DNA from: Flavobacteriales bacterium
Lineage (GTDB): Bacteria; Bacteroidota; Bacteroidia; CAIKAF01
DNA length: 59,182 nt
Assembly (NCBI GenBank): GCA_022402535.1
Contig: JAKRSD010000030.1
Location: 1 to 59,182 of the forward strand
Reading direction: 5' to 3'
Both the position numbers and the translations under genes were made by a program. Under the pieces are notes generated by a model. The model was not told where the DNA came from. It saw only the letters and a program-made list of their open reading frames with translations, and made no database searches. Shown here piece after piece: positions 1-59,182 of this stretch; position 1 is the first letter of the stretch; every line of letters begins with the position of its first letter.

Positions 1-213
1 ACCATCAACTATACTGACGGAACTTCATTCACTACCGCAAACCTTACCGGACCGCAGGGGCCACAAGGAATTCAGGGAATACAAGGCATACAGGGTCCGC
101 AAGGAAATGGAATTTCAAATACCGTAGACAACGGAAACGGAACCTTTACCATCAATTATACCGACGGAACTTCTTTTACCACAGCCGATCTAACAGGTCC
201 TCAGGGACCAATC
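1..213 (+). repeat. 147-bp repeat module with Gly-X-Y collagen-like tract
   Basis: The TINYTDGTSFTT coding segment occurs at base 1 and again at base 148, a spacing of exactly 49 codons. Each copy is followed by a Gly-X-Y tract (GPQGPQGIQG-type). The copies differ at third positions, so this is an old, diverged internal repeat. More copies probably lie upstream of the window. Confidence 0.6.
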
Positions 214-1140
214 GGTCCCATGGGTCCCGATTGGAACATAACATCACTGGATTTTACTCCACAGGGAAATGCCGTTTTGACAACCGACCAACCACAAACT
301 TTTACATCTCCCATCAAAGCATGGTTACTTTCCGGAAACGGGGGAACCAATCCACCTACGGAATTTATCGGCACCACGGATGCCCAACCTTGGGTAATTA
401 AAACCAATGATTTGGAAAGAGCCCGGGTGCTGGCTACAGGAAATGTGGGAATAGGAGAAATAAACCCTGTTGACCGCCTACAGATTTCTAACGGGAATAC
501 ACGTATTGGCGAAGTGGTAACCACTGCCGGTGGCGAAGGATTTGGAAGATTGTTGTATTTCTCGGGAGGCAATGCCTTTGGCGGATTTAACAGCGACAAT
601 TCTGACCCGCTTTATATAGCCCGATACAACGTAAATACGGATGTTTCTCAACTACGAATGGTAATTGGAGACAACAACAACTATGGCTCTGCACAATCGG
701 ATGCATTCATTATCGGAAACACTCAGGCCGGTGGTTGGTTTCCCAAAGTAACGGTGCGTTCGGACGGAAAAACCACCATTACCCGCGACGGGGTTGGAGA
801 ACTAACGCCCAACGATGCCACATTGGCTCTGGCCGATGACGCAGGAACCGGACGAAGGGCCAGCATTTCATTCCACAACCTGAATGAGGCCGAAGGAACC
901 CTGACTCTTACGCAACAAGACAATACAGGGGTGGGATTGACGGCCGGACTGACCAACCGCAGAATCCGCCTGTTTGACAATCAGGCTCAGGGCTTAGGCT
1001 TACAAATTTCGGGAAACCTTTGGTACGGAAACAACAACAGCCGAACCCAAACCCGCTTAAATGCAGGCATACAGGGAAGCACGGGCGCACAATCCGGTTT
1101 TTATGAATTCAACCAGCCGTCTGGCAATAGTCAGGATTAG
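1..1140 (+). CDS. Collagen-like / tail-fibre-like surface protein, 5'-partial, ends at in-frame TAG
   Basis: The frame is open from the first base, so the true start lies upstream. The visible part begins with a TINYTDGTSFTT module, then seven Gly-X-Y triplets (bases 49-111), a second copy of the module and a short Gly-X-Y run. It then becomes a fibre-like domain carrying a NVGIGEINPVDRLQI motif, which resembles the GNVGIGT-type repeats of tail-fibre and Bacteroidota surface proteins. No membrane segment or type IX sorting domain is visible. Translation stops at TAG 1138-1140, but the same frame stays open to 1674 and continues the same kind of sequence, so this is probably the front of a protein broken by a nonsense change. 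The function is probably an extracellular filament or adhesin; this is inferred from composition only. Confidence 0.6.
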   Translation, partial: TINYTDGTSFTTANLTGPQGPQGIQGIQGIQGPQGNGISNTVDNGNGTFTINYTDGTSFTTADLTGPQGPIGPMGPDWNITSLDFTPQGNAVLTTDQPQTFTSPIKAWLLSGNGGTNPPTEFIGTTDAQPWVIKTNDLERARVLATGNVGIGEINPVDRLQISNGNTRIGEVVTTAGGEGFGRLLYFSGGNAFGGFNSDNSDPLYIARYNVNTDVSQLRMVIGDNNNYGSAQSDAFIIGNTQAGGWFPKVTVRSDGKTTITRDGVGELTPNDATLALADDAGTGRRASISFHNLNEAEGTLTLTQQDNTGVGLTAGLTNRRIRLFDNQAQGLGLQISGNLWYGNNNSRTQTRLNAGIQGSTGAQSGFYEFNQPSGNSQD

Positions 1141-1674
1141 AACTATCCCGCAGGGTATGCCGGTTCTACCTGGTGGCATCTTTTGGATATCCGCCACAGC
1201 AATAACACAAATAATTATGCGATGCAGTTTTCCGGTAATTTTTTCGACCAGAAACTATTTATGCGCAAAACCAACAACAATGGAGCCACACCGTGGTATC
1301 GCATTGTAAACTCAGCCGATGCGAATGCCACAAGCGGTTATTTGATGTATGATGCACATGCCCGAAATGCAACCGTGGAAGGAAGCATCCAGGTAAATAT
1401 TGTAAACGGAACCCTCACCATCACCGGATTTAATGAAGGTGGAGCAAACCAGGGGGTTTGGTACACACTGAACGGTGTGGCCAATGCCAAACTGGTTATT
1501 CTGATAACCAACGACGATACCGGAAACTGCGGCGGGTCGGCAAGAGTCAGCGCAACCCGAATTATCAACAATATCAATAATAATGGTGGCGTTCAGACGG
1601 TAAGCACCGATTTGGGCTGTAATGCTTCAGATGGTCATGTGATGACCTTTATGATTATGTTTAATCCGTTATAA
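1141..1674 (+). pseudogene. C-terminal remainder of the collagen-like surface protein, downstream of the TAG
   Basis: This stretch lies in exactly the same frame as the preceding gene and starts immediately after its TAG stop. It reads without interruption for 177 codons to TAA. The first usable start inside it is a TTG at 1183 with no convincing ribosome-binding context, so independent translation is doubtful. The N-terminal half (WWHLLDIRHSNN, QKLFMRKTNNN, TPWYRIVNS) resembles the tail-fibre-like segments that precede a terminal head domain. The last 100 residues are a compact, beta-rich, Asn- and Gly-rich domain with two Cys. It belongs to the upstream protein unless the TAG is a sequencing or assembly error. 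Confidence 0.55.
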
Positions 1675-1740
1675 CACGATCAACTTACATTAAATACGTT
1701 ATCTTTAGCCAGAAAATTTAATAACAGCAAGAACCTCCAA

Positions 1741-3015
1741 GTGACTTTTGACGATTTCAAATTAGACGATTCCATCAACGAAGGACTTTATTCCATGGGG
1801 TACAAAAGCCCCACTCCCATTCAGCAGCAGGCCATTCCGCTCATACTCGAAAATCACGATTTAATTGCCTGTGCCCAAACGGGAACCGGTAAAACCGCGG
1901 CTTATATATTGCCGGTTTTGCATAAAATTTTACAATCTGACAGAAAAGGACTGAACACCCTGATTATAGCTCCCACACGTGAACTCGCGGTGCAAATCGA
2001 TCAGCAGATTGAAGGATTTTCCTATTTTGTCAACATCAGTTCCATTGCCGTATATGGCGGGGGCGACGGCGTTACCTGGGAAATTCAGAAAAAAGCATTA
2101 ATCCAGGGAGCAGACATCATCATCGCCACTCCGGGAAGATTGTTGGCCCAATTGGGTTCGGGAACCATAAAATTTGATACGCTTCAACACCTGATTTTGG
2201 ACGAAGCAGACCGTATGCTGGATATGGGTTTCCATGATGATATCGTGCGCATTATTTCGCATTTGCCCAAAGAACGGCAGACCTTATTGTTCAGTGCTAC
2301 AATGCCTCCTAAAATTCGCGATTTAGCCAGAAGAATTTTGCGCGAACCCAAAGAAGTGAGTATAGCCATTTCGAAACCTGCAGAAGGCATCAATCAGCAG
2401 GCCTACTCGGTGTATGACACCCAAAAAGAAAAACTGTTGGAAAGTATTCTGGAAAATGAATCCTATCAGTCCATCATCATATTTGCATCCACCCGCGAAA
2501 ACGTAAAAAAGCTCGGACAACTGCTTCATAGAAAAGGATTGTCGGTTAAGGCATTCAGTTCAGACCTGGAACAGGCCGAACGCGAAAAAATCATGAATGA
2601 GTTTAAAAACAAACAACTCCGTATTCTGGTGGGTACCGACATTCTTTCGCGAGGAATTGATGTGGAAGGGGTAAGCCTTGTGGTAAACTACGATTCACCG
2701 CCCGACCCTGAAGATTATGTACACCGCATAGGACGTACGGCCAGAGCCGCCACACAGGGAACTGCCATTACGTTTATCAACCCGAAAGACCAGTTTAAAT
2801 TTGCCCGTATAGAAAGACTGATTGAGAAAGAAATTCCCAAAATACCTTTACCCGAAGGACTGGGCGAAGGTCCGGAATACAATCCGTCGAAGTTTAAAGA
2901 CGAGGGTCAAAAACCGAACAGGAAAAAATTCTTCAAAAAAAGACCGGGCGGTAAACCCTCTTCTCATTCAAACCATCAGGGAAATCAACGTCCCCGGAAC
3001 AACAATCCTCAATAA
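1741..3015 (+). CDS. DEAD-box ATP-dependent RNA helicase (RhlE-like)
   Basis: This 424-residue protein unwinds RNA duplexes using ATP and probably acts in ribosome assembly or mRNA turnover. Motifs appear in the expected order: a Q motif around PTPIQ (residues 24-28), Walker A AQTGTGKT (45-52), PTRELA (78-83), DEAD (154-157), SAT (185-187) and HRIGRTAR near residue 327. The tail from about residue 385 is basic and low complexity (Lys, Arg, Asn, Gln, Pro), as in RhlE-type helicases that bind RNA non-specifically. The start is a GTG, chosen because the conserved N-terminal FDDFKL element begins there. It stands alone as a transcription unit; a TATCTTTA box at 1700-1707 is a weak -7 candidate. 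Confidence 0.93.
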   Translation: MTFDDFKLDDSINEGLYSMGYKSPTPIQQQAIPLILENHDLIACAQTGTGKTAAYILPVLHKILQSDRKGLNTLIIAPTRELAVQIDQQIEGFSYFVNISSIAVYGGGDGVTWEIQKKALIQGADIIIATPGRLLAQLGSGTIKFDTLQHLILDEADRMLDMGFHDDIVRIISHLPKERQTLLFSATMPPKIRDLARRILREPKEVSIAISKPAEGINQQAYSVYDTQKEKLLESILENESYQSIIIFASTRENVKKLGQLLHRKGLSVKAFSSDLEQAEREKIMNEFKNKQLRILVGTDILSRGIDVEGVSLVVNYDSPPDPEDYVHRIGRTARAATQGTAITFINPKDQFKFARIERLIEKEIPKIPLPEGLGEGPEYNPSKFKDEGQKPNRKKFFKKRPGGKPSSHSNHQGNQRPRNNNPQ

Positions 3016-3025
3016 AAAGAAGAAA

Positions 3026-3077
3026 ATACTACGTATGTAGTATATCATACCTGAGTGGAGCAGCTACCTTTGTAGCT
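3026..3077. promoter_or_regulatory. Two perfect inverted repeats around a TAnnTTTG promoter box
   Basis: ATACTAC-GTAT-GTAGTAT (3026-3043) and AGCTAC-CTTT-GTAGCT (3062-3077) are both perfect inverted repeats with 4-base centres, 18 bases apart. Both have CTAC in the left arm and GTAG in the right arm. TACCTTTG at 3065-3072 matches the Bacteroidota -7 box and lies inside the second repeat, 26 bases before the lipoprotein ATG. They could be operator sites or short hairpins. Confidence 0.45.
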
Positions 3078-3098
3078 ACAAACTTAACACTCTTATTT

Positions 3099-3566
3099 AT
3101 GAAAAAGCTAGTAGCACTTTCTCTGGTAGTAGCTGGAGCCCTTTCCTTTCAATCCTGCAAAAAAAGTACGGCATTCGAAAAAGGCACCATCAGCTTTAAA
3201 GCAGACGGAACCACCGTGGTTTGCAACATAGGCGTGGTTGGGCAATATACCATCGGAAATACGGTAACCATCAGTGGAAACCAACAGTCGGGAATCGTTA
3301 CCCGCACTTTCGGTATCACTTGTCCGAATGCCCAGTTGGGAATCAATCAGTCTCAGCCCTCAGGCGACAACCTGGTTATTACCTATACCAGCAACCTGGA
3401 TATGTATGCCACTCACTGGGATGATGTTCTTTTGGGAGAAGGTGAAGTGGATTTTGAAATTATCAGTGCCGACGAAATCAAAGCCACATTCAGCGGAGTA
3501 CTGAAAAAACAAAACGGTGGCGGTTCGGTTACCATTACCGACGGAAAAGCCTGGACAGGAAACTAA
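3099..3566 (+). CDS. Small secreted lipoprotein of unknown function
   Basis: This 155-residue protein begins with a Lys-rich N-region, a hydrophobic core and SFQSC (Cys20), a typical Bacteroidota lipoprotein signal followed by KKS. The mature part is rich in Thr, Ser, Gly and short beta-strand-like stretches, with two further Cys that could form a disulfide. I do not recognise a named domain. It has its own promoter box and a strong terminator directly downstream, so it is a monocistronic unit between the RNA helicase and a convergent ABC permease. A localisation in the periplasmic leaflet or outer membrane is inferred from the signal. Confidence 0.75.
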   Translation: MKKLVALSLVVAGALSFQSCKKSTAFEKGTISFKADGTTVVCNIGVVGQYTIGNTVTISGNQQSGIVTRTFGITCPNAQLGINQSQPSGDNLVITYTSNLDMYATHWDDVLLGEGEVDFEIISADEIKATFSGVLKKQNGGGSVTITDGKAWTGN

Positions 3567-3595
3567 GATACAATCAGCCCCTATCCCGTCCTTAC

Positions 3596-3621
3596 AGCCT
3601 CCCTTAACGGAGGCTTTTTTA
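3596..3621 (+). terminator. Rho-independent terminator of the lipoprotein gene
   Basis: AGCCTCC (3596-3602) and GGAGGCT (3609-3615) form a perfect 7-bp stem with a 6-base loop, followed by a run of T. It sits 30 bases after the lipoprotein stop and abuts the end of the convergent permease gene. Confidence 0.85.
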
Positions 3622-4863
3622 TTTACTTCGCATGGCTTCGATAGGGTCTAACTTAGAGGCCGAATAGGCCGGCGCAATTCCGGCAATGAGCCCCGTAATT
3701 ACGGAAATACTCATGCCGATTAAACCGTTCTGAAGAGAGAGTATCATAGCAAAATCGGCATATTTAGTAATTATCAATGTAGAAAGCCAAACCAAAAATA
3801 AGCCGAACACACAGCCGATAACCGAAAGCACCACAGCCTCCGTTAAAAACTGTATCAGGATAAAATGTTTTTTGGCGCCCAGCGCTTTCTGAATACCGAT
3901 CATCTGCGTGCGCTCTTTTACTGATACAAACATGATATTGGCAATACCGAATCCGCCTATGAATATAGAAAACATGCCGATCAGCCATCCCACCACGTTC
4001 AACACGCCAAATATGGATTTTGTCTGGTTGGCAATGATGGTAATTTCATTCAATGAGAAATTATTGTCTTCCACCGGTTTTAAGCGTCTTCCCCCACGCA
4101 TGATTCCCGTTAGCTCATCTTTGAGTGCCTGAACCGAATAGCCTGGCTTAGCCTTTACCAAGATTTCAGAAAACAGGGCCGGATTCTTTAGGTTAATCAC
4201 CGTGCGAAACATATTGAGCGGCACAAAAACCGCCTCGTCATTAAATCCGCCAAAGAGTCCTTTTCCTTCTTTTTCCAACACCCCGATTACCAACAGCCGT
4301 TGGTTCCGCACCACAATTTCTTTATCCAATGGATTGGCTTCACCAAACAGTTTTTGGGCAATTCCGGCACCCAAAATAGCGACCGGTGTACCCACCCGCG
4401 ATTCATTCTCGGAAAAATACCGTCCCTGGGCCACCGGAAAATTCCACACATCCTTAAATTCTTTGGAAACTCCAAAAACCTGAACCCCTTCGCGAAATTC
4501 ACCCTTCCACTTAACCGTAGCCGAAACCTGTGCCCGGTAGGCCATATCGCCCACGGCTTCAGAACGGGTACGGATGTTTTCAAAATCTTCAAGACTCGGA
4601 TTGGGGCGGCTCATAAATTTCCACCACGGGTAATCGGGTCCCATATCTTCCCAGGGCCATTTGCCCACAAAAACCACATCGCTTCCCAAAGAAGAAATAC
4701 TGTCCTGCACACTTTTGCTGAGCGAATCCACCGCCGAAAGCACCAAAATGATAGAGTAAATTCCGATGACGATACCCAACAGCGAAAGGAAAGAACGCAG
4801 CTTATTGGCCCACAATGCCGCCAGGGCAAATATCACACTCTCGCCGATCTGTTTAAACAACAT
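3619..4863 (-). CDS. ABC transporter permease, MacB/FtsX family
   Basis: This 414-residue inner-membrane protein has the MacB layout: one transmembrane helix near the N-terminus (about residues 19-45), a periplasmic MacB-PCD-like domain, then three C-terminal helices (from about residue 285) forming the FtsX permease domain. The cytoplasmic ERTQMIGIQKALGA motif is the coupling helix typical of this family. Such proteins work as dimers with a separate ATPase and move substrates from the periplasm through an outer-membrane partner, or transduce force. No ATPase or membrane-fusion gene is next to it, so the partner must be encoded elsewhere and the substrate is unknown. It is divergent from purH. 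Confidence 0.9.
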   Translation of the reverse strand: MLFKQIGESVIFALAALWANKLRSFLSLLGIVIGIYSIILVLSAVDSLSKSVQDSISSLGSDVVFVGKWPWEDMGPDYPWWKFMSRPNPSLEDFENIRTRSEAVGDMAYRAQVSATVKWKGEFREGVQVFGVSKEFKDVWNFPVAQGRYFSENESRVGTPVAILGAGIAQKLFGEANPLDKEIVVRNQRLLVIGVLEKEGKGLFGGFNDEAVFVPLNMFRTVINLKNPALFSEILVKAKPGYSVQALKDELTGIMRGGRRLKPVEDNNFSLNEITIIANQTKSIFGVLNVVGWLIGMFSIFIGGFGIANIMFVSVKERTQMIGIQKALGAKKHFILIQFLTEAVVLSVIGCVFGLFLVWLSTLIITKYADFAMILSLQNGLIGMSISVITGLIAGIAPAYSASKLDPIEAMRSK

Positions 4864-4987
4864 GTGGGTATCTTTTATGAATTAACCGTAAAAACGTTCC
4901 CGAAAATAGCACGCTTTTTTTCACTTTTGCACCAAATTAGACAAGCGGCAGGGAATTATCTGCCAAAAACCAATCAAAATACCTCAA

Positions 4988-6520
4988 ATGAGCACGGACG
5001 GCAACAAAAAAATCCAAAGAGCCCTTATTTCTGTTTTCGACAAAACAGGACTGGAACCCATCGTAAAAACCCTGCATGAACAAGGTGTGGAAATACTCAG
5101 CACCGGCGGAACCCGCGAGTTTGTGGAAGCGATGGGCATTCCCGTAACCAAGGTGGAAGACCTTACGGCATATCCTTCTATTCTGGGCGGTAGGGTAAAA
5201 ACCCTGCACCCTAAAGTATTCGGCGGAATTCTGGCCCGTACGGCAAACGCTTCGGACCTGGCCGAGCTGGAACAATACCAGATTCCTACGGTAAATCTGG
5301 TTATCGTGGATTTATATCCTTTCGAAAAAACGGTGGCTTCCACGCAGGATAAACAGGCTATCATTGAAAAAATAGACATAGGCGGCATTTCGCTGATTCG
5401 GGCAGCGGCTAAAAACCACAACGATGTGCTTATTGTGCCCTGTGTGGAATGGTACGAAAAACTGCATGCATTACTCACTTCACAAAACGGAGAAACTACG
5501 CTGGGCCAACGTCGTCTGTTTGCCGCCAAAGCGTTTGAGGTAAGTTCTCATTATGATACCGCCATTTTCAATTGGTTCAATACCGAAGAACAGATTCCGG
5601 CGCTTAAAATGAGCGAAACCACTGCCAAAACCCTTCGTTATGGCGAAAACCCGCACCAGAAAGGCTATTATTTCGGCGATTTTGAACGTGCGTTTGAACA
5701 GTTGAACGGCAAAGAAGTATCGTACAACAACCTGTTGGATATTGATGCGGCGGTGAATCTGATTGCCGACTTCCGCGAAACGGCTTTTGCCATTTTGAAA
5801 CATAACAATGCCTGCGGCATGGCAGAAGATGCAGTGCTGAAAAATGCTTATCTGAAAGCCCTTGCAGGCGATCCGGTTTCGGCATTCGGAGGGGTGCTGA
5901 TTACCAACCGTACTATTGATTTGGCCACGGCCGAAGAAATGAACAAACTCTTTTTTGAAGTAATCATAGCTCCGGCGTATGATGCTGAAGCATTGGAATT
6001 ATTGAAGTCTAAAACCAACCGGATTATTCTGCTCAACAAAGGTGTAACGCTTTCGGTCAATACGGTGCGCACGGCGCTCAACGGATTTTTGGTGCAGGAA
6101 CGCGACACCCTCACCGAAACCGCCGATATGCTGAAAACCGTAACCGATACCGCACCCACCCAAAGCCAGACCGCCGATTTACTTTTTGCCGTAAAACTGG
6201 TAAAACATACCAAATCCAACGCTATTATTTTGGTTAAAGACGGGCAGTTGGTGGGCATAGGCACGGGACATACCTCACGCATTGATGCGCTGAAACATGC
6301 TATTGCCAAAGCTGCCGAAGCCGGTCTGAGTGTGGAAGGAGCCGTAATGGCCAGCGATGCCTTTTTCCCGTTTAACGATTGTGTGCAGATTGCCCATGAA
6401 GCCGGTGTAAAAGCGGTTATACAGCCGGGCGGTTCCGTGCGCGATAAAGACTCGGTGGACTATTGTAACCAAAACGGACTGGCGATGGTGATGACCGGCG
6501 TACGCCATTTTAAGCATTGA
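4988..6520 (+). CDS. purH: Bifunctional AICAR formyltransferase / IMP cyclohydrolase
   Basis: PurH (510 residues) performs the last two steps of purine synthesis in the cytosol: formylation of AICAR by 10-formyl-THF and closure to IMP. The N-terminal MGS-like IMP cyclohydrolase domain shows STGGT (38-42) and KTLHPK (71-76). The formyltransferase domain shows RYGENPHQ (217-224) and the Lys-His pair in KHNNACG (271-277). Length matches the family (about 510-530). It stands upstream of the mre operon, an order common in Bacteroidota, but 554 bases and a separate mreB promoter separate them. A CACTTTTG box at 4922-4929 is a weak promoter candidate. Confidence 0.97.
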   Translation: MSTDGNKKIQRALISVFDKTGLEPIVKTLHEQGVEILSTGGTREFVEAMGIPVTKVEDLTAYPSILGGRVKTLHPKVFGGILARTANASDLAELEQYQIPTVNLVIVDLYPFEKTVASTQDKQAIIEKIDIGGISLIRAAAKNHNDVLIVPCVEWYEKLHALLTSQNGETTLGQRRLFAAKAFEVSSHYDTAIFNWFNTEEQIPALKMSETTAKTLRYGENPHQKGYYFGDFERAFEQLNGKEVSYNNLLDIDAAVNLIADFRETAFAILKHNNACGMAEDAVLKNAYLKALAGDPVSAFGGVLITNRTIDLATAEEMNKLFFEVIIAPAYDAEALELLKSKTNRIILLNKGVTLSVNTVRTALNGFLVQERDTLTETADMLKTVTDTAPTQSQTADLLFAVKLVKHTKSNAIILVKDGQLVGIGTGHTSRIDALKHAIAKAAEAGLSVEGAVMASDAFFPFNDCVQIAHEAGVKAVIQPGGSVRDKDSVDYCNQNGLAMVMTGVRHFKH

Positions 6521-6743
6521 TGGGTTGGTTGGTTGTCTGTAAATGGTTAATAGGCAATTATTCCGCTATGCTCCATAATGCGCTTCGCTCCGGGAATTAG
6601 GCAATAGTCTTTGTTCTTATGTTATATTATTTGAATTCTGTCTTTGATCTTTGTTCAATTATCATAAGCAAACAGCACATAAGCACATCGATTTATCTGC
6701 ACATTAAAATCCCTGATTCTGAAAACCACCCATGAGCTGGCGC

Positions 6744-6810
6744 GGGATGGAAGCGGGCAGTCCGGAGTGCAGACGCTTCGGTCGGCACGAGGACTGTGAG
6801 CGGACAGCCC
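6744..6810 (+). ncRNA. Candidate structured RNA or intergenic hairpin element
   Basis: CAGTCC (6758-6763) pairs with GGACTG (6791-6796). Inside it GTGC (6767-6770) pairs with GCAC (6785-6788), and GAC (6772-6774) pairs with GTC (6781-6783) around a GCTTCG loop. The hairpin is flanked by GGGATGGAAGCGGG on the left and TGAGCGGACAGCCC on the right, whose outer GGG and CCC can also pair. The flank pattern (GGGAT-GAAGCGG ... GAGCGGA-AGCCC) resembles an element I recall as recurrent between genes in Bacteroidota. I cannot name the family, and the strand is not certain. Confidence 0.45.
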
Positions 6811-6971
6811 AACACGGACATCGGTTTGAAAACGGCCGCTGAACCGCCCCTAAAAAAAAATTTGATTGTATTCAAATGCATTGATTTGTTTACCATACAT
6901 CCTCGAAAATGCCCACTTTTTTCGTTAAAAGGAACTACCCAAAATTACTTTCAGGATTATTCAAACATTTA

Positions 6972-7004
6972 TTTGCTAAAGCCGGCTTAAAACCTATATT
7001 TTTG
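6972..7004 (+). promoter_or_regulatory. mreB operon promoter (Bacteroidota type)
   Basis: TTTG at 6972-6975 (-33) and TATTTTTG at 6997-7004 (-7, TAnnTTTG) are separated by 21 bases, the spacing expected for the primary sigma factor of Bacteroidota. The mreB start lies 70 bases downstream. Confidence 0.7.
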
Positions 7005-7074
7005 CACAACAGAATGTTAACCGATTACATTCTTTTTAATTATTTGATTTTCAACTTAGTAAAGATATTTTAAC

Positions 7075-8097
7075 GTGGGTTTATTTGATTTTTTAACGCA
7101 GGAAATTGCCATCGACTTGGGTACGGCAAACACCCTCATCATACACAATGACAAAGTAGTGGTAGATGAACCGTCTATCGTAGCCATGGATGCCAAAAGC
7201 GGAAAAGTGATTGCCATAGGCAAAGAAGCCCTGCTGATGGAAGGAAAAACCCACTCCAAAATAGAAACCGTACGCCCGCTGAAAGACGGAGTGATTGCCG
7301 ATTTCTACGCCGCCGAGGAAATGATTCGCGGGATGATTAAAAAAATCACCAGCAAAAAGAGTTTTATTAAACCTTCGCTGCGCATGGTAATCTGTATTCC
7401 CTCCGGCATTACCGAGGTGGAAAAACGCGCCGTAAAAGACAGCGCCGAGCATGCAGGAGGCAAAGAAGTATATCTGATACATGAGCCTATGGCGGCAGCC
7501 ATAGGTATCGGTATCGATGTGGAAGAACCCAACGGAAATATGGTGATTGACATAGGCGGCGGAACTTCTGAAATTGCCGTAATTGCCTTGGGCGGTATCG
7601 TGTGTGATAAATCCATCCGCGTGGCGGGAGATGACTTTAACAACGACATTGAAGAATACATGCGCCGCCAACACAACATGATGGTGGGCACCCGCACGGC
7701 CGAACGTATTAAAATTGAAGTGGGCGCCGCACTTACCGAATTAGACAATCCGCCCGAAGATTTTAAAGTACACGGACGCGACCTGATGACCGGAATTCCC
7801 AAAGAACAGTCGATTACTTATTCTGAAATTGCATACGCTCTCGATAAATCACTTTCTAAAATTGAAGCCGCCGTACTCAGCGCCCTGGAAATGACTCCTC
7901 CTGAGTTATCCGCAGATATTTACAAAACCGGAATTTATCTTACCGGCGGCGGGGCCCTGCTTCGCGGACTGGATAAGCGCATCAGCATGAAAACCAAACT
8001 GCCCGTACACGTGGCCGAAGATCCGCTGAGAGCCGTAGCCCGCGGAACCGGAATTGCACTCAAAAACATTGACCGGTTTACCTTCCTGTTGAAATAA
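7075..8097 (+). CDS. mreB: Rod shape-determining protein MreB
   Basis: MreB (340 residues) is the bacterial actin that forms membrane-bound filaments and positions the cell-elongation machinery. The phosphate-binding loop DLGTANT (14-20) and the second ATP-site motif DIGGGTSE are present, and length is typical (330-350). The N-terminal GLFDFLTQEIAIDLG segment includes the short hydrophobic stretch used for membrane attachment. The start is GTG; no other start fits the conserved N-terminus. It is the first gene of mreB-mreC-mreD-mrdA-rodA, so the cell is expected to grow as a rod during at least part of its cycle. Confidence 0.97.
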   Translation: MGLFDFLTQEIAIDLGTANTLIIHNDKVVVDEPSIVAMDAKSGKVIAIGKEALLMEGKTHSKIETVRPLKDGVIADFYAAEEMIRGMIKKITSKKSFIKPSLRMVICIPSGITEVEKRAVKDSAEHAGGKEVYLIHEPMAAAIGIGIDVEEPNGNMVIDIGGGTSEIAVIALGGIVCDKSIRVAGDDFNNDIEEYMRRQHNMMVGTRTAERIKIEVGAALTELDNPPEDFKVHGRDLMTGIPKEQSITYSEIAYALDKSLSKIEAAVLSALEMTPPELSADIYKTGIYLTGGGALLRGLDKRISMKTKLPVHVAEDPLRAVARGTGIALKNIDRFTFLLK

Positions 8098-8218
8098 CTG
8101 CCGTAAACGGGTATTTTTCTACCTTTACGAACCGAACAAAATATGTATTCAACAGGCAGCACCCGAAAGGTAAAACCCGAGGGAGCATTCTGCCGGTAAA
8201 GGAAAACCAGGGGCACAC

Positions 8219-9055
8219 ATGCATAATTTTGCAGAATTCTTCAGAAAATACAGCCAGTTGATTTTATTCACCTTTCTGCTGGGTGTGAGCCTGTTTTTTA
8301 TTTATAAAAATAACCGATACCAGCGCGTACTCATTTTTAATGCCGCCAACGAAACCGCCGGCAGAGCCTACACCGTATATGCCGATGCCCGCGAGTATCT
8401 GGATTTGCGCAAAAGCAACCGTCTGCTCGCCGAAGAAAATGCTTCGCTCCGTGCGCAACTGCTGGCCGATAAATACAAAATTTACAACAAATGGGTTAAT
8501 GCCGACACCACCTACAAACAGACATTCACCTACATCCCGGCGCGGGTAATCAACAACTCGGTGGATAAAGCCAATAACTACGTAACCCTGAATGTGGGTT
8601 CGCTGCATGGCGTTAAACCCGACATGGGTGTTATATCGCCCGATGGCGTGGTGGGCGTAATCAAAAGTGTATCCACCCATTTTTCGGTGGCCATTTCGCT
8701 GCTGCACCGCAAACTGCAACTCAGTGCAAGGCTAAGGGGTTCATCCTTTTTTGGTTCACTGCAATGGCAGGGCACCGACGAAAACACCCTGGTGCTGGAA
8801 TATATTCCTTCTTATGCCGAAATTGCCGTAGGCGATACCGTTGAAACCACCACCTATTCTTCCATCTTTCCTGAAGGGATTGCCATAGGCACCGTAAAAT
8901 CATTTGATGTGGATGCCGACGAAGGATATTTTAGAATTTTGGTGAAACCCACTTCCGAATTCAGAAAACTGAACAATGTGTACGTGGTAAATTTCACCCT
9001 GAAAGAAGAACAGCTTATATTGGAGCAGGAAGCAAGGAAAGGAGATCCCAAATGA
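8219..9055 (+). CDS. mreC: Rod shape-determining protein MreC
   Basis: MreC (278 residues) is a periplasmic scaffold that joins MreB to PBP2-RodA. One N-terminal transmembrane helix (about residues 12-30) is followed by a coiled-coil region (about 55-85, with NRLLAEENASLRAQL) and a two-barrel beta-rich domain with NYVTLNVGSLHGV and GVISPDGVVGV, which are family hallmarks. The gene starts 121 bases after mreB and overlaps mreD by four bases. A TACCTTTA sequence in the mreB-mreC gap is a possible but weak internal promoter. Confidence 0.95.
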   Translation: MHNFAEFFRKYSQLILFTFLLGVSLFFIYKNNRYQRVLIFNAANETAGRAYTVYADAREYLDLRKSNRLLAEENASLRAQLLADKYKIYNKWVNADTTYKQTFTYIPARVINNSVDKANNYVTLNVGSLHGVKPDMGVISPDGVVGVIKSVSTHFSVAISLLHRKLQLSARLRGSSFFGSLQWQGTDENTLVLEYIPSYAEIAVGDTVETTTYSSIFPEGIAIGTVKSFDVDADEGYFRILVKPTSEFRKLNNVYVVNFTLKEEQLILEQEARKGDPK

Positions 9056-9567
9056 CACTGAATCTGTTGAAATATTCGGCCTATTTTGTCTTTCTGATCT
9101 TGTTGGAAGTGTTTGTGATTGCCAAATTCAACATTCATTTCTACTTTAATCCGCATGCCTATATCCTGTTCATCATCATGCTGCCCGTATTTACCAACAG
9201 GCACCTGATTATTTTTCTGGGTTTTCTGATGGGTTTTATCGTGGATCAGTTTATGGGCACGGGCGGGCTTCATGCCGCAGCCACACTCATCATGGCCTAC
9301 ATGCGAAAAATATTGTTGGGTGCTTTTGCTCCCCGCGAAGAATACGGAAAAGACGATTTTCTGACCATTAAAAAATTCGGACTCGTGAACTTTCTGTTCT
9401 ACTGCGGATTCATGATTGTCATTCACCATTTTTTCCTGTTTCTGCTGGAATTATTCACATTCCGAAATTTTTTATTCACGCTCCTCCGCACCCTGTTAAG
9501 CGGTACGTTATCTTTGCTCATGATTATGGGATTGCACCTCTTGTTTTCCCGTAAATCGGCAAAATGA
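9052..9567 (+). CDS. mreD: Rod shape-determining protein MreD
   Basis: This 171-residue protein is almost entirely hydrophobic, with about five predicted transmembrane helices, as expected of MreD, the small inner-membrane component of the elongasome. Sequence conservation of MreD is low across phyla, so the call rests on size, topology and position. The ATG lies inside the mreC stop (ATGA overlap), and its own stop overlaps the next start in the same way, so translation is probably coupled. Confidence 0.9.
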   Translation: MTLNLLKYSAYFVFLILLEVFVIAKFNIHFYFNPHAYILFIIMLPVFTNRHLIIFLGFLMGFIVDQFMGTGGLHAAATLIMAYMRKILLGAFAPREEYGKDDFLTIKKFGLVNFLFYCGFMIVIHHFFLFLLELFTFRNFLFTLLRTLLSGTLSLLMIMGLHLLFSRKSAK

Positions 9568-11408
9568 ACGAAACGGGGAATAAAAAATGGATTTTCGTGG
9601 GAGTTTTTCTCTTTTTGGGCACTGTATTTCTGCTCAAACTGGCCATGCTCCAGATTTTTGACGAAGACTATAAAAAGTACGCCAACATGAATGCCATCCG
9701 CAGGGTGGTGCAGTTCCCGCCCCGTGGCTATATTCTGGATCGCAACGGCGAACTGATGGTTTACAACGAAGTTTCTTACGACTTAATGGTTATTCCGCGC
9801 GAAGCGGAAGAATTAGACACCACCGAGTTCTGCATGCTGGCCGATATGAGCAAAGAAGAGTTTGTGAAAGGCATGAGCAACATTTTTGACCAGGTAGAAA
9901 AAAAGAGACTGTCCCGCAGTCAGCCCACTCCGCTCATAAAGCAGATGGCCAAAGAAAACGTGGCTACGCTGGAAGAAAAAATGTATAAATACCCCGGTTA
10001 TTTTCTTCAACCGCGCATTCTGCGTAAATACCCCAAGCCTGTAGGTGCACACATTCTGGGTTATATCGGTGAGGCCGACGAAAATCTGATAAATTCTGAT
10101 TCTTACTATAAACCCGGCGATTATGTGGGCAAAAGCGGATTGGAAAAATCGTACGAGGAAGTATTGCGCGGTGTGAAGGGGGTGAAAAACCTGTATGTAG
10201 ACAACCTGAACAATCCCAAAGGAAGCTACATGGATGGTCAATACGACACTACCGCCGTACCCGGGAAAAATATTACCTGTACCATTGATCTTAACCTTCA
10301 GGAATACGGTGAGCAGTTAATGGTAAACAAAAAAGGGGGTATTGTAGCCATTGAACCCAAAACCGGCGAAATTCTGGCCATGGTTTCGAGTCCTACTTAT
10401 GACCCTAATCTGCTTGTGGGTAGAGGTATTCGTAAAAATTATCCGATTTTATTGCAGGACAAAAACCTGCCTCTGTTTAACCGTACCAATATGGACGGAT
10501 ACCCACCCGGCTCTACGTTCAAACTGCTGAACGGACTCATCGGACTGCAATTGGGCGTAATTACCCCCGAAACCAAATATGGCTGTGCCGGTGGTTTTGT
10601 GGCCGGCGGATTACGGGTAGGCTGTCACGCACATGCCTCTCCGTCAGATTTGCGATATTCCATACAAACCTCATGTAATGCCTATTACTGCCAGGTTTTC
10701 AGGGCCATTGTGCAAAACGAGAAAAAGGCTGAGGACGGCTTCAATATCTGGAGAGAGTATATGCTCAGTTTCGGCATAGGCAGTGATTTCCCGGACAGTG
10801 ATATACCCAATACCAAAACAGGACTATTACCCACGGCAGAGCGTTACAATAAAATTTATGGCAAAGGCGGCTGGAAAGCCCTCACCATCATTTCGTTGGC
10901 CATCGGACAGGGCGAAATGAAAGTAAATGTGCTGCAATTGGCCAATATGACCGCCATGATAGCCAACCGGGGCTATTTCATCACTCCGCATTTACTGAAA
11001 AGTATTCACGAAAATGATACAGACCGCAAGGTACAGTTCAAAAAGAACCAAACTAAAGTGGATGCAAAACATTTTGACCCCGTGATTGAAGGCATGGAGT
11101 GTGTGGTAACCGGCGGCACGGGACGTGTAACCCAAATTGACACTATCCGCATTGGCGGTAAAACCGGAACCGCACAAAACCCGCATGGTAAGGATCATAG
11201 TGTTTTTATTGCGTTTGCCCCCGTGAATGACCCCAAAATAGCCATTGCCGTGTTTGTAGAAAATTCGGGATTCGGAGCTACCTGGGCGGCACCGATTGCC
11301 AGCCTGATGATAGAAAAATACCTGAGGGGTAAAATTTCCAGACCCGACATGGAAAAAAGAATGTTTGAAGGCAACCTGATGAACACCGTAAAACCTCCTG
11401 TACCATGA
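9564..11408 (+). CDS. mrdA: Penicillin-binding protein 2 (elongasome transpeptidase)
   Basis: This 614-residue class B PBP cross-links peptidoglycan during side-wall growth together with RodA. One membrane helix (about 8-30) is followed by the PBP dimer domain and a transpeptidase domain with catalytic STFK (317-320), SCN (370-372) and KTGT (533-536). A Cys-containing loop (Cys341 and Cys354, with CHAHAS) lies between the first two motifs; E. coli PBP2 binds zinc in this part of the protein, so a metal or disulfide role is possible. The start overlaps mreD and the stop overlaps rodA by four bases each. Confidence 0.96.
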   Translation: MNETGNKKWIFVGVFLFLGTVFLLKLAMLQIFDEDYKKYANMNAIRRVVQFPPRGYILDRNGELMVYNEVSYDLMVIPREAEELDTTEFCMLADMSKEEFVKGMSNIFDQVEKKRLSRSQPTPLIKQMAKENVATLEEKMYKYPGYFLQPRILRKYPKPVGAHILGYIGEADENLINSDSYYKPGDYVGKSGLEKSYEEVLRGVKGVKNLYVDNLNNPKGSYMDGQYDTTAVPGKNITCTIDLNLQEYGEQLMVNKKGGIVAIEPKTGEILAMVSSPTYDPNLLVGRGIRKNYPILLQDKNLPLFNRTNMDGYPPGSTFKLLNGLIGLQLGVITPETKYGCAGGFVAGGLRVGCHAHASPSDLRYSIQTSCNAYYCQVFRAIVQNEKKAEDGFNIWREYMLSFGIGSDFPDSDIPNTKTGLLPTAERYNKIYGKGGWKALTIISLAIGQGEMKVNVLQLANMTAMIANRGYFITPHLLKSIHENDTDRKVQFKKNQTKVDAKHFDPVIEGMECVVTGGTGRVTQIDTIRIGGKTGTAQNPHGKDHSVFIAFAPVNDPKIAIAVFVENSGFGATWAAPIASLMIEKYLRGKISRPDMEKRMFEGNLMNTVKPPVP

Positions 11409-12754
11409 CAGACAGATCACTGAAAAGAGAAGCGCGGATTGACTGGTTGCCGGTATTTTTATACCTGTTTATCGTGGTATTCGGATGGTTTAATGTGTTT
11501 GCAGCCACCCGCCCCGATACGGATGATTTCATTTTTTCTATGTCCACCAACTATGGCCGTCAGGCTATGTGGATTGGTTTTTCGCTGGTTGCCGCCTTGG
11601 TGATTATGCTTTTCGACAGTAAGTTTTTTCCGGCATTTGCTTACCCCATATACATTACCGGTATACTGTTGTTGGCAGCCGTTTTGGTCGTGGGGCAGGA
11701 AGTGGCCGGTTCCAAATCGTGGTTTGTGATAACGGAAGCCATTAAATTCCAGCCCTCGGAGTTCGCCAAATTTGCCACGGCACTGGGTTTGGCCAAATAC
11801 ATGGGCGAAAAAAACTTTTCATTTTTATCCACCTCACGTTATAACCGGATTGAAACCGCCAATCCCAAGTCATGGGTTTTTCTACCATTGCGGCTTATTG
11901 GCATTACCTCTATGGAAGGCGCATTCGCCCTGATTTTGTTCCTGGTGCCGGCCGCATTAATTCTACTCGAAAACGATACAGGTTCCACCATGGCATTTGC
12001 CGCCTTGTTTTTGGTATTTTACCGCGAAGGCGTTACCGGAATCATTCTGGTTGCAGGAATTGTTATGGCGGCATTATTCCTGCTGAACGTGGTGGTGGAC
12101 GAAATTTATCTCATCATTCCCGTATCTGCCATTGGCCTGTTGGGTGCTTTGTATTTATTTTTCCGCAGGAATATAAAACCCGGCCTCATCGTGGTGATTC
12201 TTACCGCCATCACGGTAGGATTTATTTTCATGTCCAACTATATTCTGGATAACCTGAAACCGCACCAAAAAACGCGGGTTGAGGTGTTGATGGGCGTGAA
12301 GAAAGACCTGAAAGGAGCTGGCTACAACGTAAACCAAAGTAAAATTGCCATTGGCTCCGGAGGACTTGCCGGAAAAGGGTTTTTAAACGGAACCCAAACC
12401 AAATACCGGTTTGTACCCAAACAATACACCGACTTTATTTTTTCGGCGGTGGGCGAAGAATGGGGCTTTTTAGGCGCCGGACTGCTCATTGCGGCTTATG
12501 TGCTGCTGTTGTGCCGTATCATTCTTAGAGCCGAAAAACAACGATCCCGTTTCAGCCGGATTTACGGCTATAGCGTGGCATCCATACTTTTTGCGCACTT
12601 TGCCCTTAATGTGGGTATGGCCATCGGAATCATGCCTACCATCGGAATCCCGCTGCCCATGGTAAGTTACGGAGGTTCTTCTCTATTCAGTTTCACCATT
12701 TTGTTGTTTGTTTTTATCAAATTGGATAGCAACCGGAATGAGATTTTGTGGTAA
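11405..12754 (+). CDS. rodA: Rod shape-determining protein RodA, SEDS peptidoglycan glycosyltransferase
   Basis: RodA (449 residues) polymerises lipid II into glycan strands as partner of PBP2. It has about ten membrane helices and SEDS motifs: SKSWF, QPSEFAKF, ENDTGSTM and KIAIGSGGLAGKGF, followed by the terminal GIPLPMVSYGGSS loop. It is longer than E. coli RodA (370) because of an extra segment around residues 125-160 and 225-290, which is usual in Bacteroidota. It is the last gene of the mre operon; no clear terminator hairpin is seen after it. Confidence 0.96.
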   Translation: MTDRSLKREARIDWLPVFLYLFIVVFGWFNVFAATRPDTDDFIFSMSTNYGRQAMWIGFSLVAALVIMLFDSKFFPAFAYPIYITGILLLAAVLVVGQEVAGSKSWFVITEAIKFQPSEFAKFATALGLAKYMGEKNFSFLSTSRYNRIETANPKSWVFLPLRLIGITSMEGAFALILFLVPAALILLENDTGSTMAFAALFLVFYREGVTGIILVAGIVMAALFLLNVVVDEIYLIIPVSAIGLLGALYLFFRRNIKPGLIVVILTAITVGFIFMSNYILDNLKPHQKTRVEVLMGVKKDLKGAGYNVNQSKIAIGSGGLAGKGFLNGTQTKYRFVPKQYTDFIFSAVGEEWGFLGAGLLIAAYVLLLCRIILRAEKQRSRFSRIYGYSVASILFAHFALNVGMAIGIMPTIGIPLPMVSYGGSSLFSFTILLFVFIKLDSNRNEILW

Positions 12755-12839
12755 ACCGCAAATTTCCGTTTAACATTTGTTACCCTTTTCCCTGCATTTC
12801 TTTCACAATTTCTTAGCTATGCCCGGCGTTTACGTTGGC

Positions 12840-13406
12840 ATGAGGGGGAGATTTTGTTTTATATTATTAGCAGGTGTTTCGGGCGTAGCAAATGCCCAAA
12901 GACCTATACCGGCTGCCATGGGAGCCGGATCACTGCATACCGGAATACAACCGGCCCAATACACCGAGACTGTAGCCCGTACAATGAACCTGAGCGGAGG
13001 TGAATTTTACATGAAATCAAATAAAAAAATCGGGTTTGATGCCGTTACGGTTTCAACACTGAAAACCACATCCGATAACATTCAAAAACAAAATCTTTCG
13101 CTTTCCGGATTTAATGTAATCTGTTATAAATCGGAAGGTTTTACCACCAAAATTTATGTTTCGCAGGGGTTTAACTTCCGGCAGAATATTACTAAAAGCT
13201 CCACCCGCGAACAAAGCACCTTCGAGGGTTTTTCACCGGTTTTTTCGGCAGGATTGGGTATGGAATATACCTTCAGCAAATTTTTTGAATTGTTTGCCAG
13301 GGTGCGCTGGATGGGCGGCGACATCACCGAAAAAGGGGCTGACGATTTTCGGTATGGACAGGTGGTGGTTCATTCCGGTTTATCTTGCAAACTCAACAGA
13401 CTTTAA
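12840..13406 (+). CDS. Small secreted, probably outer-membrane beta-barrel-like protein
   Basis: I do not recognise a family. From the ATG at 12840 the product has 188 residues and a clean Sec signal peptide (RGRFCFILLAGVSGVANAQ). Longer starts at 12777 and 12819 would bury the signal behind extra residues, so they are less likely. The mature protein alternates hydrophobic and polar residues and has segments such as KIYVSQGFNFRQNI and FELFARVRWMGGDI that look like membrane beta-strands. It ends in a hydrophobic residue. It may be a small barrel or a surface-exposed protein, and lies between the mre operon and lnt with no functional link apparent. Confidence 0.65.
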   Translation: MRGRFCFILLAGVSGVANAQRPIPAAMGAGSLHTGIQPAQYTETVARTMNLSGGEFYMKSNKKIGFDAVTVSTLKTTSDNIQKQNLSLSGFNVICYKSEGFTTKIYVSQGFNFRQNITKSSTREQSTFEGFSPVFSAGLGMEYTFSKFFELFARVRWMGGDITEKGADDFRYGQVVVHSGLSCKLNRL

Positions 13407-13410
13407 TATC

Positions 13411-13422
13411 AAAAGCGCTTTT
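13411..13422. repeat. 12-bp perfect palindrome AAAAGCGCTTTT
   Basis: This perfect palindrome lies five bases after the stop of the small secreted protein. It has no loop, so it is a poor terminator; it could be a protein-binding site or chance. Confidence 0.3.
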
Positions 13423-13574
13423 CAGTGCCTGTATTGAATTTAACACATTGAAAACAATCCGGTCTATTCATCCTAATTATCAAATATTTTTAAGGAATAT
13501 CGCAATAGAACTATAAACCGGCTGAAGGGTTTTATAAATACAATTTGGTATAACTTAGCCGCAAATTCAATTCA

Positions 13575-15173
13575 TTGAAAAAAGCGATTCCTGTTTTTCT
13601 GTCGGTTTTATCGGGATTGTTGCTGTCTGCAGCATGGCCCGCTCAGGGATTTCCCGCATTGGTATGTGTGGCATTGGTTCCCCTACTTTATGCTACGGAA
13701 CGTATTCAGGAATTGAACTTACGCTTAGGTGCCGTGCGGGTTTGGGCACTCAGTTATACCGCATTTTTTATATGGAATCTGCTCACCACCTGGTGGGTGT
13801 ATAACAGTTCGCCCGAAGGCGGATATATTGCGGTTATATTCAACTCACTGTTTATGTCATGGGCCTACTACCTGGCCTATCTTACCCGACTCAAACTGGG
13901 AAACAAAAAGGGCGATTGGGCGCTGATACTTTTTTGGGTGAGTTTTGAATATCTGCACATGAATTGGGATTTATCCTGGCCCTGGCTCAATCTGGGCAAT
14001 GCATTTGCTCCGTATCCCGAATGGGTGCAATGGTACTCGTATACAGGCGTTTTAGGAGGAAGTGTTTGGATTCTGACTGCAAACATCATGGTGTACAGAG
14101 CCATCCGCTATCGCGCAGTATCCCGTTGGGTTACGGCCGCATTCGCCATAGGAATTCCGGTTATTATTTCCTATTCCATGTATTTCTCATACGAAGAGAA
14201 AGGCACTCCGCTCAACATTACGGTGGTGCAGCCCAATATTGACCCCTGGAACGAAAAATTTGAAAACGGAACCCGCAGGACTCAATATTTCAAAATGATG
14301 AGCCTGGCCAAAGAAAAAACCAATGCGGAAACGGATTATCTGGTTTTCCCGGAAACTGCACTGCCCGTAAGTTTTTGGAATTTTGAAACCGATTCATTAC
14401 CCGAAATTCAGAATATGCGGAGGTTTTTGTCCGCGTTTCCCAAAACCAAAATCATTATCGGAGTCAGTTATCTGGAATTGTTGGACGAAACAGACCCCGC
14501 CCGGATACCCATTTCGGCATCGCGCTACGGAAATTCAGGATTGTTTTACGACGACTATAATTCGGCCATACAGATTGACACTTCGGTCCATGTGCCTATT
14601 TACCATAAATCCAAATTGGTGCCCGGTCCCGAATCTTTTCCCTTTGCCAAGTATTTGCAGCCGTTCCAGAAACAATTGTTCGGCGATTTGGGTGGCATGA
14701 TCGGCAATCTGGGAACTCAAAAAGAGCGCAGTGTATTTTATGCGCATGACAATCCCGAGCAATCGGTGGGTACCATTATCTGCTACGAAAGTGTGTATGG
14801 CGAATTTGTTACGGAGTACGTACAGAAAGGTGCCGGTCTGCTGTTTATTATTACCAACGACGGCTGGTGGGGAAATACGCCGGGGTACAAACAACATTTT
14901 CAATATGCAAGGCTTAGAGCCATTGAAACCCGGAGATGTGTAGCCCGTTCGGCCAATACGGGAATATCTGGATTTATTAACCAACGGGGCGATGTTCTGC
15001 AGCAAACTCCTTATTGGGAAGATGCCGTTATTTCAGAAAATTTACTCCATAATACAGCGATTACATTTTATGTGCAGTACGGCGATTATCTGGGCCGTCT
15101 TTCGTTGTTTTTGAGCATTTTTCTTCTTTTGTATGTGTTTGTGAAAGATTTTTTAAAGAAAAAGCAACTCTAA
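13575..15173 (+). CDS. lnt: Apolipoprotein N-acyltransferase
   Basis: Lnt (532 residues) adds the third acyl chain to the N-terminal Cys of lipoproteins in the inner membrane, the step before Lol sorting. The first 200 residues hold about six membrane helices, followed by a nitrilase-fold domain with the catalytic triad visible as Glu260 (VFPETALP), Lys345 (YHKSKLVPG) and Cys403 (ICYESVYGE). The start is TTG; the sequence MKKAIPVFLS directly precedes the first helix. It is the first gene of a very tight cluster: its stop is followed immediately by the next ATG. Confidence 0.95.
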   Translation: MKKAIPVFLSVLSGLLLSAAWPAQGFPALVCVALVPLLYATERIQELNLRLGAVRVWALSYTAFFIWNLLTTWWVYNSSPEGGYIAVIFNSLFMSWAYYLAYLTRLKLGNKKGDWALILFWVSFEYLHMNWDLSWPWLNLGNAFAPYPEWVQWYSYTGVLGGSVWILTANIMVYRAIRYRAVSRWVTAAFAIGIPVIISYSMYFSYEEKGTPLNITVVQPNIDPWNEKFENGTRRTQYFKMMSLAKEKTNAETDYLVFPETALPVSFWNFETDSLPEIQNMRRFLSAFPKTKIIIGVSYLELLDETDPARIPISASRYGNSGLFYDDYNSAIQIDTSVHVPIYHKSKLVPGPESFPFAKYLQPFQKQLFGDLGGMIGNLGTQKERSVFYAHDNPEQSVGTIICYESVYGEFVTEYVQKGAGLLFIITNDGWWGNTPGYKQHFQYARLRAIETRRCVARSANTGISGFINQRGDVLQQTPYWEDAVISENLLHNTAITFYVQYGDYLGRLSLFLSIFLLLYVFVKDFLKKKQL

Positions 15174-15812
15174 ATGGCCGTACAACCGCTGTATATAACC
15201 TCCAGCATACTAATCCGAAACGGGAAGGTATTTAAAAACGGAAAAGAATTGCTGAATCGGGCCGATGCCGACAGTGCCGGATTTTTGAAAGCCCTTTACG
15301 AAAAAACAGGCGTTTCGTACCCTAAATTTTATAAAATGGACAACCTCTGCAAAGCCGCCTGGGCCGGGGCAGAATTGCTGGTGCAGGGAACCGGTTTCAA
15401 CGAAATCTATTCTTCCGAAAAAAAGGGAATCTTTTTACAAAACGCGGCTTCATCTTCCGATACCGATTTGAAACATGCAGCCAGTATCGCCTCTGTCGAA
15501 CAATATTTTCCATCACCGGCGGTATTTGTGTACACCCTGCCCAATATCACCATAGGCGAAATTTGCATCCGCCACAAAATGCAGGGCTCGTCTGCTTTTT
15601 TTATCTTTGAGGGCTTTGAGCCCGATTTTTTGCTCGAACAAGTTCAAATTCATATGGATGCAGGGAGAACAGATGCCTGCATTACCGGAATAACCGAGTG
15701 GTTCGGGAACCAATATGAAATTTGTTTGTTTATGGTGGAGAAAAAGGCGGGCGGGGAGTTTTCCCTTGCATTAATGACAGAAAACATGAAAACAATTTAT
15801 AATCAATCCTAA
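15174..15812 (+). CDS. Ketosynthase-like N-terminal fragment protein
   Basis: This 212-residue protein starts on the base after the lnt stop. Segments such as FVYTLPNITIGEICIRHKMQG followed by a GEI-type turn resemble the N-terminal half of a thiolase-fold ketosynthase of the kind seen in flexirubin / aryl-polyene clusters of Bacteroidota. The catalytic Cys and both His are missing, and the protein ends where the second half of a ketosynthase would begin. It may be an inactive partner of the ketosynthases encoded downstream. The family assignment is by eye and tentative. Confidence 0.5.
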   Translation: MAVQPLYITSSILIRNGKVFKNGKELLNRADADSAGFLKALYEKTGVSYPKFYKMDNLCKAAWAGAELLVQGTGFNEIYSSEKKGIFLQNAASSSDTDLKHAASIASVEQYFPSPAVFVYTLPNITIGEICIRHKMQGSSAFFIFEGFEPDFLLEQVQIHMDAGRTDACITGITEWFGNQYEICLFMVEKKAGGEFSLALMTENMKTIYNQS

Positions 15813-15814
15813 CC

Positions 15815-16075
15815 ATGGAAAAACAAGAATTGATAGAAACACTGAAAGGTCAAATTATTACCCAACTGAACCTGGAAGGCATGCAGCCCGAAGAAATTGA
15901 TGCCGATGCTGCCCTGTTTGGCGACGGACTCGGTCTCGACAGCATTGATGCCTTAGAACTGATTGTGTTGCTCGAGAAAGAATACGGAATCAAGATTGAA
16001 GACCCGAAAGAAGGCAAAAAAATATTTCATAGTGTAACCACGCTGGCGGATTACATTCTGGCGAACAAGCCATAA
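15815..16075 (+). CDS. Acyl carrier protein
   Basis: This 86-residue acidic protein is a phosphopantetheine carrier. The attachment Ser lies in the GLDSIDALEL motif (around residue 42), in the expected place at the start of helix 2. It starts two bases after the previous stop and ends three bases before the ketosynthase gene. Because it is encoded with ketosynthases and not with the general fabF/fabD genes, it is probably dedicated to a specialised acyl or polyene product and not to membrane fatty-acid synthesis. Confidence 0.9.
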   Translation: MEKQELIETLKGQIITQLNLEGMQPEEIDADAALFGDGLGLDSIDALELIVLLEKEYGIKIEDPKEGKKIFHSVTTLADYILANKP

Positions 16076-16078
16076 TCC

Positions 16079-17269
16079 ATGAAAGTTTTTATTACCGGCA
16101 TAGGAGCCGTATCGGCTATTGGGATGGATGTTTCGCAGATGCTGGAATCTCTGGTGGCTGAAAAACATGGAATCGGGCGTGTTTCCATTTTAGAAACCGC
16201 ACATGCCGATACCCTGCCCTGCGGCGAAATAAAAATCACGGACGAAGAATTTATACAGCGGTTGGGTATACCTCCCGACCGAAAAATAAACCGCACCACC
16301 CTGCTGGCTATTACAGCCGTTCAGGAAGCATTGGCCTCCTCAGGCGGAAAAATATCAGATCCGCTACGAACCGGGCTTATTTCTTCCACCACCGTGGGCG
16401 GAATGACCACGACCGAGAAATATTTTTATGATTTTGATTCGGTTCCCGAAACCCGCGACTGGATTGAAAAACTCGATTGCGGAGACAGCACCAATGATAT
16501 CGCAAAATACATCGGGCATCGTGGATTTATGACTACGCTGAGCACGGCGTGTTCTTCATCGGCCAATGCCATTATTTTGGGGGCCAATATGATTAAAGCC
16601 GGATTGTTGGATCGGGTAATCTGCGGGGGCGCCGATGCCTTGTCCAAATTCACCATCAACGGGTTCAACTCACTCATGCTGTTGGAACAGGAACACTGCC
16701 GTCCGTTTGATAAAGAGCGTAAAGGCCTCAATCTGGGCGAAGGAGCAGGGTTTGTGGTGATAGAAAGCGAAAGAGCCGTGGAAGAATATCAGCGCACACC
16801 GCTTGCCGAAGTGGCAGGATACAGTAATGTGAACGATGCATTTCATCAGACTGCCTCATCGCCCGACGGAGCAGGAGCACAAATGGCCATGAAAAATGCC
16901 ATGCTAATGGCAGGCGTGTCGCCCGCTGACATTGATTACATCAACGTACACGGAACCGGCACACCCAATAACGACGAGAGTGAAAGTAAAGCCATCAAAG
17001 CCATTTTTGAAAAGGCACCGTCATTCAGCAGCACAAAAGCCTACACCGGTCATACATTGGCAGCCGCAGGCGGAATTGAAGCCGTAATTTCCGTGTTGGC
17101 TATACGCAACAGACTGCTCTTTCCGAATCTTAATTATAAAAACCGGATGGATGATATCGACTTTGACCCGGTTACCCAACTGGTTGAAAACGCCGATATC
17201 CGTCATGTCATCTCCAATTCCTTCGGATTTGGCGGGAATAATACCTCATTACTCTTCAGAAAAGTATAA
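16079..17269 (+). CDS. Beta-ketoacyl-ACP synthase (active-site-complete)
   Basis: This 396-residue condensing enzyme has the full catalytic set: Cys158 in STACSSS, His291 in VHGTGTPNNDE and Lys320/His325 in KAYTGHTLAAAGG. It would extend an acyl chain on the neighbouring carrier protein by decarboxylative Claisen condensation. FabF-like in length and layout, but its company (a carrier protein, a degenerate ketosynthase, a deacetylase) indicates a dedicated pathway such as an aryl polyene, flexirubin-like pigment or unusual lipid. No ketoreductase or dehydratase is encoded beside it, so those steps would be borrowed from primary metabolism. Confidence 0.9.
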   Translation: MKVFITGIGAVSAIGMDVSQMLESLVAEKHGIGRVSILETAHADTLPCGEIKITDEEFIQRLGIPPDRKINRTTLLAITAVQEALASSGGKISDPLRTGLISSTTVGGMTTTEKYFYDFDSVPETRDWIEKLDCGDSTNDIAKYIGHRGFMTTLSTACSSSANAIILGANMIKAGLLDRVICGGADALSKFTINGFNSLMLLEQEHCRPFDKERKGLNLGEGAGFVVIESERAVEEYQRTPLAEVAGYSNVNDAFHQTASSPDGAGAQMAMKNAMLMAGVSPADIDYINVHGTGTPNNDESESKAIKAIFEKAPSFSSTKAYTGHTLAAAGGIEAVISVLAIRNRLLFPNLNYKNRMDDIDFDPVTQLVENADIRHVISNSFGFGGNNTSLLFRKV

Positions 17270-17271
17270 CC

Positions 17272-18318
17272 ATGTACATTACCGGCTTAGGAAATATATC
17301 GCCCCAGTTCACATACGAAGGAACCACCTTTCCGGAAGAAGCACGGAATTATCCGGGAAACCGCCTGTTTTGTGTGGAACCGGAGTATAAAAACTACATC
17401 GGTCCCGTGCAGATTCGCCGTATGGGCCGGATTGTGAAAATGGGCATTTCCTCCGCAAAAATGGCGCTTGCCGATGCCGGCATCACCCTACCCGATGCCA
17501 TTATGGTGGGTACAGGATTAGGATGTCTGGAGGATACCGAAAAGTTTCTGCGCATTATGATAGATGATGCCGAACAAACCGCCGCACCAACCCCTTTCAT
17601 ATCGAGTACACACAATAACGTAGCCGGCGCTATAGCACTTCAGATAAAGTGTCTGGGATATAATTATACCTACGTACACAAAGGATTTTCATTTGTTTCC
17701 TGCCTATATGATGCCGCTTTGCAGATTCAGCTTAATCAAGCATCGCATGTGCTGGTGGGCGGAATTGATGAAATGACCGATACGAAATACCACAACAACG
17801 GCCTCATCAACAACTGGAATACTCAAACACCTGACACACTGAATGTTTTTGAACACCAAAGTCTGGGAAGTATTGCAGGAGAAGGCAGTGCCTTTTTTGT
17901 ATTGTCAAAAGAAAAAATAAAACCCGGCGACCCAAAAATTATTGGATTTAAACAGTTTTATTCCGAAGAAGCGGAAGACCTTTCCGAAGCATTTCATCAA
18001 TTTTTGTTGGAGCACGGTTTATTGGGCGAAGAGTTTGTGTTGTTGGAAGGGCGTTCGGGAAACACACGCTATTATCCATTTTACGAAGCGTCAGAAAAGG
18101 TGGCCGGACCGCGGGCGGTAAAAGCCGTATTCAAACACCTGTGCGGTTCTTATTACACCTCCGATGCATTTGCACTTTGGTCCGCTGCACAAATCATAAA
18201 ATCAGGCCATGTACCCGCTATGTTTTTGCCCTCACGCGAGATTCAAAATCCGCGCTATGTGGTGGTTTACGACCACGTAAGCTATGGCGAACATGTATTC
18301 CAAATTATATCGGTTTGA
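17272..18318 (+). CDS. Degenerate ketosynthase, chain-length-factor-like
   Basis: This 348-residue protein keeps the ketosynthase fold signature (AGAIALQIKCLG and VLVGGIDEMTD) but not the catalytic residues. Aligning by eye to the active enzyme upstream, the active Cys falls at Gly138 in VHKGFSF, the HGTGT motif is replaced by LLEGRSGNTRYY, and no GH motif is found near the end. Inactive partners of this sort form heterodimers with an active ketosynthase and set chain length. It starts two bases after the active ketosynthase gene and overlaps the deacetylase start by four bases. Confidence 0.75.
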   Translation: MYITGLGNISPQFTYEGTTFPEEARNYPGNRLFCVEPEYKNYIGPVQIRRMGRIVKMGISSAKMALADAGITLPDAIMVGTGLGCLEDTEKFLRIMIDDAEQTAAPTPFISSTHNNVAGAIALQIKCLGYNYTYVHKGFSFVSCLYDAALQIQLNQASHVLVGGIDEMTDTKYHNNGLINNWNTQTPDTLNVFEHQSLGSIAGEGSAFFVLSKEKIKPGDPKIIGFKQFYSEEAEDLSEAFHQFLLEHGLLGEEFVLLEGRSGNTRYYPFYEASEKVAGPRAVKAVFKHLCGSYYTSDAFALWSAAQIIKSGHVPAMFLPSREIQNPRYVVVYDHVSYGEHVFQIISV

Positions 18319-19058
18319 AAATAAAACTCATTCTGGCCCTTTCGGTATTTTTTTCTCTGCTTGTGATACAAACCCTGAGCAAAGCGGGCTATTGTTCCGA
18401 ATGGTGGATGTTACTTCCTATAGTTTTAGGACTAATCGTATTGGTCTGGGGCGTGGTGAATATCAATTCGCAGATGTTCGTAAAAACCGAGTGTCATTTT
18501 ACTCCCGAAGGAAACGAAATCATGCTCACTTTTGACGATGGTCCCGACCCTGTACAAACTCCGAAACTGCTCGATTTGCTTGATACTTATGAGGCCAAGG
18601 GCATATTTTTTTTCATCGGAAAAAAAATGGAAGCCCATCCCGAAATGGTGAAAATAGTATCCGAAAAAGGACATGAAATCGGCTCCCACTCCTACTCTCA
18701 CGGATATGGATTTGATTTTCTTTCAGCAGAAAAAGTAAAAAACGAACTGCTTCAGACTGAAAAAATAATCAAGCGCATCACGGGAAAAAAAACAACCTTT
18801 TTCCGCCCGCCTTACGGTATCACCAATCCCAATATTGCCAAGGCTTTACAATTCTTTTCGTATCGGGTACTCGGATGGAATATACGTTCGTTTGACACGG
18901 TAATTCAATCGCCCGAAAAATTAGAAAAGCGGGTACTGAAACGCATCAAACCCGGTTCCATCATTCTACTGCACGATACGGCTTCCGCAGCTCCCGAAGT
19001 GTTGGAAAAGATTTTGATATTTATGAAAGAAAAAGGGTTCAGCACACGCCTGCCATAA
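18315..19058 (+). CDS. Membrane-anchored polysaccharide deacetylase (NodB-like)
   Basis: The start is taken as TTG 18315, overlapping the previous stop as TTGA; this gives 247 residues beginning with two hydrophobic segments (about 5-24 and 31-50). Starts further upstream would read through the preceding gene. The catalytic domain shows TFDDGPD (72-78, metal Asp pair), HSYSH (125-129, zinc His) and RPPYG, the standard carbohydrate esterase family 4 motifs, ending in a HD-containing LLHDTASA motif. It should remove N- or O-acetyl groups from a cell-envelope sugar. Its presence at the end of the ketosynthase operon recalls flexirubin-type clusters, where a similar gene is found. Confidence 0.88.
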   Translation: MKIKLILALSVFFSLLVIQTLSKAGYCSEWWMLLPIVLGLIVLVWGVVNINSQMFVKTECHFTPEGNEIMLTFDDGPDPVQTPKLLDLLDTYEAKGIFFFIGKKMEAHPEMVKIVSEKGHEIGSHSYSHGYGFDFLSAEKVKNELLQTEKIIKRITGKKTTFFRPPYGITNPNIAKALQFFSYRVLGWNIRSFDTVIQSPEKLEKRVLKRIKPGSIILLHDTASAAPEVLEKILIFMKEKGFSTRLP

Positions 19059-19080
19059 AATACATTTAACTTATTCCGCT

Positions 19081-21156
19081 TTGTATTTATATCCGTCAGA
19101 CACCACCGAAAAGCTCGAATTTGACCAGGTAAAAATCGCCATGGCGGAAGTATGCAGGAACCCCGCCGCCAAAAACAAACTCAGGCAGCTGATGCCTTTG
19201 GAAAGCAGCGAAGAAATTACCCGGCTGCTGAGTGAGACCAAGGAATTTTTGAATACGGTAAATCACGGACTGTATTTTCCCGATCCCGGCTGCGAAGACA
19301 TATCGCGAGAACTTTCCTTATTGGCCGTTCCGGGAAGCGTGCTGCAGGAAAAGCAGTTCATGGATATAAAATCGGTGGCCGATGCCGCCAATACCTGGAT
19401 TGAATGGCTGAAAGACAAACAGGAGGCTTATCCGGCATTATATGCCCGGGTAGAAAACCTGGAGCCCGACAAGTATATTTCTAAAGAAATTGAACAGATT
19501 CTGGATGCACACGGCATTGTGCGTTCCAATGCTTCCAGCGAATTATCGTCTATCCGCAGTTTGCTGGCAAAAGCCCGCAAAGAACACGAACGCATTTTTA
19601 ATCATGCCCTGAGCAAAGGCCGAAAAGCCGGCATATTGGCCGAAACAGGCGAAACCTTTATAAACGGAAGGCGGGTACTGAGTGTACTTTCAGAAAATAA
19701 ACGGGAGATAAAGGGAATCATTCACGGCTATTCAAAAACAGGAAAAGCCACCTATATAGAACCCGGCGAAACCGTGGAATGGGGCAATGAAATTACGCTG
19801 CTGGAATCGGAAGAAAAGCGCGAAATCCATCGTATTCTGCGCGAACTTACCCATACTCTGCGGAGCCGGAAAAACATTCTGGACACCTTTTTTGAACTGC
19901 TGCTTCATTTAGAAGTTACCCGTTCTAAAGCCGTATGGGCAAGCCGGAGTGGTGCTTCGGTGCCAATTTTCGGCAAAAACAGGGGTATCCGGCTCAAAGA
20001 GGCCACCCATCCCCTGTTGGCCGAAAAAAACCGGCAGACAGGAAAACCGACAATTCCGCTTAATCTGATACTCGACACACGAAAAAGTATACTCATCATC
20101 AGCGGACCGAATGCCGGCGGAAAATCCGTTTCGCTCAAAACCGTGGGCCTGCTCCAACTGATGATTCAAAGCGGAATGCCCGTAACAGCCGATGAACGCA
20201 GTGAATTCGGGTATTTCAGAAACCTGCTGACCGATATCGGCGACAGCCAGAGTATAGAATATGAGCTGAGTACCTATTCCTCAAGGCTCATCAAAATGAA
20301 ACATTTTTTACAAAGGGCCGGTAAAGAAACCCTGTTTTTAATCGATGAATTCGGCACCGGTTCCGATCCCGAACTTGGAGGAGCCGTGGCTGAAGTAATA
20401 TTGGAAGAATTGGCGGCATCCAAATCGTTCGGCATTATAACCACACACTACGGAAACATCAAAGTAGCCGGCGAAAATCTGGAAGCTGTAGAAAATGCCT
20501 GTATGCTCTTTGATGATGAAACACTCAAGCCCCTGTATAAACTGGAAACCGGCAAACCCGGCAGTTCCTACACATTTGTAATTGCCGAAAAAAGCGGGCT
20601 GAACAAACACCTGATAAACCGGGCCAAAGAAAAAATCAGCGGCGAAAAAGTTCGGTTGGATACCATACTGAATTCCCTTCAGTTCAAAAGAAACAAACTC
20701 AACGAAGAGTTGAAAGAACTGAAAACAAAACTCCAAAAAGCAGAGGAAGCCAAAGCCCTTTTTGATGAAAAAAAGGAAAAGTTGGACACTAAAATGGACA
20801 AACTGAAAAACACCCGCGAAGAAGACCAGAAATTAATAGAGCTTGGAAAAAGGTTGAAATCGTTGACGGAAGAGTGGGAAAAGGAAAAAGATAAGAAGAA
20901 AGTGATTGCCAAATTTGTGAAACTGGCAGGTTGGCAAAAAGCAAAAGAAGCAGAGGAAAAAGAGAAAAAACGAAAAGAAAATACCCGCGAAAAAATCATA
21001 GCGCGGAAACTGGAGCAAATTCATGAAGGCAGCTCTGTGAGGCTGAAAGGAGGAAAAGAAATCGGAAAGGTGATGGTGCTGAAAGGCAGCAAAGCCAAGG
21101 TGCAGTTTGGCATCATGGTGATGGATATTTCAGTTGAAAATTTGGAAGTTTATTAA
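19081..21156 (+). CDS. MutS2-family ATPase lacking the Smr domain
   Basis: This 691-residue protein has the MutS2 layout: lever/clamp region, ATPase with GPNAGGKS (342-349), signature STYSSRL, Walker B LFLIDEFGTGSDP (418-430), then a long charged coiled coil (about 545-650). Bacterial MutS2 acts on branched DNA or rescues collided ribosomes. The usual C-terminal Smr nuclease domain is absent: the chain stops after a KOW-like segment (VRLKGGKEIG to LEVY). The start is TTG at 19081, chosen because LYPSDTTEKLEFD aligns with the conserved MutS2 N-terminus. It follows the deacetylase by 22 bases. Confidence 0.88.
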   Translation: MYLYPSDTTEKLEFDQVKIAMAEVCRNPAAKNKLRQLMPLESSEEITRLLSETKEFLNTVNHGLYFPDPGCEDISRELSLLAVPGSVLQEKQFMDIKSVADAANTWIEWLKDKQEAYPALYARVENLEPDKYISKEIEQILDAHGIVRSNASSELSSIRSLLAKARKEHERIFNHALSKGRKAGILAETGETFINGRRVLSVLSENKREIKGIIHGYSKTGKATYIEPGETVEWGNEITLLESEEKREIHRILRELTHTLRSRKNILDTFFELLLHLEVTRSKAVWASRSGASVPIFGKNRGIRLKEATHPLLAEKNRQTGKPTIPLNLILDTRKSILIISGPNAGGKSVSLKTVGLLQLMIQSGMPVTADERSEFGYFRNLLTDIGDSQSIEYELSTYSSRLIKMKHFLQRAGKETLFLIDEFGTGSDPELGGAVAEVILEELAASKSFGIITTHYGNIKVAGENLEAVENACMLFDDETLKPLYKLETGKPGSSYTFVIAEKSGLNKHLINRAKEKISGEKVRLDTILNSLQFKRNKLNEELKELKTKLQKAEEAKALFDEKKEKLDTKMDKLKNTREEDQKLIELGKRLKSLTEEWEKEKDKKKVIAKFVKLAGWQKAKEAEEKEKKRKENTREKIIARKLEQIHEGSSVRLKGGKEIGKVMVLKGSKAKVQFGIMVMDISVENLEVY

Positions 21157-21181
21157 CCTGCTTTTATTTCGAATAAAAATT

Positions 21182-21189
21182 TATCTTTG
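21182..21189 (+). promoter_or_regulatory. Promoter -7 box of tRNA-Leu
   Basis: TATCTTTG matches TAnnTTTG and lies 27 bases before the mature tRNA 5' end. No clear -33 TTG is seen at the usual distance. Confidence 0.55.
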
Positions 21190-21216
21190 CGCTCCTTTAG
21201 AGTTCTTTAAAGTATT

Positions 21217-21299
21217 GCCCGGATGGCGGAATGGTAGACGCGCTAGACTCAAAATCTGGTGATCGCAAGGTCGTGGGGGTTCGAGTCCCTTTCCGGGCA
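21217..21299 (+). tRNA. tRNA-Leu (anticodon CAA)
   Basis: Acceptor arms GCCCGGA (21217-21223) and TCCGGGC (21292-21298) pair perfectly, with discriminator A at 21299. The anticodon loop CTCAAAA gives anticodon CAA, reading UUG. The long variable arm with GATCGCAAGGTC and the TTCGAGT T-loop confirm a class II leucine tRNA. The 3' CCA is not encoded. Confidence 0.97.
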
Positions 21300-21305
21300 C
21301 AACAC

Positions 21306-21336
21306 AAAAGCCTGACTTATCGGTCAGGCTTTTTTT
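21306..21336 (+). terminator. Terminator after tRNA-Leu, probably bidirectional
   Basis: AGCCTGAC (21309-21316) and GTCAGGCT (21323-21330) form a perfect 8-bp stem with a 6-base loop, followed by seven T. Four A precede the stem, so it can also stop the leftward membrane-protein gene that ends at 21358. Confidence 0.9.
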
Positions 21337-21357
21337 ATGGTGTTATCATAAAGGACC

Positions 21358-22848
21358 CTATTGAGCGCCCTTCCGATTTTTTGTCGTTAAAGAAAACAGG
21401 TTGCTTCCGATAACAAATAGACCGTACCCTATTGCCAGTGCCATTCCGGGATATATGGCCATGTGATAACGCGAAAAGTCTATCCAAATAAAATGAGCCA
21501 TACCATACAGCATCACAAAAAAGGAAACCAGGACAACCCATTCGCCGCCTACCATTTGATTTTTGTAAATGTTTTTCACTCCGAGCCAAAGCATAGCCAG
21601 CAATCCCACCAAAAGCAAAAGCCCATCCATGATATTTCCTTTGAAAGGCAAAAGTGAACCCAGTGTTCCGTAATACCTTTCAGTATCATCTACCACAAAA
21701 TTGCGGCGGGTAATAAGCGAAAATGCTTTTTCTGGTTTCTTAAAAGTAACCTCTATCAGTGTTTTACGGGCCTGTCTGTTTTTACTGATTTGGGAATTTG
21801 CCCTTCGTTTAAAAAATTCATCCACCGAAAGCCGGATAATTTTCACTTTCGTGAGTGTATCTCCCTGTACCTGGGGATTAAGTTTTACAAATAAAACAGG
21901 TCCCGAAACAGCAATAATAAGTCCTGATAATCCTAACAGAAGCAGTTTCTTAACCCGTAACGACTTCAAAAAAGGGACGGTCTTATCTTCCGTATTTTTC
22001 TTCTGAAAGAAAATAACCAGCGCAGCCCCCGAGAAAATAAACATACATACATAACCAAACATGGCAGCGTTCAGCTTAGAGCCAACGGCCAGTCCAAATA
22101 CGATTCCGGTACCCAACCCCCAAAGCAAAACCTTCCACAGGGCTTCTGCTCTAAAAACCGAGCGAAGCGTAAGCCCCAAAAAGAGTACCGCCAATGACCA
22201 AAAGAAGATGGAAGGGGAATCCAACCCGGCTGAGGAATTCACGACCGTATACACCTCATTCGCCATTAAATATAATGAAGCCAGAAATCCTGCCCACCAA
22301 TTCAAAAACAACCAACCCGTGATAAAAATTACACAAATGCCCAATGCATTCAATATAGCATTGGGTTTACGGGCAATATAAATAAGTTCTTCCGGCACGC
22401 GCGAGTGATATATTTTAGGGTCTTCGCCCAATTCTGTCTTACCCAATTCATAATATCCACTTTTATCCAACTCTTGCCCTGAGGTAGAATTTACGTACGC
22501 CCCCATGATAAATTTACCCACATTAGGAGCTTTCCAGCCAAATGTCCACATGGCAAAATCATACCACTGTTTTTGCTCCACAGACATAGCCGCAGTATCC
22601 AATCCGTTTTCAAGCGCATAAGTGGTGTACCAACTGTCCATTTTCACATTCTGGCGAACATACCCCTTAAAAAACATGTGGTAGGTAGATATTGACACCC
22701 CCGTCCAGTTTTTTTCATCGTATGATACAATAGGGCGAACCTCTTTACTTGCTTTATGCAAAGACAAATAAAGCGAAACCACGCCTACTAAAACCAAAAT
22801 ACCATATTGTATATAGCGGAGAGATAAACCTTTAATCATCACAAACAT
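21358..22848 (-). CDS. GT-C-type membrane glycosyltransferase (ArnT/PMT-like)
   Basis: This 496-residue protein has about eleven predicted membrane helices and a large extracytoplasmic loop after the first helix, containing an SYDEKNW motif that matches the acidic catalytic loop of polyprenyl-phosphate-sugar glycosyltransferases. It would transfer a sugar from a lipid carrier to a glycan or protein outside the inner membrane. The exact family is uncertain. The first ATG (22848) is followed three codons later by another (22839); a TATGTTTG box overlaps the first, so the second may be the real start. It marks the left edge of the surface-glycan locus. Confidence 0.75.
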   Translation of the reverse strand: MFVMIKGLSLRYIQYGILVLVGVVSLYLSLHKASKEVRPIVSYDEKNWTGVSISTYHMFFKGYVRQNVKMDSWYTTYALENGLDTAAMSVEQKQWYDFAMWTFGWKAPNVGKFIMGAYVNSTSGQELDKSGYYELGKTELGEDPKIYHSRVPEELIYIARKPNAILNALGICVIFITGWLFLNWWAGFLASLYLMANEVYTVVNSSAGLDSPSIFFWSLAVLFLGLTLRSVFRAEALWKVLLWGLGTGIVFGLAVGSKLNAAMFGYVCMFIFSGAALVIFFQKKNTEDKTVPFLKSLRVKKLLLLGLSGLIIAVSGPVLFVKLNPQVQGDTLTKVKIIRLSVDEFFKRRANSQISKNRQARKTLIEVTFKKPEKAFSLITRRNFVVDDTERYYGTLGSLLPFKGNIMDGLLLLVGLLAMLWLGVKNIYKNQMVGGEWVVLVSFFVMLYGMAHFIWIDFSRYHMAIYPGMALAIGYGLFVIGSNLFSLTTKNRKGAQ

Positions 22849-22919
22849 ATTTAAGAGACAAATAAATGAAAATCTATCGGTTAAATGAAGAGGTCTCCAA
22901 AATACAAAAACCGTAAACC

Positions 22920-22950
22920 TTGCAGAAATAAGGGCTAAACCCTACATTTG
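22920..22950 (+). promoter_or_regulatory. Promoter of the deacetylase-PhyH-FkbM operon
   Basis: TTG (22920-22922) and TACATTTG (22943-22950) are 20 bases apart, a good Bacteroidota promoter. The -7 box ends only nine bases before the ATG at 22960, so the transcript would have little or no leader. This also argues against a TTG start at 22948, which lies inside the box. Confidence 0.65.
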
Positions 22951-22959
22951 AAACGAAAA

Positions 22960-24231
22960 ATGAAACCGTACGAAGTGTATATACAACCCGATGTAATGGA
23001 ACGCAATGCGATGCTTTGGTGTTGGGAAAACTTCGCCCGATTTGCCGGTATTTCGTTTTACTACACCGATAATCCAAACGCAGCATTCAGTATAGGTAAT
23101 GCTAAAGAAAACACGGTGGCTTATAATACCCGTTTTTGGGGAAAAATAAATCAGCAAAAATATTCGGGTAAAAACCACCTCAATCAAGCGGGATTTATAG
23201 AATTCGAAAACGGAGAAATCGACTATTTTGGCACGGCGTTTTATTTTGTGAATTGCATTTGGGAATATGACACCTCCCAAAGAGATGAATTGGGAAGAAG
23301 TGATTTCAGACAGAGTGTTTGGCATGAAATGGGATTGGACTGCACCCAAAACAGAGTTGCCGAAATTTACAGAATAATTGGGGAAAAATTGAAAATTAAT
23401 ATCCCTGAAAAAAAATCTCAACTCTTTTTATCACACGATATCGACTCGGTATATGGAGCATGGAAAGAAGATGGCAAAGCGGCATTAAAAAAAGGGAGAT
23501 TACTTGATTTTTTTAAAATTCAATGGGAAAATATAAGCGGTAAACCGCAATGGTTAAATATTCAGGAAATCATAAATATAGAAACACTTTATAACGCGCG
23601 TTCCACGTTTTTCTGGCTTACCGAAAAAGGAAGAATAAATAAAAGAAAAACCAATGCCGACTATTCGCTGCAAGATGAAAACATAAAAAAAAATATTAAA
23701 CTCTGCTCCGAAAAAGGCTTACATAAAAGCCTCTCAAATAAAAGCATGAAGGAGGAATTTCTGTTATTAAACCCTGCAGAACGCATCAACCGGTACCATT
23801 ATCTTCATTTTTCTATTCCTGCTTGTTACATGGAATGGGAAGAAGCCAATTTAATGGCAGACTGCAGTTTGGGCTATGCAGAAACCTTCGGTTTCAGAAA
23901 TGGTTATGGGCTACCTTATTATCCATTTGACTTAGTAAATAGAAAAATAATAAACACATTAGAAATTCCTTTACATATTATGGATGGCACTTTCAGTAAA
24001 TACAAAAACTGGAATGCTGCTGAAGCAGAGAAAGAAATAGTGTCATTTATTGACAATAATAAACAACATGCCATTATAAGCATACTGTGGCATAATTCGC
24101 ATTTTACCGATTTTAAATATGAAGGTTATCCGCAACTGTACGAAAAGATATTAGCATATTGCTCAGGAAACCAATTTGAATTTACCACCGTAGAAAAACT
24201 TATACAAGAAAATCCGTTGTACTCATGCTAA
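22960..24231 (+). CDS. Divergent polysaccharide deacetylase (DUF7033-like)
   Basis: With the ATG at 22960 the product has 423 residues. Residues 1-145 form an N-terminal domain of the type found ahead of some Bacteroidota deacetylases. The catalytic domain starts at LFLSHDIDS (156-163), where SHDID matches the metal-binding Asp pair of NodB-fold enzymes, and continues with STFFWL and an LGYAETFGFRNGYGLPYYPF segment typical of this branch. It ends with a conserved LWHNSHF motif (metal or catalytic His). It is likely to deacetylate a sugar of the local glycan. Its stop overlaps the start of the dioxygenase gene, which places both in one operon. Confidence 0.8.
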   Translation: MKPYEVYIQPDVMERNAMLWCWENFARFAGISFYYTDNPNAAFSIGNAKENTVAYNTRFWGKINQQKYSGKNHLNQAGFIEFENGEIDYFGTAFYFVNCIWEYDTSQRDELGRSDFRQSVWHEMGLDCTQNRVAEIYRIIGEKLKINIPEKKSQLFLSHDIDSVYGAWKEDGKAALKKGRLLDFFKIQWENISGKPQWLNIQEIINIETLYNARSTFFWLTEKGRINKRKTNADYSLQDENIKKNIKLCSEKGLHKSLSNKSMKEEFLLLNPAERINRYHYLHFSIPACYMEWEEANLMADCSLGYAETFGFRNGYGLPYYPFDLVNRKIINTLEIPLHIMDGTFSKYKNWNAAEAEKEIVSFIDNNKQHAIISILWHNSHFTDFKYEGYPQLYEKILAYCSGNQFEFTTVEKLIQENPLYSC

Positions 24232-25037
24232 AACCTCAGATAGACATCCTAAAAACCGAACTGGCATATTCCTATTTCAGGCTTAGATCTTATAATAAAA
24301 AGGTAGATTTAAGTAAAATTAGTGCGCAATTTGAAAAAGCCTATGAGGAAATTAAACGAGATGGTGTTACGGTAATTGAAAACTATTATGATTCAGCGCA
24401 TTGTGAATCAATTCGAAATGAAATTAACCGGCTTATTGAACTGTATAAAGAATTCATTTGGACTGACAAGGAAAACTCAGATCATAGAATATTTGGCGCT
24501 GAAAAATTTTCCGAAATAATCAAAGCTTTTTCTCAAGACCTAAGCATACATGCATTTGGTGAAAAGTATTTGAAAACAAAACTCAAACTCACCATGACAT
24601 TGGCTGCCCGTCTGGATTATCAGGAAGGAAATTTAGGTTCGGGAGGTGGTTGGCACAGAGATTCGGTAATTTTTAATGAATTCAAATCCATTATTTATCT
24701 TTCTGATGTGGAAAAAGATAACGGTCCATTTACTTATATTCTGGGCTCGCATACACAAGAATCAGTAAAAAAAGCAATCCAACAGGCGGATATAAAATAC
24801 GATCAATACCGATTTAATGAAGAAGAAATAAAACAAATAAGTAACTCATTGCAGCTGAAGAGTAAAACATTTACCGCAAAACAGGGCAGTCTTATTTTAG
24901 TAGATACGAGGGGTATTCATATCGGTTCACCCATTCAAAAAGGTTCCAGGTACGCATTAACAAATTACTTTTCGCCAGAATTCCGGTACGAAAAAATGAT
25001 GAAACACTGTAATAAAGTCATACTTAAGACAAACTAA
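24225..25037 (+). CDS. Phytanoyl-CoA dioxygenase (PhyH) family protein
   Basis: This 270-residue protein is a predicted Fe(II)/2-oxoglutarate oxygenase. The iron triad is visible as His144 and Asp146 (GGWHRDS) and His232 (RGIHIGSP), and the 2-oxoglutarate Arg as Arg242 (KGSRYALTNY). A YLSDVEKDNGPF stretch (158-169) is the strand typical of PhyH proteins. The substrate is not phytanoyl-CoA here; in a glycan locus it may hydroxylate a sugar, lipid carrier or amino-acid substituent. It overlaps the deacetylase gene by seven bases and is followed after ten bases by an FkbM methyltransferase. Confidence 0.85.
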   Translation: MLKPQIDILKTELAYSYFRLRSYNKKVDLSKISAQFEKAYEEIKRDGVTVIENYYDSAHCESIRNEINRLIELYKEFIWTDKENSDHRIFGAEKFSEIIKAFSQDLSIHAFGEKYLKTKLKLTMTLAARLDYQEGNLGSGGGWHRDSVIFNEFKSIIYLSDVEKDNGPFTYILGSHTQESVKKAIQQADIKYDQYRFNEEEIKQISNSLQLKSKTFTAKQGSLILVDTRGIHIGSPIQKGSRYALTNYFSPEFRYEKMMKHCNKVILKTN

Positions 25038-25047
25038 TTCAAAAGGG

Positions 25048-25806
25048 ATGGACAAATCAACCTATTCATTAAAAAATAAAATTTTAAGAAATCTTCCTTC
25101 ATTCTTGGGCAAATTACTTTATAAAATCAATCATAAAACCCTTGTTTATAAAGAATCCCATTTTGAAAATATTTCATTTTCCATTTGCATCCCCCATACT
25201 ATGGAATCGAACTATAACAGAGGACATGAAACCGGTGTATCCAAACTAATTATAGACACGTATCATTCTCAAAACACATTCAACTTTTTTGACTTAGGTT
25301 CCTGCTTTGGATATTATAGCGCATTAATACATACATTAAATCCAAAGTCATTCACCTATGCCTTTGAACCTTACATAGGTCACAACATGTATATAGAAGA
25401 GTCTATGAAAAGAGGCCTACTTAAAAATATACAATTAATCAAAAAACCGGTTGGCTCAAAAACCATTCCTCCGTTAATTTCAATTGATGATTTTGTATCC
25501 GTAAATAAAACTATTCCCAATCTGATAAAAATTGATGTAGACGGTGCAGAATTAGATATCCTTAAAGGATGTATAGAAACTATTGAAAAACACAAACCGG
25601 ATTTTCTGATTGAAATTGATGGAAATCAATATAAAAATGGCACGTTAACGTTACAGGATATTTATCTTCAATATTTTAAAGGGTACACGTGTTCCACATT
25701 AATAGACGTGCATAAAAATAACACAATCTGGAATCAGAAAAAAATAGACGAAATTAATCTAAAAGAAATTGAAGGTGATGTATATTTATTCCTAAGGATG
25801 AAATAA
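25048..25806 (+). CDS. FkbM-family methyltransferase (first copy)
   Basis: This 252-residue protein is a class I SAM-dependent methyltransferase. The SAM-binding strand reads FFDLGSCFGYYS (around residues 74-85), the acidic second strand is YAFEPYIGH and the FkbM hallmark LIKIDVDGAELDILKGC is near residue 160. FkbM enzymes O-methylate sugars or polyketides. It is the last gene of the deacetylase-PhyH-FkbM operon and its stop directly abuts the stop of the convergent flippase gene, with no bases between. Confidence 0.85.
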   Translation: MDKSTYSLKNKILRNLPSFLGKLLYKINHKTLVYKESHFENISFSICIPHTMESNYNRGHETGVSKLIIDTYHSQNTFNFFDLGSCFGYYSALIHTLNPKSFTYAFEPYIGHNMYIEESMKRGLLKNIQLIKKPVGSKTIPPLISIDDFVSVNKTIPNLIKIDVDGAELDILKGCIETIEKHKPDFLIEIDGNQYKNGTLTLQDIYLQYFKGYTCSTLIDVHKNNTIWNQKKIDEINLKEIEGDVYLFLRMK

Positions 25807-27321
25807 TTACTTTCCAATTATTGATTTCATTTTACTCAACGAGGAAATAACCATGCGATTAAATTCATCAGATATTTTTAAATAAAAGACAGAAAGTAAA
25901 GTTAATCCTCCAAAAAATAGGGTTTTAACGAAAATCATCAAAACCGATTGGGAAAATGTATCTGCGTGGGGAACGATTACGGATACAAAATAATAAAGAA
26001 TATATAAACCTAGAAATAAACCTAACAACACCGTTGATTTTGCATTAAAAGGAGAAATCTTGTACAATGCTTTCAGGATAATAAATCGTAGAATATTATA
26101 AAATAAAACACTGATTAACGTGGCCAATGCAGCTCCATTTAACTTATAAAGTGGAATTAAAATCAAGTTCGTACCGATGCTGACAAAAATAAAAATCAGG
26201 GTAACGCCCAAATCATAATAATACTTGCCCGATGTTCTTAGAATTTCTGTATTTACTCCCATGAACATATCGGTAACTTTAGATAAACCGATAATCAAGG
26301 CAACCCATTTCCCCGCAGAATACACATCAGAATCGGGAATAAAGAAAAAGATTTCATCTAAATTAATCCAAAGCATAAAAAGTAAAAACAATCCGATTAT
26401 ACCTTGATTTATAGAGGACTGTTTGTACAATTTGTGTATTTCAACCAAGTTGCCATTGAGCCAATGTTTAGACAATATCGGTGTAGAAATGGCCACAACG
26501 GCTCTTTTGGGCACTTCGATTACAGAACCCATAAAAAAGGCTATACTGTAAATACCGGTAGCACGAAATCCCTCAATAGACGATAGCATTAACGTATCTG
26601 CATAATTGGTAATGCTGCCCGAAAGTCCGCCTAGAAAAATAAATAAACTGTAATTGAGTAAATTTCTGTATTCGGCTTTAGATATTAAATGTAAATGAGA
26701 TGAAAATCTGATTTTAAATAATCGGACAGTATAAATCAGGATACTTATGTTGGCAAACATAATGGCCCCCGTAAAAATTAATAAAAAGGCCGTGAAATTG
26801 ATTAAATTAAAACCAAATAAAATTACGGCAATGGCAGTGATCAATTTAATACCAAAATCATTGAATAAAGATGGAACCGTTAAACGAAGCGAATTATTGG
26901 CAAATAAGGTTACTACATTATTATAAATAAAAAGAAAGACAAGCAGTGGGATAAACTGAAAATATTCATCAAGAATAGAAACATCTTTTGCAAAGAATTT
27001 CATTACGAATTCCTTTCTGATAAAAAGGATAGAAACTGCCAAGGTCCCCCCGATAAATGTAACCAGGGTAAAGAGAAAATAAAAAACGGCAGACAGATTC
27101 TTTTCTTTAAAATACTGAAAATAGCGTGTAAACGTGCTGCCCGTACCCAACATGCCGAGCTGCGAAATTACCATGCCTGTGGTAAACAGTACCTGAAAAA
27201 AGCCAATTTGTTCGGGAGAGAGATACAAAGGATATAAATACAAACGATTCAATACCCCGATCATAATGCCCAGGTAAACAAAAAAAGAGGACTTAATGGT
27301 TTGTCTGATTACTATACCCAC
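25807..27321 (-). CDS. Wzx-like polysaccharide flippase
   Basis: This 504-residue protein has about 14 predicted transmembrane helices and no large soluble domain, typical of MOP-superfamily flippases that move lipid-linked oligosaccharides to the periplasmic face. The N-terminal GIVIRQTIKSSFFVYLGIMIG and later NTEILRTSGKYY segments fit Bacteroidota members. It lies in the AT-rich core of the glycan locus and shares the leftward direction with the next two genes, separated from the FkbM gene by only a few bases. Confidence 0.88.
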   Translation of the reverse strand: MGIVIRQTIKSSFFVYLGIMIGVLNRLYLYPLYLSPEQIGFFQVLFTTGMVISQLGMLGTGSTFTRYFQYFKEKNLSAVFYFLFTLVTFIGGTLAVSILFIRKEFVMKFFAKDVSILDEYFQFIPLLVFLFIYNNVVTLFANNSLRLTVPSLFNDFGIKLITAIAVILFGFNLINFTAFLLIFTGAIMFANISILIYTVRLFKIRFSSHLHLISKAEYRNLLNYSLFIFLGGLSGSITNYADTLMLSSIEGFRATGIYSIAFFMGSVIEVPKRAVVAISTPILSKHWLNGNLVEIHKLYKQSSINQGIIGLFLLFMLWINLDEIFFFIPDSDVYSAGKWVALIIGLSKVTDMFMGVNTEILRTSGKYYYDLGVTLIFIFVSIGTNLILIPLYKLNGAALATLISVLFYNILRFIILKALYKISPFNAKSTVLLGLFLGLYILYYFVSVIVPHADTFSQSVLMIFVKTLFFGGLTLLSVFYLKISDEFNRMVISSLSKMKSIIGK

Positions 27322-27329
27322 TTCGAAAT

Positions 27330-28136
27330 TTATTTAGTTTTAACGCATAATAACTCAAAAGATAAATATTTATACCCTGATTGGGGAATTTGAAATATTT
27401 CATACCCTTGGGTTTTTAAGGCATCTATAATATCCAATACATCGGCAAAAAAACGAATTTGAACAGAGGGTTCATGGTCAACGGGCCTCTCCAGTTCAAC
27501 CACAATTTGATTCGGGAAAATGCTTCTTTTTAGAATATCATGTAACACCACTATTCCGGCGCCTTCAATATCCATCTTTAATACATCGATATGATTATGT
27601 TGATTCTGTTTCATAAAAACAGAAAGAGAATCACATGGTGCCACAAATTTTGGAACTTGACCTTCGTATTGCGGAAATATAGTAGATGAACCGCCCCAAT
27701 CCGGAGTATAAAACTTTAGTTCTGAGGGTTCATTCCATACTCCATAAGGAAAAAACTTCAATTTATCATTTTCCCGGCTTTTCATAAATTCAATAGAAAC
27801 CGGAGTAGGATCGTACATAAAAACGGGGCAAGCATATTTTTCAGAAATGGCCAAATCAAAATCAATATGAGTACCCACGCCCAATGAATAAACGACGCTG
27901 TTACTATTCAAGTCTTTTCTATTGTCTAAAAAATAATTTCCGATAGGAATATGATTATGGGTTAATGTAGGAATTTGATGTTGAATTCTACGGTGTATTA
28001 CTCGATAAGAATCAGTGAAAACAAAAAAATTATTGAATTTAAGAAATTTAGTTACCCGATTATTAAGGGCCTTCCATCCATTTTTGAATAAAGTTCCCTG
28101 TTTGAGATTATTTATGATCTTATATAGTACAGACAT
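27330..28136 (-). CDS. FkbM-family methyltransferase (second copy)
   Basis: The ATG at 28136 gives 268 residues; the longer frame to 28190 would overlap the upstream gene and lacks support. The SAM site is YSLGVGTHIDFD, and the FkbM signature is DVLKMDIEGAGIVVLHD. The protein differs strongly from the first FkbM copy, so the two are not a recent duplication and probably methylate different positions or substrates. The start follows the stop of the 600-residue glycosyltransferase gene after a single base, so they are co-transcribed leftward with the flippase. Confidence 0.82.
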   Translation of the reverse strand: MSVLYKIINNLKQGTLFKNGWKALNNRVTKFLKFNNFFVFTDSYRVIHRRIQHQIPTLTHNHIPIGNYFLDNRKDLNSNSVVYSLGVGTHIDFDLAISEKYACPVFMYDPTPVSIEFMKSRENDKLKFFPYGVWNEPSELKFYTPDWGGSSTIFPQYEGQVPKFVAPCDSLSVFMKQNQHNHIDVLKMDIEGAGIVVLHDILKRSIFPNQIVVELERPVDHEPSVQIRFFADVLDIIDALKTQGYEIFQIPQSGYKYLSFELLCVKTK

Positions 28137-28137
28137 G

Positions 28138-29940
28138 TTATTTAGATTTTTCTCGAATAAAATCAATATACCGCTGACAAGTATTCCCATCTATGGCGAA
28201 ACAAAATTGCCTGATAAAATCATCTTGAACAGCTTCATCGATAGGAAGTGTTTTATTCAATATACTAGAAATAATTTCATTAAGCTTATTCGGAGAATCG
28301 GCAGTAAAAACAGCTCCCTTAAATCGTGAAAATCCGGACACATCCGAATCTTCAAAATCATAAAGAATGACTGGTTTTTTAAAATAAATGGCTTCAGCTG
28401 TTACCGTACTATTGTGTGTAATCAGTACATCACACGAATTGAGCGACAAATACAAATCATCAAAGGTGAGCACCGGGGATTGTAAATGCAATGATTTAGC
28501 AATATGATGAAAGTAACTATGAGCGTCCTTCTCTCCCGGGTGTGGCTTAATGAACAATTCACATTCTGTGCGATTTGAAAAGAAAAGCAAAAGCTCTTTG
28601 GTTATGCGATCACGTACATCAGCCCTGTAATGTGGCTGTGAGGCATAAAGAACCTTTAACTTTTCGTTTACAATTTTGTGGTTGATTAAATAGGGTATAA
28701 TATCCGTTCTGATTTGTCCTAATGAAATAACACGAGATTCAGGATAAGAAGATTTATTAATTAAGATATTTTTCCAATAATCTCCCCAAGTAATCATATA
28801 ATCCGGAAAGGGATCAAATTTTACATCCACTGCAGTATACATGTAATGCATATGACGGGGATGAATTATACCATGCTGAAAACCAATAGTAGGCACTTTT
28901 GATTTCTTTGCCCCATAAAAAAATGATAAATGATGGTACACTTGTTCGTGATGACAAGTAACCGATTTAAAACAATATCGTTTGGCTAGTTTTTCAAATA
29001 CACGCTCACGAGCATACATCAATGTTAAGAGATTAATACTTGATTTAATGCCTCCGATTAATAACTTATTTGAGTGATTACTACTAAGCTCCTTTGAAAT
29101 CCCATTTTTTAAACAAGAACGAAAGCGAAAGATTTCAAGTAAAAATATTGGATTAAAAAAAGCTTTGGCAAAATGATATTCAAAGTAAATAGACTTAGAT
29201 GTATATTTATTAATAAAAAATTGCTTTTTGATTGATGAAAAGGAAATTCCTTTGGGAAAATAAAAATCCGAAATAAAAACGAAATCATTTTGATGTAAAC
29301 ATTTATCCGATAAATATTCATTGTAATAATCAGACAATACAAAGCGATTTGAACCTTTTGAAGATAAATCTAAAACCTTTTGAAGAGTATAAGGTTCAAG
29401 AAATAGAACGTGTTTATTTTTACATTTTCTAAAACTTAAAAAGAATCCTATAACTAATCGAATCAAAAATATAATCAAAAAGGGAAACATCTTAAAATGA
29501 GATCCTTTATCGATTATTTTATCCGGTGTATAATAAGTTGCTTGTATATCATGTTCAAAATTCGAATATACCTGCAGCTCTCTCTTATTAGTTAACCTCG
29601 ACGACAATTCATGCAAAATCTTATTTTCAAGAATATGGGGATAATATTTACTGAAAAGTGTAAAACGAATATAGTACCAATAACTTTGATTTTTGAATGA
29701 AAGCAATTCAGCCCATTCTATACCCTGAACATCGGACTTTTTATGGCCAAAAACTATAATTTCATCAAATATATCTTGAATATATCCCCCAGATTTTTTG
29801 TTTATTTCATCAATAAATGAATAATTCTTCAGATTGATTTTTACGGATGAAAAAACTGAAACATGGTTAAGTGATTCAATATAGCGGCATTCGCTCTCAG
29901 AAAGAGGGCGCGTAACAACTATATTAGGTCCATCAGGCAT
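28138..29940 (-). CDS. Large glycosyltransferase, candidate pseudaminic acid or capsule-type transferase
   Basis: The C-terminal half of this 600-residue protein has GT-B features: FQHGIIHP, FIKPHPGEKDAH and THNSTVTAEAIYFKKPVIL, the pattern of capsule/teichoic-type and nonulosonic acid transferases that use nucleotide-activated donors. A single hydrophobic stretch (about residues 152-170) could anchor it. The N-terminal 250 residues are AT-rich in coding sequence and not recognised. Position next to the pseudaminic acid genes (transcribed away from them) makes CMP-pseudaminic acid a plausible donor; that is inference. Confidence 0.65.
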   Translation of the reverse strand: MPDGPNIVVTRPLSESECRYIESLNHVSVFSSVKINLKNYSFIDEINKKSGGYIQDIFDEIIVFGHKKSDVQGIEWAELLSFKNQSYWYYIRFTLFSKYYPHILENKILHELSSRLTNKRELQVYSNFEHDIQATYYTPDKIIDKGSHFKMFPFLIIFLIRLVIGFFLSFRKCKNKHVLFLEPYTLQKVLDLSSKGSNRFVLSDYYNEYLSDKCLHQNDFVFISDFYFPKGISFSSIKKQFFINKYTSKSIYFEYHFAKAFFNPIFLLEIFRFRSCLKNGISKELSSNHSNKLLIGGIKSSINLLTLMYARERVFEKLAKRYCFKSVTCHHEQVYHHLSFFYGAKKSKVPTIGFQHGIIHPRHMHYMYTAVDVKFDPFPDYMITWGDYWKNILINKSSYPESRVISLGQIRTDIIPYLINHKIVNEKLKVLYASQPHYRADVRDRITKELLLFFSNRTECELFIKPHPGEKDAHSYFHHIAKSLHLQSPVLTFDDLYLSLNSCDVLITHNSTVTAEAIYFKKPVILYDFEDSDVSGFSRFKGAVFTADSPNKLNEIISSILNKTLPIDEAVQDDFIRQFCFAIDGNTCQRYIDFIREKSK

Positions 29941-30006
29941 GTTGAATCAATACATTTAGCAGGTATGCAAACTTACAAATTAGCGGATAAGAATTGGTTT
30001 TTTTTC

Positions 30007-30014
30007 TACATTTG
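30007..30014 (+). promoter_or_regulatory. -7 box of the pseudaminic acid operon
   Basis: TACATTTG fits TAnnTTTG and ends 16 bases before the pseB ATG at 30031. No TTG is seen at the usual -33 spacing. Its position supports choosing the internal ATG at 30031 over earlier in-frame starts at 29965. Confidence 0.5.
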
Positions 30015-30030
30015 CCTAAACAGTAGATGT

Positions 30031-31047
30031 ATGCTCGATTTAAACGACAAGTCAATCCTGATTACAGGCGGCAGTGGCTCCTTAGGCAAAGCCCTTACAA
30101 AAAGAATTCTCACCCATTTTCCGAATATTAAAAGGCTGGTCATTTTTTCAAGAGATGAGCAAAAGCAATTTCAGATGGAACAGGATTTCCCGAAAAGCAA
30201 GTATCCGGGAATCCGTTATTTTATCGGAGATGTGAGGGATTTTGATCGGATGAAAAGAGCATTTAAGGACATTAACTATGTCATTCATGCGGCTGCCATG
30301 AAGCATGTCCCTATTGCCGAGTACAATCCCATGGAATGCGTTAAAACCAACATCATGGGCGCTGAAAATGTGATTAATGCCGCTCTTGAAACTGATGTTG
30401 AACGGGTGGTGGCCTTATCTACCGACAAAGCGGCGGCCCCCATAAATCTGTATGGAGCCACTAAACTGGCTTCAGACAAGCTGTTCATTGCGGCCAATAA
30501 TATCCGCGGAAAACGAGATATCCGTTTTTCTGTAGTACGTTACGGAAATGTTATGGGTTCCAACGGAAGTGTTATACCTTTTTTTCTAAAAAGAAAAAAT
30601 ACTGATTTTTTACCGATTACTGATCCTACTATGACCCGATTCAATATTTCATTGGATGAAGGGGTTGATATGGTGCTTCATGCATTGGAAAATGCCTGGG
30701 GAGGAGAAATCTTTGTCCCTAAAATTCCATCATATAAAATTACTGAATTGGCCCAGGCCGTGGCTCCCAATATTGAACATCGGGTAATAGGTATAAGACC
30801 GGGTGAAAAAATTCATGAAGAAATGATTACGACGGCAGATTCATTCTATACTTACGATTTAGGCAAATATTATGTAATTCTTCCAAGCACCCCGAATTGG
30901 GACATTAATGAATTTATAGATAAAAATAAAGCGACAAAAGTTAAACAGGGCTTTTGTTACAATTCGGGAGATAATACAGAATGGGTAAGCGTAGAGCAAA
31001 TGAGAGCGTTAATAAAAATCCATATTGACCCTGATTTCAGCATTTAA
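30031..31047 (+). CDS. pseB: UDP-GlcNAc 4,6-dehydratase (inverting), PseB
   Basis: PseB starts pseudaminic acid synthesis by 4,6-dehydration and C5 inversion of UDP-GlcNAc. The 338-residue product shows the NAD site ITGGSGSLG (11-19) and the catalytic residues Thr131, Asp132, Lys133 (STDKA) with Tyr141 and Lys145 (YGATK), the same spacing as Helicobacter FlaA1. The MKHVPIAEYNP segment is characteristic of this subgroup. The start at 30031 removes 22 poorly conserved residues and follows a promoter box. It is first in the operon pseB-pseC-pseF-pseGH-pseI. Confidence 0.94.
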   Translation: MLDLNDKSILITGGSGSLGKALTKRILTHFPNIKRLVIFSRDEQKQFQMEQDFPKSKYPGIRYFIGDVRDFDRMKRAFKDINYVIHAAAMKHVPIAEYNPMECVKTNIMGAENVINAALETDVERVVALSTDKAAAPINLYGATKLASDKLFIAANNIRGKRDIRFSVVRYGNVMGSNGSVIPFFLKRKNTDFLPITDPTMTRFNISLDEGVDMVLHALENAWGGEIFVPKIPSYKITELAQAVAPNIEHRVIGIRPGEKIHEEMITTADSFYTYDLGKYYVILPSTPNWDINEFIDKNKATKVKQGFCYNSGDNTEWVSVEQMRALIKIHIDPDFSI

Positions 31048-31050
31048 ACT

Positions 31051-32211
31051 ATGAATACATACAACATTCCATACGGCAAACAAGAAATAACGGAGGAAGA
31101 TATTGAGGCCGTAAAGGAATCTTTAAAATCAGACTTTTTGACACAAGGACCAAAAGTCAAAGAATTTGAAGAAAAATTTGCTGCCTATGTAGGTGCTAAT
31201 TTTGCAGTTGCTGTAACGAATGGCACTGCCGCATTGCATTTATGTGCGCTGGCATTGGGCGTAAATGAAAAAAGCAAAGTAATTACCACGCCAATAACAT
31301 TTGCCGCTTCGGCCAATTGTATTCGGTATTGTGGGGGCGAAGTATATTTTTCTGATATCGATCCTGAAAATTATACACTCGACATTCAAAAAGTAGAAAA
31401 CATACTAAAATCAAATCCCAAGGGAACCTTTCAGGGGATAATTCCGGTAGATTTTGCAGGCTATCCTGTAAATATGGAAGCCTTTAGAAAATTAGCAGAT
31501 GATTATAATCTTTGGATAATTGAAGACGCCTGCCATGCCCCGGGAGCTTATTTTTCAAATTCTGAGAGCAAAAAAATAAAAGCCGGCAGCGGAACCTATG
31601 CCGACCTTGCCATTTTTTCATTTCACCCTGTAAAACACATTGCTTGTGGCGAAGGGGGAATGATTACGACGAATAACAAAGACTTGTACGAAAAACTATT
31701 ACTCTTAAGAACACACGGCATAACCAAAGACTCTGAAAAGTTAACCGAAAATCATGGAGGCTGGTATTACGAAATGCAGACACTCGGATATAATTACCGT
31801 ATCCCGGATTTAAATTGTGCATTAGGCATTTCTCAATTAAAAAGAGCCGATAGTGGATTAGCCAAAAGGCAAAAAATTGCACAAAGATATTTTGATGAAC
31901 TAAAAACTCTACCCATTAAACTTCCTCAAATTACTCCATCTGTTCATCATGCCTATCATTTATTTGTTATACAAACAGAAAAAAGAAAAACGCTTTATGA
32001 TTATCTAAAGGCCAAAGGTATTTATACCCAGGTGCACTATATTCCCGTTCATACAATGCCCTATTATAAAAAGTTAGGTCTAGAATACAAACCTCTTCCC
32101 ATAGCTGAAAGCTATTATGAAAAATGTCTGAGTTTGCCGATGTATCCTTCCATTACAGATGCCGAACTGGATTATGTAATTCATGCCATAAAATCGTTCT
32201 TTAATGAGTAA
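31051..32211 (+). CDS. pseC: UDP-4-amino-4,6-dideoxy-N-acetyl-altrosamine transaminase, PseC
   Basis: PseC is the PLP aminotransferase that acts on the PseB product. The 386-residue chain begins IPYGKQEI, has Asp159 in IIEDACHAPGA (PLP ring-nitrogen contact) and the Schiff-base Lys195 in FSFHPVKHIACGEGG, all typical of DegT/DnrJ/EryC1 enzymes of the PseC branch. It starts three bases after pseB and overlaps pseF by eight bases. Confidence 0.94.
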   Translation: MNTYNIPYGKQEITEEDIEAVKESLKSDFLTQGPKVKEFEEKFAAYVGANFAVAVTNGTAALHLCALALGVNEKSKVITTPITFAASANCIRYCGGEVYFSDIDPENYTLDIQKVENILKSNPKGTFQGIIPVDFAGYPVNMEAFRKLADDYNLWIIEDACHAPGAYFSNSESKKIKAGSGTYADLAIFSFHPVKHIACGEGGMITTNNKDLYEKLLLLRTHGITKDSEKLTENHGGWYYEMQTLGYNYRIPDLNCALGISQLKRADSGLAKRQKIAQRYFDELKTLPIKLPQITPSVHHAYHLFVIQTEKRKTLYDYLKAKGIYTQVHYIPVHTMPYYKKLGLEYKPLPIAESYYEKCLSLPMYPSITDAELDYVIHAIKSFFNE

Positions 32212-32899
32212 AATAGCCATCATACCTGCCCGGAGCGGAAGTAAACGAATTCCCGGGAAGAATATCAAATTGTTTGATGGAAAACCCGTTATAGAATATG
32301 CGATTTATGCGGCAATACATAGTGGTCTTTTTAACAAAATCATTGTATCCACAGATGATGATAAAATTGCCGAAATAGCAAGCAACGCAGGGGCATCTGT
32401 CCCGTTTAAGCGTTCCGAAGAAAACTCGAATGATTTTGCAACTACAGCGCAGGTATTGACTGAAGTATTACAGCAACTTGAACAAAGAGGAGAAAAATTC
32501 GCGACAGCCTGTTGCATATATCCGGTGAATCCCTTTCTCACAAAAGAACTTATTCATTCGGCGTATGAACGTATGATTGAATATGATTTTGACTGCGTTT
32601 TTAGTGCCGTCAAATATGGGCATCCCATACAAAGGGCGTTTAAAATTAAAAACCATAAACGCGTTCCTTTTTTTCCGGAATATTCCCTTACGAGAACCCA
32701 AGACCTTGAGACAACATATCATGATGCCGCGCAACTGTACTGGTTTAAAACGGGGCCTTTTTTAAATTCAGGGATATTAATTGGAGAAAATACCGGAATC
32801 ATTGAAGTAGCAGAAACCGAAATGCAGGATATAGATAACGAGACTGATTGGCAAATTGCTGAATTAAAGTATACGCTTTGGAAACAAAAACAAAAATAA
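32204..32899 (+). CDS. pseF: Pseudaminic acid cytidylyltransferase, PseF
   Basis: PseF activates pseudaminic acid with CTP to CMP-pseudaminic acid, the donor for glycosyltransferases. The 231-residue protein has the nucleotide-binding motif IPARSGSKRIPGKN near the N-terminus and the CMP-NeuAc-synthetase core (NDFATTAQVLTEV, DNETDWQIAELKY at the end). Length matches PseF and not the longer sialic acid synthetases. It overlaps both neighbours (8 bases with pseC, 22 with pseGH). Confidence 0.92.
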   Translation: MSKIAIIPARSGSKRIPGKNIKLFDGKPVIEYAIYAAIHSGLFNKIIVSTDDDKIAEIASNAGASVPFKRSEENSNDFATTAQVLTEVLQQLEQRGEKFATACCIYPVNPFLTKELIHSAYERMIEYDFDCVFSAVKYGHPIQRAFKIKNHKRVPFFPEYSLTRTQDLETTYHDAAQLYWFKTGPFLNSGILIGENTGIIEVAETEMQDIDNETDWQIAELKYTLWKQKQK

Positions 32900-34335
32900 T
32901 ATTCAGAGCCGACGGAAATGCTAATATCGGATTAGGCCATATTTACAGGCTGATTGCTGTATCTGAAAAAATATCCGGAACGTTTACAAAAATTTGTATA
33001 CATAAAAAAAGCAGCCCCGAAATACAACAATTATTAGAATCGTATTTTGATAGTGTCCAACTATTAAGTGAAGAAGCTTCATTAGAAGAAGAAAAAAAAG
33101 AATGGATAAACTTACTTTCCGGTAATGAGATTATCATTCTGGATGGATATTCGTTTGATGATGAGTATCAAATAAACATAAAACAAAAAGGCACCTATAT
33201 AATTTATCTTGATGATATAAATGCGTTTAAACAATATGCCGATTTGGTGATTAATGTGGGCACGGATAAAACCAATATCCTGTATACCCATAAAGCATTT
33301 TATACCGAAGTAAGAGGCGGTTTAGCGCATTCCTTTTTAAGAAAAAGCTTTTATATGCTGGCACAAAATACCTTTTCGGGCATTACGGTTTCTAAAAAAG
33401 GAATTTTAATTTGTTTAGGGGGTGCAGATCCGACCAATAAAACATTAGAAACTTACTCCTTTGTTCGAAATGCGTTTCCCGGTGAATCAATATACATTGT
33501 TGTTGGTCCAGCTTATAAGCATGTAAATGCATTAAAAGAAAAATTACACTCAGACCAGGGAGGCAAGTTATACCATAATATTGGGGAGGTAGAATTGGCC
33601 AATCTGATGAATCAATCAGAAATGGCCGTGTGTTCTGCCAGTACGGTATCTTACGAATATCTGACAACCGGAGGCCTGTTATTTATTTATAAAACGGCTG
33701 AAAACCAATATCATTTATACAATTATTTACTCAGCAAAAAATGGGCATTCCCCGCAGAATCTATAACCCAAAAACAGAACTTACAACAGGATATCGATTC
33801 ATTAAAAGTTGCATTGAAACAATTTTATGAAAACAACTTCAATGAATATATAAAACGTGTTGCGAATTTAAATTCCTACACCTTGAGAAAAGCAAATATT
33901 CATGATGCTAACATTCTATTTGAATGGATTAACGAACCGGCTACCCGAAATCAATCTTTAAATACGGAGCCTATTCTTTGGGAAAATCATATCCACTGGT
34001 TTCAACAAAAATTAAATTCAAACCGGGATGTTATACTCATCATGGAAAACAACGGAAAACCTGCCGGACAAATCCGTTTTGAAAAAAAAGAAGAACACAC
34101 CTTAATCAGTTTTATGTTAGATAAAAATGAACGGGGAAAAGGGCTGGGATATCATCTATTAAAAACAGGAATGCAACATTATTTATTTAATTACGAGAAT
34201 AATCAACCGATAATCGGATACGTAAAAGTTGATAATACACCTTCATTAAAAGCATTTCGAAAATGTAATTTTGAAGAAACCCGAGCCGAAATCCATGGAA
34301 TTTCCTTGGTAAAGTTCACATTAACGCATTTATAA
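32878..34335 (+). CDS. PseG-PseH fusion: altropyranose hydrolase plus N-acetyltransferase
   Basis: Residues 1 to about 330 are PseG, the GT-B-fold hydrolase that removes UDP; the catalytic His is His21 in GLGHIYR and ICLGGADPTNKT marks the second domain. Residues 334-485 are a GNAT acyltransferase equivalent to PseH (YTLRKANIHDANIL, then ERGKGLGYHLL for acetyl-CoA binding), which acetylates the 4-amino group before PseG acts. The fusion covers two consecutive steps in one chain. The start is TTG inside the 3' end of pseF (22-base overlap); no other start precedes the conserved FRADGN motif. Confidence 0.9.
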   Translation: METKTKIIFRADGNANIGLGHIYRLIAVSEKISGTFTKICIHKKSSPEIQQLLESYFDSVQLLSEEASLEEEKKEWINLLSGNEIIILDGYSFDDEYQINIKQKGTYIIYLDDINAFKQYADLVINVGTDKTNILYTHKAFYTEVRGGLAHSFLRKSFYMLAQNTFSGITVSKKGILICLGGADPTNKTLETYSFVRNAFPGESIYIVVGPAYKHVNALKEKLHSDQGGKLYHNIGEVELANLMNQSEMAVCSASTVSYEYLTTGGLLFIYKTAENQYHLYNYLLSKKWAFPAESITQKQNLQQDIDSLKVALKQFYENNFNEYIKRVANLNSYTLRKANIHDANILFEWINEPATRNQSLNTEPILWENHIHWFQQKLNSNRDVILIMENNGKPAGQIRFEKKEEHTLISFMLDKNERGKGLGYHLLKTGMQHYLFNYENNQPIIGYVKVDNTPSLKAFRKCNFEETRAEIHGISLVKFTLTHL

Positions 34336-34336
34336 A

Positions 34337-35380
34337 ATGAAAAATATACAAGTACATTCCACCTTTATTGGTTCTGATTACAAACCGTTTATCATAGCGG
34401 AAATGTCGGGCAATCATAATCAATCTCTGGAAAGAGCGCTTGCCATTGTGGAAGCGGCTGCCGAAGCCGGAGCACATTGTATAAAACTACAGACATATAC
34501 TGCCGATACCATTACCATGAAGGGAGTTTACACCATTGAGGATGAAAATTCGTTGTGGAAAGGCAAAGAATTGCATCAGTTATATAAGGAAGCATATACC
34601 CCCTGGGAATGGCATAAACCCATAATGGACAGAGCCCGGGAATTGGGTATGATGTGTTTTAGTTCACCTTTTGACGAAACTGCCGTAGATTTTCTAGAAG
34701 AGCTGAATGTGCCTATGTATAAAATTGCCTCTTTTGAAAACACCCATTTTCCATTACTTAAAAAAGTGGCCCAAACCGGAAAACCGGTTATCATGTCAAC
34801 AGGTGTTATAACACTGGAAGACTTAAACGAATCGGTAGATTATCTGAAAAAAAATGGATGTAAAGAACTGATTCTTTTAAAATGTACAAGCACTTATCCC
34901 GCTTCCCCTGAAAATACTAATATCATTACCATTCCCGATATGAGAGAACGCTTTCAGGTTCAGGTTGGGCTTAGTGATCATACGATGGGAGTTGGAGTGG
35001 CTGTAGCCGCAGTGGCTTTAGGGGCTACTGTTATAGAAAAACATTTTACATTAGACAGAAATGATGGAGGTGTCGACAGCGCATTTTCGCTGGAACCCCA
35101 TGAGCTGAAATCATTAGTTATAGAAACCGAGAGAGCCTGGCAAAGCATCGGTAAAGTTTCATACAATCCAACAGAAAAAGAATTAAAATCACTACAGTTT
35201 AAGCGATCGATCTATTTTTCTGAGGACCTAAAACAAGGAGATATCATTACCCGGAAAAATATTAAAGTCATACGTCCTGCATTAGGTGTAAAACCTAAAT
35301 ATTATGAGGAAATTCTGGGCAAAAAAGTAACTAGAGATATCAGCAAAGGCACGCCTGTTCAATGGGATGATTTGCAGTAA
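34337..35380 (+). CDS. pseI: Pseudaminic acid synthase, PseI
   Basis: PseI condenses the released altrose derivative with phosphoenolpyruvate to form pseudaminic acid. The 347-residue protein has the NeuB TIM-barrel (IIAEMSGNHNQSLERAL near residue 18, IKLQTYTADTIT, GLSDHTMG with metal ligand) followed by a C-terminal SAF/antifreeze-like domain from about residue 290 (KQGDIITRKNIKVIRP). SGNHN and the length identify PseI and not NeuB or LegI. It starts one base after the fusion gene and ends two bases from the convergent glycosyltransferase. Confidence 0.94.
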   Translation: MKNIQVHSTFIGSDYKPFIIAEMSGNHNQSLERALAIVEAAAEAGAHCIKLQTYTADTITMKGVYTIEDENSLWKGKELHQLYKEAYTPWEWHKPIMDRARELGMMCFSSPFDETAVDFLEELNVPMYKIASFENTHFPLLKKVAQTGKPVIMSTGVITLEDLNESVDYLKKNGCKELILLKCTSTYPASPENTNIITIPDMRERFQVQVGLSDHTMGVGVAVAAVALGATVIEKHFTLDRNDGGVDSAFSLEPHELKSLVIETERAWQSIGKVSYNPTEKELKSLQFKRSIYFSEDLKQGDIITRKNIKVIRPALGVKPKYYEEILGKKVTRDISKGTPVQWDDLQ

Positions 35381-35381
35381 T

Positions 35382-36656
35382 TTATTTCAGATAGGAAATA
35401 AATTTTTGAGCCAGATTTTTTGAGGAATAGGCTTCCAGATTTTTAGGCGAAACAAACAATTTATGTTCTTTATAATCAGCGAATAGTTTTTGAAGAATGG
35501 TTAAGCAATGGGCTTCATCATTTCTGGGAATCAGCTCACCGCTTTGTGTATGTTTAATAAGCTGCGCCAAATCACCTTCGGCATCACCTATGGCCAATAT
35601 AAACCGTTTTGCACCCAAATATTCAAACACCTTACCCGTCAAAATTCCCTTCACATTTCCTGTATCATTAGCCACCAACAACAAAACCGGAGTTTTTCGT
35701 TGAAGCGCAATACTCTCAGCGTGATTTACGTGGGGAATATGCTCCAAAAACATATCTAAATCTGCCTGTTTTATGGAATCAAATACAGACTGATCCACAG
35801 GTCCGACCAATCGGATTTTCAGATGATTTTTCACTTCGGGAAGCACATGAATCAATTTGGATAATGCGGCCCATAAAACTTTTGGATTTCTTGCAGCGGG
35901 CATACTGCCAAAATGTGCAATACAAAATTGTTCATCTACAGGAAAATCGGCTGAGTTAAAATCAGGAAAATCATATCCGTTGGTTACTACATTCACCTGT
36001 TTATCTGCTATTTGACTGAGGCCTTCCGCACAATGATTGCTGATGGTAATTACCTGATCGGCTTCCTGTAACACCTGTTTTTCAAGTATATGGTGTTTGT
36101 TATCCGCTCTTTTTCCGAGCATCAGTTCATCATAAAAATCAATCTGTGTCCAAGGATCTCTAAAATCAGCTACCCAATATATATCCGTTTTGCGTTTCAC
36201 CTTTTTTCCGATCAAATGCATGCTATGGGGTGGTCCTGTAGTAATTAACGTCGTGATTTCAGGATGTTGTTTTAAATACTTAACTAAAAAACGGGACGAC
36301 GGATTAATCCAGAACATACGGGCATCCGGAATAAAAACATTTCCCCTGACCCACATGATAAAACGCTGTTTCCATCCCTGTTTTTTGTCCGTAGTAAAAG
36401 CACCTCCTTTATTGGGATTGTTTTTTTTCCCGAGGTAGCGGTGAGGTTCAAAAATGGGTTTTCGTATAATAATTAAATCATCCGAAACAGACGCATTTAG
36501 ACCATTGTCTATAACAGGCCATTCTCCATTTTCAGGACAATAAACCGTTAATTGCCAGCCGTTTTCTTTAAAATATTTTGAAAAACGCAACCATCGATGC
36601 ACGCCCGGACCAGCCGCCGGAGGCCAATAATACGTTACCAATAGGGCATGTTTCAC
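35382..36656 (-). CDS. GT4-type glycosyltransferase
   Basis: This 424-residue protein begins with YYWPPAAGPGVHRWLRFSKYF, the opening of GT4-like (FucNAc/WbuB-type) transferases with a GT-B fold. WVADFRDPW in the middle and FEYLGAKRFIL with an acidic residue later are also typical. It probably adds one sugar during assembly of the local glycan at the cytoplasmic face. The start is GTG; the preceding yfhO-like gene ends in TAG sharing its G with this GTG (TAGTG), so translation is likely coupled. Confidence 0.88.
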   Translation of the reverse strand: MKHALLVTYYWPPAAGPGVHRWLRFSKYFKENGWQLTVYCPENGEWPVIDNGLNASVSDDLIIIRKPIFEPHRYLGKKNNPNKGGAFTTDKKQGWKQRFIMWVRGNVFIPDARMFWINPSSRFLVKYLKQHPEITTLITTGPPHSMHLIGKKVKRKTDIYWVADFRDPWTQIDFYDELMLGKRADNKHHILEKQVLQEADQVITISNHCAEGLSQIADKQVNVVTNGYDFPDFNSADFPVDEQFCIAHFGSMPAARNPKVLWAALSKLIHVLPEVKNHLKIRLVGPVDQSVFDSIKQADLDMFLEHIPHVNHAESIALQRKTPVLLLVANDTGNVKGILTGKVFEYLGAKRFILAIGDAEGDLAQLIKHTQSGELIPRNDEAHCLTILQKLFADYKEHKLFVSPKNLEAYSSKNLAQKFISYLK

Positions 36657-39184
36657 TATTTATTGTTTTTAATATAAGGAACAGCTTCTTTTATCAGGAA
36701 GCCGAATATTAATAACAATAACAAGGCTGATATAATTCTGGAAACCAACTCATCCTTATGATAAGAAGGCTCAAACGACAATTCCAAGGATTTCGCTCCG
36801 GCAGGTATTTTCACCGCTCTTAATATATAATTGGCTCTGATGATGGGTACTTCATTTCTATCAATATAACAATGCCAGCCTTCCGGATACCAAACTTCAG
36901 AGAAAACAGCCAACCGCTCCGAGGTTGTATTTACATCATAAACCAATTTTTCAGGATGATAAGAATTGAGCACAATTGCCGAATTTGAGTCTGCAGCACT
37001 TATATTCAATGACCCTAATTCCGATTCAAATTTCTTATCAATTACGGCCGTATTTAACGGATTTACGGACAATAAGCCGGACATTTCTTCATCAGCGTTT
37101 TCCACCCATTTTATTTCATTGGGAAACCAAGCATTTCCGTAAGAATAGGGATTTTTAAGAGGACCTGAAGTTGGACTAAGTATAAAGAAGCGTGTATTGA
37201 GCATATTCAAGGTGTGCAACCCGCTCAACAAATTTTCAACAGATTCCTGTGTGGGGGCATTCCCCAAAACCGCATAAATCCTTTCTAATTCAGGAGTTAT
37301 CGCATATTCAATCAGTTCTTGGTACCTTTTTAATTTAGCCCCATGATACCCGCCAATCGATTTGTGATAATAGGATGTGGATGCATCTAAAAACGGACTT
37401 ACCGAGAGATTTGCAACCCGATAATGAATTTCCGGATTCTTCAAAATTGCCTGGTCGGCAACAGAAGGCCTGAAAGCTGTTTCCGTTTTGCTTTCAAAGT
37501 TTTTATCGTTTAAATATCTTCTGTTTACAGAAATTAAATCGAAAGAAATAAATAATAAAAGCCCTGCAGCCAGAATCAATTTATGAAAGTTAAACCTTCC
37601 GTATGCCCAAACTAAAGCACCCGTTAACACGACAAACAATAGAGATCTGAGCACATCCGCTTTAAATACAGCAATACGGGCAGTTTCCAATGCACTTAAA
37701 TATTCGGCACCTACATTTTCGGGAATTCCGGCCTGAACAATTTGGTCCATGATACGCTCATATTCTCCGGTGGCAAAAAACGAATTAAACAGACCGGGAA
37801 TTACATACATACCCACCAAAACCAGCGTTAAACCACCTGAAACAACTAAAAAGAGCTTTTCATAAGTAACTGATTTGATCTCATTGCCCAAAATGGTCAG
37901 GTTTTTCTTAAACATGCCGGGGTTTGCCATCAATGCACCCACCATTAAAAATGCCAAGGCCGGTACAATCATTTCAGGCACAATTAATGAAGAGGCAACG
38001 GCTCTAAATTTATTGTACAGCGGAAAGTAATCTAACATTAAATCGGTGAACCGGGGTACATTTTTCCCCCATGAAACCACCACCAGAAAGGCTCCTGAAA
38101 TAAGCATCGCCCATTTGATGCGATCTTTTACAAAGAAAAAGCTGAGTAAAAACAACAGAAAAACGCCTGCGCCCACATATACAGGACCACCTGTAAAAGG
38201 TTGGTCTCCCCAGTATGAATTCATGCCCTGAACCATCTGTTTTTCTCGGCCTTTCAATGCATCCGTGGCTGTTTTATTTTTTGAAATATCACCGGATTCG
38301 CCTCCTTTGAAATTAGGAATGAGAAAACTCCAGGTTTCACTGATTCCATTGCTCCACTGAGTTACATAATCTCTGTCTAAACCCGCTGTTTTGTTATCCT
38401 GATTGGATGTCATTTCGCTTTTTCCGCGAATACTATACTTGGCATAATTGCTTGTGTTTTTGAGATAAGACCAGCTTCCACCTATGGCCAAAGCAGCCAT
38501 TAGCGCCAGTGCGGCAGAAGCTTTGAAAAAATGGGCTGCCTTATTTTCAATCAGTTGCCCAATGAATTCAGTAATTACAAATGCCAATGCGAGGAAAGCA
38601 AAGTAATAGGTCATTTGAGGATGAGCTGCTTTCAACTCCAAGGCAAAATATAATCCGAATAGGGCCGCACCGACCCAAATATTTCTCCGATAGGCCAAAT
38701 ACATGCCGGCAAACACTCCCGGCAACCAGATAATAGCATCCACTTTGGCATTGTGCCCTGCCGCCAAAATGATAATAAAATAGGTTGAAAACGCAAAAGC
38801 CACTCCTCCTGCCAAGGACACCCAGGGGTCAATGCGCATACAAACCAATAACACAAAAAAGTTGAACATTAAAAATAACAGCAGCGATGCAGGGTGCGGA
38901 AGTACAGAGTATAGTACTTTTTGAACTCCATAAAAAAGGTTGCCGCTGTATTGTGTGGAAACAAGATAAGTAGGCATTCCGCTAAACATGGAATTTGTCC
39001 ATAGAATCTGTTCGCCTTTTTCCTGATAGGTTTTTACTTCCTGTGCAGAACCTTTGTACTGGGCAATATCGAACTGTTTTAGGGATTTACCCTGAGTTAC
39101 CGGCCAGGCATAAAAAACAGAAACAGCCAGAAAAATGATAAAACCTGTAATAAGGGCGATGATGAGTTCTTTATTTGCCTTCAT
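36656..39184 (-). CDS. YfhO-family membrane protein
   Basis: From the ATG at 39184 the product has 842 residues (an in-frame ATG at 39208 would add eight). It has about 13 membrane helices in the first 560 residues, a large extracytoplasmic part and a final helix near the C-terminus, as in YfhO proteins. These are GT-C-like and in Gram-positives are needed for glycosylation of lipoteichoic acid; in Bacteroidota they often sit in glycan loci. The GYHGAKLKRYQELIEYAI segment is conserved in the family. The precise substrate is not known. Confidence 0.88.
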   Translation of the reverse strand: MKANKELIIALITGFIIFLAVSVFYAWPVTQGKSLKQFDIAQYKGSAQEVKTYQEKGEQILWTNSMFSGMPTYLVSTQYSGNLFYGVQKVLYSVLPHPASLLLFLMFNFFVLLVCMRIDPWVSLAGGVAFAFSTYFIIILAAGHNAKVDAIIWLPGVFAGMYLAYRRNIWVGAALFGLYFALELKAAHPQMTYYFAFLALAFVITEFIGQLIENKAAHFFKASAALALMAALAIGGSWSYLKNTSNYAKYSIRGKSEMTSNQDNKTAGLDRDYVTQWSNGISETWSFLIPNFKGGESGDISKNKTATDALKGREKQMVQGMNSYWGDQPFTGGPVYVGAGVFLLFLLSFFFVKDRIKWAMLISGAFLVVVSWGKNVPRFTDLMLDYFPLYNKFRAVASSLIVPEMIVPALAFLMVGALMANPGMFKKNLTILGNEIKSVTYEKLFLVVSGGLTLVLVGMYVIPGLFNSFFATGEYERIMDQIVQAGIPENVGAEYLSALETARIAVFKADVLRSLLFVVLTGALVWAYGRFNFHKLILAAGLLLFISFDLISVNRRYLNDKNFESKTETAFRPSVADQAILKNPEIHYRVANLSVSPFLDASTSYYHKSIGGYHGAKLKRYQELIEYAITPELERIYAVLGNAPTQESVENLLSGLHTLNMLNTRFFILSPTSGPLKNPYSYGNAWFPNEIKWVENADEEMSGLLSVNPLNTAVIDKKFESELGSLNISAADSNSAIVLNSYHPEKLVYDVNTTSERLAVFSEVWYPEGWHCYIDRNEVPIIRANYILRAVKIPAGAKSLELSFEPSYHKDELVSRIISALLLLLIFGFLIKEAVPYIKNNK

Positions 39185-39260
39185 GCTAGAATAGAAATAT
39201 GAAAACAAAGAAAAGAAAAAGTTCCGTTCAATTCCTGACAGCTAATCGGCAATACAGGAG

Positions 39261-39473
39261 TTAGTCCTTGATTTCTTTATAATCTACATAATCGCCTTCT
39301 GTCGATTTAGTTCTTTTTGCAGAAGAATGAGTAGTTACCGGACTTTCTGAGTTTTGTTTCTGGCGTTCGTTCATCTCGGTAACAGCCCTGAAAAACGGAA
39401 CAATTACACGGTTTATAAATCTAAACAGATAATACACCACCAAAATAAAAAACAGCGTTCTCAGAATTCCCAT
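39261..39473 (-). CDS. Small DUF4834-family membrane protein
   Basis: This 70-residue protein has one hydrophobic segment (about residues 5-28), a short polar linker and the terminal GDYVDYKEIKD motif that characterises DUF4834 proteins of Bacteroidota. Function is unknown. It lies between carB and the yfhO-like gene in the same direction, ten bases after the carB stop, so it is probably expressed with carB. Confidence 0.75.
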   Translation of the reverse strand: MGILRTLFFILVVYYLFRFINRVIVPFFRAVTEMNERQKQNSESPVTTHSSAKRTKSTEGDYVDYKEIKD

Positions 39474-39483
39474 AAAGCGCTAT

Positions 39484-42294
39484 TTATTTACTGAGGAAAA
39501 GATTTCGTTGAGAATAAATCTCCCTGAAAAATTTATCGCGCAGGTCTTTAATGAAATAAATCGACTCCCCGGTTGATTTCATCTCCGGTCCAAGTTCTTT
39601 CTGTACATCCGGAAACTTATCGTACGAAAACACAGGAACCTTTATGGCATATCCTTCTAATTGAGGATCATAATTAAAATCCGTAACCTTTGCCTCGCCT
39701 AGCATTACTTTGGTTGCCCAGTTTACATAAGGCTGTCCGTAAGCTTTGGCAATAAAAGGAGCTGTTCTGGAAGCTCTTGGATTGGCCTCAATCACATATA
39801 CTTTATCGTGTTTGATGGCAAACTGCACATTAATCAAACCTTTAACATTTAAGGCTTTCGCAATACGTTCGGTATATTCACGAATTTGGGTGATAACCAA
39901 ATCGCCCAGCGTGAACGAAGGCAATAACGCATAACTATCGCCAGAGTGGACACCTGCAGGCTCCACATGCTCCATAATACCGATAATCATCACATTTTCA
40001 CCGTCGCAGATGGCATCGGCTTCCGCTTCAATGGTGCGTTCCAGAAAATGATCCAACAGCACCCTGTTTCCGGGGAAATGATGAAACAGGTCTATCACAT
40101 GGGCTTCCAGTTCATCGTTGTTAATCACAATTTTCATTTTCTGCCCGCCCAAAACATAAGACGGCCTCACCAATAAAGGAAAGCCCAATTCCTCCGCAAG
40201 TGTAAGTGCCTCATCGGCAGTGGTCACCGTTCCGAATTTAGGATAAGGAATATCCAGCTCTTTCAACAGATTAGAAAAACGGCCTCGATCTTCAGCCAAA
40301 TCCAACGAATCAAACGAAGTACCGATTACTTTTACCCCATATCTGTGGAGTTTTTCAGCCAGTTTCAGAGCGGTTTGTCCGCCCAATTGAACAATTACGC
40401 CTTCGGGATTTTCGAGTTTGATGATATCGTAAATATGTTCCCAGAAAACAGGCTCAAAATACAGTTTATCGGCCGTATTGAAATCGGTAGAAACCGTTTC
40501 GGGATTACAGTTAATCATAATGGTTTCATAACCGCATTCTTTTGCGGCCATAACCCCATGCACACAAGAATAGTCAAACTCTATACCCTGCCCTATCCGG
40601 TTGGGTCCGCTGCCCAAAATCACCACTTTCTTTTTGTCGCTTACGCGACTTTCGTTTTCATCTTCAAAAGTAGAATAGTAATAGGGTGTTAATGCCTCAA
40701 ATTCAGCCGCACAGGTGTCTACCAATTTATATACCCGTTGAATTTTCAGCTCTTCGCGTTTTTTATACACATCGCTTTCCAGACAGTTGAGCAAGTGAGC
40801 AATCTGCCGGTCGCCATATCCTTTTTGTTTAGCCGTGTAAAGCAATTCACGTGGCAAGGTGTCTATCGTGTATTCACTGATCGTATTTTCGATTTGCACC
40901 AATTCTTCAATCTGGTGCAAAAACCATTTATCAATTTTGGTCGCTTTAAAAATGCTGGATATCGGAATACCAAGCTTTATGGCATCGTAAACATGAAATA
41001 CACGGTTCCAGCTCGGATTTTCTAAGCTATGTACTATTTCATCGCGGTTACTGAGCTCTCTGCCGTCGGCGCCTAAACCGTTTCTGCCGATTTCGAGAGA
41101 CTGACAGGCTTTCTGAAGGGCCTCCTGAAAAGAGCGGCCGATCCCCATCACTTCGCCCACCGATTTCATCTGAAAACCTAAACGGCGATTTGTGCCTTTG
41201 AATTTATCAAAATTCCATCTGGGGATTTTTACGATTACATAATCAAGCGTAGGTTCAAAAAGAGCCGAAGTGCCTGTGATGGGATTCTTAAGTTCGTTCA
41301 GATGATATCCCAGCGCCAGCTTAGAAGCGATTTTTGCAATCGGATATCCGGTGGCTTTGGATGCCAATGCGGATGAACGGGACACCCGGGGATTAATTTC
41401 TATGGCAACAATATCTTCGGTTTCGGGGTCTACGGCAAACTGCACGTTACAGCCGCCCGCAAAATTACCGATGCTGCGCATCATTCTGATGGCAAGATTA
41501 CGCATTTCCTCAAATACGGTATCGCTGAGTGTCATAGCGGGAGCCACGGTAATACTGTCACCGGTATGAACCCCCATCGGATCAAAGTTTTCAATGGTAC
41601 AGATAATCACCACATTATCGTTAGAATCGCGGAGTAACTCCAGCTCATATTCTTTCCACCCCATCAGGGCTTTGTCGATCAACACCTCATGAATGGGCGA
41701 ACAATGTAAACCGTGAGAAAGGGCCGCATCAAAATCTTCTCTTTTAAAAACTACGGCGCCTCCGGTTCCTCCGAGCGTGAAAGAAGGACGAATAACCAGC
41801 GGGAAGCCGATACGTTGGGCAATTTCTTTCCCTTCCAAAAAACTGTTGGCGGTTTCTGCCGGAGCCACTCCTACTCCGATTTCGCCCATGAGCTGCCGAA
41901 AAAGTTCGCGATTTTCAGTGGTTTCAATGGCTTTTACATCTACCCCGATCATGCGCACACCATATTCCTTCCATATGCCCATTTCTTCGCACTGAATCGC
42001 CAGATTTAATGCCGTCTGACCGCCCATGGTAGGCAATACGGCATCAATCTTCTGCTCTTTCAATATCTGAATGATGCTTTCTGGTTCCAGCGGCAACAGA
42101 TATACATGATCGGCCGTTACCGGGTCCGTCATTATAGTGGCCGGATTGCTGTTAATCAGCGAAACAGTCACTCCTTCTTCGCGAAGGGAGCGGGCGGCCT
42201 GTGAACCTGAGTAATCGAATTCGCATGCCTGACCAATAATAATGGGTCCGCTGCCGATAATAAGTACATGTTTGATGCTGTTGTCGCGAGGCAT
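39484..42294 (-). CDS. carB: Carbamoyl-phosphate synthase large subunit without the allosteric domain
   Basis: CarB makes carbamoyl phosphate for pyrimidines and arginine from bicarbonate, ammonia and two ATP. The chain has both ATP-grasp halves: first IIGSGPIIIGQACEFDYSG with GGTGG near residue 176, second ILGSGPNRIGQGIEFDYSC near residue 560. At 936 residues it is about 135 shorter than E. coli CarB and ends right after GPEMKSTGESIYFIKDL, so the C-terminal MGS domain that binds UMP, IMP and ornithine is missing. Shorter CarB proteins are common in Bacteroidota. carA is not adjacent. Confidence 0.96.
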   Translation of the reverse strand: MPRDNSIKHVLIIGSGPIIIGQACEFDYSGSQAARSLREEGVTVSLINSNPATIMTDPVTADHVYLLPLEPESIIQILKEQKIDAVLPTMGGQTALNLAIQCEEMGIWKEYGVRMIGVDVKAIETTENRELFRQLMGEIGVGVAPAETANSFLEGKEIAQRIGFPLVIRPSFTLGGTGGAVVFKREDFDAALSHGLHCSPIHEVLIDKALMGWKEYELELLRDSNDNVVIICTIENFDPMGVHTGDSITVAPAMTLSDTVFEEMRNLAIRMMRSIGNFAGGCNVQFAVDPETEDIVAIEINPRVSRSSALASKATGYPIAKIASKLALGYHLNELKNPITGTSALFEPTLDYVIVKIPRWNFDKFKGTNRRLGFQMKSVGEVMGIGRSFQEALQKACQSLEIGRNGLGADGRELSNRDEIVHSLENPSWNRVFHVYDAIKLGIPISSIFKATKIDKWFLHQIEELVQIENTISEYTIDTLPRELLYTAKQKGYGDRQIAHLLNCLESDVYKKREELKIQRVYKLVDTCAAEFEALTPYYYSTFEDENESRVSDKKKVVILGSGPNRIGQGIEFDYSCVHGVMAAKECGYETIMINCNPETVSTDFNTADKLYFEPVFWEHIYDIIKLENPEGVIVQLGGQTALKLAEKLHRYGVKVIGTSFDSLDLAEDRGRFSNLLKELDIPYPKFGTVTTADEALTLAEELGFPLLVRPSYVLGGQKMKIVINNDELEAHVIDLFHHFPGNRVLLDHFLERTIEAEADAICDGENVMIIGIMEHVEPAGVHSGDSYALLPSFTLGDLVITQIREYTERIAKALNVKGLINVQFAIKHDKVYVIEANPRASRTAPFIAKAYGQPYVNWATKVMLGEAKVTDFNYDPQLEGYAIKVPVFSYDKFPDVQKELGPEMKSTGESIYFIKDLRDKFFREIYSQRNLFLSK

Positions 42295-42687
42295 TTGGAA
42301 GTGATTTTTGCGGGGGCGAAGGTAGGCATTTTTCCCCTTATCCGCTTCGGAACTGACTTTGCCACACTAAATAATAATTCACAATTAAAACATTATATAT
42401 TACTACATATCAACATATTACACTAAACACATTTTAAAAGTTAACAAAATCACACATTGTCCATCAAAAAAATATTGAATTGAATATCAGGGATAAAAGC
42501 GGTGATGGTAAAAAACATCTTGACCTATAAAAGAGTTTGAAATACTTTCGCATCAGAATCAAAAAAAATATCAAATCCCTTCCCCGATATTGATTTTTTG
42601 ATTTAACCAAAGTCTCCATCACCGATTCACAGAAATGTCAGGATGTTCGTTTGGCATCTTGCCCAAAATGGTGAAATAATTACGCAT
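42295..42687. other. 393-base intergenic region between carB and the lipoprotein gene
   Basis: AT-rich and without a credible gene. It serves as the divergent control region for carB (left) and the lipoprotein (right). A 9-bp inverted repeat, CGGTGATGG at 42500-42508 and CCATCACCG at 42616-42624, brackets its right half, and TACTTTCG near 42543 is a weak -7 candidate. Nothing else stands out. Confidence 0.5.
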
Positions 42688-43608
42688 ATGAATATATACA
42701 AAGCCGCCGGGCCAGCTATGGGCATTGGCATGTTTCTTCTCTTTTCTTGTGGCAAAATCAACAAGAATGATAACTTGATCTCCGAATCCATATCGGTTAC
42801 AAATGCTTATGAAAGCAATCCGAATTATCACATTCCGCTTTTTAAAGAAAAACTGAAAACGCCGGATAAATCCTCAGAAGAGTTTTATTCGATTAAATCA
42901 GCCGAATGGATTGTTGAAGCAATCATCAATTATGACAACCCATTGAATACCGATGAGTATACTGACACATTAATCCATTTTTCATACGTTAAGCATCATG
43001 AAAATGCGATGTATTTCAACACATCAGAATTATCTGCTTTATACCTTCAAACGGAATCTGAAATTTCAATTCGCAAGGGAAATACAAGTGTAGTGGGTTT
43101 TGATTTAAGATTAAACAAAATCGGTGACTCCACCGAAGTCAAAGGGTTAATCTTGGGCAGAACCGTACCTTCTGGCACATCAGCAGAATCTATGTTGTTT
43201 GACAATAGTGACTGGTGGCCCCAACAAGGTAAATGTAACGGGCAAAATCCAACGGTATCTACTCCCACAAAGCTTGAAAATGCCGTAAAAACACAATTTC
43301 CGGTATTTGAAGGGGATTACTACACCAATCTGCAAACGGTTTATGTGAACACCTGGGACATTATAGATCCTAATTTTAACAATGACCTTCGGCTATATTT
43401 TGGGCAAAACAATGCCTGCATCAGTAATGCGGAAATGGTCGGTTTTTATAATAAGTCCTTCAACATCATTAATCATTTTAAACCTTCACAAAAAGTATTT
43501 AAAAACTGGTTGGTCCTTTTTGATTATTCCGGAACCGGAAATGTGGTTCTATGGTTTTATCACATTACCTATGGAAATAAGCATAACATAAACGATCCTG
43601 TTCAATAA
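42688..43608 (+). CDS. Lipoprotein of unknown function
   Basis: From the ATG at 42688 the product has 306 residues with a short hydrophobic core and the lipobox FLLFSC, followed by GKINKND. An in-frame ATG at 42643 would put 15 polar residues ahead of the signal and is less likely. The mature part is about 290 residues, rich in Asn, Ser, Tyr and Trp, with four or more Cys including WWPQQGKCNGQNPT. I do not recognise a domain. It probably faces the periplasm or cell surface; it stands alone, with no obvious partner. Confidence 0.72.
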   Translation: MNIYKAAGPAMGIGMFLLFSCGKINKNDNLISESISVTNAYESNPNYHIPLFKEKLKTPDKSSEEFYSIKSAEWIVEAIINYDNPLNTDEYTDTLIHFSYVKHHENAMYFNTSELSALYLQTESEISIRKGNTSVVGFDLRLNKIGDSTEVKGLILGRTVPSGTSAESMLFDNSDWWPQQGKCNGQNPTVSTPTKLENAVKTQFPVFEGDYYTNLQTVYVNTWDIIDPNFNNDLRLYFGQNNACISNAEMVGFYNKSFNIINHFKPSQKVFKNWLVLFDYSGTGNVVLWFYHITYGNKHNINDPVQ

Positions 43609-43679
43609 GATATAAAGACATTGGGTTAAACCGCTGCTTTTTTATCACTTAATGATACTTTAGCGTCCAAATTAACTCC

Positions 43680-44420
43680 ATGAGCACGGAACAACTGGTT
43701 CTTTTTATCTTGCTGGCCTTACTGGCAGAAGTATTGGGTACGGTTGGCGGATTCGGATCTTCCATGCTTTTTGTACCCTTGGCCGGTTTTTTCATGGATT
43801 TTCAGTCTGTTTTGGGCATTACCGCGCTCTTTCATGTTTCCAGTAATCTGAGTAAAATTCTGCTTTTTCGAAAAGGGATTGACAAAAAACTTGTATTGTA
43901 CCTTGGCATACCTGCCGTATTGCTGGTAATCACCGGGGCTTTTGTAAGCAAATATCTGCAACCCGTTTATCTCGAAGCCGGCTTAGCGGTATTTCTGATT
44001 TCGCTGAGTTTAATTTTGCTTATCAAGCAAAACTGGGCAATCTCGCCCACAAAAACCAATGCCGCATTGGGTGGTGTGCTCAGCGGATTTGTTGCCGGTC
44101 TTCTGGGAACCGGAGGCGCTATAAGGGGCTTGGTGATGGCAGCCTTTAACCTGAAAATGGAAGTGTTCATTGCTACATCGGCTTTAATCGATTTGGCTAT
44201 TGATGCGAGCCGGAGTGTGGTGTATGTGTATAACGGTTATGTTCACCGCCACGATTTATATCTGGTGCCTATTTTGATCGGGGTGAGTATTGCAGGAACC
44301 TGGATCGGTAAGAAAATACTAAGCAGGGTTTCTGAAGCCCAATTCAAAAAAATTGTATTGATACTGGTTCTCATCACGGGCGTTTCAGCACTTTATAAAG
44401 TAGCTACCGTATTTCTATAA
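43680..44420 (+). CDS. TauE/SafE-family membrane permease
   Basis: This 246-residue protein has about eight membrane helices and two GGxxGS-like and GLLGTGGA motifs at the starts of its two repeats, which are the signature of the TauE/SafE (UPF0721) family. Members export sulfite, sulfoacetate or other small organic anions across the inner membrane. No sulfur-metabolism gene is nearby, so the substrate cannot be assigned. A TACTTTAG sequence about 20 bases before the ATG may be its -7 box. It ends 18 bases from the convergent patatin gene. Confidence 0.9.
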   Translation: MSTEQLVLFILLALLAEVLGTVGGFGSSMLFVPLAGFFMDFQSVLGITALFHVSSNLSKILLFRKGIDKKLVLYLGIPAVLLVITGAFVSKYLQPVYLEAGLAVFLISLSLILLIKQNWAISPTKTNAALGGVLSGFVAGLLGTGGAIRGLVMAAFNLKMEVFIATSALIDLAIDASRSVVYVYNGYVHRHDLYLVPILIGVSIAGTWIGKKILSRVSEAQFKKIVLILVLITGVSALYKVATVFL

Positions 44421-44438
44421 ATCACCAAAGATTACTCT

Positions 44439-45455
44439 TTATTCAGCCAAGAGATTATCTATCACTTTTTCGATAACCGCATCATGCTCACTTACATAAT
44501 TCAACCCTGCTTCTCTAAGAGCATTCATATTTTCCGTTGAAGCATTATCCATGGCTGAAACGGCATTGTATAAGCCCGGTTCGATTCTGACATAACCATC
44601 TTTATTGCCACCGGCTTCAAATAATTTCCCCAACTGATAAGATACAGTTTCTGAATTACCCGACATCATGATATCAATGACAGGCTGTATCCACTGAGCC
44701 ATTCCATAGCCTTTTACTTTATCATAGGGATAAGGCTCTTTTACCGAGCCGGTACCCAACGAAAGCATATACATATCTTTGGAAATAGGCAATTCTATAC
44801 CCGAAAAATTCAAACTTCGCACCTCGGCGTAGGCACACATGGCAGGATTATTGGCAAAAACGCCCCCGTCAATCAACGGAAACGAAACCCCCAATTTTGA
44901 AGAAAGTAAGGCAGTTTCAAAATAAGTGGGAGCCGCTCCCGTAGCCTGAGCCACTTCCTTTACCAAAAAATCGTGCGATTCTCTTTTTCGGGCGTCATGC
45001 TGGGTAAAAAACTTGGCTTTACGACTTTTGATATCATACGCCGTAATAAGGCAGGGTTTCAGCAAATCGCTGAGATATAAATTCCCAAAATGTTCGTCCA
45101 ATACTTTTTTAAGTGCTTCATTCGGATATTTTTCATCCAGCAGACCACCGGCCGTACGCAATTTATGCCAAGTATTGCGGTCAAATATCTCACCGCCTCT
45201 TTTAAGGTACAGATCAACCACTTCATTCATATCGTAGCGCGGACGTTCAGGATTTTCTGACGAGGGAGCTAACATGGCTAATGCCAATATTCCTCCGGTG
45301 CTGGTTCCTGCTACAAAATCAAAATAATCGACCAGCCTTGCTGATGGGTTTTCCAGCCTTTTTTGCAGGCGTTCTTCAATTTGTTGCAATATGGTTCCGG
45401 GAATGATACCACGGATTCCGCCTCCGTCTATAGATAAAATTCTGACTTTTGACAT
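44439..45455 (-). CDS. Patatin-like phospholipase (CapV-like layout)
   Basis: The start is set at 45455 (338 residues), since SKVRILSIDGGGIRG is the conserved opening; the frame extends to 45503. Patatins hydrolyse acyl chains using a Ser-Asp dyad: oxyanion loop GGGIRG (11-16), nucleophile Ser52 in GTSTG and Asp196 in DGG. The order and length match the CapV/patatin group, whose best-studied members are CBASS effectors, but no nucleotidyltransferase gene is adjacent, so a housekeeping lipid-turnover role is equally possible. It is divergent from an alpha/beta hydrolase gene. Confidence 0.87.
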   Translation of the reverse strand: MSKVRILSIDGGGIRGIIPGTILQQIEERLQKRLENPSARLVDYFDFVAGTSTGGILALAMLAPSSENPERPRYDMNEVVDLYLKRGGEIFDRNTWHKLRTAGGLLDEKYPNEALKKVLDEHFGNLYLSDLLKPCLITAYDIKSRKAKFFTQHDARKRESHDFLVKEVAQATGAAPTYFETALLSSKLGVSFPLIDGGVFANNPAMCAYAEVRSLNFSGIELPISKDMYMLSLGTGSVKEPYPYDKVKGYGMAQWIQPVIDIMMSGNSETVSYQLGKLFEAGGNKDGYVRIEPGLYNAVSAMDNASTENMNALREAGLNYVSEHDAVIEKVIDNLLAE

Positions 45456-45546
45456 ATTACATGCTCTGTTTAAATTGAGTTCAATGTTACGCATTACTTT
45501 CAAAGGTTAAAACAGGGATTTTCCTGAAAAGAAACAGCAGATAATC

Positions 45547-45554
45547 TACCTTTG
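45547..45554 (+). promoter_or_regulatory. -7 box of the alpha/beta hydrolase gene
   Basis: TACCTTTG matches TAnnTTTG and ends only seven bases before the ATG at 45562, so the message may be leaderless. A -33 TTG is not clear. Confidence 0.5.
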
Positions 45555-45561
45555 TGCCCTC

Positions 45562-46377
45562 ATGAGTGCCATAGTTACCCGCTTAAACGGTTATTCTTTA
45601 TTTGCTGAAAAATTCGGGAACGGTCCCGAAGTGCTGATTGCCTTTCATGGGTTTGGCCAACATGCAGGAATTTACCATGTGTTTGATGAAATTCTGACCG
45701 AAAAATATACCGTTTACTCTTTTGAACATTTTCATCACGGACGCTCGTTTTATCCGCCTAACAAACGAAAAAGTGCTCCTTTTTCTCCCGCATTATTCCG
45801 CAGTCTGATAGAGACTTTTTTGAATGAAAACGGAATTGAAAAATTTACGCTTATGGGATACAGCCTGGGAGGTAAAACGGCCTTATTCACCTACGAATGT
45901 TTTTCAGAAAAAGTGAACAAACTGATTCTATTGGCCCCCGACGGAATCATAGAAAGCGGCTGGTACAAATTTGTAAGCAGGAATCCTATCGGCGAAGCCC
46001 TTTACAAATCCTTTATCCGAAGACCCGACATCATGTTTGGCATCATGAAAGGGATGACTAAAGTGAAATTAGTTTCGCAGAACGAATACAAATTTGCTAC
46101 GGGACAACTGAGTTCTGATGAAAAAAGAAAACTGATTTATTATACCTGGAGATCGTATTCTTTACTCAAGCCGCATATATCCAAAATAAAAACCGCCATA
46201 AATGAATTAAAAACGCCCGTTTTTGTCATTACCGGAAAATACGATCATGTGCTGAACGCGCGAATTGGCGAAGCGTTTGTGAATGGACTGCATGCCGGTT
46301 GTCATCATATCGAGTTAATTGCCAGCCATGATTTAATCCGGCATAAAACCATAGATGCGCTTCGCGAAATTCTTTAA
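45562..46377 (+). CDS. Alpha/beta hydrolase
   Basis: The 271-residue cytoplasmic protein has the fold's markers: FHGFGQH oxyanion motif (28-34), nucleophile Ser101 in MGYSLGG, acid in FVITGKYDHV and His in IASHDLI. It has no signal peptide. The substrate is unknown; esters, lipids or a peptide-like compound are possible. It is divergent from the patatin gene and shares the short intergenic region with it, which could allow joint control of two acyl hydrolases. Confidence 0.88.
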   Translation: MSAIVTRLNGYSLFAEKFGNGPEVLIAFHGFGQHAGIYHVFDEILTEKYTVYSFEHFHHGRSFYPPNKRKSAPFSPALFRSLIETFLNENGIEKFTLMGYSLGGKTALFTYECFSEKVNKLILLAPDGIIESGWYKFVSRNPIGEALYKSFIRRPDIMFGIMKGMTKVKLVSQNEYKFATGQLSSDEKRKLIYYTWRSYSLLKPHISKIKTAINELKTPVFVITGKYDHVLNARIGEAFVNGLHAGCHHIELIASHDLIRHKTIDALREIL

Positions 46378-46396
46378 AAGGTGAACATGAACTGAA

Positions 46397-48217
46397 TCAG
46401 TTGAGCTTATCTCCCCTCAACCTGCGGTACCGTTTTCGGGCTTCGGCCACAAATAAACTGCTGTTATGTTCGGTGAGCACTTTTTCATAAAGCTGCATAG
46501 CCAATGTGGGATTCTGAAATACCTTTTCCTGCATATCGGCAGCCAGAAATAACGCATCATCGGCCAGATTATCAACTGCATATTCGGTGTAAATTCGCTC
46601 TAACCGGGAGATTGCCTCGTTAAATTCTCCCAGTTTGATATAAATCTGAGCCTGTTTATACAACACTTCATCCACTATCGGATGCGTGGGATAAAACCCG
46701 AGCAGATCGTTCAGGGTTTCCAATGCTTTTTGTGGATTATTCTGATACGCTTCTAAATCGGCCTTGGCAAAAAACTGCAAAGGCGCCCTTACGCTGTCCC
46801 TTCCTAAGTTATCAATAATCAGCAGGGATAGCGAAAGCGCATCATTGGCAATGAGTTTAGAGGTTGATGCTTTTAACACTTTCACCTGATTTTGAGCCAG
46901 TTCAAAGTCTCCTCTGAAATAAGCCAACCGGGCACTTCTGAATTTAGCTTCCTGACCCGGCAGGTCGTTTTTAAATTCTTTATCTACCTGTCCGTAAAGC
47001 AAAGCCGGTTCCCACATATCGCCCAAAATTATGAGTACATCGGCCAGTTTGAGTTTGGCTTCGGCCCGCATACGCGGCGAAATACGGGGCTGCTCCAGCA
47101 TATTTTCCAGTAATTCGCGGGCCTTTTCAGGATTATTCAGATAAAAGGCTTCTAAGTCGGCATAATCAATAACTAACGAAGCCGAACTTTCAGTGGCTCC
47201 GACTTCCAGGTATGCAACCGAATATAAATCTCTGAGCTTGAGCAAATCTTCGCGGGTGTATTTGTAAGAAGAAGTGATTTTTTTGCGCGAAGCAGATACC
47301 AACATCGTTCTGGCGGAATAGTAATAGGATGAAGAAGTGCCTTTTTCCACCACATATTCATAGCATTTTACGGCACGGTCATAATCTTCGTTTTCAAGAC
47401 AGATTCCGCCCAATTCCACCAATCTTTCTCCTCCTTCTTTGAGCCGTTTATCCAGTGCTTTGGCTTGCATGATGGCTGCATCAAAATTTTTCTGTTGCAC
47501 AAAAAGCCAAATCAACAGATTAGGATAAACATTCCCCGAGGCATTCTTCTGTACTTCCTTCAAAAGTGCTGATTTCAGCGCTGTCTGCAAAGGTCCGTCC
47601 ACATCATCTTCAAGATAGCGTACCAATAAATTTTGAACCCGCGAAAGAGAAGAAGGATCGTAGGCCAATACTTCCATAAGTTTTGTAGATGCCCCGGTAT
47701 AATCACCTTTTCGGATGGTTAAATCGGTAATTTCGAATGCATAAGTGCCTGTTCCCGAATATTTTTCGCCTTGCAGATACGCCTGAATGGCATAGTCGGT
47801 TTCGCGAATATTAGAAAAAGCCGAGGCCAATCTGTTCACCTTATCAGGAAGGGGAACCAATTCTTTCAGGGCCTGCTCAAATGTTTTTTTACAGGATTTT
47901 TCATCACCTTTTTCTCTATGTATAATAGCTAAATCGACCAAGAAATGGGCTTCTTTGGGATTTTTCGAGATATGTTTTCGTACTAATTTTTCGGCACTTT
48001 TTAAGTCTTCCAGATTTTTGTAGGATGTAAGCAGGTTTTTGTAGAACACTTCGTTGCCTGGTTCCTTTTCATAAAGCTTTTCATACAAATCGGATGCTTT
48101 CTGAAATTCGCCCGAATTGAAATATTCTAAAGCCAATTTTTCATTGAGAGCAGGCTGCGCCCATGCCGAAAGTGAAAATAAAAGGAATAATATGAGTATT
48201 GACGATAACCTCTTCAC
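46397..48217 (-). CDS. Secreted TPR-repeat protein
   Basis: This 606-residue protein starts with GTG and a Sec signal peptide (KRLSSILILFLLFSLSAWAQ). The remainder is all-helical with many tetratricopeptide-like repeats (for example ALEYFNSGEFQKASDLYEKL near residue 30 and ALETLNDLLGFYPTHPIVDE near residue 500). Such proteins are scaffolds for protein-protein contacts in the periplasm, often in outer-membrane or gliding complexes. It lies 62 bases downstream of the LuxR-type regulator gene in the same direction, so it may be part of that transcription unit. Confidence 0.85.
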   Translation of the reverse strand: MKRLSSILILFLLFSLSAWAQPALNEKLALEYFNSGEFQKASDLYEKLYEKEPGNEVFYKNLLTSYKNLEDLKSAEKLVRKHISKNPKEAHFLVDLAIIHREKGDEKSCKKTFEQALKELVPLPDKVNRLASAFSNIRETDYAIQAYLQGEKYSGTGTYAFEITDLTIRKGDYTGASTKLMEVLAYDPSSLSRVQNLLVRYLEDDVDGPLQTALKSALLKEVQKNASGNVYPNLLIWLFVQQKNFDAAIMQAKALDKRLKEGGERLVELGGICLENEDYDRAVKCYEYVVEKGTSSSYYYSARTMLVSASRKKITSSYKYTREDLLKLRDLYSVAYLEVGATESSASLVIDYADLEAFYLNNPEKARELLENMLEQPRISPRMRAEAKLKLADVLIILGDMWEPALLYGQVDKEFKNDLPGQEAKFRSARLAYFRGDFELAQNQVKVLKASTSKLIANDALSLSLLIIDNLGRDSVRAPLQFFAKADLEAYQNNPQKALETLNDLLGFYPTHPIVDEVLYKQAQIYIKLGEFNEAISRLERIYTEYAVDNLADDALFLAADMQEKVFQNPTLAMQLYEKVLTEHNSSLFVAEARKRYRRLRGDKLN

Positions 48218-48279
48218 AGCGGTAAATATATGAAATAAGTTAACGGAGAATTGAGCCGCATGTTGCCTGCGGCAAGGTA

Positions 48280-48918
48280 TCAGGGAATAATTATTCTTTC
48301 CTTAATGGCTTTGATGACCAAATCTACATTGTTTCCGGCTTCAAACTTTCGCATTAAATTTTTGCGGTGAGAAGCTACCGTGTGTTCACTGATAAATATT
48401 TTCTCCCCGATTTCGCGGTTCGTCATTCCTTCCGAAATAAGCGATAATACCTGAAGTTCTCTTTCTGACAGTAACACGGCAGGTTCGGCTTCCAACGATT
48501 TATTGAGTTTCATCACGTTGTGGCAGAAAAAAGTTTTACCTGCAAATACGGTTCGGAGGGCATCTAAAATTTCGCCCTTATCGCACTGTTTCAAAATATA
48601 TCCCTGTGCGCCCAATCGCAAAATGGTTACGATTTCATTTACATCTTCTTTGGTGTCGATAACCACAATTTTGATGCGTGGAAAACGCGTGCGGATATCC
48701 CTGATAATCTGAATGGCACTCGAGCTTTGCATGCTCACGCCAATCAACACTCCATCGGGGTTTTGTTCTTTGATTAGTTCTGATAAATTTTCATAAGCAT
48801 CGGTATCCCCTATGACATCGTAAAACGATTCCGAATCAAAAATAGCCCTGAGGCCCTGACGGATCAGGTAATTGGGATCGGCAATCAGAAGCGAATATTT
48901 ATCCTTTTTTTTTGTCAT
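48280..48918 (-). CDS. LuxR/NarL-type regulator with a degenerate receiver domain
   Basis: The 212-residue protein (ATG at 48918; a GTG at 48924 would add two residues) has an N-terminal receiver-like domain and a C-terminal LuxR helix-turn-helix (LSERELQVLSLISEGMTNREIG, about residues 150-171). In the receiver the usual phosphoacceptor Asp aligns with Gly60 in PDGVLIGVSM, and the acidic pair is reduced to Asp14 in LIADPNY; Thr and Lys (YILKQCD) are retained. It probably does not respond to phosphorylation in the normal way. It is encoded 13 bases after hmuS, so it is co-expressed with heme degradation. Confidence 0.88.
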   Translation of the reverse strand: MTKKKDKYSLLIADPNYLIRQGLRAIFDSESFYDVIGDTDAYENLSELIKEQNPDGVLIGVSMQSSSAIQIIRDIRTRFPRIKIVVIDTKEDVNEIVTILRLGAQGYILKQCDKGEILDALRTVFAGKTFFCHNVMKLNKSLEAEPAVLLSERELQVLSLISEGMTNREIGEKIFISEHTVASHRKNLMRKFEAGNNVDLVIKAIKERIIIP

Positions 48919-48931
48919 GGGCACACCAAAT

Positions 48932-49984
48932 TTACATACAGTCGCTTATCAATGAGCGCCAATTTTCATTTTCGGGTGTTCCGGGCTTTCTTTTTCCGAA
49001 AAACTGAACGATGATTTCACCCGATGCATCATAGCACTCAAGGGATGTAACAATACCGTCGGCGGTTGGTTTTTTCACAACCCAACTTTCTTTGATGAGG
49101 GTTTCGTTTAGGTGCATATTAAAATCTTCGTCAAGCACATTATACCATGGACCGGTCTGAAGCAGTTTGCTTACGGTGCCGGTATGAATCTGTATACATC
49201 CCGGATTCCCGATAAACACCATAATCTCTGTTCCTGTTTCTGAAGCTTTCTCCAGCATGTTCCGGTGAAAATCATTTCCCACGGGAATGGCATGTCCCTC
49301 GGGCGCATTTCTCAACGCTTGCGTACGACTGATTCTAAAATCGCGCAGCAACAGATAAAAATCATGTGTATCTTTTAAATTCAGCCAGGCCTCGGCAAAT
49401 TTGTTTTTATCAATCTGCGCTTCTGCCGCTTGGGCGGGCCTGGAATTCTTTTTATCCATAAGAGGCAAAGTCCAGTCGGCAGATGCTTTATATTTTTCAA
49501 CCAACGCAGCGTAGGCTTCCATATCAGACGACTCAGTCATGTAAATTTTATGAACGGCTTCTCCCGTGGCGTCAAAAAACTGGAATGAACATCGCTTTTC
49601 ACCCTTGAAAGGCTCTTCTACGGCAAACCCGAATTTCCAGCGATTCATAAAAAGACGAAGGTCAATTTCTTCACCGAGCACTAATCCCGCATGGGGAGTA
49701 AAGGATACATTTTTGTATTCGCCTTTCCGTTCGTGTACGGCAGCATCGTTGCGCGTAAGCGCCATCACTCGTTTACAGGATTTTACTTCTTTTAAAAAAT
49801 CTTCAAAAGGCCCCTGAAGTGCCGTAACTGTTTCTCCCAATGATAAACACAAAAGTTCTAATTCGGAAACCCCTAAATCTTGGGCTGCATTGCGAATACG
49901 GGCCTGAGGATTATTTTCTTTATAAGCATTGTAGATTTCCTGAAGGTTGGAAACAGATGCCTTTACACTTTCGGTCGTTGACAT
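48932..49984 (-). CDS. hmuS: Hemin-degrading factor HmuS/HemS
   Basis: The start is set at 49984 (350 residues, STTESVK); the frame extends upstream to 50056 through the promoter. HmuS binds cytoplasmic heme and opens the ring or transfers heme, feeding iron into the cell. The NPQARIRNAAQDLGVSE motif (25-41) and two tandem HemS-type domains (about 25-165 and 200-345, with RDFRISRTQALR) identify the family, and the length is typical. TonB receptor and heme ABC transport genes are not adjacent. A Fur-like palindrome covers its predicted transcription start. Confidence 0.93.
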   Translation of the reverse strand: MSTTESVKASVSNLQEIYNAYKENNPQARIRNAAQDLGVSELELLCLSLGETVTALQGPFEDFLKEVKSCKRVMALTRNDAAVHERKGEYKNVSFTPHAGLVLGEEIDLRLFMNRWKFGFAVEEPFKGEKRCSFQFFDATGEAVHKIYMTESSDMEAYAALVEKYKASADWTLPLMDKKNSRPAQAAEAQIDKNKFAEAWLNLKDTHDFYLLLRDFRISRTQALRNAPEGHAIPVGNDFHRNMLEKASETGTEIMVFIGNPGCIQIHTGTVSKLLQTGPWYNVLDEDFNMHLNETLIKESWVVKKPTADGIVTSLECYDASGEIIVQFFGKRKPGTPENENWRSLISDCM

Positions 49985-49999
49985 GACTAAATTATTTTT

Positions 50000-50056
50000 A
50001 ATTAGACTGATTCTAAATAACAGCGCAAAGATGTCTGTTCGTTCATAAAAAATCAA
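50000..50056 (-). promoter_or_regulatory. hmuS promoter with Fur-like operator
   Basis: On the minus strand a -33 TTG (50056-50054) and a -7 CATCTTTG (50033-50026) are 20 bases apart. AATTAGA (50000-50006) and TCTAAAT (50012-50018) form an imperfect palindrome (six of seven pairs, 5-base centre) just after the -7 box, covering the expected transcription start. The sequence resembles an iron/Fur-type box (ATTTAGAnnnnnTCTAAAT), and its position would block transcription when occupied. Assignment to Fur is inference from the heme gene. Confidence 0.5.
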
Positions 50057-50175
50057 TCCCTTAAACGGGGTATTTTTTGAATGCGATAAGTAGTTTATGG
50101 ACGACTGATTTTTACGACATAAACCCCTTACCCATTCACCGGATTACGATTAACCCTTAATACATGAATCGGATG

Positions 50176-51078
50176 TTATTTGTTTTTTAAACGATTTCTG
50201 TCCCGGATATAGGAAGGAACTTTTTCGCGTTCGTGACGGCTGGGCTGAAAAAAGTAACGCAATTCCACCGAAAGAAACATACCTTGATTCCGTACGGGAA
50301 TATTTTCATCGGCTTTGGAACCATAAGGATATACGGCATAAATTTCATTGCCTGACTTTTTGTAGTACTCCAAAAAAGTATCAGCCATGTAGGGCATTGG
50401 CCGGCTTATGGAAACGCCTAACCCGAAATATCCGGATTTTTCGGTGCGGAATTCGGCGCCAAAAGAAGCTTTCAACGGAGGCAAAATCAAAAATTTACGG
50501 GCAGAATATTGCAGGTAAAATCCTTCTTCACCCTGTTTGGGCCCGTCTTCACTGTCGGCAGTAGTGGTGTAAACCTGACTGGGAAAAAACTCAACACCCG
50601 AACCTACGGCAAAATTCACCCAAATTCTCTCTGATGCCTGCAAGTGAAGCTGAAGCATAAGCGGAATTTCATACGAAGTAAATCGGAAACGGTCCGAAAC
50701 CAGATTCACATCCTGAACAGGATCTGAAATATCATCCACCTTTACCCGGAATGCCCGCTGTGTATAATAAATACCTGTATTTAAGGTAAACATATTGCCC
50801 AACTGCATTTTTTTGAAATTGTAGATATCAAAACGCAAAGCCCCGCCAAAGCGGTAACTCACCAATGGATCTAAGGTAAACTTGATATTCTCAGTCAAAT
50901 TTTCGATGCGGGTGTTGGAACGGTTGAATAATGTGGTAGGAATAATTGGTCCGCCTTCTATCCCGAAGGAAACAAAATTCTTGTCAGATACCTCCGACTT
51001 CTCTTTTTTCTTTTGGCCCAGCGCATTAACGCCCGATAAAAGAACACATAGCCCCGTAATAATCAGAAATCTGCTCAT
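50176..51078 (-). CDS. Outer-membrane beta-barrel protein (PorT-like)
   Basis: The 300-residue protein begins with a Sec signal peptide (SRFLIITGLCVLLSGVNALGQ). The mature protein is rich in alternating strands, for example GGALRFDIYNFKKM, FGAEFRTEKSGYFGLGV and SVELRYFF near the end, which suits an eight-stranded or similar beta-barrel of the outer membrane beta-barrel 2 group that includes PorT. A charged tail (about 20 residues) follows the last strand. A specific role, such as type IX assembly, cannot be assigned from the sequence alone. Confidence 0.8.
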   Translation of the reverse strand: MSRFLIITGLCVLLSGVNALGQKKKEKSEVSDKNFVSFGIEGGPIIPTTLFNRSNTRIENLTENIKFTLDPLVSYRFGGALRFDIYNFKKMQLGNMFTLNTGIYYTQRAFRVKVDDISDPVQDVNLVSDRFRFTSYEIPLMLQLHLQASERIWVNFAVGSGVEFFPSQVYTTTADSEDGPKQGEEGFYLQYSARKFLILPPLKASFGAEFRTEKSGYFGLGVSISRPMPYMADTFLEYYKKSGNEIYAVYPYGSKADENIPVRNQGMFLSVELRYFFQPSRHEREKVPSYIRDRNRLKNK

Positions 51079-51254
51079 TGTTCAAAAGTACATTTTTGCC
51101 CGGCAAATCGAATTGACAATTTATTCACTTTGTCGCAAAAAACGCACAAAGCTATTATAAATTGCAAGCAGCAATTGCTTACACTCGAAACACCTATACT
51201 TAAAAATGTGTTTCAGATTTTTAAATGGATTGAATTTTTAGAACTTTGGGGCTA

Positions 51255-52229
51255 ATGAACAGAAGACACTTTATCCGAAACAGCTCGCTCCTTTCTGCGG
51301 CTGTAGTCATTCCCGGAATTATTAAAAAGGCTTTCTCTGCAAATCCTTTTTCAAAAGCACGGGCAGAACATGTGATTTTATGTGTAGCGGGTGGCGGCAT
51401 CCGGAATTGTGACTCAGTTTACCAACAATCAGGGAATCTGATGCCCGGTTTGTTTCATGGGGAAATATCGCACTTGTTGCCCGAACAGCTCAAAAATGAA
51501 TTCTCTACACTAAATCCTATCTCCGACTTTGGAACCCTTATTCAACCGTTTGACTATAACGGATATGCCGCCGGGCATAAGCTGGCCTTGCAAAGCATAT
51601 TGAACGGGACGTATGCAGATGAATCTGACGCTACTGAAATACAATGGAACAGCCTAAGTCTTTTTAAAAATATCCCAGGCAAAAAACGATTCATTACATC
51701 GGACAGAGCTTTTCTGAAAGGTATTTCAGACGAATCAGATTCCGATTTTAAACAAATACAGGTTTCTACAGAAAATCTAACAGAAAACAGTCTTTTGAAT
51801 CGGTATGAAGATTTGCGCATCGGACTAAAAGCTTCTGAAATACTGGAGAAAGAAAAACCCAAACTGACGGTTGTACACTTTTTCGGAGCCGACGCCTGCC
51901 ATAGCGATTTCAGCCGCTATGCCGAAAATTTGGGCGCCATGAGCTTGGCCATCCGAAAAATTTGGGAAACCGCGCAACAAAACGATGAACTGAAAAACCG
52001 CACAGCACTGATTGTGTTGCCCGATTTCGGCAGAAATACCATTCCAAACTCGTTGCTGGATGCGCATGGAAATGCATGTTTTGACCATTCCATTTCAGAC
52101 AAACAGACCCGCGACATTTTCTGCCTGATAGCTGCGCCCGAAAACCGTTTGCAGAATAACAACCTTTCGTTTTCGTTCCGTGAATCCGTGGATATTCCTT
52201 CTATGGTGGAACATCTCATAAAAACATAA
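51255..52229 (+). CDS. Tat-exported alkaline-phosphatase-fold protein (DUF1501-like)
   Basis: With the ATG at 51255 the product has 324 residues and a Tat-type signal (NRRHFIRNSS followed by a hydrophobic core). Upstream in-frame starts lie in weak context and would lengthen the n-region. The C-terminal part (VHFFGADACHSDFSRY, LIVLPDFGRNT and HGNACFDHS) resembles metal-binding segments of the alkaline phosphatase/sulfatase superfamily and of DUF1501 proteins. The N-terminal GGGIRNCDSV replaces the usual nucleophile motif, so catalysis is uncertain. It is followed after 114 bases by a ceramidase gene in the same direction. Confidence 0.65.
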   Translation: MNRRHFIRNSSLLSAAVVIPGIIKKAFSANPFSKARAEHVILCVAGGGIRNCDSVYQQSGNLMPGLFHGEISHLLPEQLKNEFSTLNPISDFGTLIQPFDYNGYAAGHKLALQSILNGTYADESDATEIQWNSLSLFKNIPGKKRFITSDRAFLKGISDESDSDFKQIQVSTENLTENSLLNRYEDLRIGLKASEILEKEKPKLTVVHFFGADACHSDFSRYAENLGAMSLAIRKIWETAQQNDELKNRTALIVLPDFGRNTIPNSLLDAHGNACFDHSISDKQTRDIFCLIAAPENRLQNNNLSFSFRESVDIPSMVEHLIKT

Positions 52230-52343
52230 CTTACCTTTTTCACTTTATCATTTTCTCCATAGAAAATTGAGAATGTTTTAACTATTGGAAACATCGAAGT
52301 ATAAAAAGTTACCTGTATTTTCATCGCCACGAAAAACATCCCC

Positions 52344-54068
52344 ATGTATAGAGTCGGAATAGCTAAAGTAGAATTACAATTTGAAGGTGAAGGATTTGGC
52401 ATGATGGGCTACGGAAGAGCCTTTAACGTAATTAAAGGGCGTTCCACCCCATTGTACTGCCGTTCATTCTGTTTTGAAAATGAACAAGGGAAACGCATCT
52501 TTTTTGTGCAGGCAGAAATCTGTATGGTATTTCCTGAAATAAAACGCGAAGTGCTGGAAAGACTTCAAAAAAACTATCCGGATGATCTGTTCAGGGATGA
52601 TAACATCATGCTTACTGGCCAACATACACATAGCGGACCCGCCGGATTTTCGCATTATCCCATGTACAATTTTGCCGTACCGGGATTCAGACCACACATT
52701 TTTGAAGCGATTGTCAGGTGTTTTTATGATGCTATCCTCCGTTCCTATGAAAACCTGCAGGATGCGGTGCTTAAATTTTCATACGGCGATTTTCCCGATA
52801 ATGAAGAGGTGGGCTTCAATCGCTCAATAACTGCTTATAATCTCAATCCGGAAGTAAAAAAGGTAAAAGAAAACGAAACCCATCTGGCCATAGAACGCAC
52901 CATGTGGTTATTGAAAGTGGAAACACCGGAAGGTGACACCTTGGGGCAGATCAATTGGTTTGGTGTACATCCCACCAGTCTGGGAAACAGAGTATATCAG
53001 GTTTCTTACGACAATAAAGGATACGCCGCCGAATATCTGGAAGAAGATATGGGAAAGGGAACGGTTGCCTTGTTTGCGCAGCAGTTTGCGGGTGATGTTT
53101 CGCCCAATTTTCATGGAAAAGGAAAAAACTGGCCTAAAGGAAAATTTAAAGACGACACTGAAAGTGCCAAATTCAACGGTAAACTGCAAAGCAATCAGGC
53201 GCTCCGCATTTTGGCCAACATGGACAAACGGAAATGTCTGGTATCCTCGGAAATTGACAGCGAAGTCATTTACCGCGATTTTTCAAAAGTAAAAATTGAC
53301 CCTGAATTTGCCGAGGGTTCCGAGAATGAAAGAACCTGGCTACCCTGCCATGGAGTGGCTTTTTTAAAAGGCACTCCTGTGGATGGAAAAGGTATGCCCG
53401 ATTCTATTGCCAAGCTGGCCATTTCCATTTCTAAATCCATCCGTCAGTCGGAATTGACCAAAGCCCAGATTTTGACTCCCGAAAAAAGAGAACAGGTAGA
53501 AGCCAAATACAAAGCACAGGATCCTAAAGACATTGCTTTTGAAACCGGAATCGGAGCCGTGATGGGCACAAAAGACATCAAAAACTTGTTTTTGCCCGGC
53601 ATATTGGATGGCACCATCATGCAAATGAAAAAAGAACACCGGGAAGGAGCCCTAAGGGAACTGCCCTGGAGTCCGGTGGTGGTTCCGCTTCAATATATGC
53701 GGCTCGGTGAATTAGCCATCATCGGTTTTCCCGGCGAAATTACCACTGAAGCCGGGCGACAGCTTCGCACTTTATGTGCGGATATTCTAAAGGAAACAGG
53801 AATTAAACATGTGATTATTTCCTCGTATGCTAATTCGTATTTTGGCTATTGTACCACCTACGAAGAATACCAAGCGCAACAATACGAAGGCGGTCATACT
53901 GTTTTCGGAAGCCGCACACACGATGCATTTCGTACCGAGTTTAAAAAAATGTTGACGGAATGCCTAAAGCCCCAAGCAGAGCGCAAGTTTGATAAAAATC
54001 CGAAACCCAAAGTATTTTCGGACAAAGAACTGAGCATCAGGACCATCAACAGTACAAAAAAACGCTGA
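52344..54068 (+). CDS. Neutral/alkaline ceramidase-family amidase
   Basis: This 574-residue protein matches the neutral ceramidase catalytic domain, which splits ceramide to sphingosine and fatty acid. Zinc ligands are visible as His94/His96 in GQHTHSGPAG and His209 in WFGVHPTS; the nucleophile is Ser253 in GDVSPNFHG; later FPGEITTEAG and NSYFGYCTTYEEYQAQQYEGG carry the Glu and Tyr ligands. Unlike secreted ceramidases it has no signal peptide (it starts MYRVGIAKVEL) and lacks the C-terminal Ig-like domain. It may therefore act in the cytoplasm on the cell's own sphingolipid, which many Bacteroidota make. Confidence 0.9.
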   Translation: MYRVGIAKVELQFEGEGFGMMGYGRAFNVIKGRSTPLYCRSFCFENEQGKRIFFVQAEICMVFPEIKREVLERLQKNYPDDLFRDDNIMLTGQHTHSGPAGFSHYPMYNFAVPGFRPHIFEAIVRCFYDAILRSYENLQDAVLKFSYGDFPDNEEVGFNRSITAYNLNPEVKKVKENETHLAIERTMWLLKVETPEGDTLGQINWFGVHPTSLGNRVYQVSYDNKGYAAEYLEEDMGKGTVALFAQQFAGDVSPNFHGKGKNWPKGKFKDDTESAKFNGKLQSNQALRILANMDKRKCLVSSEIDSEVIYRDFSKVKIDPEFAEGSENERTWLPCHGVAFLKGTPVDGKGMPDSIAKLAISISKSIRQSELTKAQILTPEKREQVEAKYKAQDPKDIAFETGIGAVMGTKDIKNLFLPGILDGTIMQMKKEHREGALRELPWSPVVVPLQYMRLGELAIIGFPGEITTEAGRQLRTLCADILKETGIKHVIISSYANSYFGYCTTYEEYQAQQYEGGHTVFGSRTHDAFRTEFKKMLTECLKPQAERKFDKNPKPKVFSDKELSIRTINSTKKR

Positions 54069-54077
54069 TTGATTTTT

Positions 54078-54109
54078 TTGAGATATTCATTTTCAAATTC
54101 TTAGCTTTG
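54078..54109 (+). promoter_or_regulatory. Promoter of the secreted-protein operon
   Basis: TTG (54078-54080) and TAGCTTTG (54102-54109) are 21 bases apart, matching the Bacteroidota promoter. The ATG follows 21 bases later at 54131. Confidence 0.6.
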
Positions 54110-54130
54110 TGGTATAACATTCAACACGTT

Positions 54131-54517
54131 ATGCCCAAATCTTTTTCAAAAGTCCGCTTCGGATGGATTGTTTTTTTTGGCCTGATGTCAAAAAGTCTGT
54201 ACTCACAGACTTCAAATTCAGGCTTTGAAATTGTCCGGTTAGGTCAAACATACACATCTATACAACTAGGCGAATCTCTTCAAAACGCCAATCTGAAGTA
54301 TCACAGATTTCAAGAATCGGACAACACCATTACATTCGATGATGGGGCTCAGATTCTCTTGTTTTCGGCGAAGAAAATGGAAGAATTGAACATCCCCACC
54401 TCAACCGTTTATTATCAAACAGGATATCCACAAAACTATACAGTTCCTCTTTTTTCCATCGGATCAGGTAATCATCTGCTAGAAATTAGAGACCCACAAA
54501 TACTTCCTAAAAAATAA
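54131..54517 (+). CDS. Small secreted protein of unknown function
   Basis: The ATG at 54131 gives 128 residues; the upstream TTG (54107) lies within the promoter box. The N-terminus is a Sec signal peptide (FSKVRFGWIVFFGLMSKSLYSQ). The mature part (about 105 residues) has no Cys and no recognised domain. It is followed after four bases by a type IX secreted protein and is presumably co-transcribed with it; a joint role at the cell surface is possible but unproven. Confidence 0.7.
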   Translation: MPKSFSKVRFGWIVFFGLMSKSLYSQTSNSGFEIVRLGQTYTSIQLGESLQNANLKYHRFQESDNTITFDDGAQILLFSAKKMEELNIPTSTVYYQTGYPQNYTVPLFSIGSGNHLLEIRDPQILPKK

Positions 54518-54521
54518 ACAA

Positions 54522-56879
54522 ATGAAGCATCTGTTTTCCATAATATGTATTTGTTTATTTCATGGGTTAGTTTGGGCTCAGCCCGCTAATGATGAATGTG
54601 AGGGAGCCATAGATTTAGGTATTTTACCTGTTCCCACAGCCTGTCCAAACGGAGTAGGCGGAACCATTACCATTAATTCCAGCAATGACAATTCTACGCC
54701 GGGTAATCCTTATATCTATCAAACAGCCTGTAATCCTTCCGTAGGAAATGGAGAAATGGTTCCCCAGGCAAATGATGTCTGGTATAGTTTCACGGCCACG
54801 GGATATAATGTCACGATTATGGCCAATGTACTTTTTGGAATCCAAAATTTGAATATTGGTCTTTATCAGGGCACTTGTGGTGCTTTGGAAGGAAGGGGCT
54901 GTGCCACAACCAACAACGGAATGGTTCAGCTTTATGTAGATCAGCTGGTTCCGGGGAATACCTATTATATACAATTAAGCGGTGGCGTTGGCGAGTATGG
55001 TGATTTATATCTGATGGTGAACAACAACATCAACTGTGACAACTGTATGTTGCTCTCGTCACTTACGGTGAATCCTCCTCCAGTTAATGGCACTTACCAA
55101 CCCGGACAAACTGTAGATTTTTGCTACCATATTGATGAATATGCTGAAGTAAATACCAATTGGCTTCATGGAGTGCAGCTTGCTTTCGGACCAGGCTGGG
55201 ATGTTACTACGATAGTAACGCAACCTGCCCAATCTTATGACCAGCAAGGTACCTGGGGTTGGTATCCGAATGGAATTACCGATGCGCAGGGTAATCCGTG
55301 GCCGGCGGGGTTTTACTATGACCGATTTGGCGCCCCATTGGGCGGCGGAACAGCCAATGATGGAAATCCGGGAAATAATTTTGGAGATCATATTCCCGAT
55401 AATGTTACAGGAGATCAAAATCCATATACTATTCCTGCCGATATATGGAATTTTTGTTGGTCGGTTCAGGTAACCGATGTTTGTGTGCCGGGAGCAAACC
55501 TGAGCGTAACCATAAATACCAGCGGAGACGGGGAATCGGGTTCTTGGTCAAATAATGGCTGTAATAATGATCCTACCTATGTCTTTCAAGCCATCACGAC
55601 CTGCTGCCCGCCCGAAATTGATTTGGTTGCCGCAGGCTGCGATGGAAATGACGGACAAGTAACAGCCACGCCGGTCGGAAATGTATCACCATACACATAC
55701 GCATGGTTTGATGCAAACAACACATTGATATCTACTGAAAATAATGTTCCCGGAAGCCAGACATTGAGCGACTTGGCACCCGGCACTTATTCACTGCAAC
55801 TCACAGATGCCAATAACTGCTCTCAAACAGTAACTTTTACCATAGCCTCAAGTGGTACAGTTCAGGCACCTTTGCTAGGCTCTAATTCGCCGCTTTGTCA
55901 ATCCGAAACCTTATTACTAACTGCTCAGTTTGTTCAGGGTGCACAATATTTCTGGACAGGACCGGATGGTTTCACCAGCGATAATCAAAACCCTTCGGTG
56001 CTTAATATGCAGCCTGCACAAGCCGGTATTTACTCATGCTATATCGTTGTAGGCAATTGCACCAGCGCAGTTTCAACCATCAATGTGAGCCTCAGCCCTG
56101 CATTAGATGCTTCATTTACCGTGAGTCCACCGGTTTGTATTGGAGAAAGTCATACCATCACATTCTCAGGAAATGCACCTGCCGGGGCTACATTCAACTG
56201 GAACTTTTCAGGCGGCTCGGTAAACTCAGGTAACGGTCCGGGACCGTACAATGTTACCTGGCCTACTCCAGGAAATTATCTTGTAACGCTTAGTGTTAAT
56301 GCTAACGGTTGCCAAGGAAACTCAGCAGGAACGGCCATTGTTGTACCTAATCCGGTTCCGGGATTCAGCATTTCACCAAACATCGTTTTTGAAAACAACC
56401 CTATAGTTACGATTACAGACGGTTCAATTGGAGCCACTATATGGAATTACAGCATCAGTGACGGAAGTTCTTTTTCAACCCCCGGATTCGACTATTCATT
56501 TGGAGGGCCGGCTACCTATTACATTACCCAGACTGTTTCAAACCAGTATGGATGTACGGCCCAAACCGTCCAGAATATCATTGTAAGACCTTCTTCCTCT
56601 ATATATATACCAAACGCATTTACGCCTGGAAACAATGACAACACAAATAATTCTTGGGGTGTAATTGCAAACAATATCAGCAACTTCAGGGTTATGGTTT
56701 TCAGTCGTTGGGGCGAAGTGATTTTTTCTTCGTATGACCAACATGAACAATGGACAGGACATAAAAATTACAATCGGAAAGAACTGGTAAAACAGGATGT
56801 GTATGTCTATAAGGTATGGTATACCGATGCCCAGGGAAATGATCAAACAATTATAGGTCACGTTTCAGTGGTTAGATGA
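54522..56879 (+). CDS. Type IX secreted surface protein with type B C-terminal domain
   Basis: The 785-residue protein has a signal peptide (residues 1-19, HGLVWAQ) and an N-terminal PANDECEGAIDLG domain typical of secreted Bacteroidota proteins. It continues with a Cys-rich region, a SprB-like repeat (around VAAGCDGNDGQVTATPVG), Ig/PKD-like domains (about 450-690) and a C-terminal segment beginning IYIPNAFTPGNNDNTNN and containing NFRVMVFSRWGEVIFSS, which is the gliding-motility (CHU_C, type B) sorting domain. It is therefore exported by the type IX system and attached to or released from the surface. Its function, such as adhesion or gliding, cannot be told from sequence. Confidence 0.9.
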   Translation: MKHLFSIICICLFHGLVWAQPANDECEGAIDLGILPVPTACPNGVGGTITINSSNDNSTPGNPYIYQTACNPSVGNGEMVPQANDVWYSFTATGYNVTIMANVLFGIQNLNIGLYQGTCGALEGRGCATTNNGMVQLYVDQLVPGNTYYIQLSGGVGEYGDLYLMVNNNINCDNCMLLSSLTVNPPPVNGTYQPGQTVDFCYHIDEYAEVNTNWLHGVQLAFGPGWDVTTIVTQPAQSYDQQGTWGWYPNGITDAQGNPWPAGFYYDRFGAPLGGGTANDGNPGNNFGDHIPDNVTGDQNPYTIPADIWNFCWSVQVTDVCVPGANLSVTINTSGDGESGSWSNNGCNNDPTYVFQAITTCCPPEIDLVAAGCDGNDGQVTATPVGNVSPYTYAWFDANNTLISTENNVPGSQTLSDLAPGTYSLQLTDANNCSQTVTFTIASSGTVQAPLLGSNSPLCQSETLLLTAQFVQGAQYFWTGPDGFTSDNQNPSVLNMQPAQAGIYSCYIVVGNCTSAVSTINVSLSPALDASFTVSPPVCIGESHTITFSGNAPAGATFNWNFSGGSVNSGNGPGPYNVTWPTPGNYLVTLSVNANGCQGNSAGTAIVVPNPVPGFSISPNIVFENNPIVTITDGSIGATIWNYSISDGSSFSTPGFDYSFGGPATYYITQTVSNQYGCTAQTVQNIIVRPSSSIYIPNAFTPGNNDNTNNSWGVIANNISNFRVMVFSRWGEVIFSSYDQHEQWTGHKNYNRKELVKQDVYVYKVWYTDAQGNDQTIIGHVSVVR

Positions 56880-57035
56880 TTAATCACTATAAATAGAGAA
56901 GGTATTTTTATGCAAAAGAATAGTCTGATTGGATAAAATACCTGCTGGCTCAATAAATATCATACTTAACATTTTATTTTTTTAACCTGATTTACAATTA
57001 CTTAAATAAATAAGCTAACATTTTATTGTTGATTG

Positions 57036-57068
57036 TTTGCATTTATTAAATTATAGTTTCTACATTCG
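57036..57068 (+). promoter_or_regulatory. Promoter of the giant repeat protein
   Basis: TTTG (57036-57039) and TACATTCG (57061-57068, one change from TAnnTTTG) are separated by 21 bases. The ATG at 57094 follows. Confidence 0.45.
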
Positions 57069-57093
57069 TAATAATTGTTAAAGGTATGTGCTT

Positions 57094-59182
57094 ATGAAGA
57101 GAATTATTCTCCTAGCCAACCTCTCTATCACCTTTAACATTTTTATCACCACCTTCTCGACTCAAAGTGCAAATGCACAGATTGCAGTTAACCCTGCCGC
57201 GACACCGGCGCAGATGGTTGCAAATCTTGTAGGTACGGGAATTACGTATTCAAATGTTACATTCACCGGAGATCCAGTGGCAACGGCCATATTCACCGGT
57301 GGAGGAACCACGATTCCAAATTTGGGCATGGCTTCCGGCGTTGTATTAACTACAGGTAGGGCAAATATTGTCCCTGTTAACAATGGCGGTGCTGAGGGCT
57401 TTAATAACACAGGCCCCACCATTCCCGAATTAAATGCCATTGCAGGTGCTAACACCTTTGATGGTGCCATATTGGAATTTGACTTTGTTCCTCAAGCTCC
57501 TAATCTAACCGTAGATTATATCTTCGGTTCAGATGAATATTTGGAGTGGGTCAATTTGGGCTATAATGATGCATTTGCATTTTATATCAGCGGCCCAGGA
57601 ATAGTAGGTGAAGTAAATATAGCCACTGTAGGTGGCTTACCCGTTACTATTGACAATATCAATACGGTTCAAAACAATGCGTTTTTTGTCAATAATACAG
57701 GATCGGGTAATGGACCGCTCACTATTGAATATGATGGTTTTACTACTTTGCTTACAGCAGTTCAAACTGTAATTCCATGTTCTACATATCATATCCGATT
57801 AATGATTGCAGATGGTGGAGACGCTATTTATGATTCTGGAGTATTTATTGAAGAGAATGGTTTCTATTCTCAAGGCGCCGAAACCAGCGTTAGTGTTCAA
57901 CCCGCCTATGGCTTTGCGGCGGGTGTGGAAGGCTGCGCGGGCACTCAATTTGTTTTTACCATTCCAATGGCATTGCCGGGTAATACTACCATCAATTATA
58001 CCATCGCGGGAACTGCTATTCCCGGGGTTGATTATGCTCCATTGCCAGACAGTATTATTATACCTGCCGGACAAACCCAGGCCTTTTTACCCGTAACCAT
58101 TTTCGATGATGGAATTACAGAAGGTACAGAAACTATAACAATGACTGTAAACACGACTGTATGTACTACAGAAACATTTACTTTAAATATTATAGACCCG
58201 ACACCTATTTCCGTCAACTCAACCAATGCATCATTTTGTTTTGGACAAGGTCCAGTAAATATATCTGCATCAGGTTCTGGAGGGAATGGCACCATTTCAT
58301 ATACATGGAACAATGGCGGTGGCTCTGGGACACCAATAAGCGTTAATCCCGCAAATACAACTGTTTATACTGTTACCGCAACAGATCAGTGTGGAAAAAC
58401 AGCCACTTCCAACAGTACCGTCACAGTCACTCCTCTTCCAATCTCTACCTTTTCAATTCCATCACTAATTTGCCAAAACGATCCTTCGACTATAACATAT
58501 ACTGGAGATGCAGGCATAGGTGCAAATTATATTTGGAATTTCGGAGGCGGTTCAGCAGTACCGGGAGGTAACTCACAAGGTCCACATGCTGTTACATGGA
58601 ATTCTCCAGGAAGTTACAATGTTTCCTTACAGGTTATCAATAGCTGTACAAGTATTGTTACAAATCAAAATGTAATCGTTGAAACTTCTTACACAGGAGG
58701 TGTTCAAAATGAATCTATCTGCGACGGTGAGTCTTTCACTTTCGGGGGAACGGCTTACACCACTTCGGGTAACTATCCCTTCACGTTCAATACCATAAAC
58801 GGTTGTGATTCCACGGTGACTCTTAACCTGACCGTGAACCCCGTGTACAACGGAGGCATTCAGGCTGAATCCATCTGCTCAGGAGAATCTTTCACTTTCG
58901 GAGGAAATGCCTACAATCAGGAAGGCTCTTACTCACATACTTTCCAATCAATTTATGGTTGCGATTCCACAGTGACGCTGGAACTTACTGTTAACAATGT
59001 ATATGATGATATCCTTGAAAATGCGGTTATATGTGATGGAGAGTCATATACTTTTGGAGGAACAGCTTATACCGTAGCAGGATATTATACTCATACTTTT
59101 GCAACGATTTTTGGATGTGATTCCACAGTGACTCTGAACCTGACCGTAAACCCCGTGTACAGCGGAGGCGTGCAGGCAGAGT
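57094..59182 (+). CDS. Large choice-of-anchor L / Calx-beta / PKD surface protein, 3'-partial
   Basis: This gene starts at ATG 57094 and is open to the end of the window (about 696 codons). A signal peptide ends near residue 28 (TQSANAQ). Residues about 30-265 form a choice-of-anchor L domain (GAILEFDFVPQ then DYIFGSDEYLEW). A Calx-beta-like domain (about 270-365) with INYTIAGTAIPGVDY and a PKD-like domain (about 449-530) with YIWNFGGG follow. From residue 540 52-residue repeats begin. Such architectures belong to very long type IX secreted adhesins of Bacteroidota; the sorting domain would be beyond the window. It follows the type B-domain gene after 214 bases and has its own promoter. Confidence 0.9.
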   Translation, partial: MKRIILLANLSITFNIFITTFSTQSANAQIAVNPAATPAQMVANLVGTGITYSNVTFTGDPVATAIFTGGGTTIPNLGMASGVVLTTGRANIVPVNNGGAEGFNNTGPTIPELNAIAGANTFDGAILEFDFVPQAPNLTVDYIFGSDEYLEWVNLGYNDAFAFYISGPGIVGEVNIATVGGLPVTIDNINTVQNNAFFVNNTGSGNGPLTIEYDGFTTLLTAVQTVIPCSTYHIRLMIADGGDAIYDSGVFIEENGFYSQGAETSVSVQPAYGFAAGVEGCAGTQFVFTIPMALPGNTTINYTIAGTAIPGVDYAPLPDSIIIPAGQTQAFLPVTIFDDGITEGTETITMTVNTTVCTTETFTLNIIDPTPISVNSTNASFCFGQGPVNISASGSGGNGTISYTWNNGGGSGTPISVNPANTTVYTVTATDQCGKTATSNSTVTVTPLPISTFSIPSLICQNDPSTITYTGDAGIGANYIWNFGGGSAVPGGNSQGPHAVTWNSPGSYNVSLQVINSCTSIVTNQNVIVETSYTGGVQNESICDGESFTFGGTAYTTSGNYPFTFNTINGCDSTVTLNLTVNPVYNGGIQAESICSGESFTFGGNAYNQEGSYSHTFQSIYGCDSTVTLELTVNNVYDDILENAVICDGESYTFGGTAYTVAGYYTHTFATIFGCDSTVTLNLTVNPVYSGGVQAE
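58711..59182 (+). repeat. 156-bp tandem repeats, four starts visible
   Basis: Units begin at 58711, 58867, 59023 and 59179, each exactly 156 bases (52 codons) apart; the fourth is cut by the window end. The shared protein pattern is ICDGESFTFGGTAY, then a variable Gly/Tyr segment, GCDSTVTLNLTVNPVY and a linker. Two Cys per unit (ICDG and GCDS) may form a disulfide. DNA identity is high in the GCDSTVTLNLTVNPVY part. Confidence 0.85.

Follow-up and report, generated by a model that had tools for sequence, protein, structure and literature searches.

A compact row of six genes in a Flavobacteriales bacterium places a lipoprotein acyltransferase gene directly before genes for ketosynthase-like proteins, a carrier protein and a deacetylase, and raises the question of which pathway such a set serves. 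The row lies in the window, that is, the whole stretch of 59,182 nucleotides that was analysed (contig JAKRSD010000030.1, positions 1 to 59,182), and comprises:

13575..15173, + strand: lnt, apolipoprotein N-acyltransferase; TTG start, LNT_N and CN_hydrolase domains
15174..15812, + strand: orf212, half-size ketosynthase-like protein without catalytic Cys; predicted ApeC-like chain-length-factor fold
15815..16075, + strand: ACP, acyl carrier protein; PP-binding domain PF00550 (E 5.5e-10), NCBIfam PRK09184 82.2 bits (cut-off 70)
16079..17269, + strand: KS1, predicted active beta-ketoacyl-ACP synthase, ApeO-like; both ketoacyl-synt domains
17272..18318, + strand: KS2, full-length ketosynthase-like protein of chain-length-factor type; PF00109 42.4 bits, catalytic motifs absent
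18315..19058, + strand: polysaccharide deacetylase of the NodB fold family; PF01522 E 1.2e-33, TTG start

We consider it highly probable that the segment 15174-19058 forms a single sub-operon within a pathway, complete but dispersed through the genome, for flexirubin, an aryl-polyene ester of a dialkylresorcinol. This reading is supported by the identities of the genes, the order of the block, the presence of the other pathway genes in the genome and the lack of linkage to lnt in the loci examined.

The six-gene layout was as the preliminary description had given it, in place, + strand and tight packing. The successive junctions from lnt to the deacetylase gene measure 0, 2, 3, 2 and -4 nt: the ATG of orf212 (15174) abuts the stop codon of lnt (15171-15173), and the deacetylase start overlaps KS2 by 4 nt. 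Because the junctions are so tight, the block genes are likely to be carried on one transcript, which lnt possibly shares. Consensus scans for a promoter between lnt and orf212 yielded nothing useful, and the Bacteroidota-type promoter pattern was found three times in the window versus 3.8 expected. Upstream of lnt lie pbp2, rodA and a small open reading frame; the 209-aa frame between rodA and lnt (12777-13406) has no Pfam or NCBIfam match. Downstream, mutS2 (19081-21156) begins 22 bases after the deacetylase gene. The ACP is 81% identical to its homologue in the closest relative (genome G001). An assembly artefact is unlikely: the genes flanking the block, pbp2, rodA and lnt before it and mutS2 after it, share one 107 kb contig, and the remaining pathway parts sit within contigs, surrounded by unrelated genes.

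The catalytic residues of KS1 (Cys158, His291 and His325) were invariant in 11 homologues, and its TACSS and HGTxT motifs were found in all 76 further homologues checked. Judged by these intact Cys-His-His motifs, KS1 is an active ketosynthase; its profile match to the ApeO structure 6qsp_A had an E value of 2.7e-78. KS2 itself has neither TAC[ASG] nor HGTxT, and neither motif was found in any of its 76 homologues, so that the proposed pair of one active and one inactive ketosynthase holds. Full-length KS2 matched the profile of ApeC (6qsp_B) with E 3.4e-9.

The product of orf212 had no match among Pfam and NCBIfam models. Its family profile was weakly related to the N-terminal halves of ketosynthases (E 0.0017) and to the KS2 profile (E 2.4e-4), and compared with KS1 alone gave E 0.066; 9 of 50 family members reached the Pfam ketosynthase domain, with E up to 0.01. 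The AlphaFold2 model (pLDDT 92.9, pTM 0.90) could be aligned almost from end to end with FabF and with chain length factors (Z 15.6-16.2, rmsd 3.4-3.8) and matched ApeC 6qsp_B in Foldseek (E 2e-5, TM 0.53). ApeC is described as having one thiolase fold and as being roughly half as large as the ketosynthase it pairs with (PMC8358021), which is why orf212 can be called ApeC-like: in size, predicted fold and missing Cys, it fits a half-size, dead ketosynthase of the ApeC chain-length-factor type. Its earlier labelling as fragmentary and ketosynthase-like is thus backed by both the profile and the predicted half-size fold, and a fold can now be proposed for a conserved family outside Pfam and NCBIfam coverage. 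Since orf212 and KS2 are both ApeC-like, the block would combine one active ketosynthase with two dead partners. It is conceivable, though we regard it as somewhat doubtful, that KS1, full-length KS2 and half-size orf212 form a three-part flexirubin ketosynthase that jointly sets polyene length, rather than a 1:1 pair like ApeO:ApeC.

A scan of named genomes with the orf212 family as query, from which the window's own genome may be missing, gave at least 587 relatives, and the best 80 loci were fetched. Among these, the exact order orf212-ACP-KS1-KS2-deacetylase was found in 58 and the order of the first four genes in 62. The hosts among these best 80 were Flavobacterium, Mucilaginibacter, Chitinophaga and Bacteroidota metagenome-assembled genomes, and the loci lay mostly within flexirubin clusters. 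The usual neighbours were genes for a lyase, reductase, ketosynthase, acyltransferase, DarA, DarB and dehydratases, together with an ABC transporter, thioesterase, LolA, GT2 and MMPL exporter. The same five-gene order stands in flexirubin-type surroundings in Flavobacterium johnsoniae CI04 (locus L145); with it and the other loci in exact order, the block can be taken as the conserved ketosynthase/ACP/deacetylase core of that pathway. The likeness to a part of flexirubin or aryl-polyene clusters seen earlier was therefore real. The deacetylase is FlxP-like by position, as it follows KS2 in those 58 of 80 loci. By gene order and annotation, the window genes would correspond to FlxL-FlxP. In Mucilaginibacter-type clusters orf212-KS1-KS2 was kept, with no matching ACP or deacetylase seen at that spot; several other exceptions were loci cut by contig ends.

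The abutting lnt gene suggests another reading, in which the block belongs to a self-contained, lnt-linked pathway that provides lipoproteins or envelope lipids with an unusual acyl chain and relies on the reductase and dehydratase of fatty-acid synthesis. The zero gap between lnt and orf212, which makes co-transcription possible, speaks for it. Conservation of the adjacency, proposed in the preliminary description as a check, was not observed: a translated search detected lnt in none of the 80 homologous block loci, and of 18 lnt loci taken from relatives (two of them with short downstream flanks, from genomes without a KS1 orthologue), not one had the block beside lnt. These 18 include the closest relative, where pbp2-rodA-lnt is conserved and about 90 kb of the same contig separates it from the block; in two further genomes (G002 and G006) the block stands after a different long gene. 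In no other genome examined does the block abut lnt. The lnt product itself is an ordinary family member (TIGR00546, 233.8 bits, cut-off 132.9). As this genome also encodes a lyase, a reductase and a ligase dedicated to flexirubin, we give the lnt-linked pathway almost no credence. A functional link between lnt and the block was rejected on the absence of adjacency in both sets of loci; lnt is probably a chance, positional neighbour outside the pigment pathway.

The flexirubin reading requires genes that the window lacks, and homologues of these were located on other contigs of the genome. Contig C29 carries, at about 126-136 kb, a C45-family acyltransferase/hydrolase homologue, a FlxY ligase, an FAD oxidoreductase, the tyrosine ammonia-lyase FlxA, a FlxB reductase, a ketosynthase, an ACP and an acyltransferase. 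Three of these putative enzymes exceeded NCBIfam equivalog cut-offs: the FlxA-type lyase (NF053541, 816.3 bits, cut-off 700), the FlxY-type coumarate ligase (NF053551, 629.9 bits, cut-off 520) and the FlxB-type ketoreductase (NF053542, 383.3 bits, cut-off 340). The C45-family autoproteolytic acyltransferase/hydrolase homologue (locus L040, 1737-3425) stands right before the FlxY-type ligase gene, in the same order as in locus L114. A DarA homologue is encoded further along C29 (219558-220460, E 2.3e-88); it has no NCBIfam match, and its assignment, like that of orf212, rests on matches to cluster homologues. On contig C22, genes for a dehydratase and a DarB-family synthase lie at about 56-57 kb, and one for another ketosynthase at about 61 kb; this dehydratase had a FabZ match below the cut-off and was likewise assigned through cluster homologues. 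On C26 a LolA gene (51.9 kb) and a second dehydratase with GT2 (69.3 kb) were found, so that dehydratase homologues occur on both contigs. An exporter lies at 89.2 kb on C12 (E 6e-291), and ABC transporter genes with a thioesterase at 8-10 kb on C32. C12 also carries, at 4878-10509 of locus L043, a run of four genes on one strand, which was left out of the pathway assignment: it begins with a ketosynthase-like gene whose 382-aa product is about 26% identical to KS1. The window included, the pathway genes occupy about nine places.

The statement that the set has no reductase or dehydratase is therefore correct for this locus but not for the genome, and the ligase and glycosyltransferase, also listed as missing, lie on other contigs as well. 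The preliminary description had named as evidence against its reading the missing genes in a standard pigment cluster elsewhere, with lnt adjacency not conserved. This is largely what was found, except that the genes form several sub-operons and not one standard cluster. A separate, stripped-down pathway with an unusual acyl chain or borrowed fatty-acid enzymes is thus not supported, as dedicated genes are present elsewhere and the lnt adjacency was seen in no other genome examined.

Co-occurrence was examined in 40 genomes, 12 of them with KS1, the counts being uncorrected for relatedness. The lyase of tyrosine ammonia-lyase type and the exporter were each present in 10 of 12 KS1 genomes and in none of the 28 others, and DarA was present in 9 of the former and absent from all 28 of the latter. 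Lyase and exporter were both absent from two KS1 genomes, one of which is 77% complete.

The end product might also be an aryl polyene without the dialkylresorcinol ester, that is, a lipid of the aryl-polyene (APE) or xanthomonadin type and not flexirubin. The DarB homologue reached 523.2 bits with the StlD/DarB subfamily model (cut-off 450) and 522.1 bits with the strict DarB exception model, under its cut-off of 550, and DarA and DarB are on different contigs; acyltransferases and glycosyltransferases of the kinds present are also carried by APE clusters (PMC8253772). Against this, homologues of both DarA and DarB are present, DarB at subfamily level, DarA was confined to KS1 genomes among the 40, and the scores of the lyase, reductase and ligase exceed the cut-offs of models specific to flexirubin. 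We regard an APE-type product as quite improbable and retain flexirubin.

The flx/dar loci of Chitinophaga pinensis and Flavobacterium johnsoniae contain FlxA, FlxB, FlxY, several ketosynthases, dehydratases and thioesterases, as well as a deacetylase, LolA, a glycosyltransferase and an exporter, with DarA/DarB making the dialkylresorcinol (PMC3992019). The same kinds of enzyme genes are found here, and the block order is that of F. johnsoniae locus L145. The flexirubin genes form one 37 kb cluster in F. johnsoniae and two loci in C. pinensis (PMC3992019), in contrast to the roughly ninefold dispersal in this genome. APE clusters of Proteobacteria (PMC8358021, PMC8253772) share with it the ApeO-like KS1, the ApeC-like proteins of dead ketosynthase fold (KS2 and orf212), and LolA, acyltransferase, thioesterase, dehydratase and exporter types. 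They differ in having one dead ketosynthase-like protein where there are two here, and this genome adds a tyrosine-derived starter made by the ammonia-lyase, and DarA/DarB. Arcuflavin of Azoarcus likewise combines polyene and dialkylresorcinol from physically unlinked loci, and the arc loci, like the set described here, include a polysaccharide deacetylase, LolA and an exporter; unlike it, they use a chorismate starter (ArcB), comprise two arc loci plus dar, and belong to a proteobacterium (PMC3949708). A split polyene pathway thus has precedents in the two loci of C. pinensis and the unlinked arc and dar loci of Azoarcus. Dispersal over about nine places is unusual for a flexirubin pathway and more extreme than these precedents, but not new in kind. 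No report of a scattered flexirubin pathway was found in the titles and abstracts of a partial literature set.

From these genes we infer an order of reactions and, with it, the pigment itself. The FlxA-type lyase would convert tyrosine to 4-coumarate, which the FlxY-type ligase would activate to a 4-coumaroyl starter. KS1 would condense malonyl units on the ACP onto this starter, and we infer its pairing with KS2 and orf212 as partners of chain-length-factor type. Each unit so added would be converted to a double bond by the FlxB-type reductase and the dehydratases, giving the aryl polyene, and the DarA homologue and DarB-family synthase would make the dialkylresorcinol to which it is esterified. 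Delivery of the pigment to the outer membrane would be aided by the LolA-like protein, the MMPL-type exporter, the glycosyltransferase, the acyltransferase and the deacetylase; such an export role was put forward by the authors of the flx/dar study as a proposal with no known mechanism (PMC3992019). One step of the pathway may have decayed. A puzzling partial operon is in this way very probably assigned to a known pigment pathway. With the genes of a flexirubin pathway dispersed in this way over about nine places, software that looks for clusters one locus at a time is expected to see fragments only.

Variants of the block were noted in other genomes. A second ACP-KS1-KS2 set occurs at locus L053 (G024:C27, 8204-10708), in a genome that also has a fuller flexirubin-type cluster (L052). 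Locus L055 (G026:C44, 7922-11834) is a small cluster of genes for a reductase, two dehydratases, an ACP and KS1-like and KS2-like proteins, the second dehydratase coming last. Its genome has no matching ammonia-lyase or DarA, and the cluster may be related to the aryl-polyene core but work without a lyase. In the uncultured Bacteroidales KR5_bin-778 (L095), the KS1-KS2 pair is present as a tandem duplicate within one flexirubin-type block.
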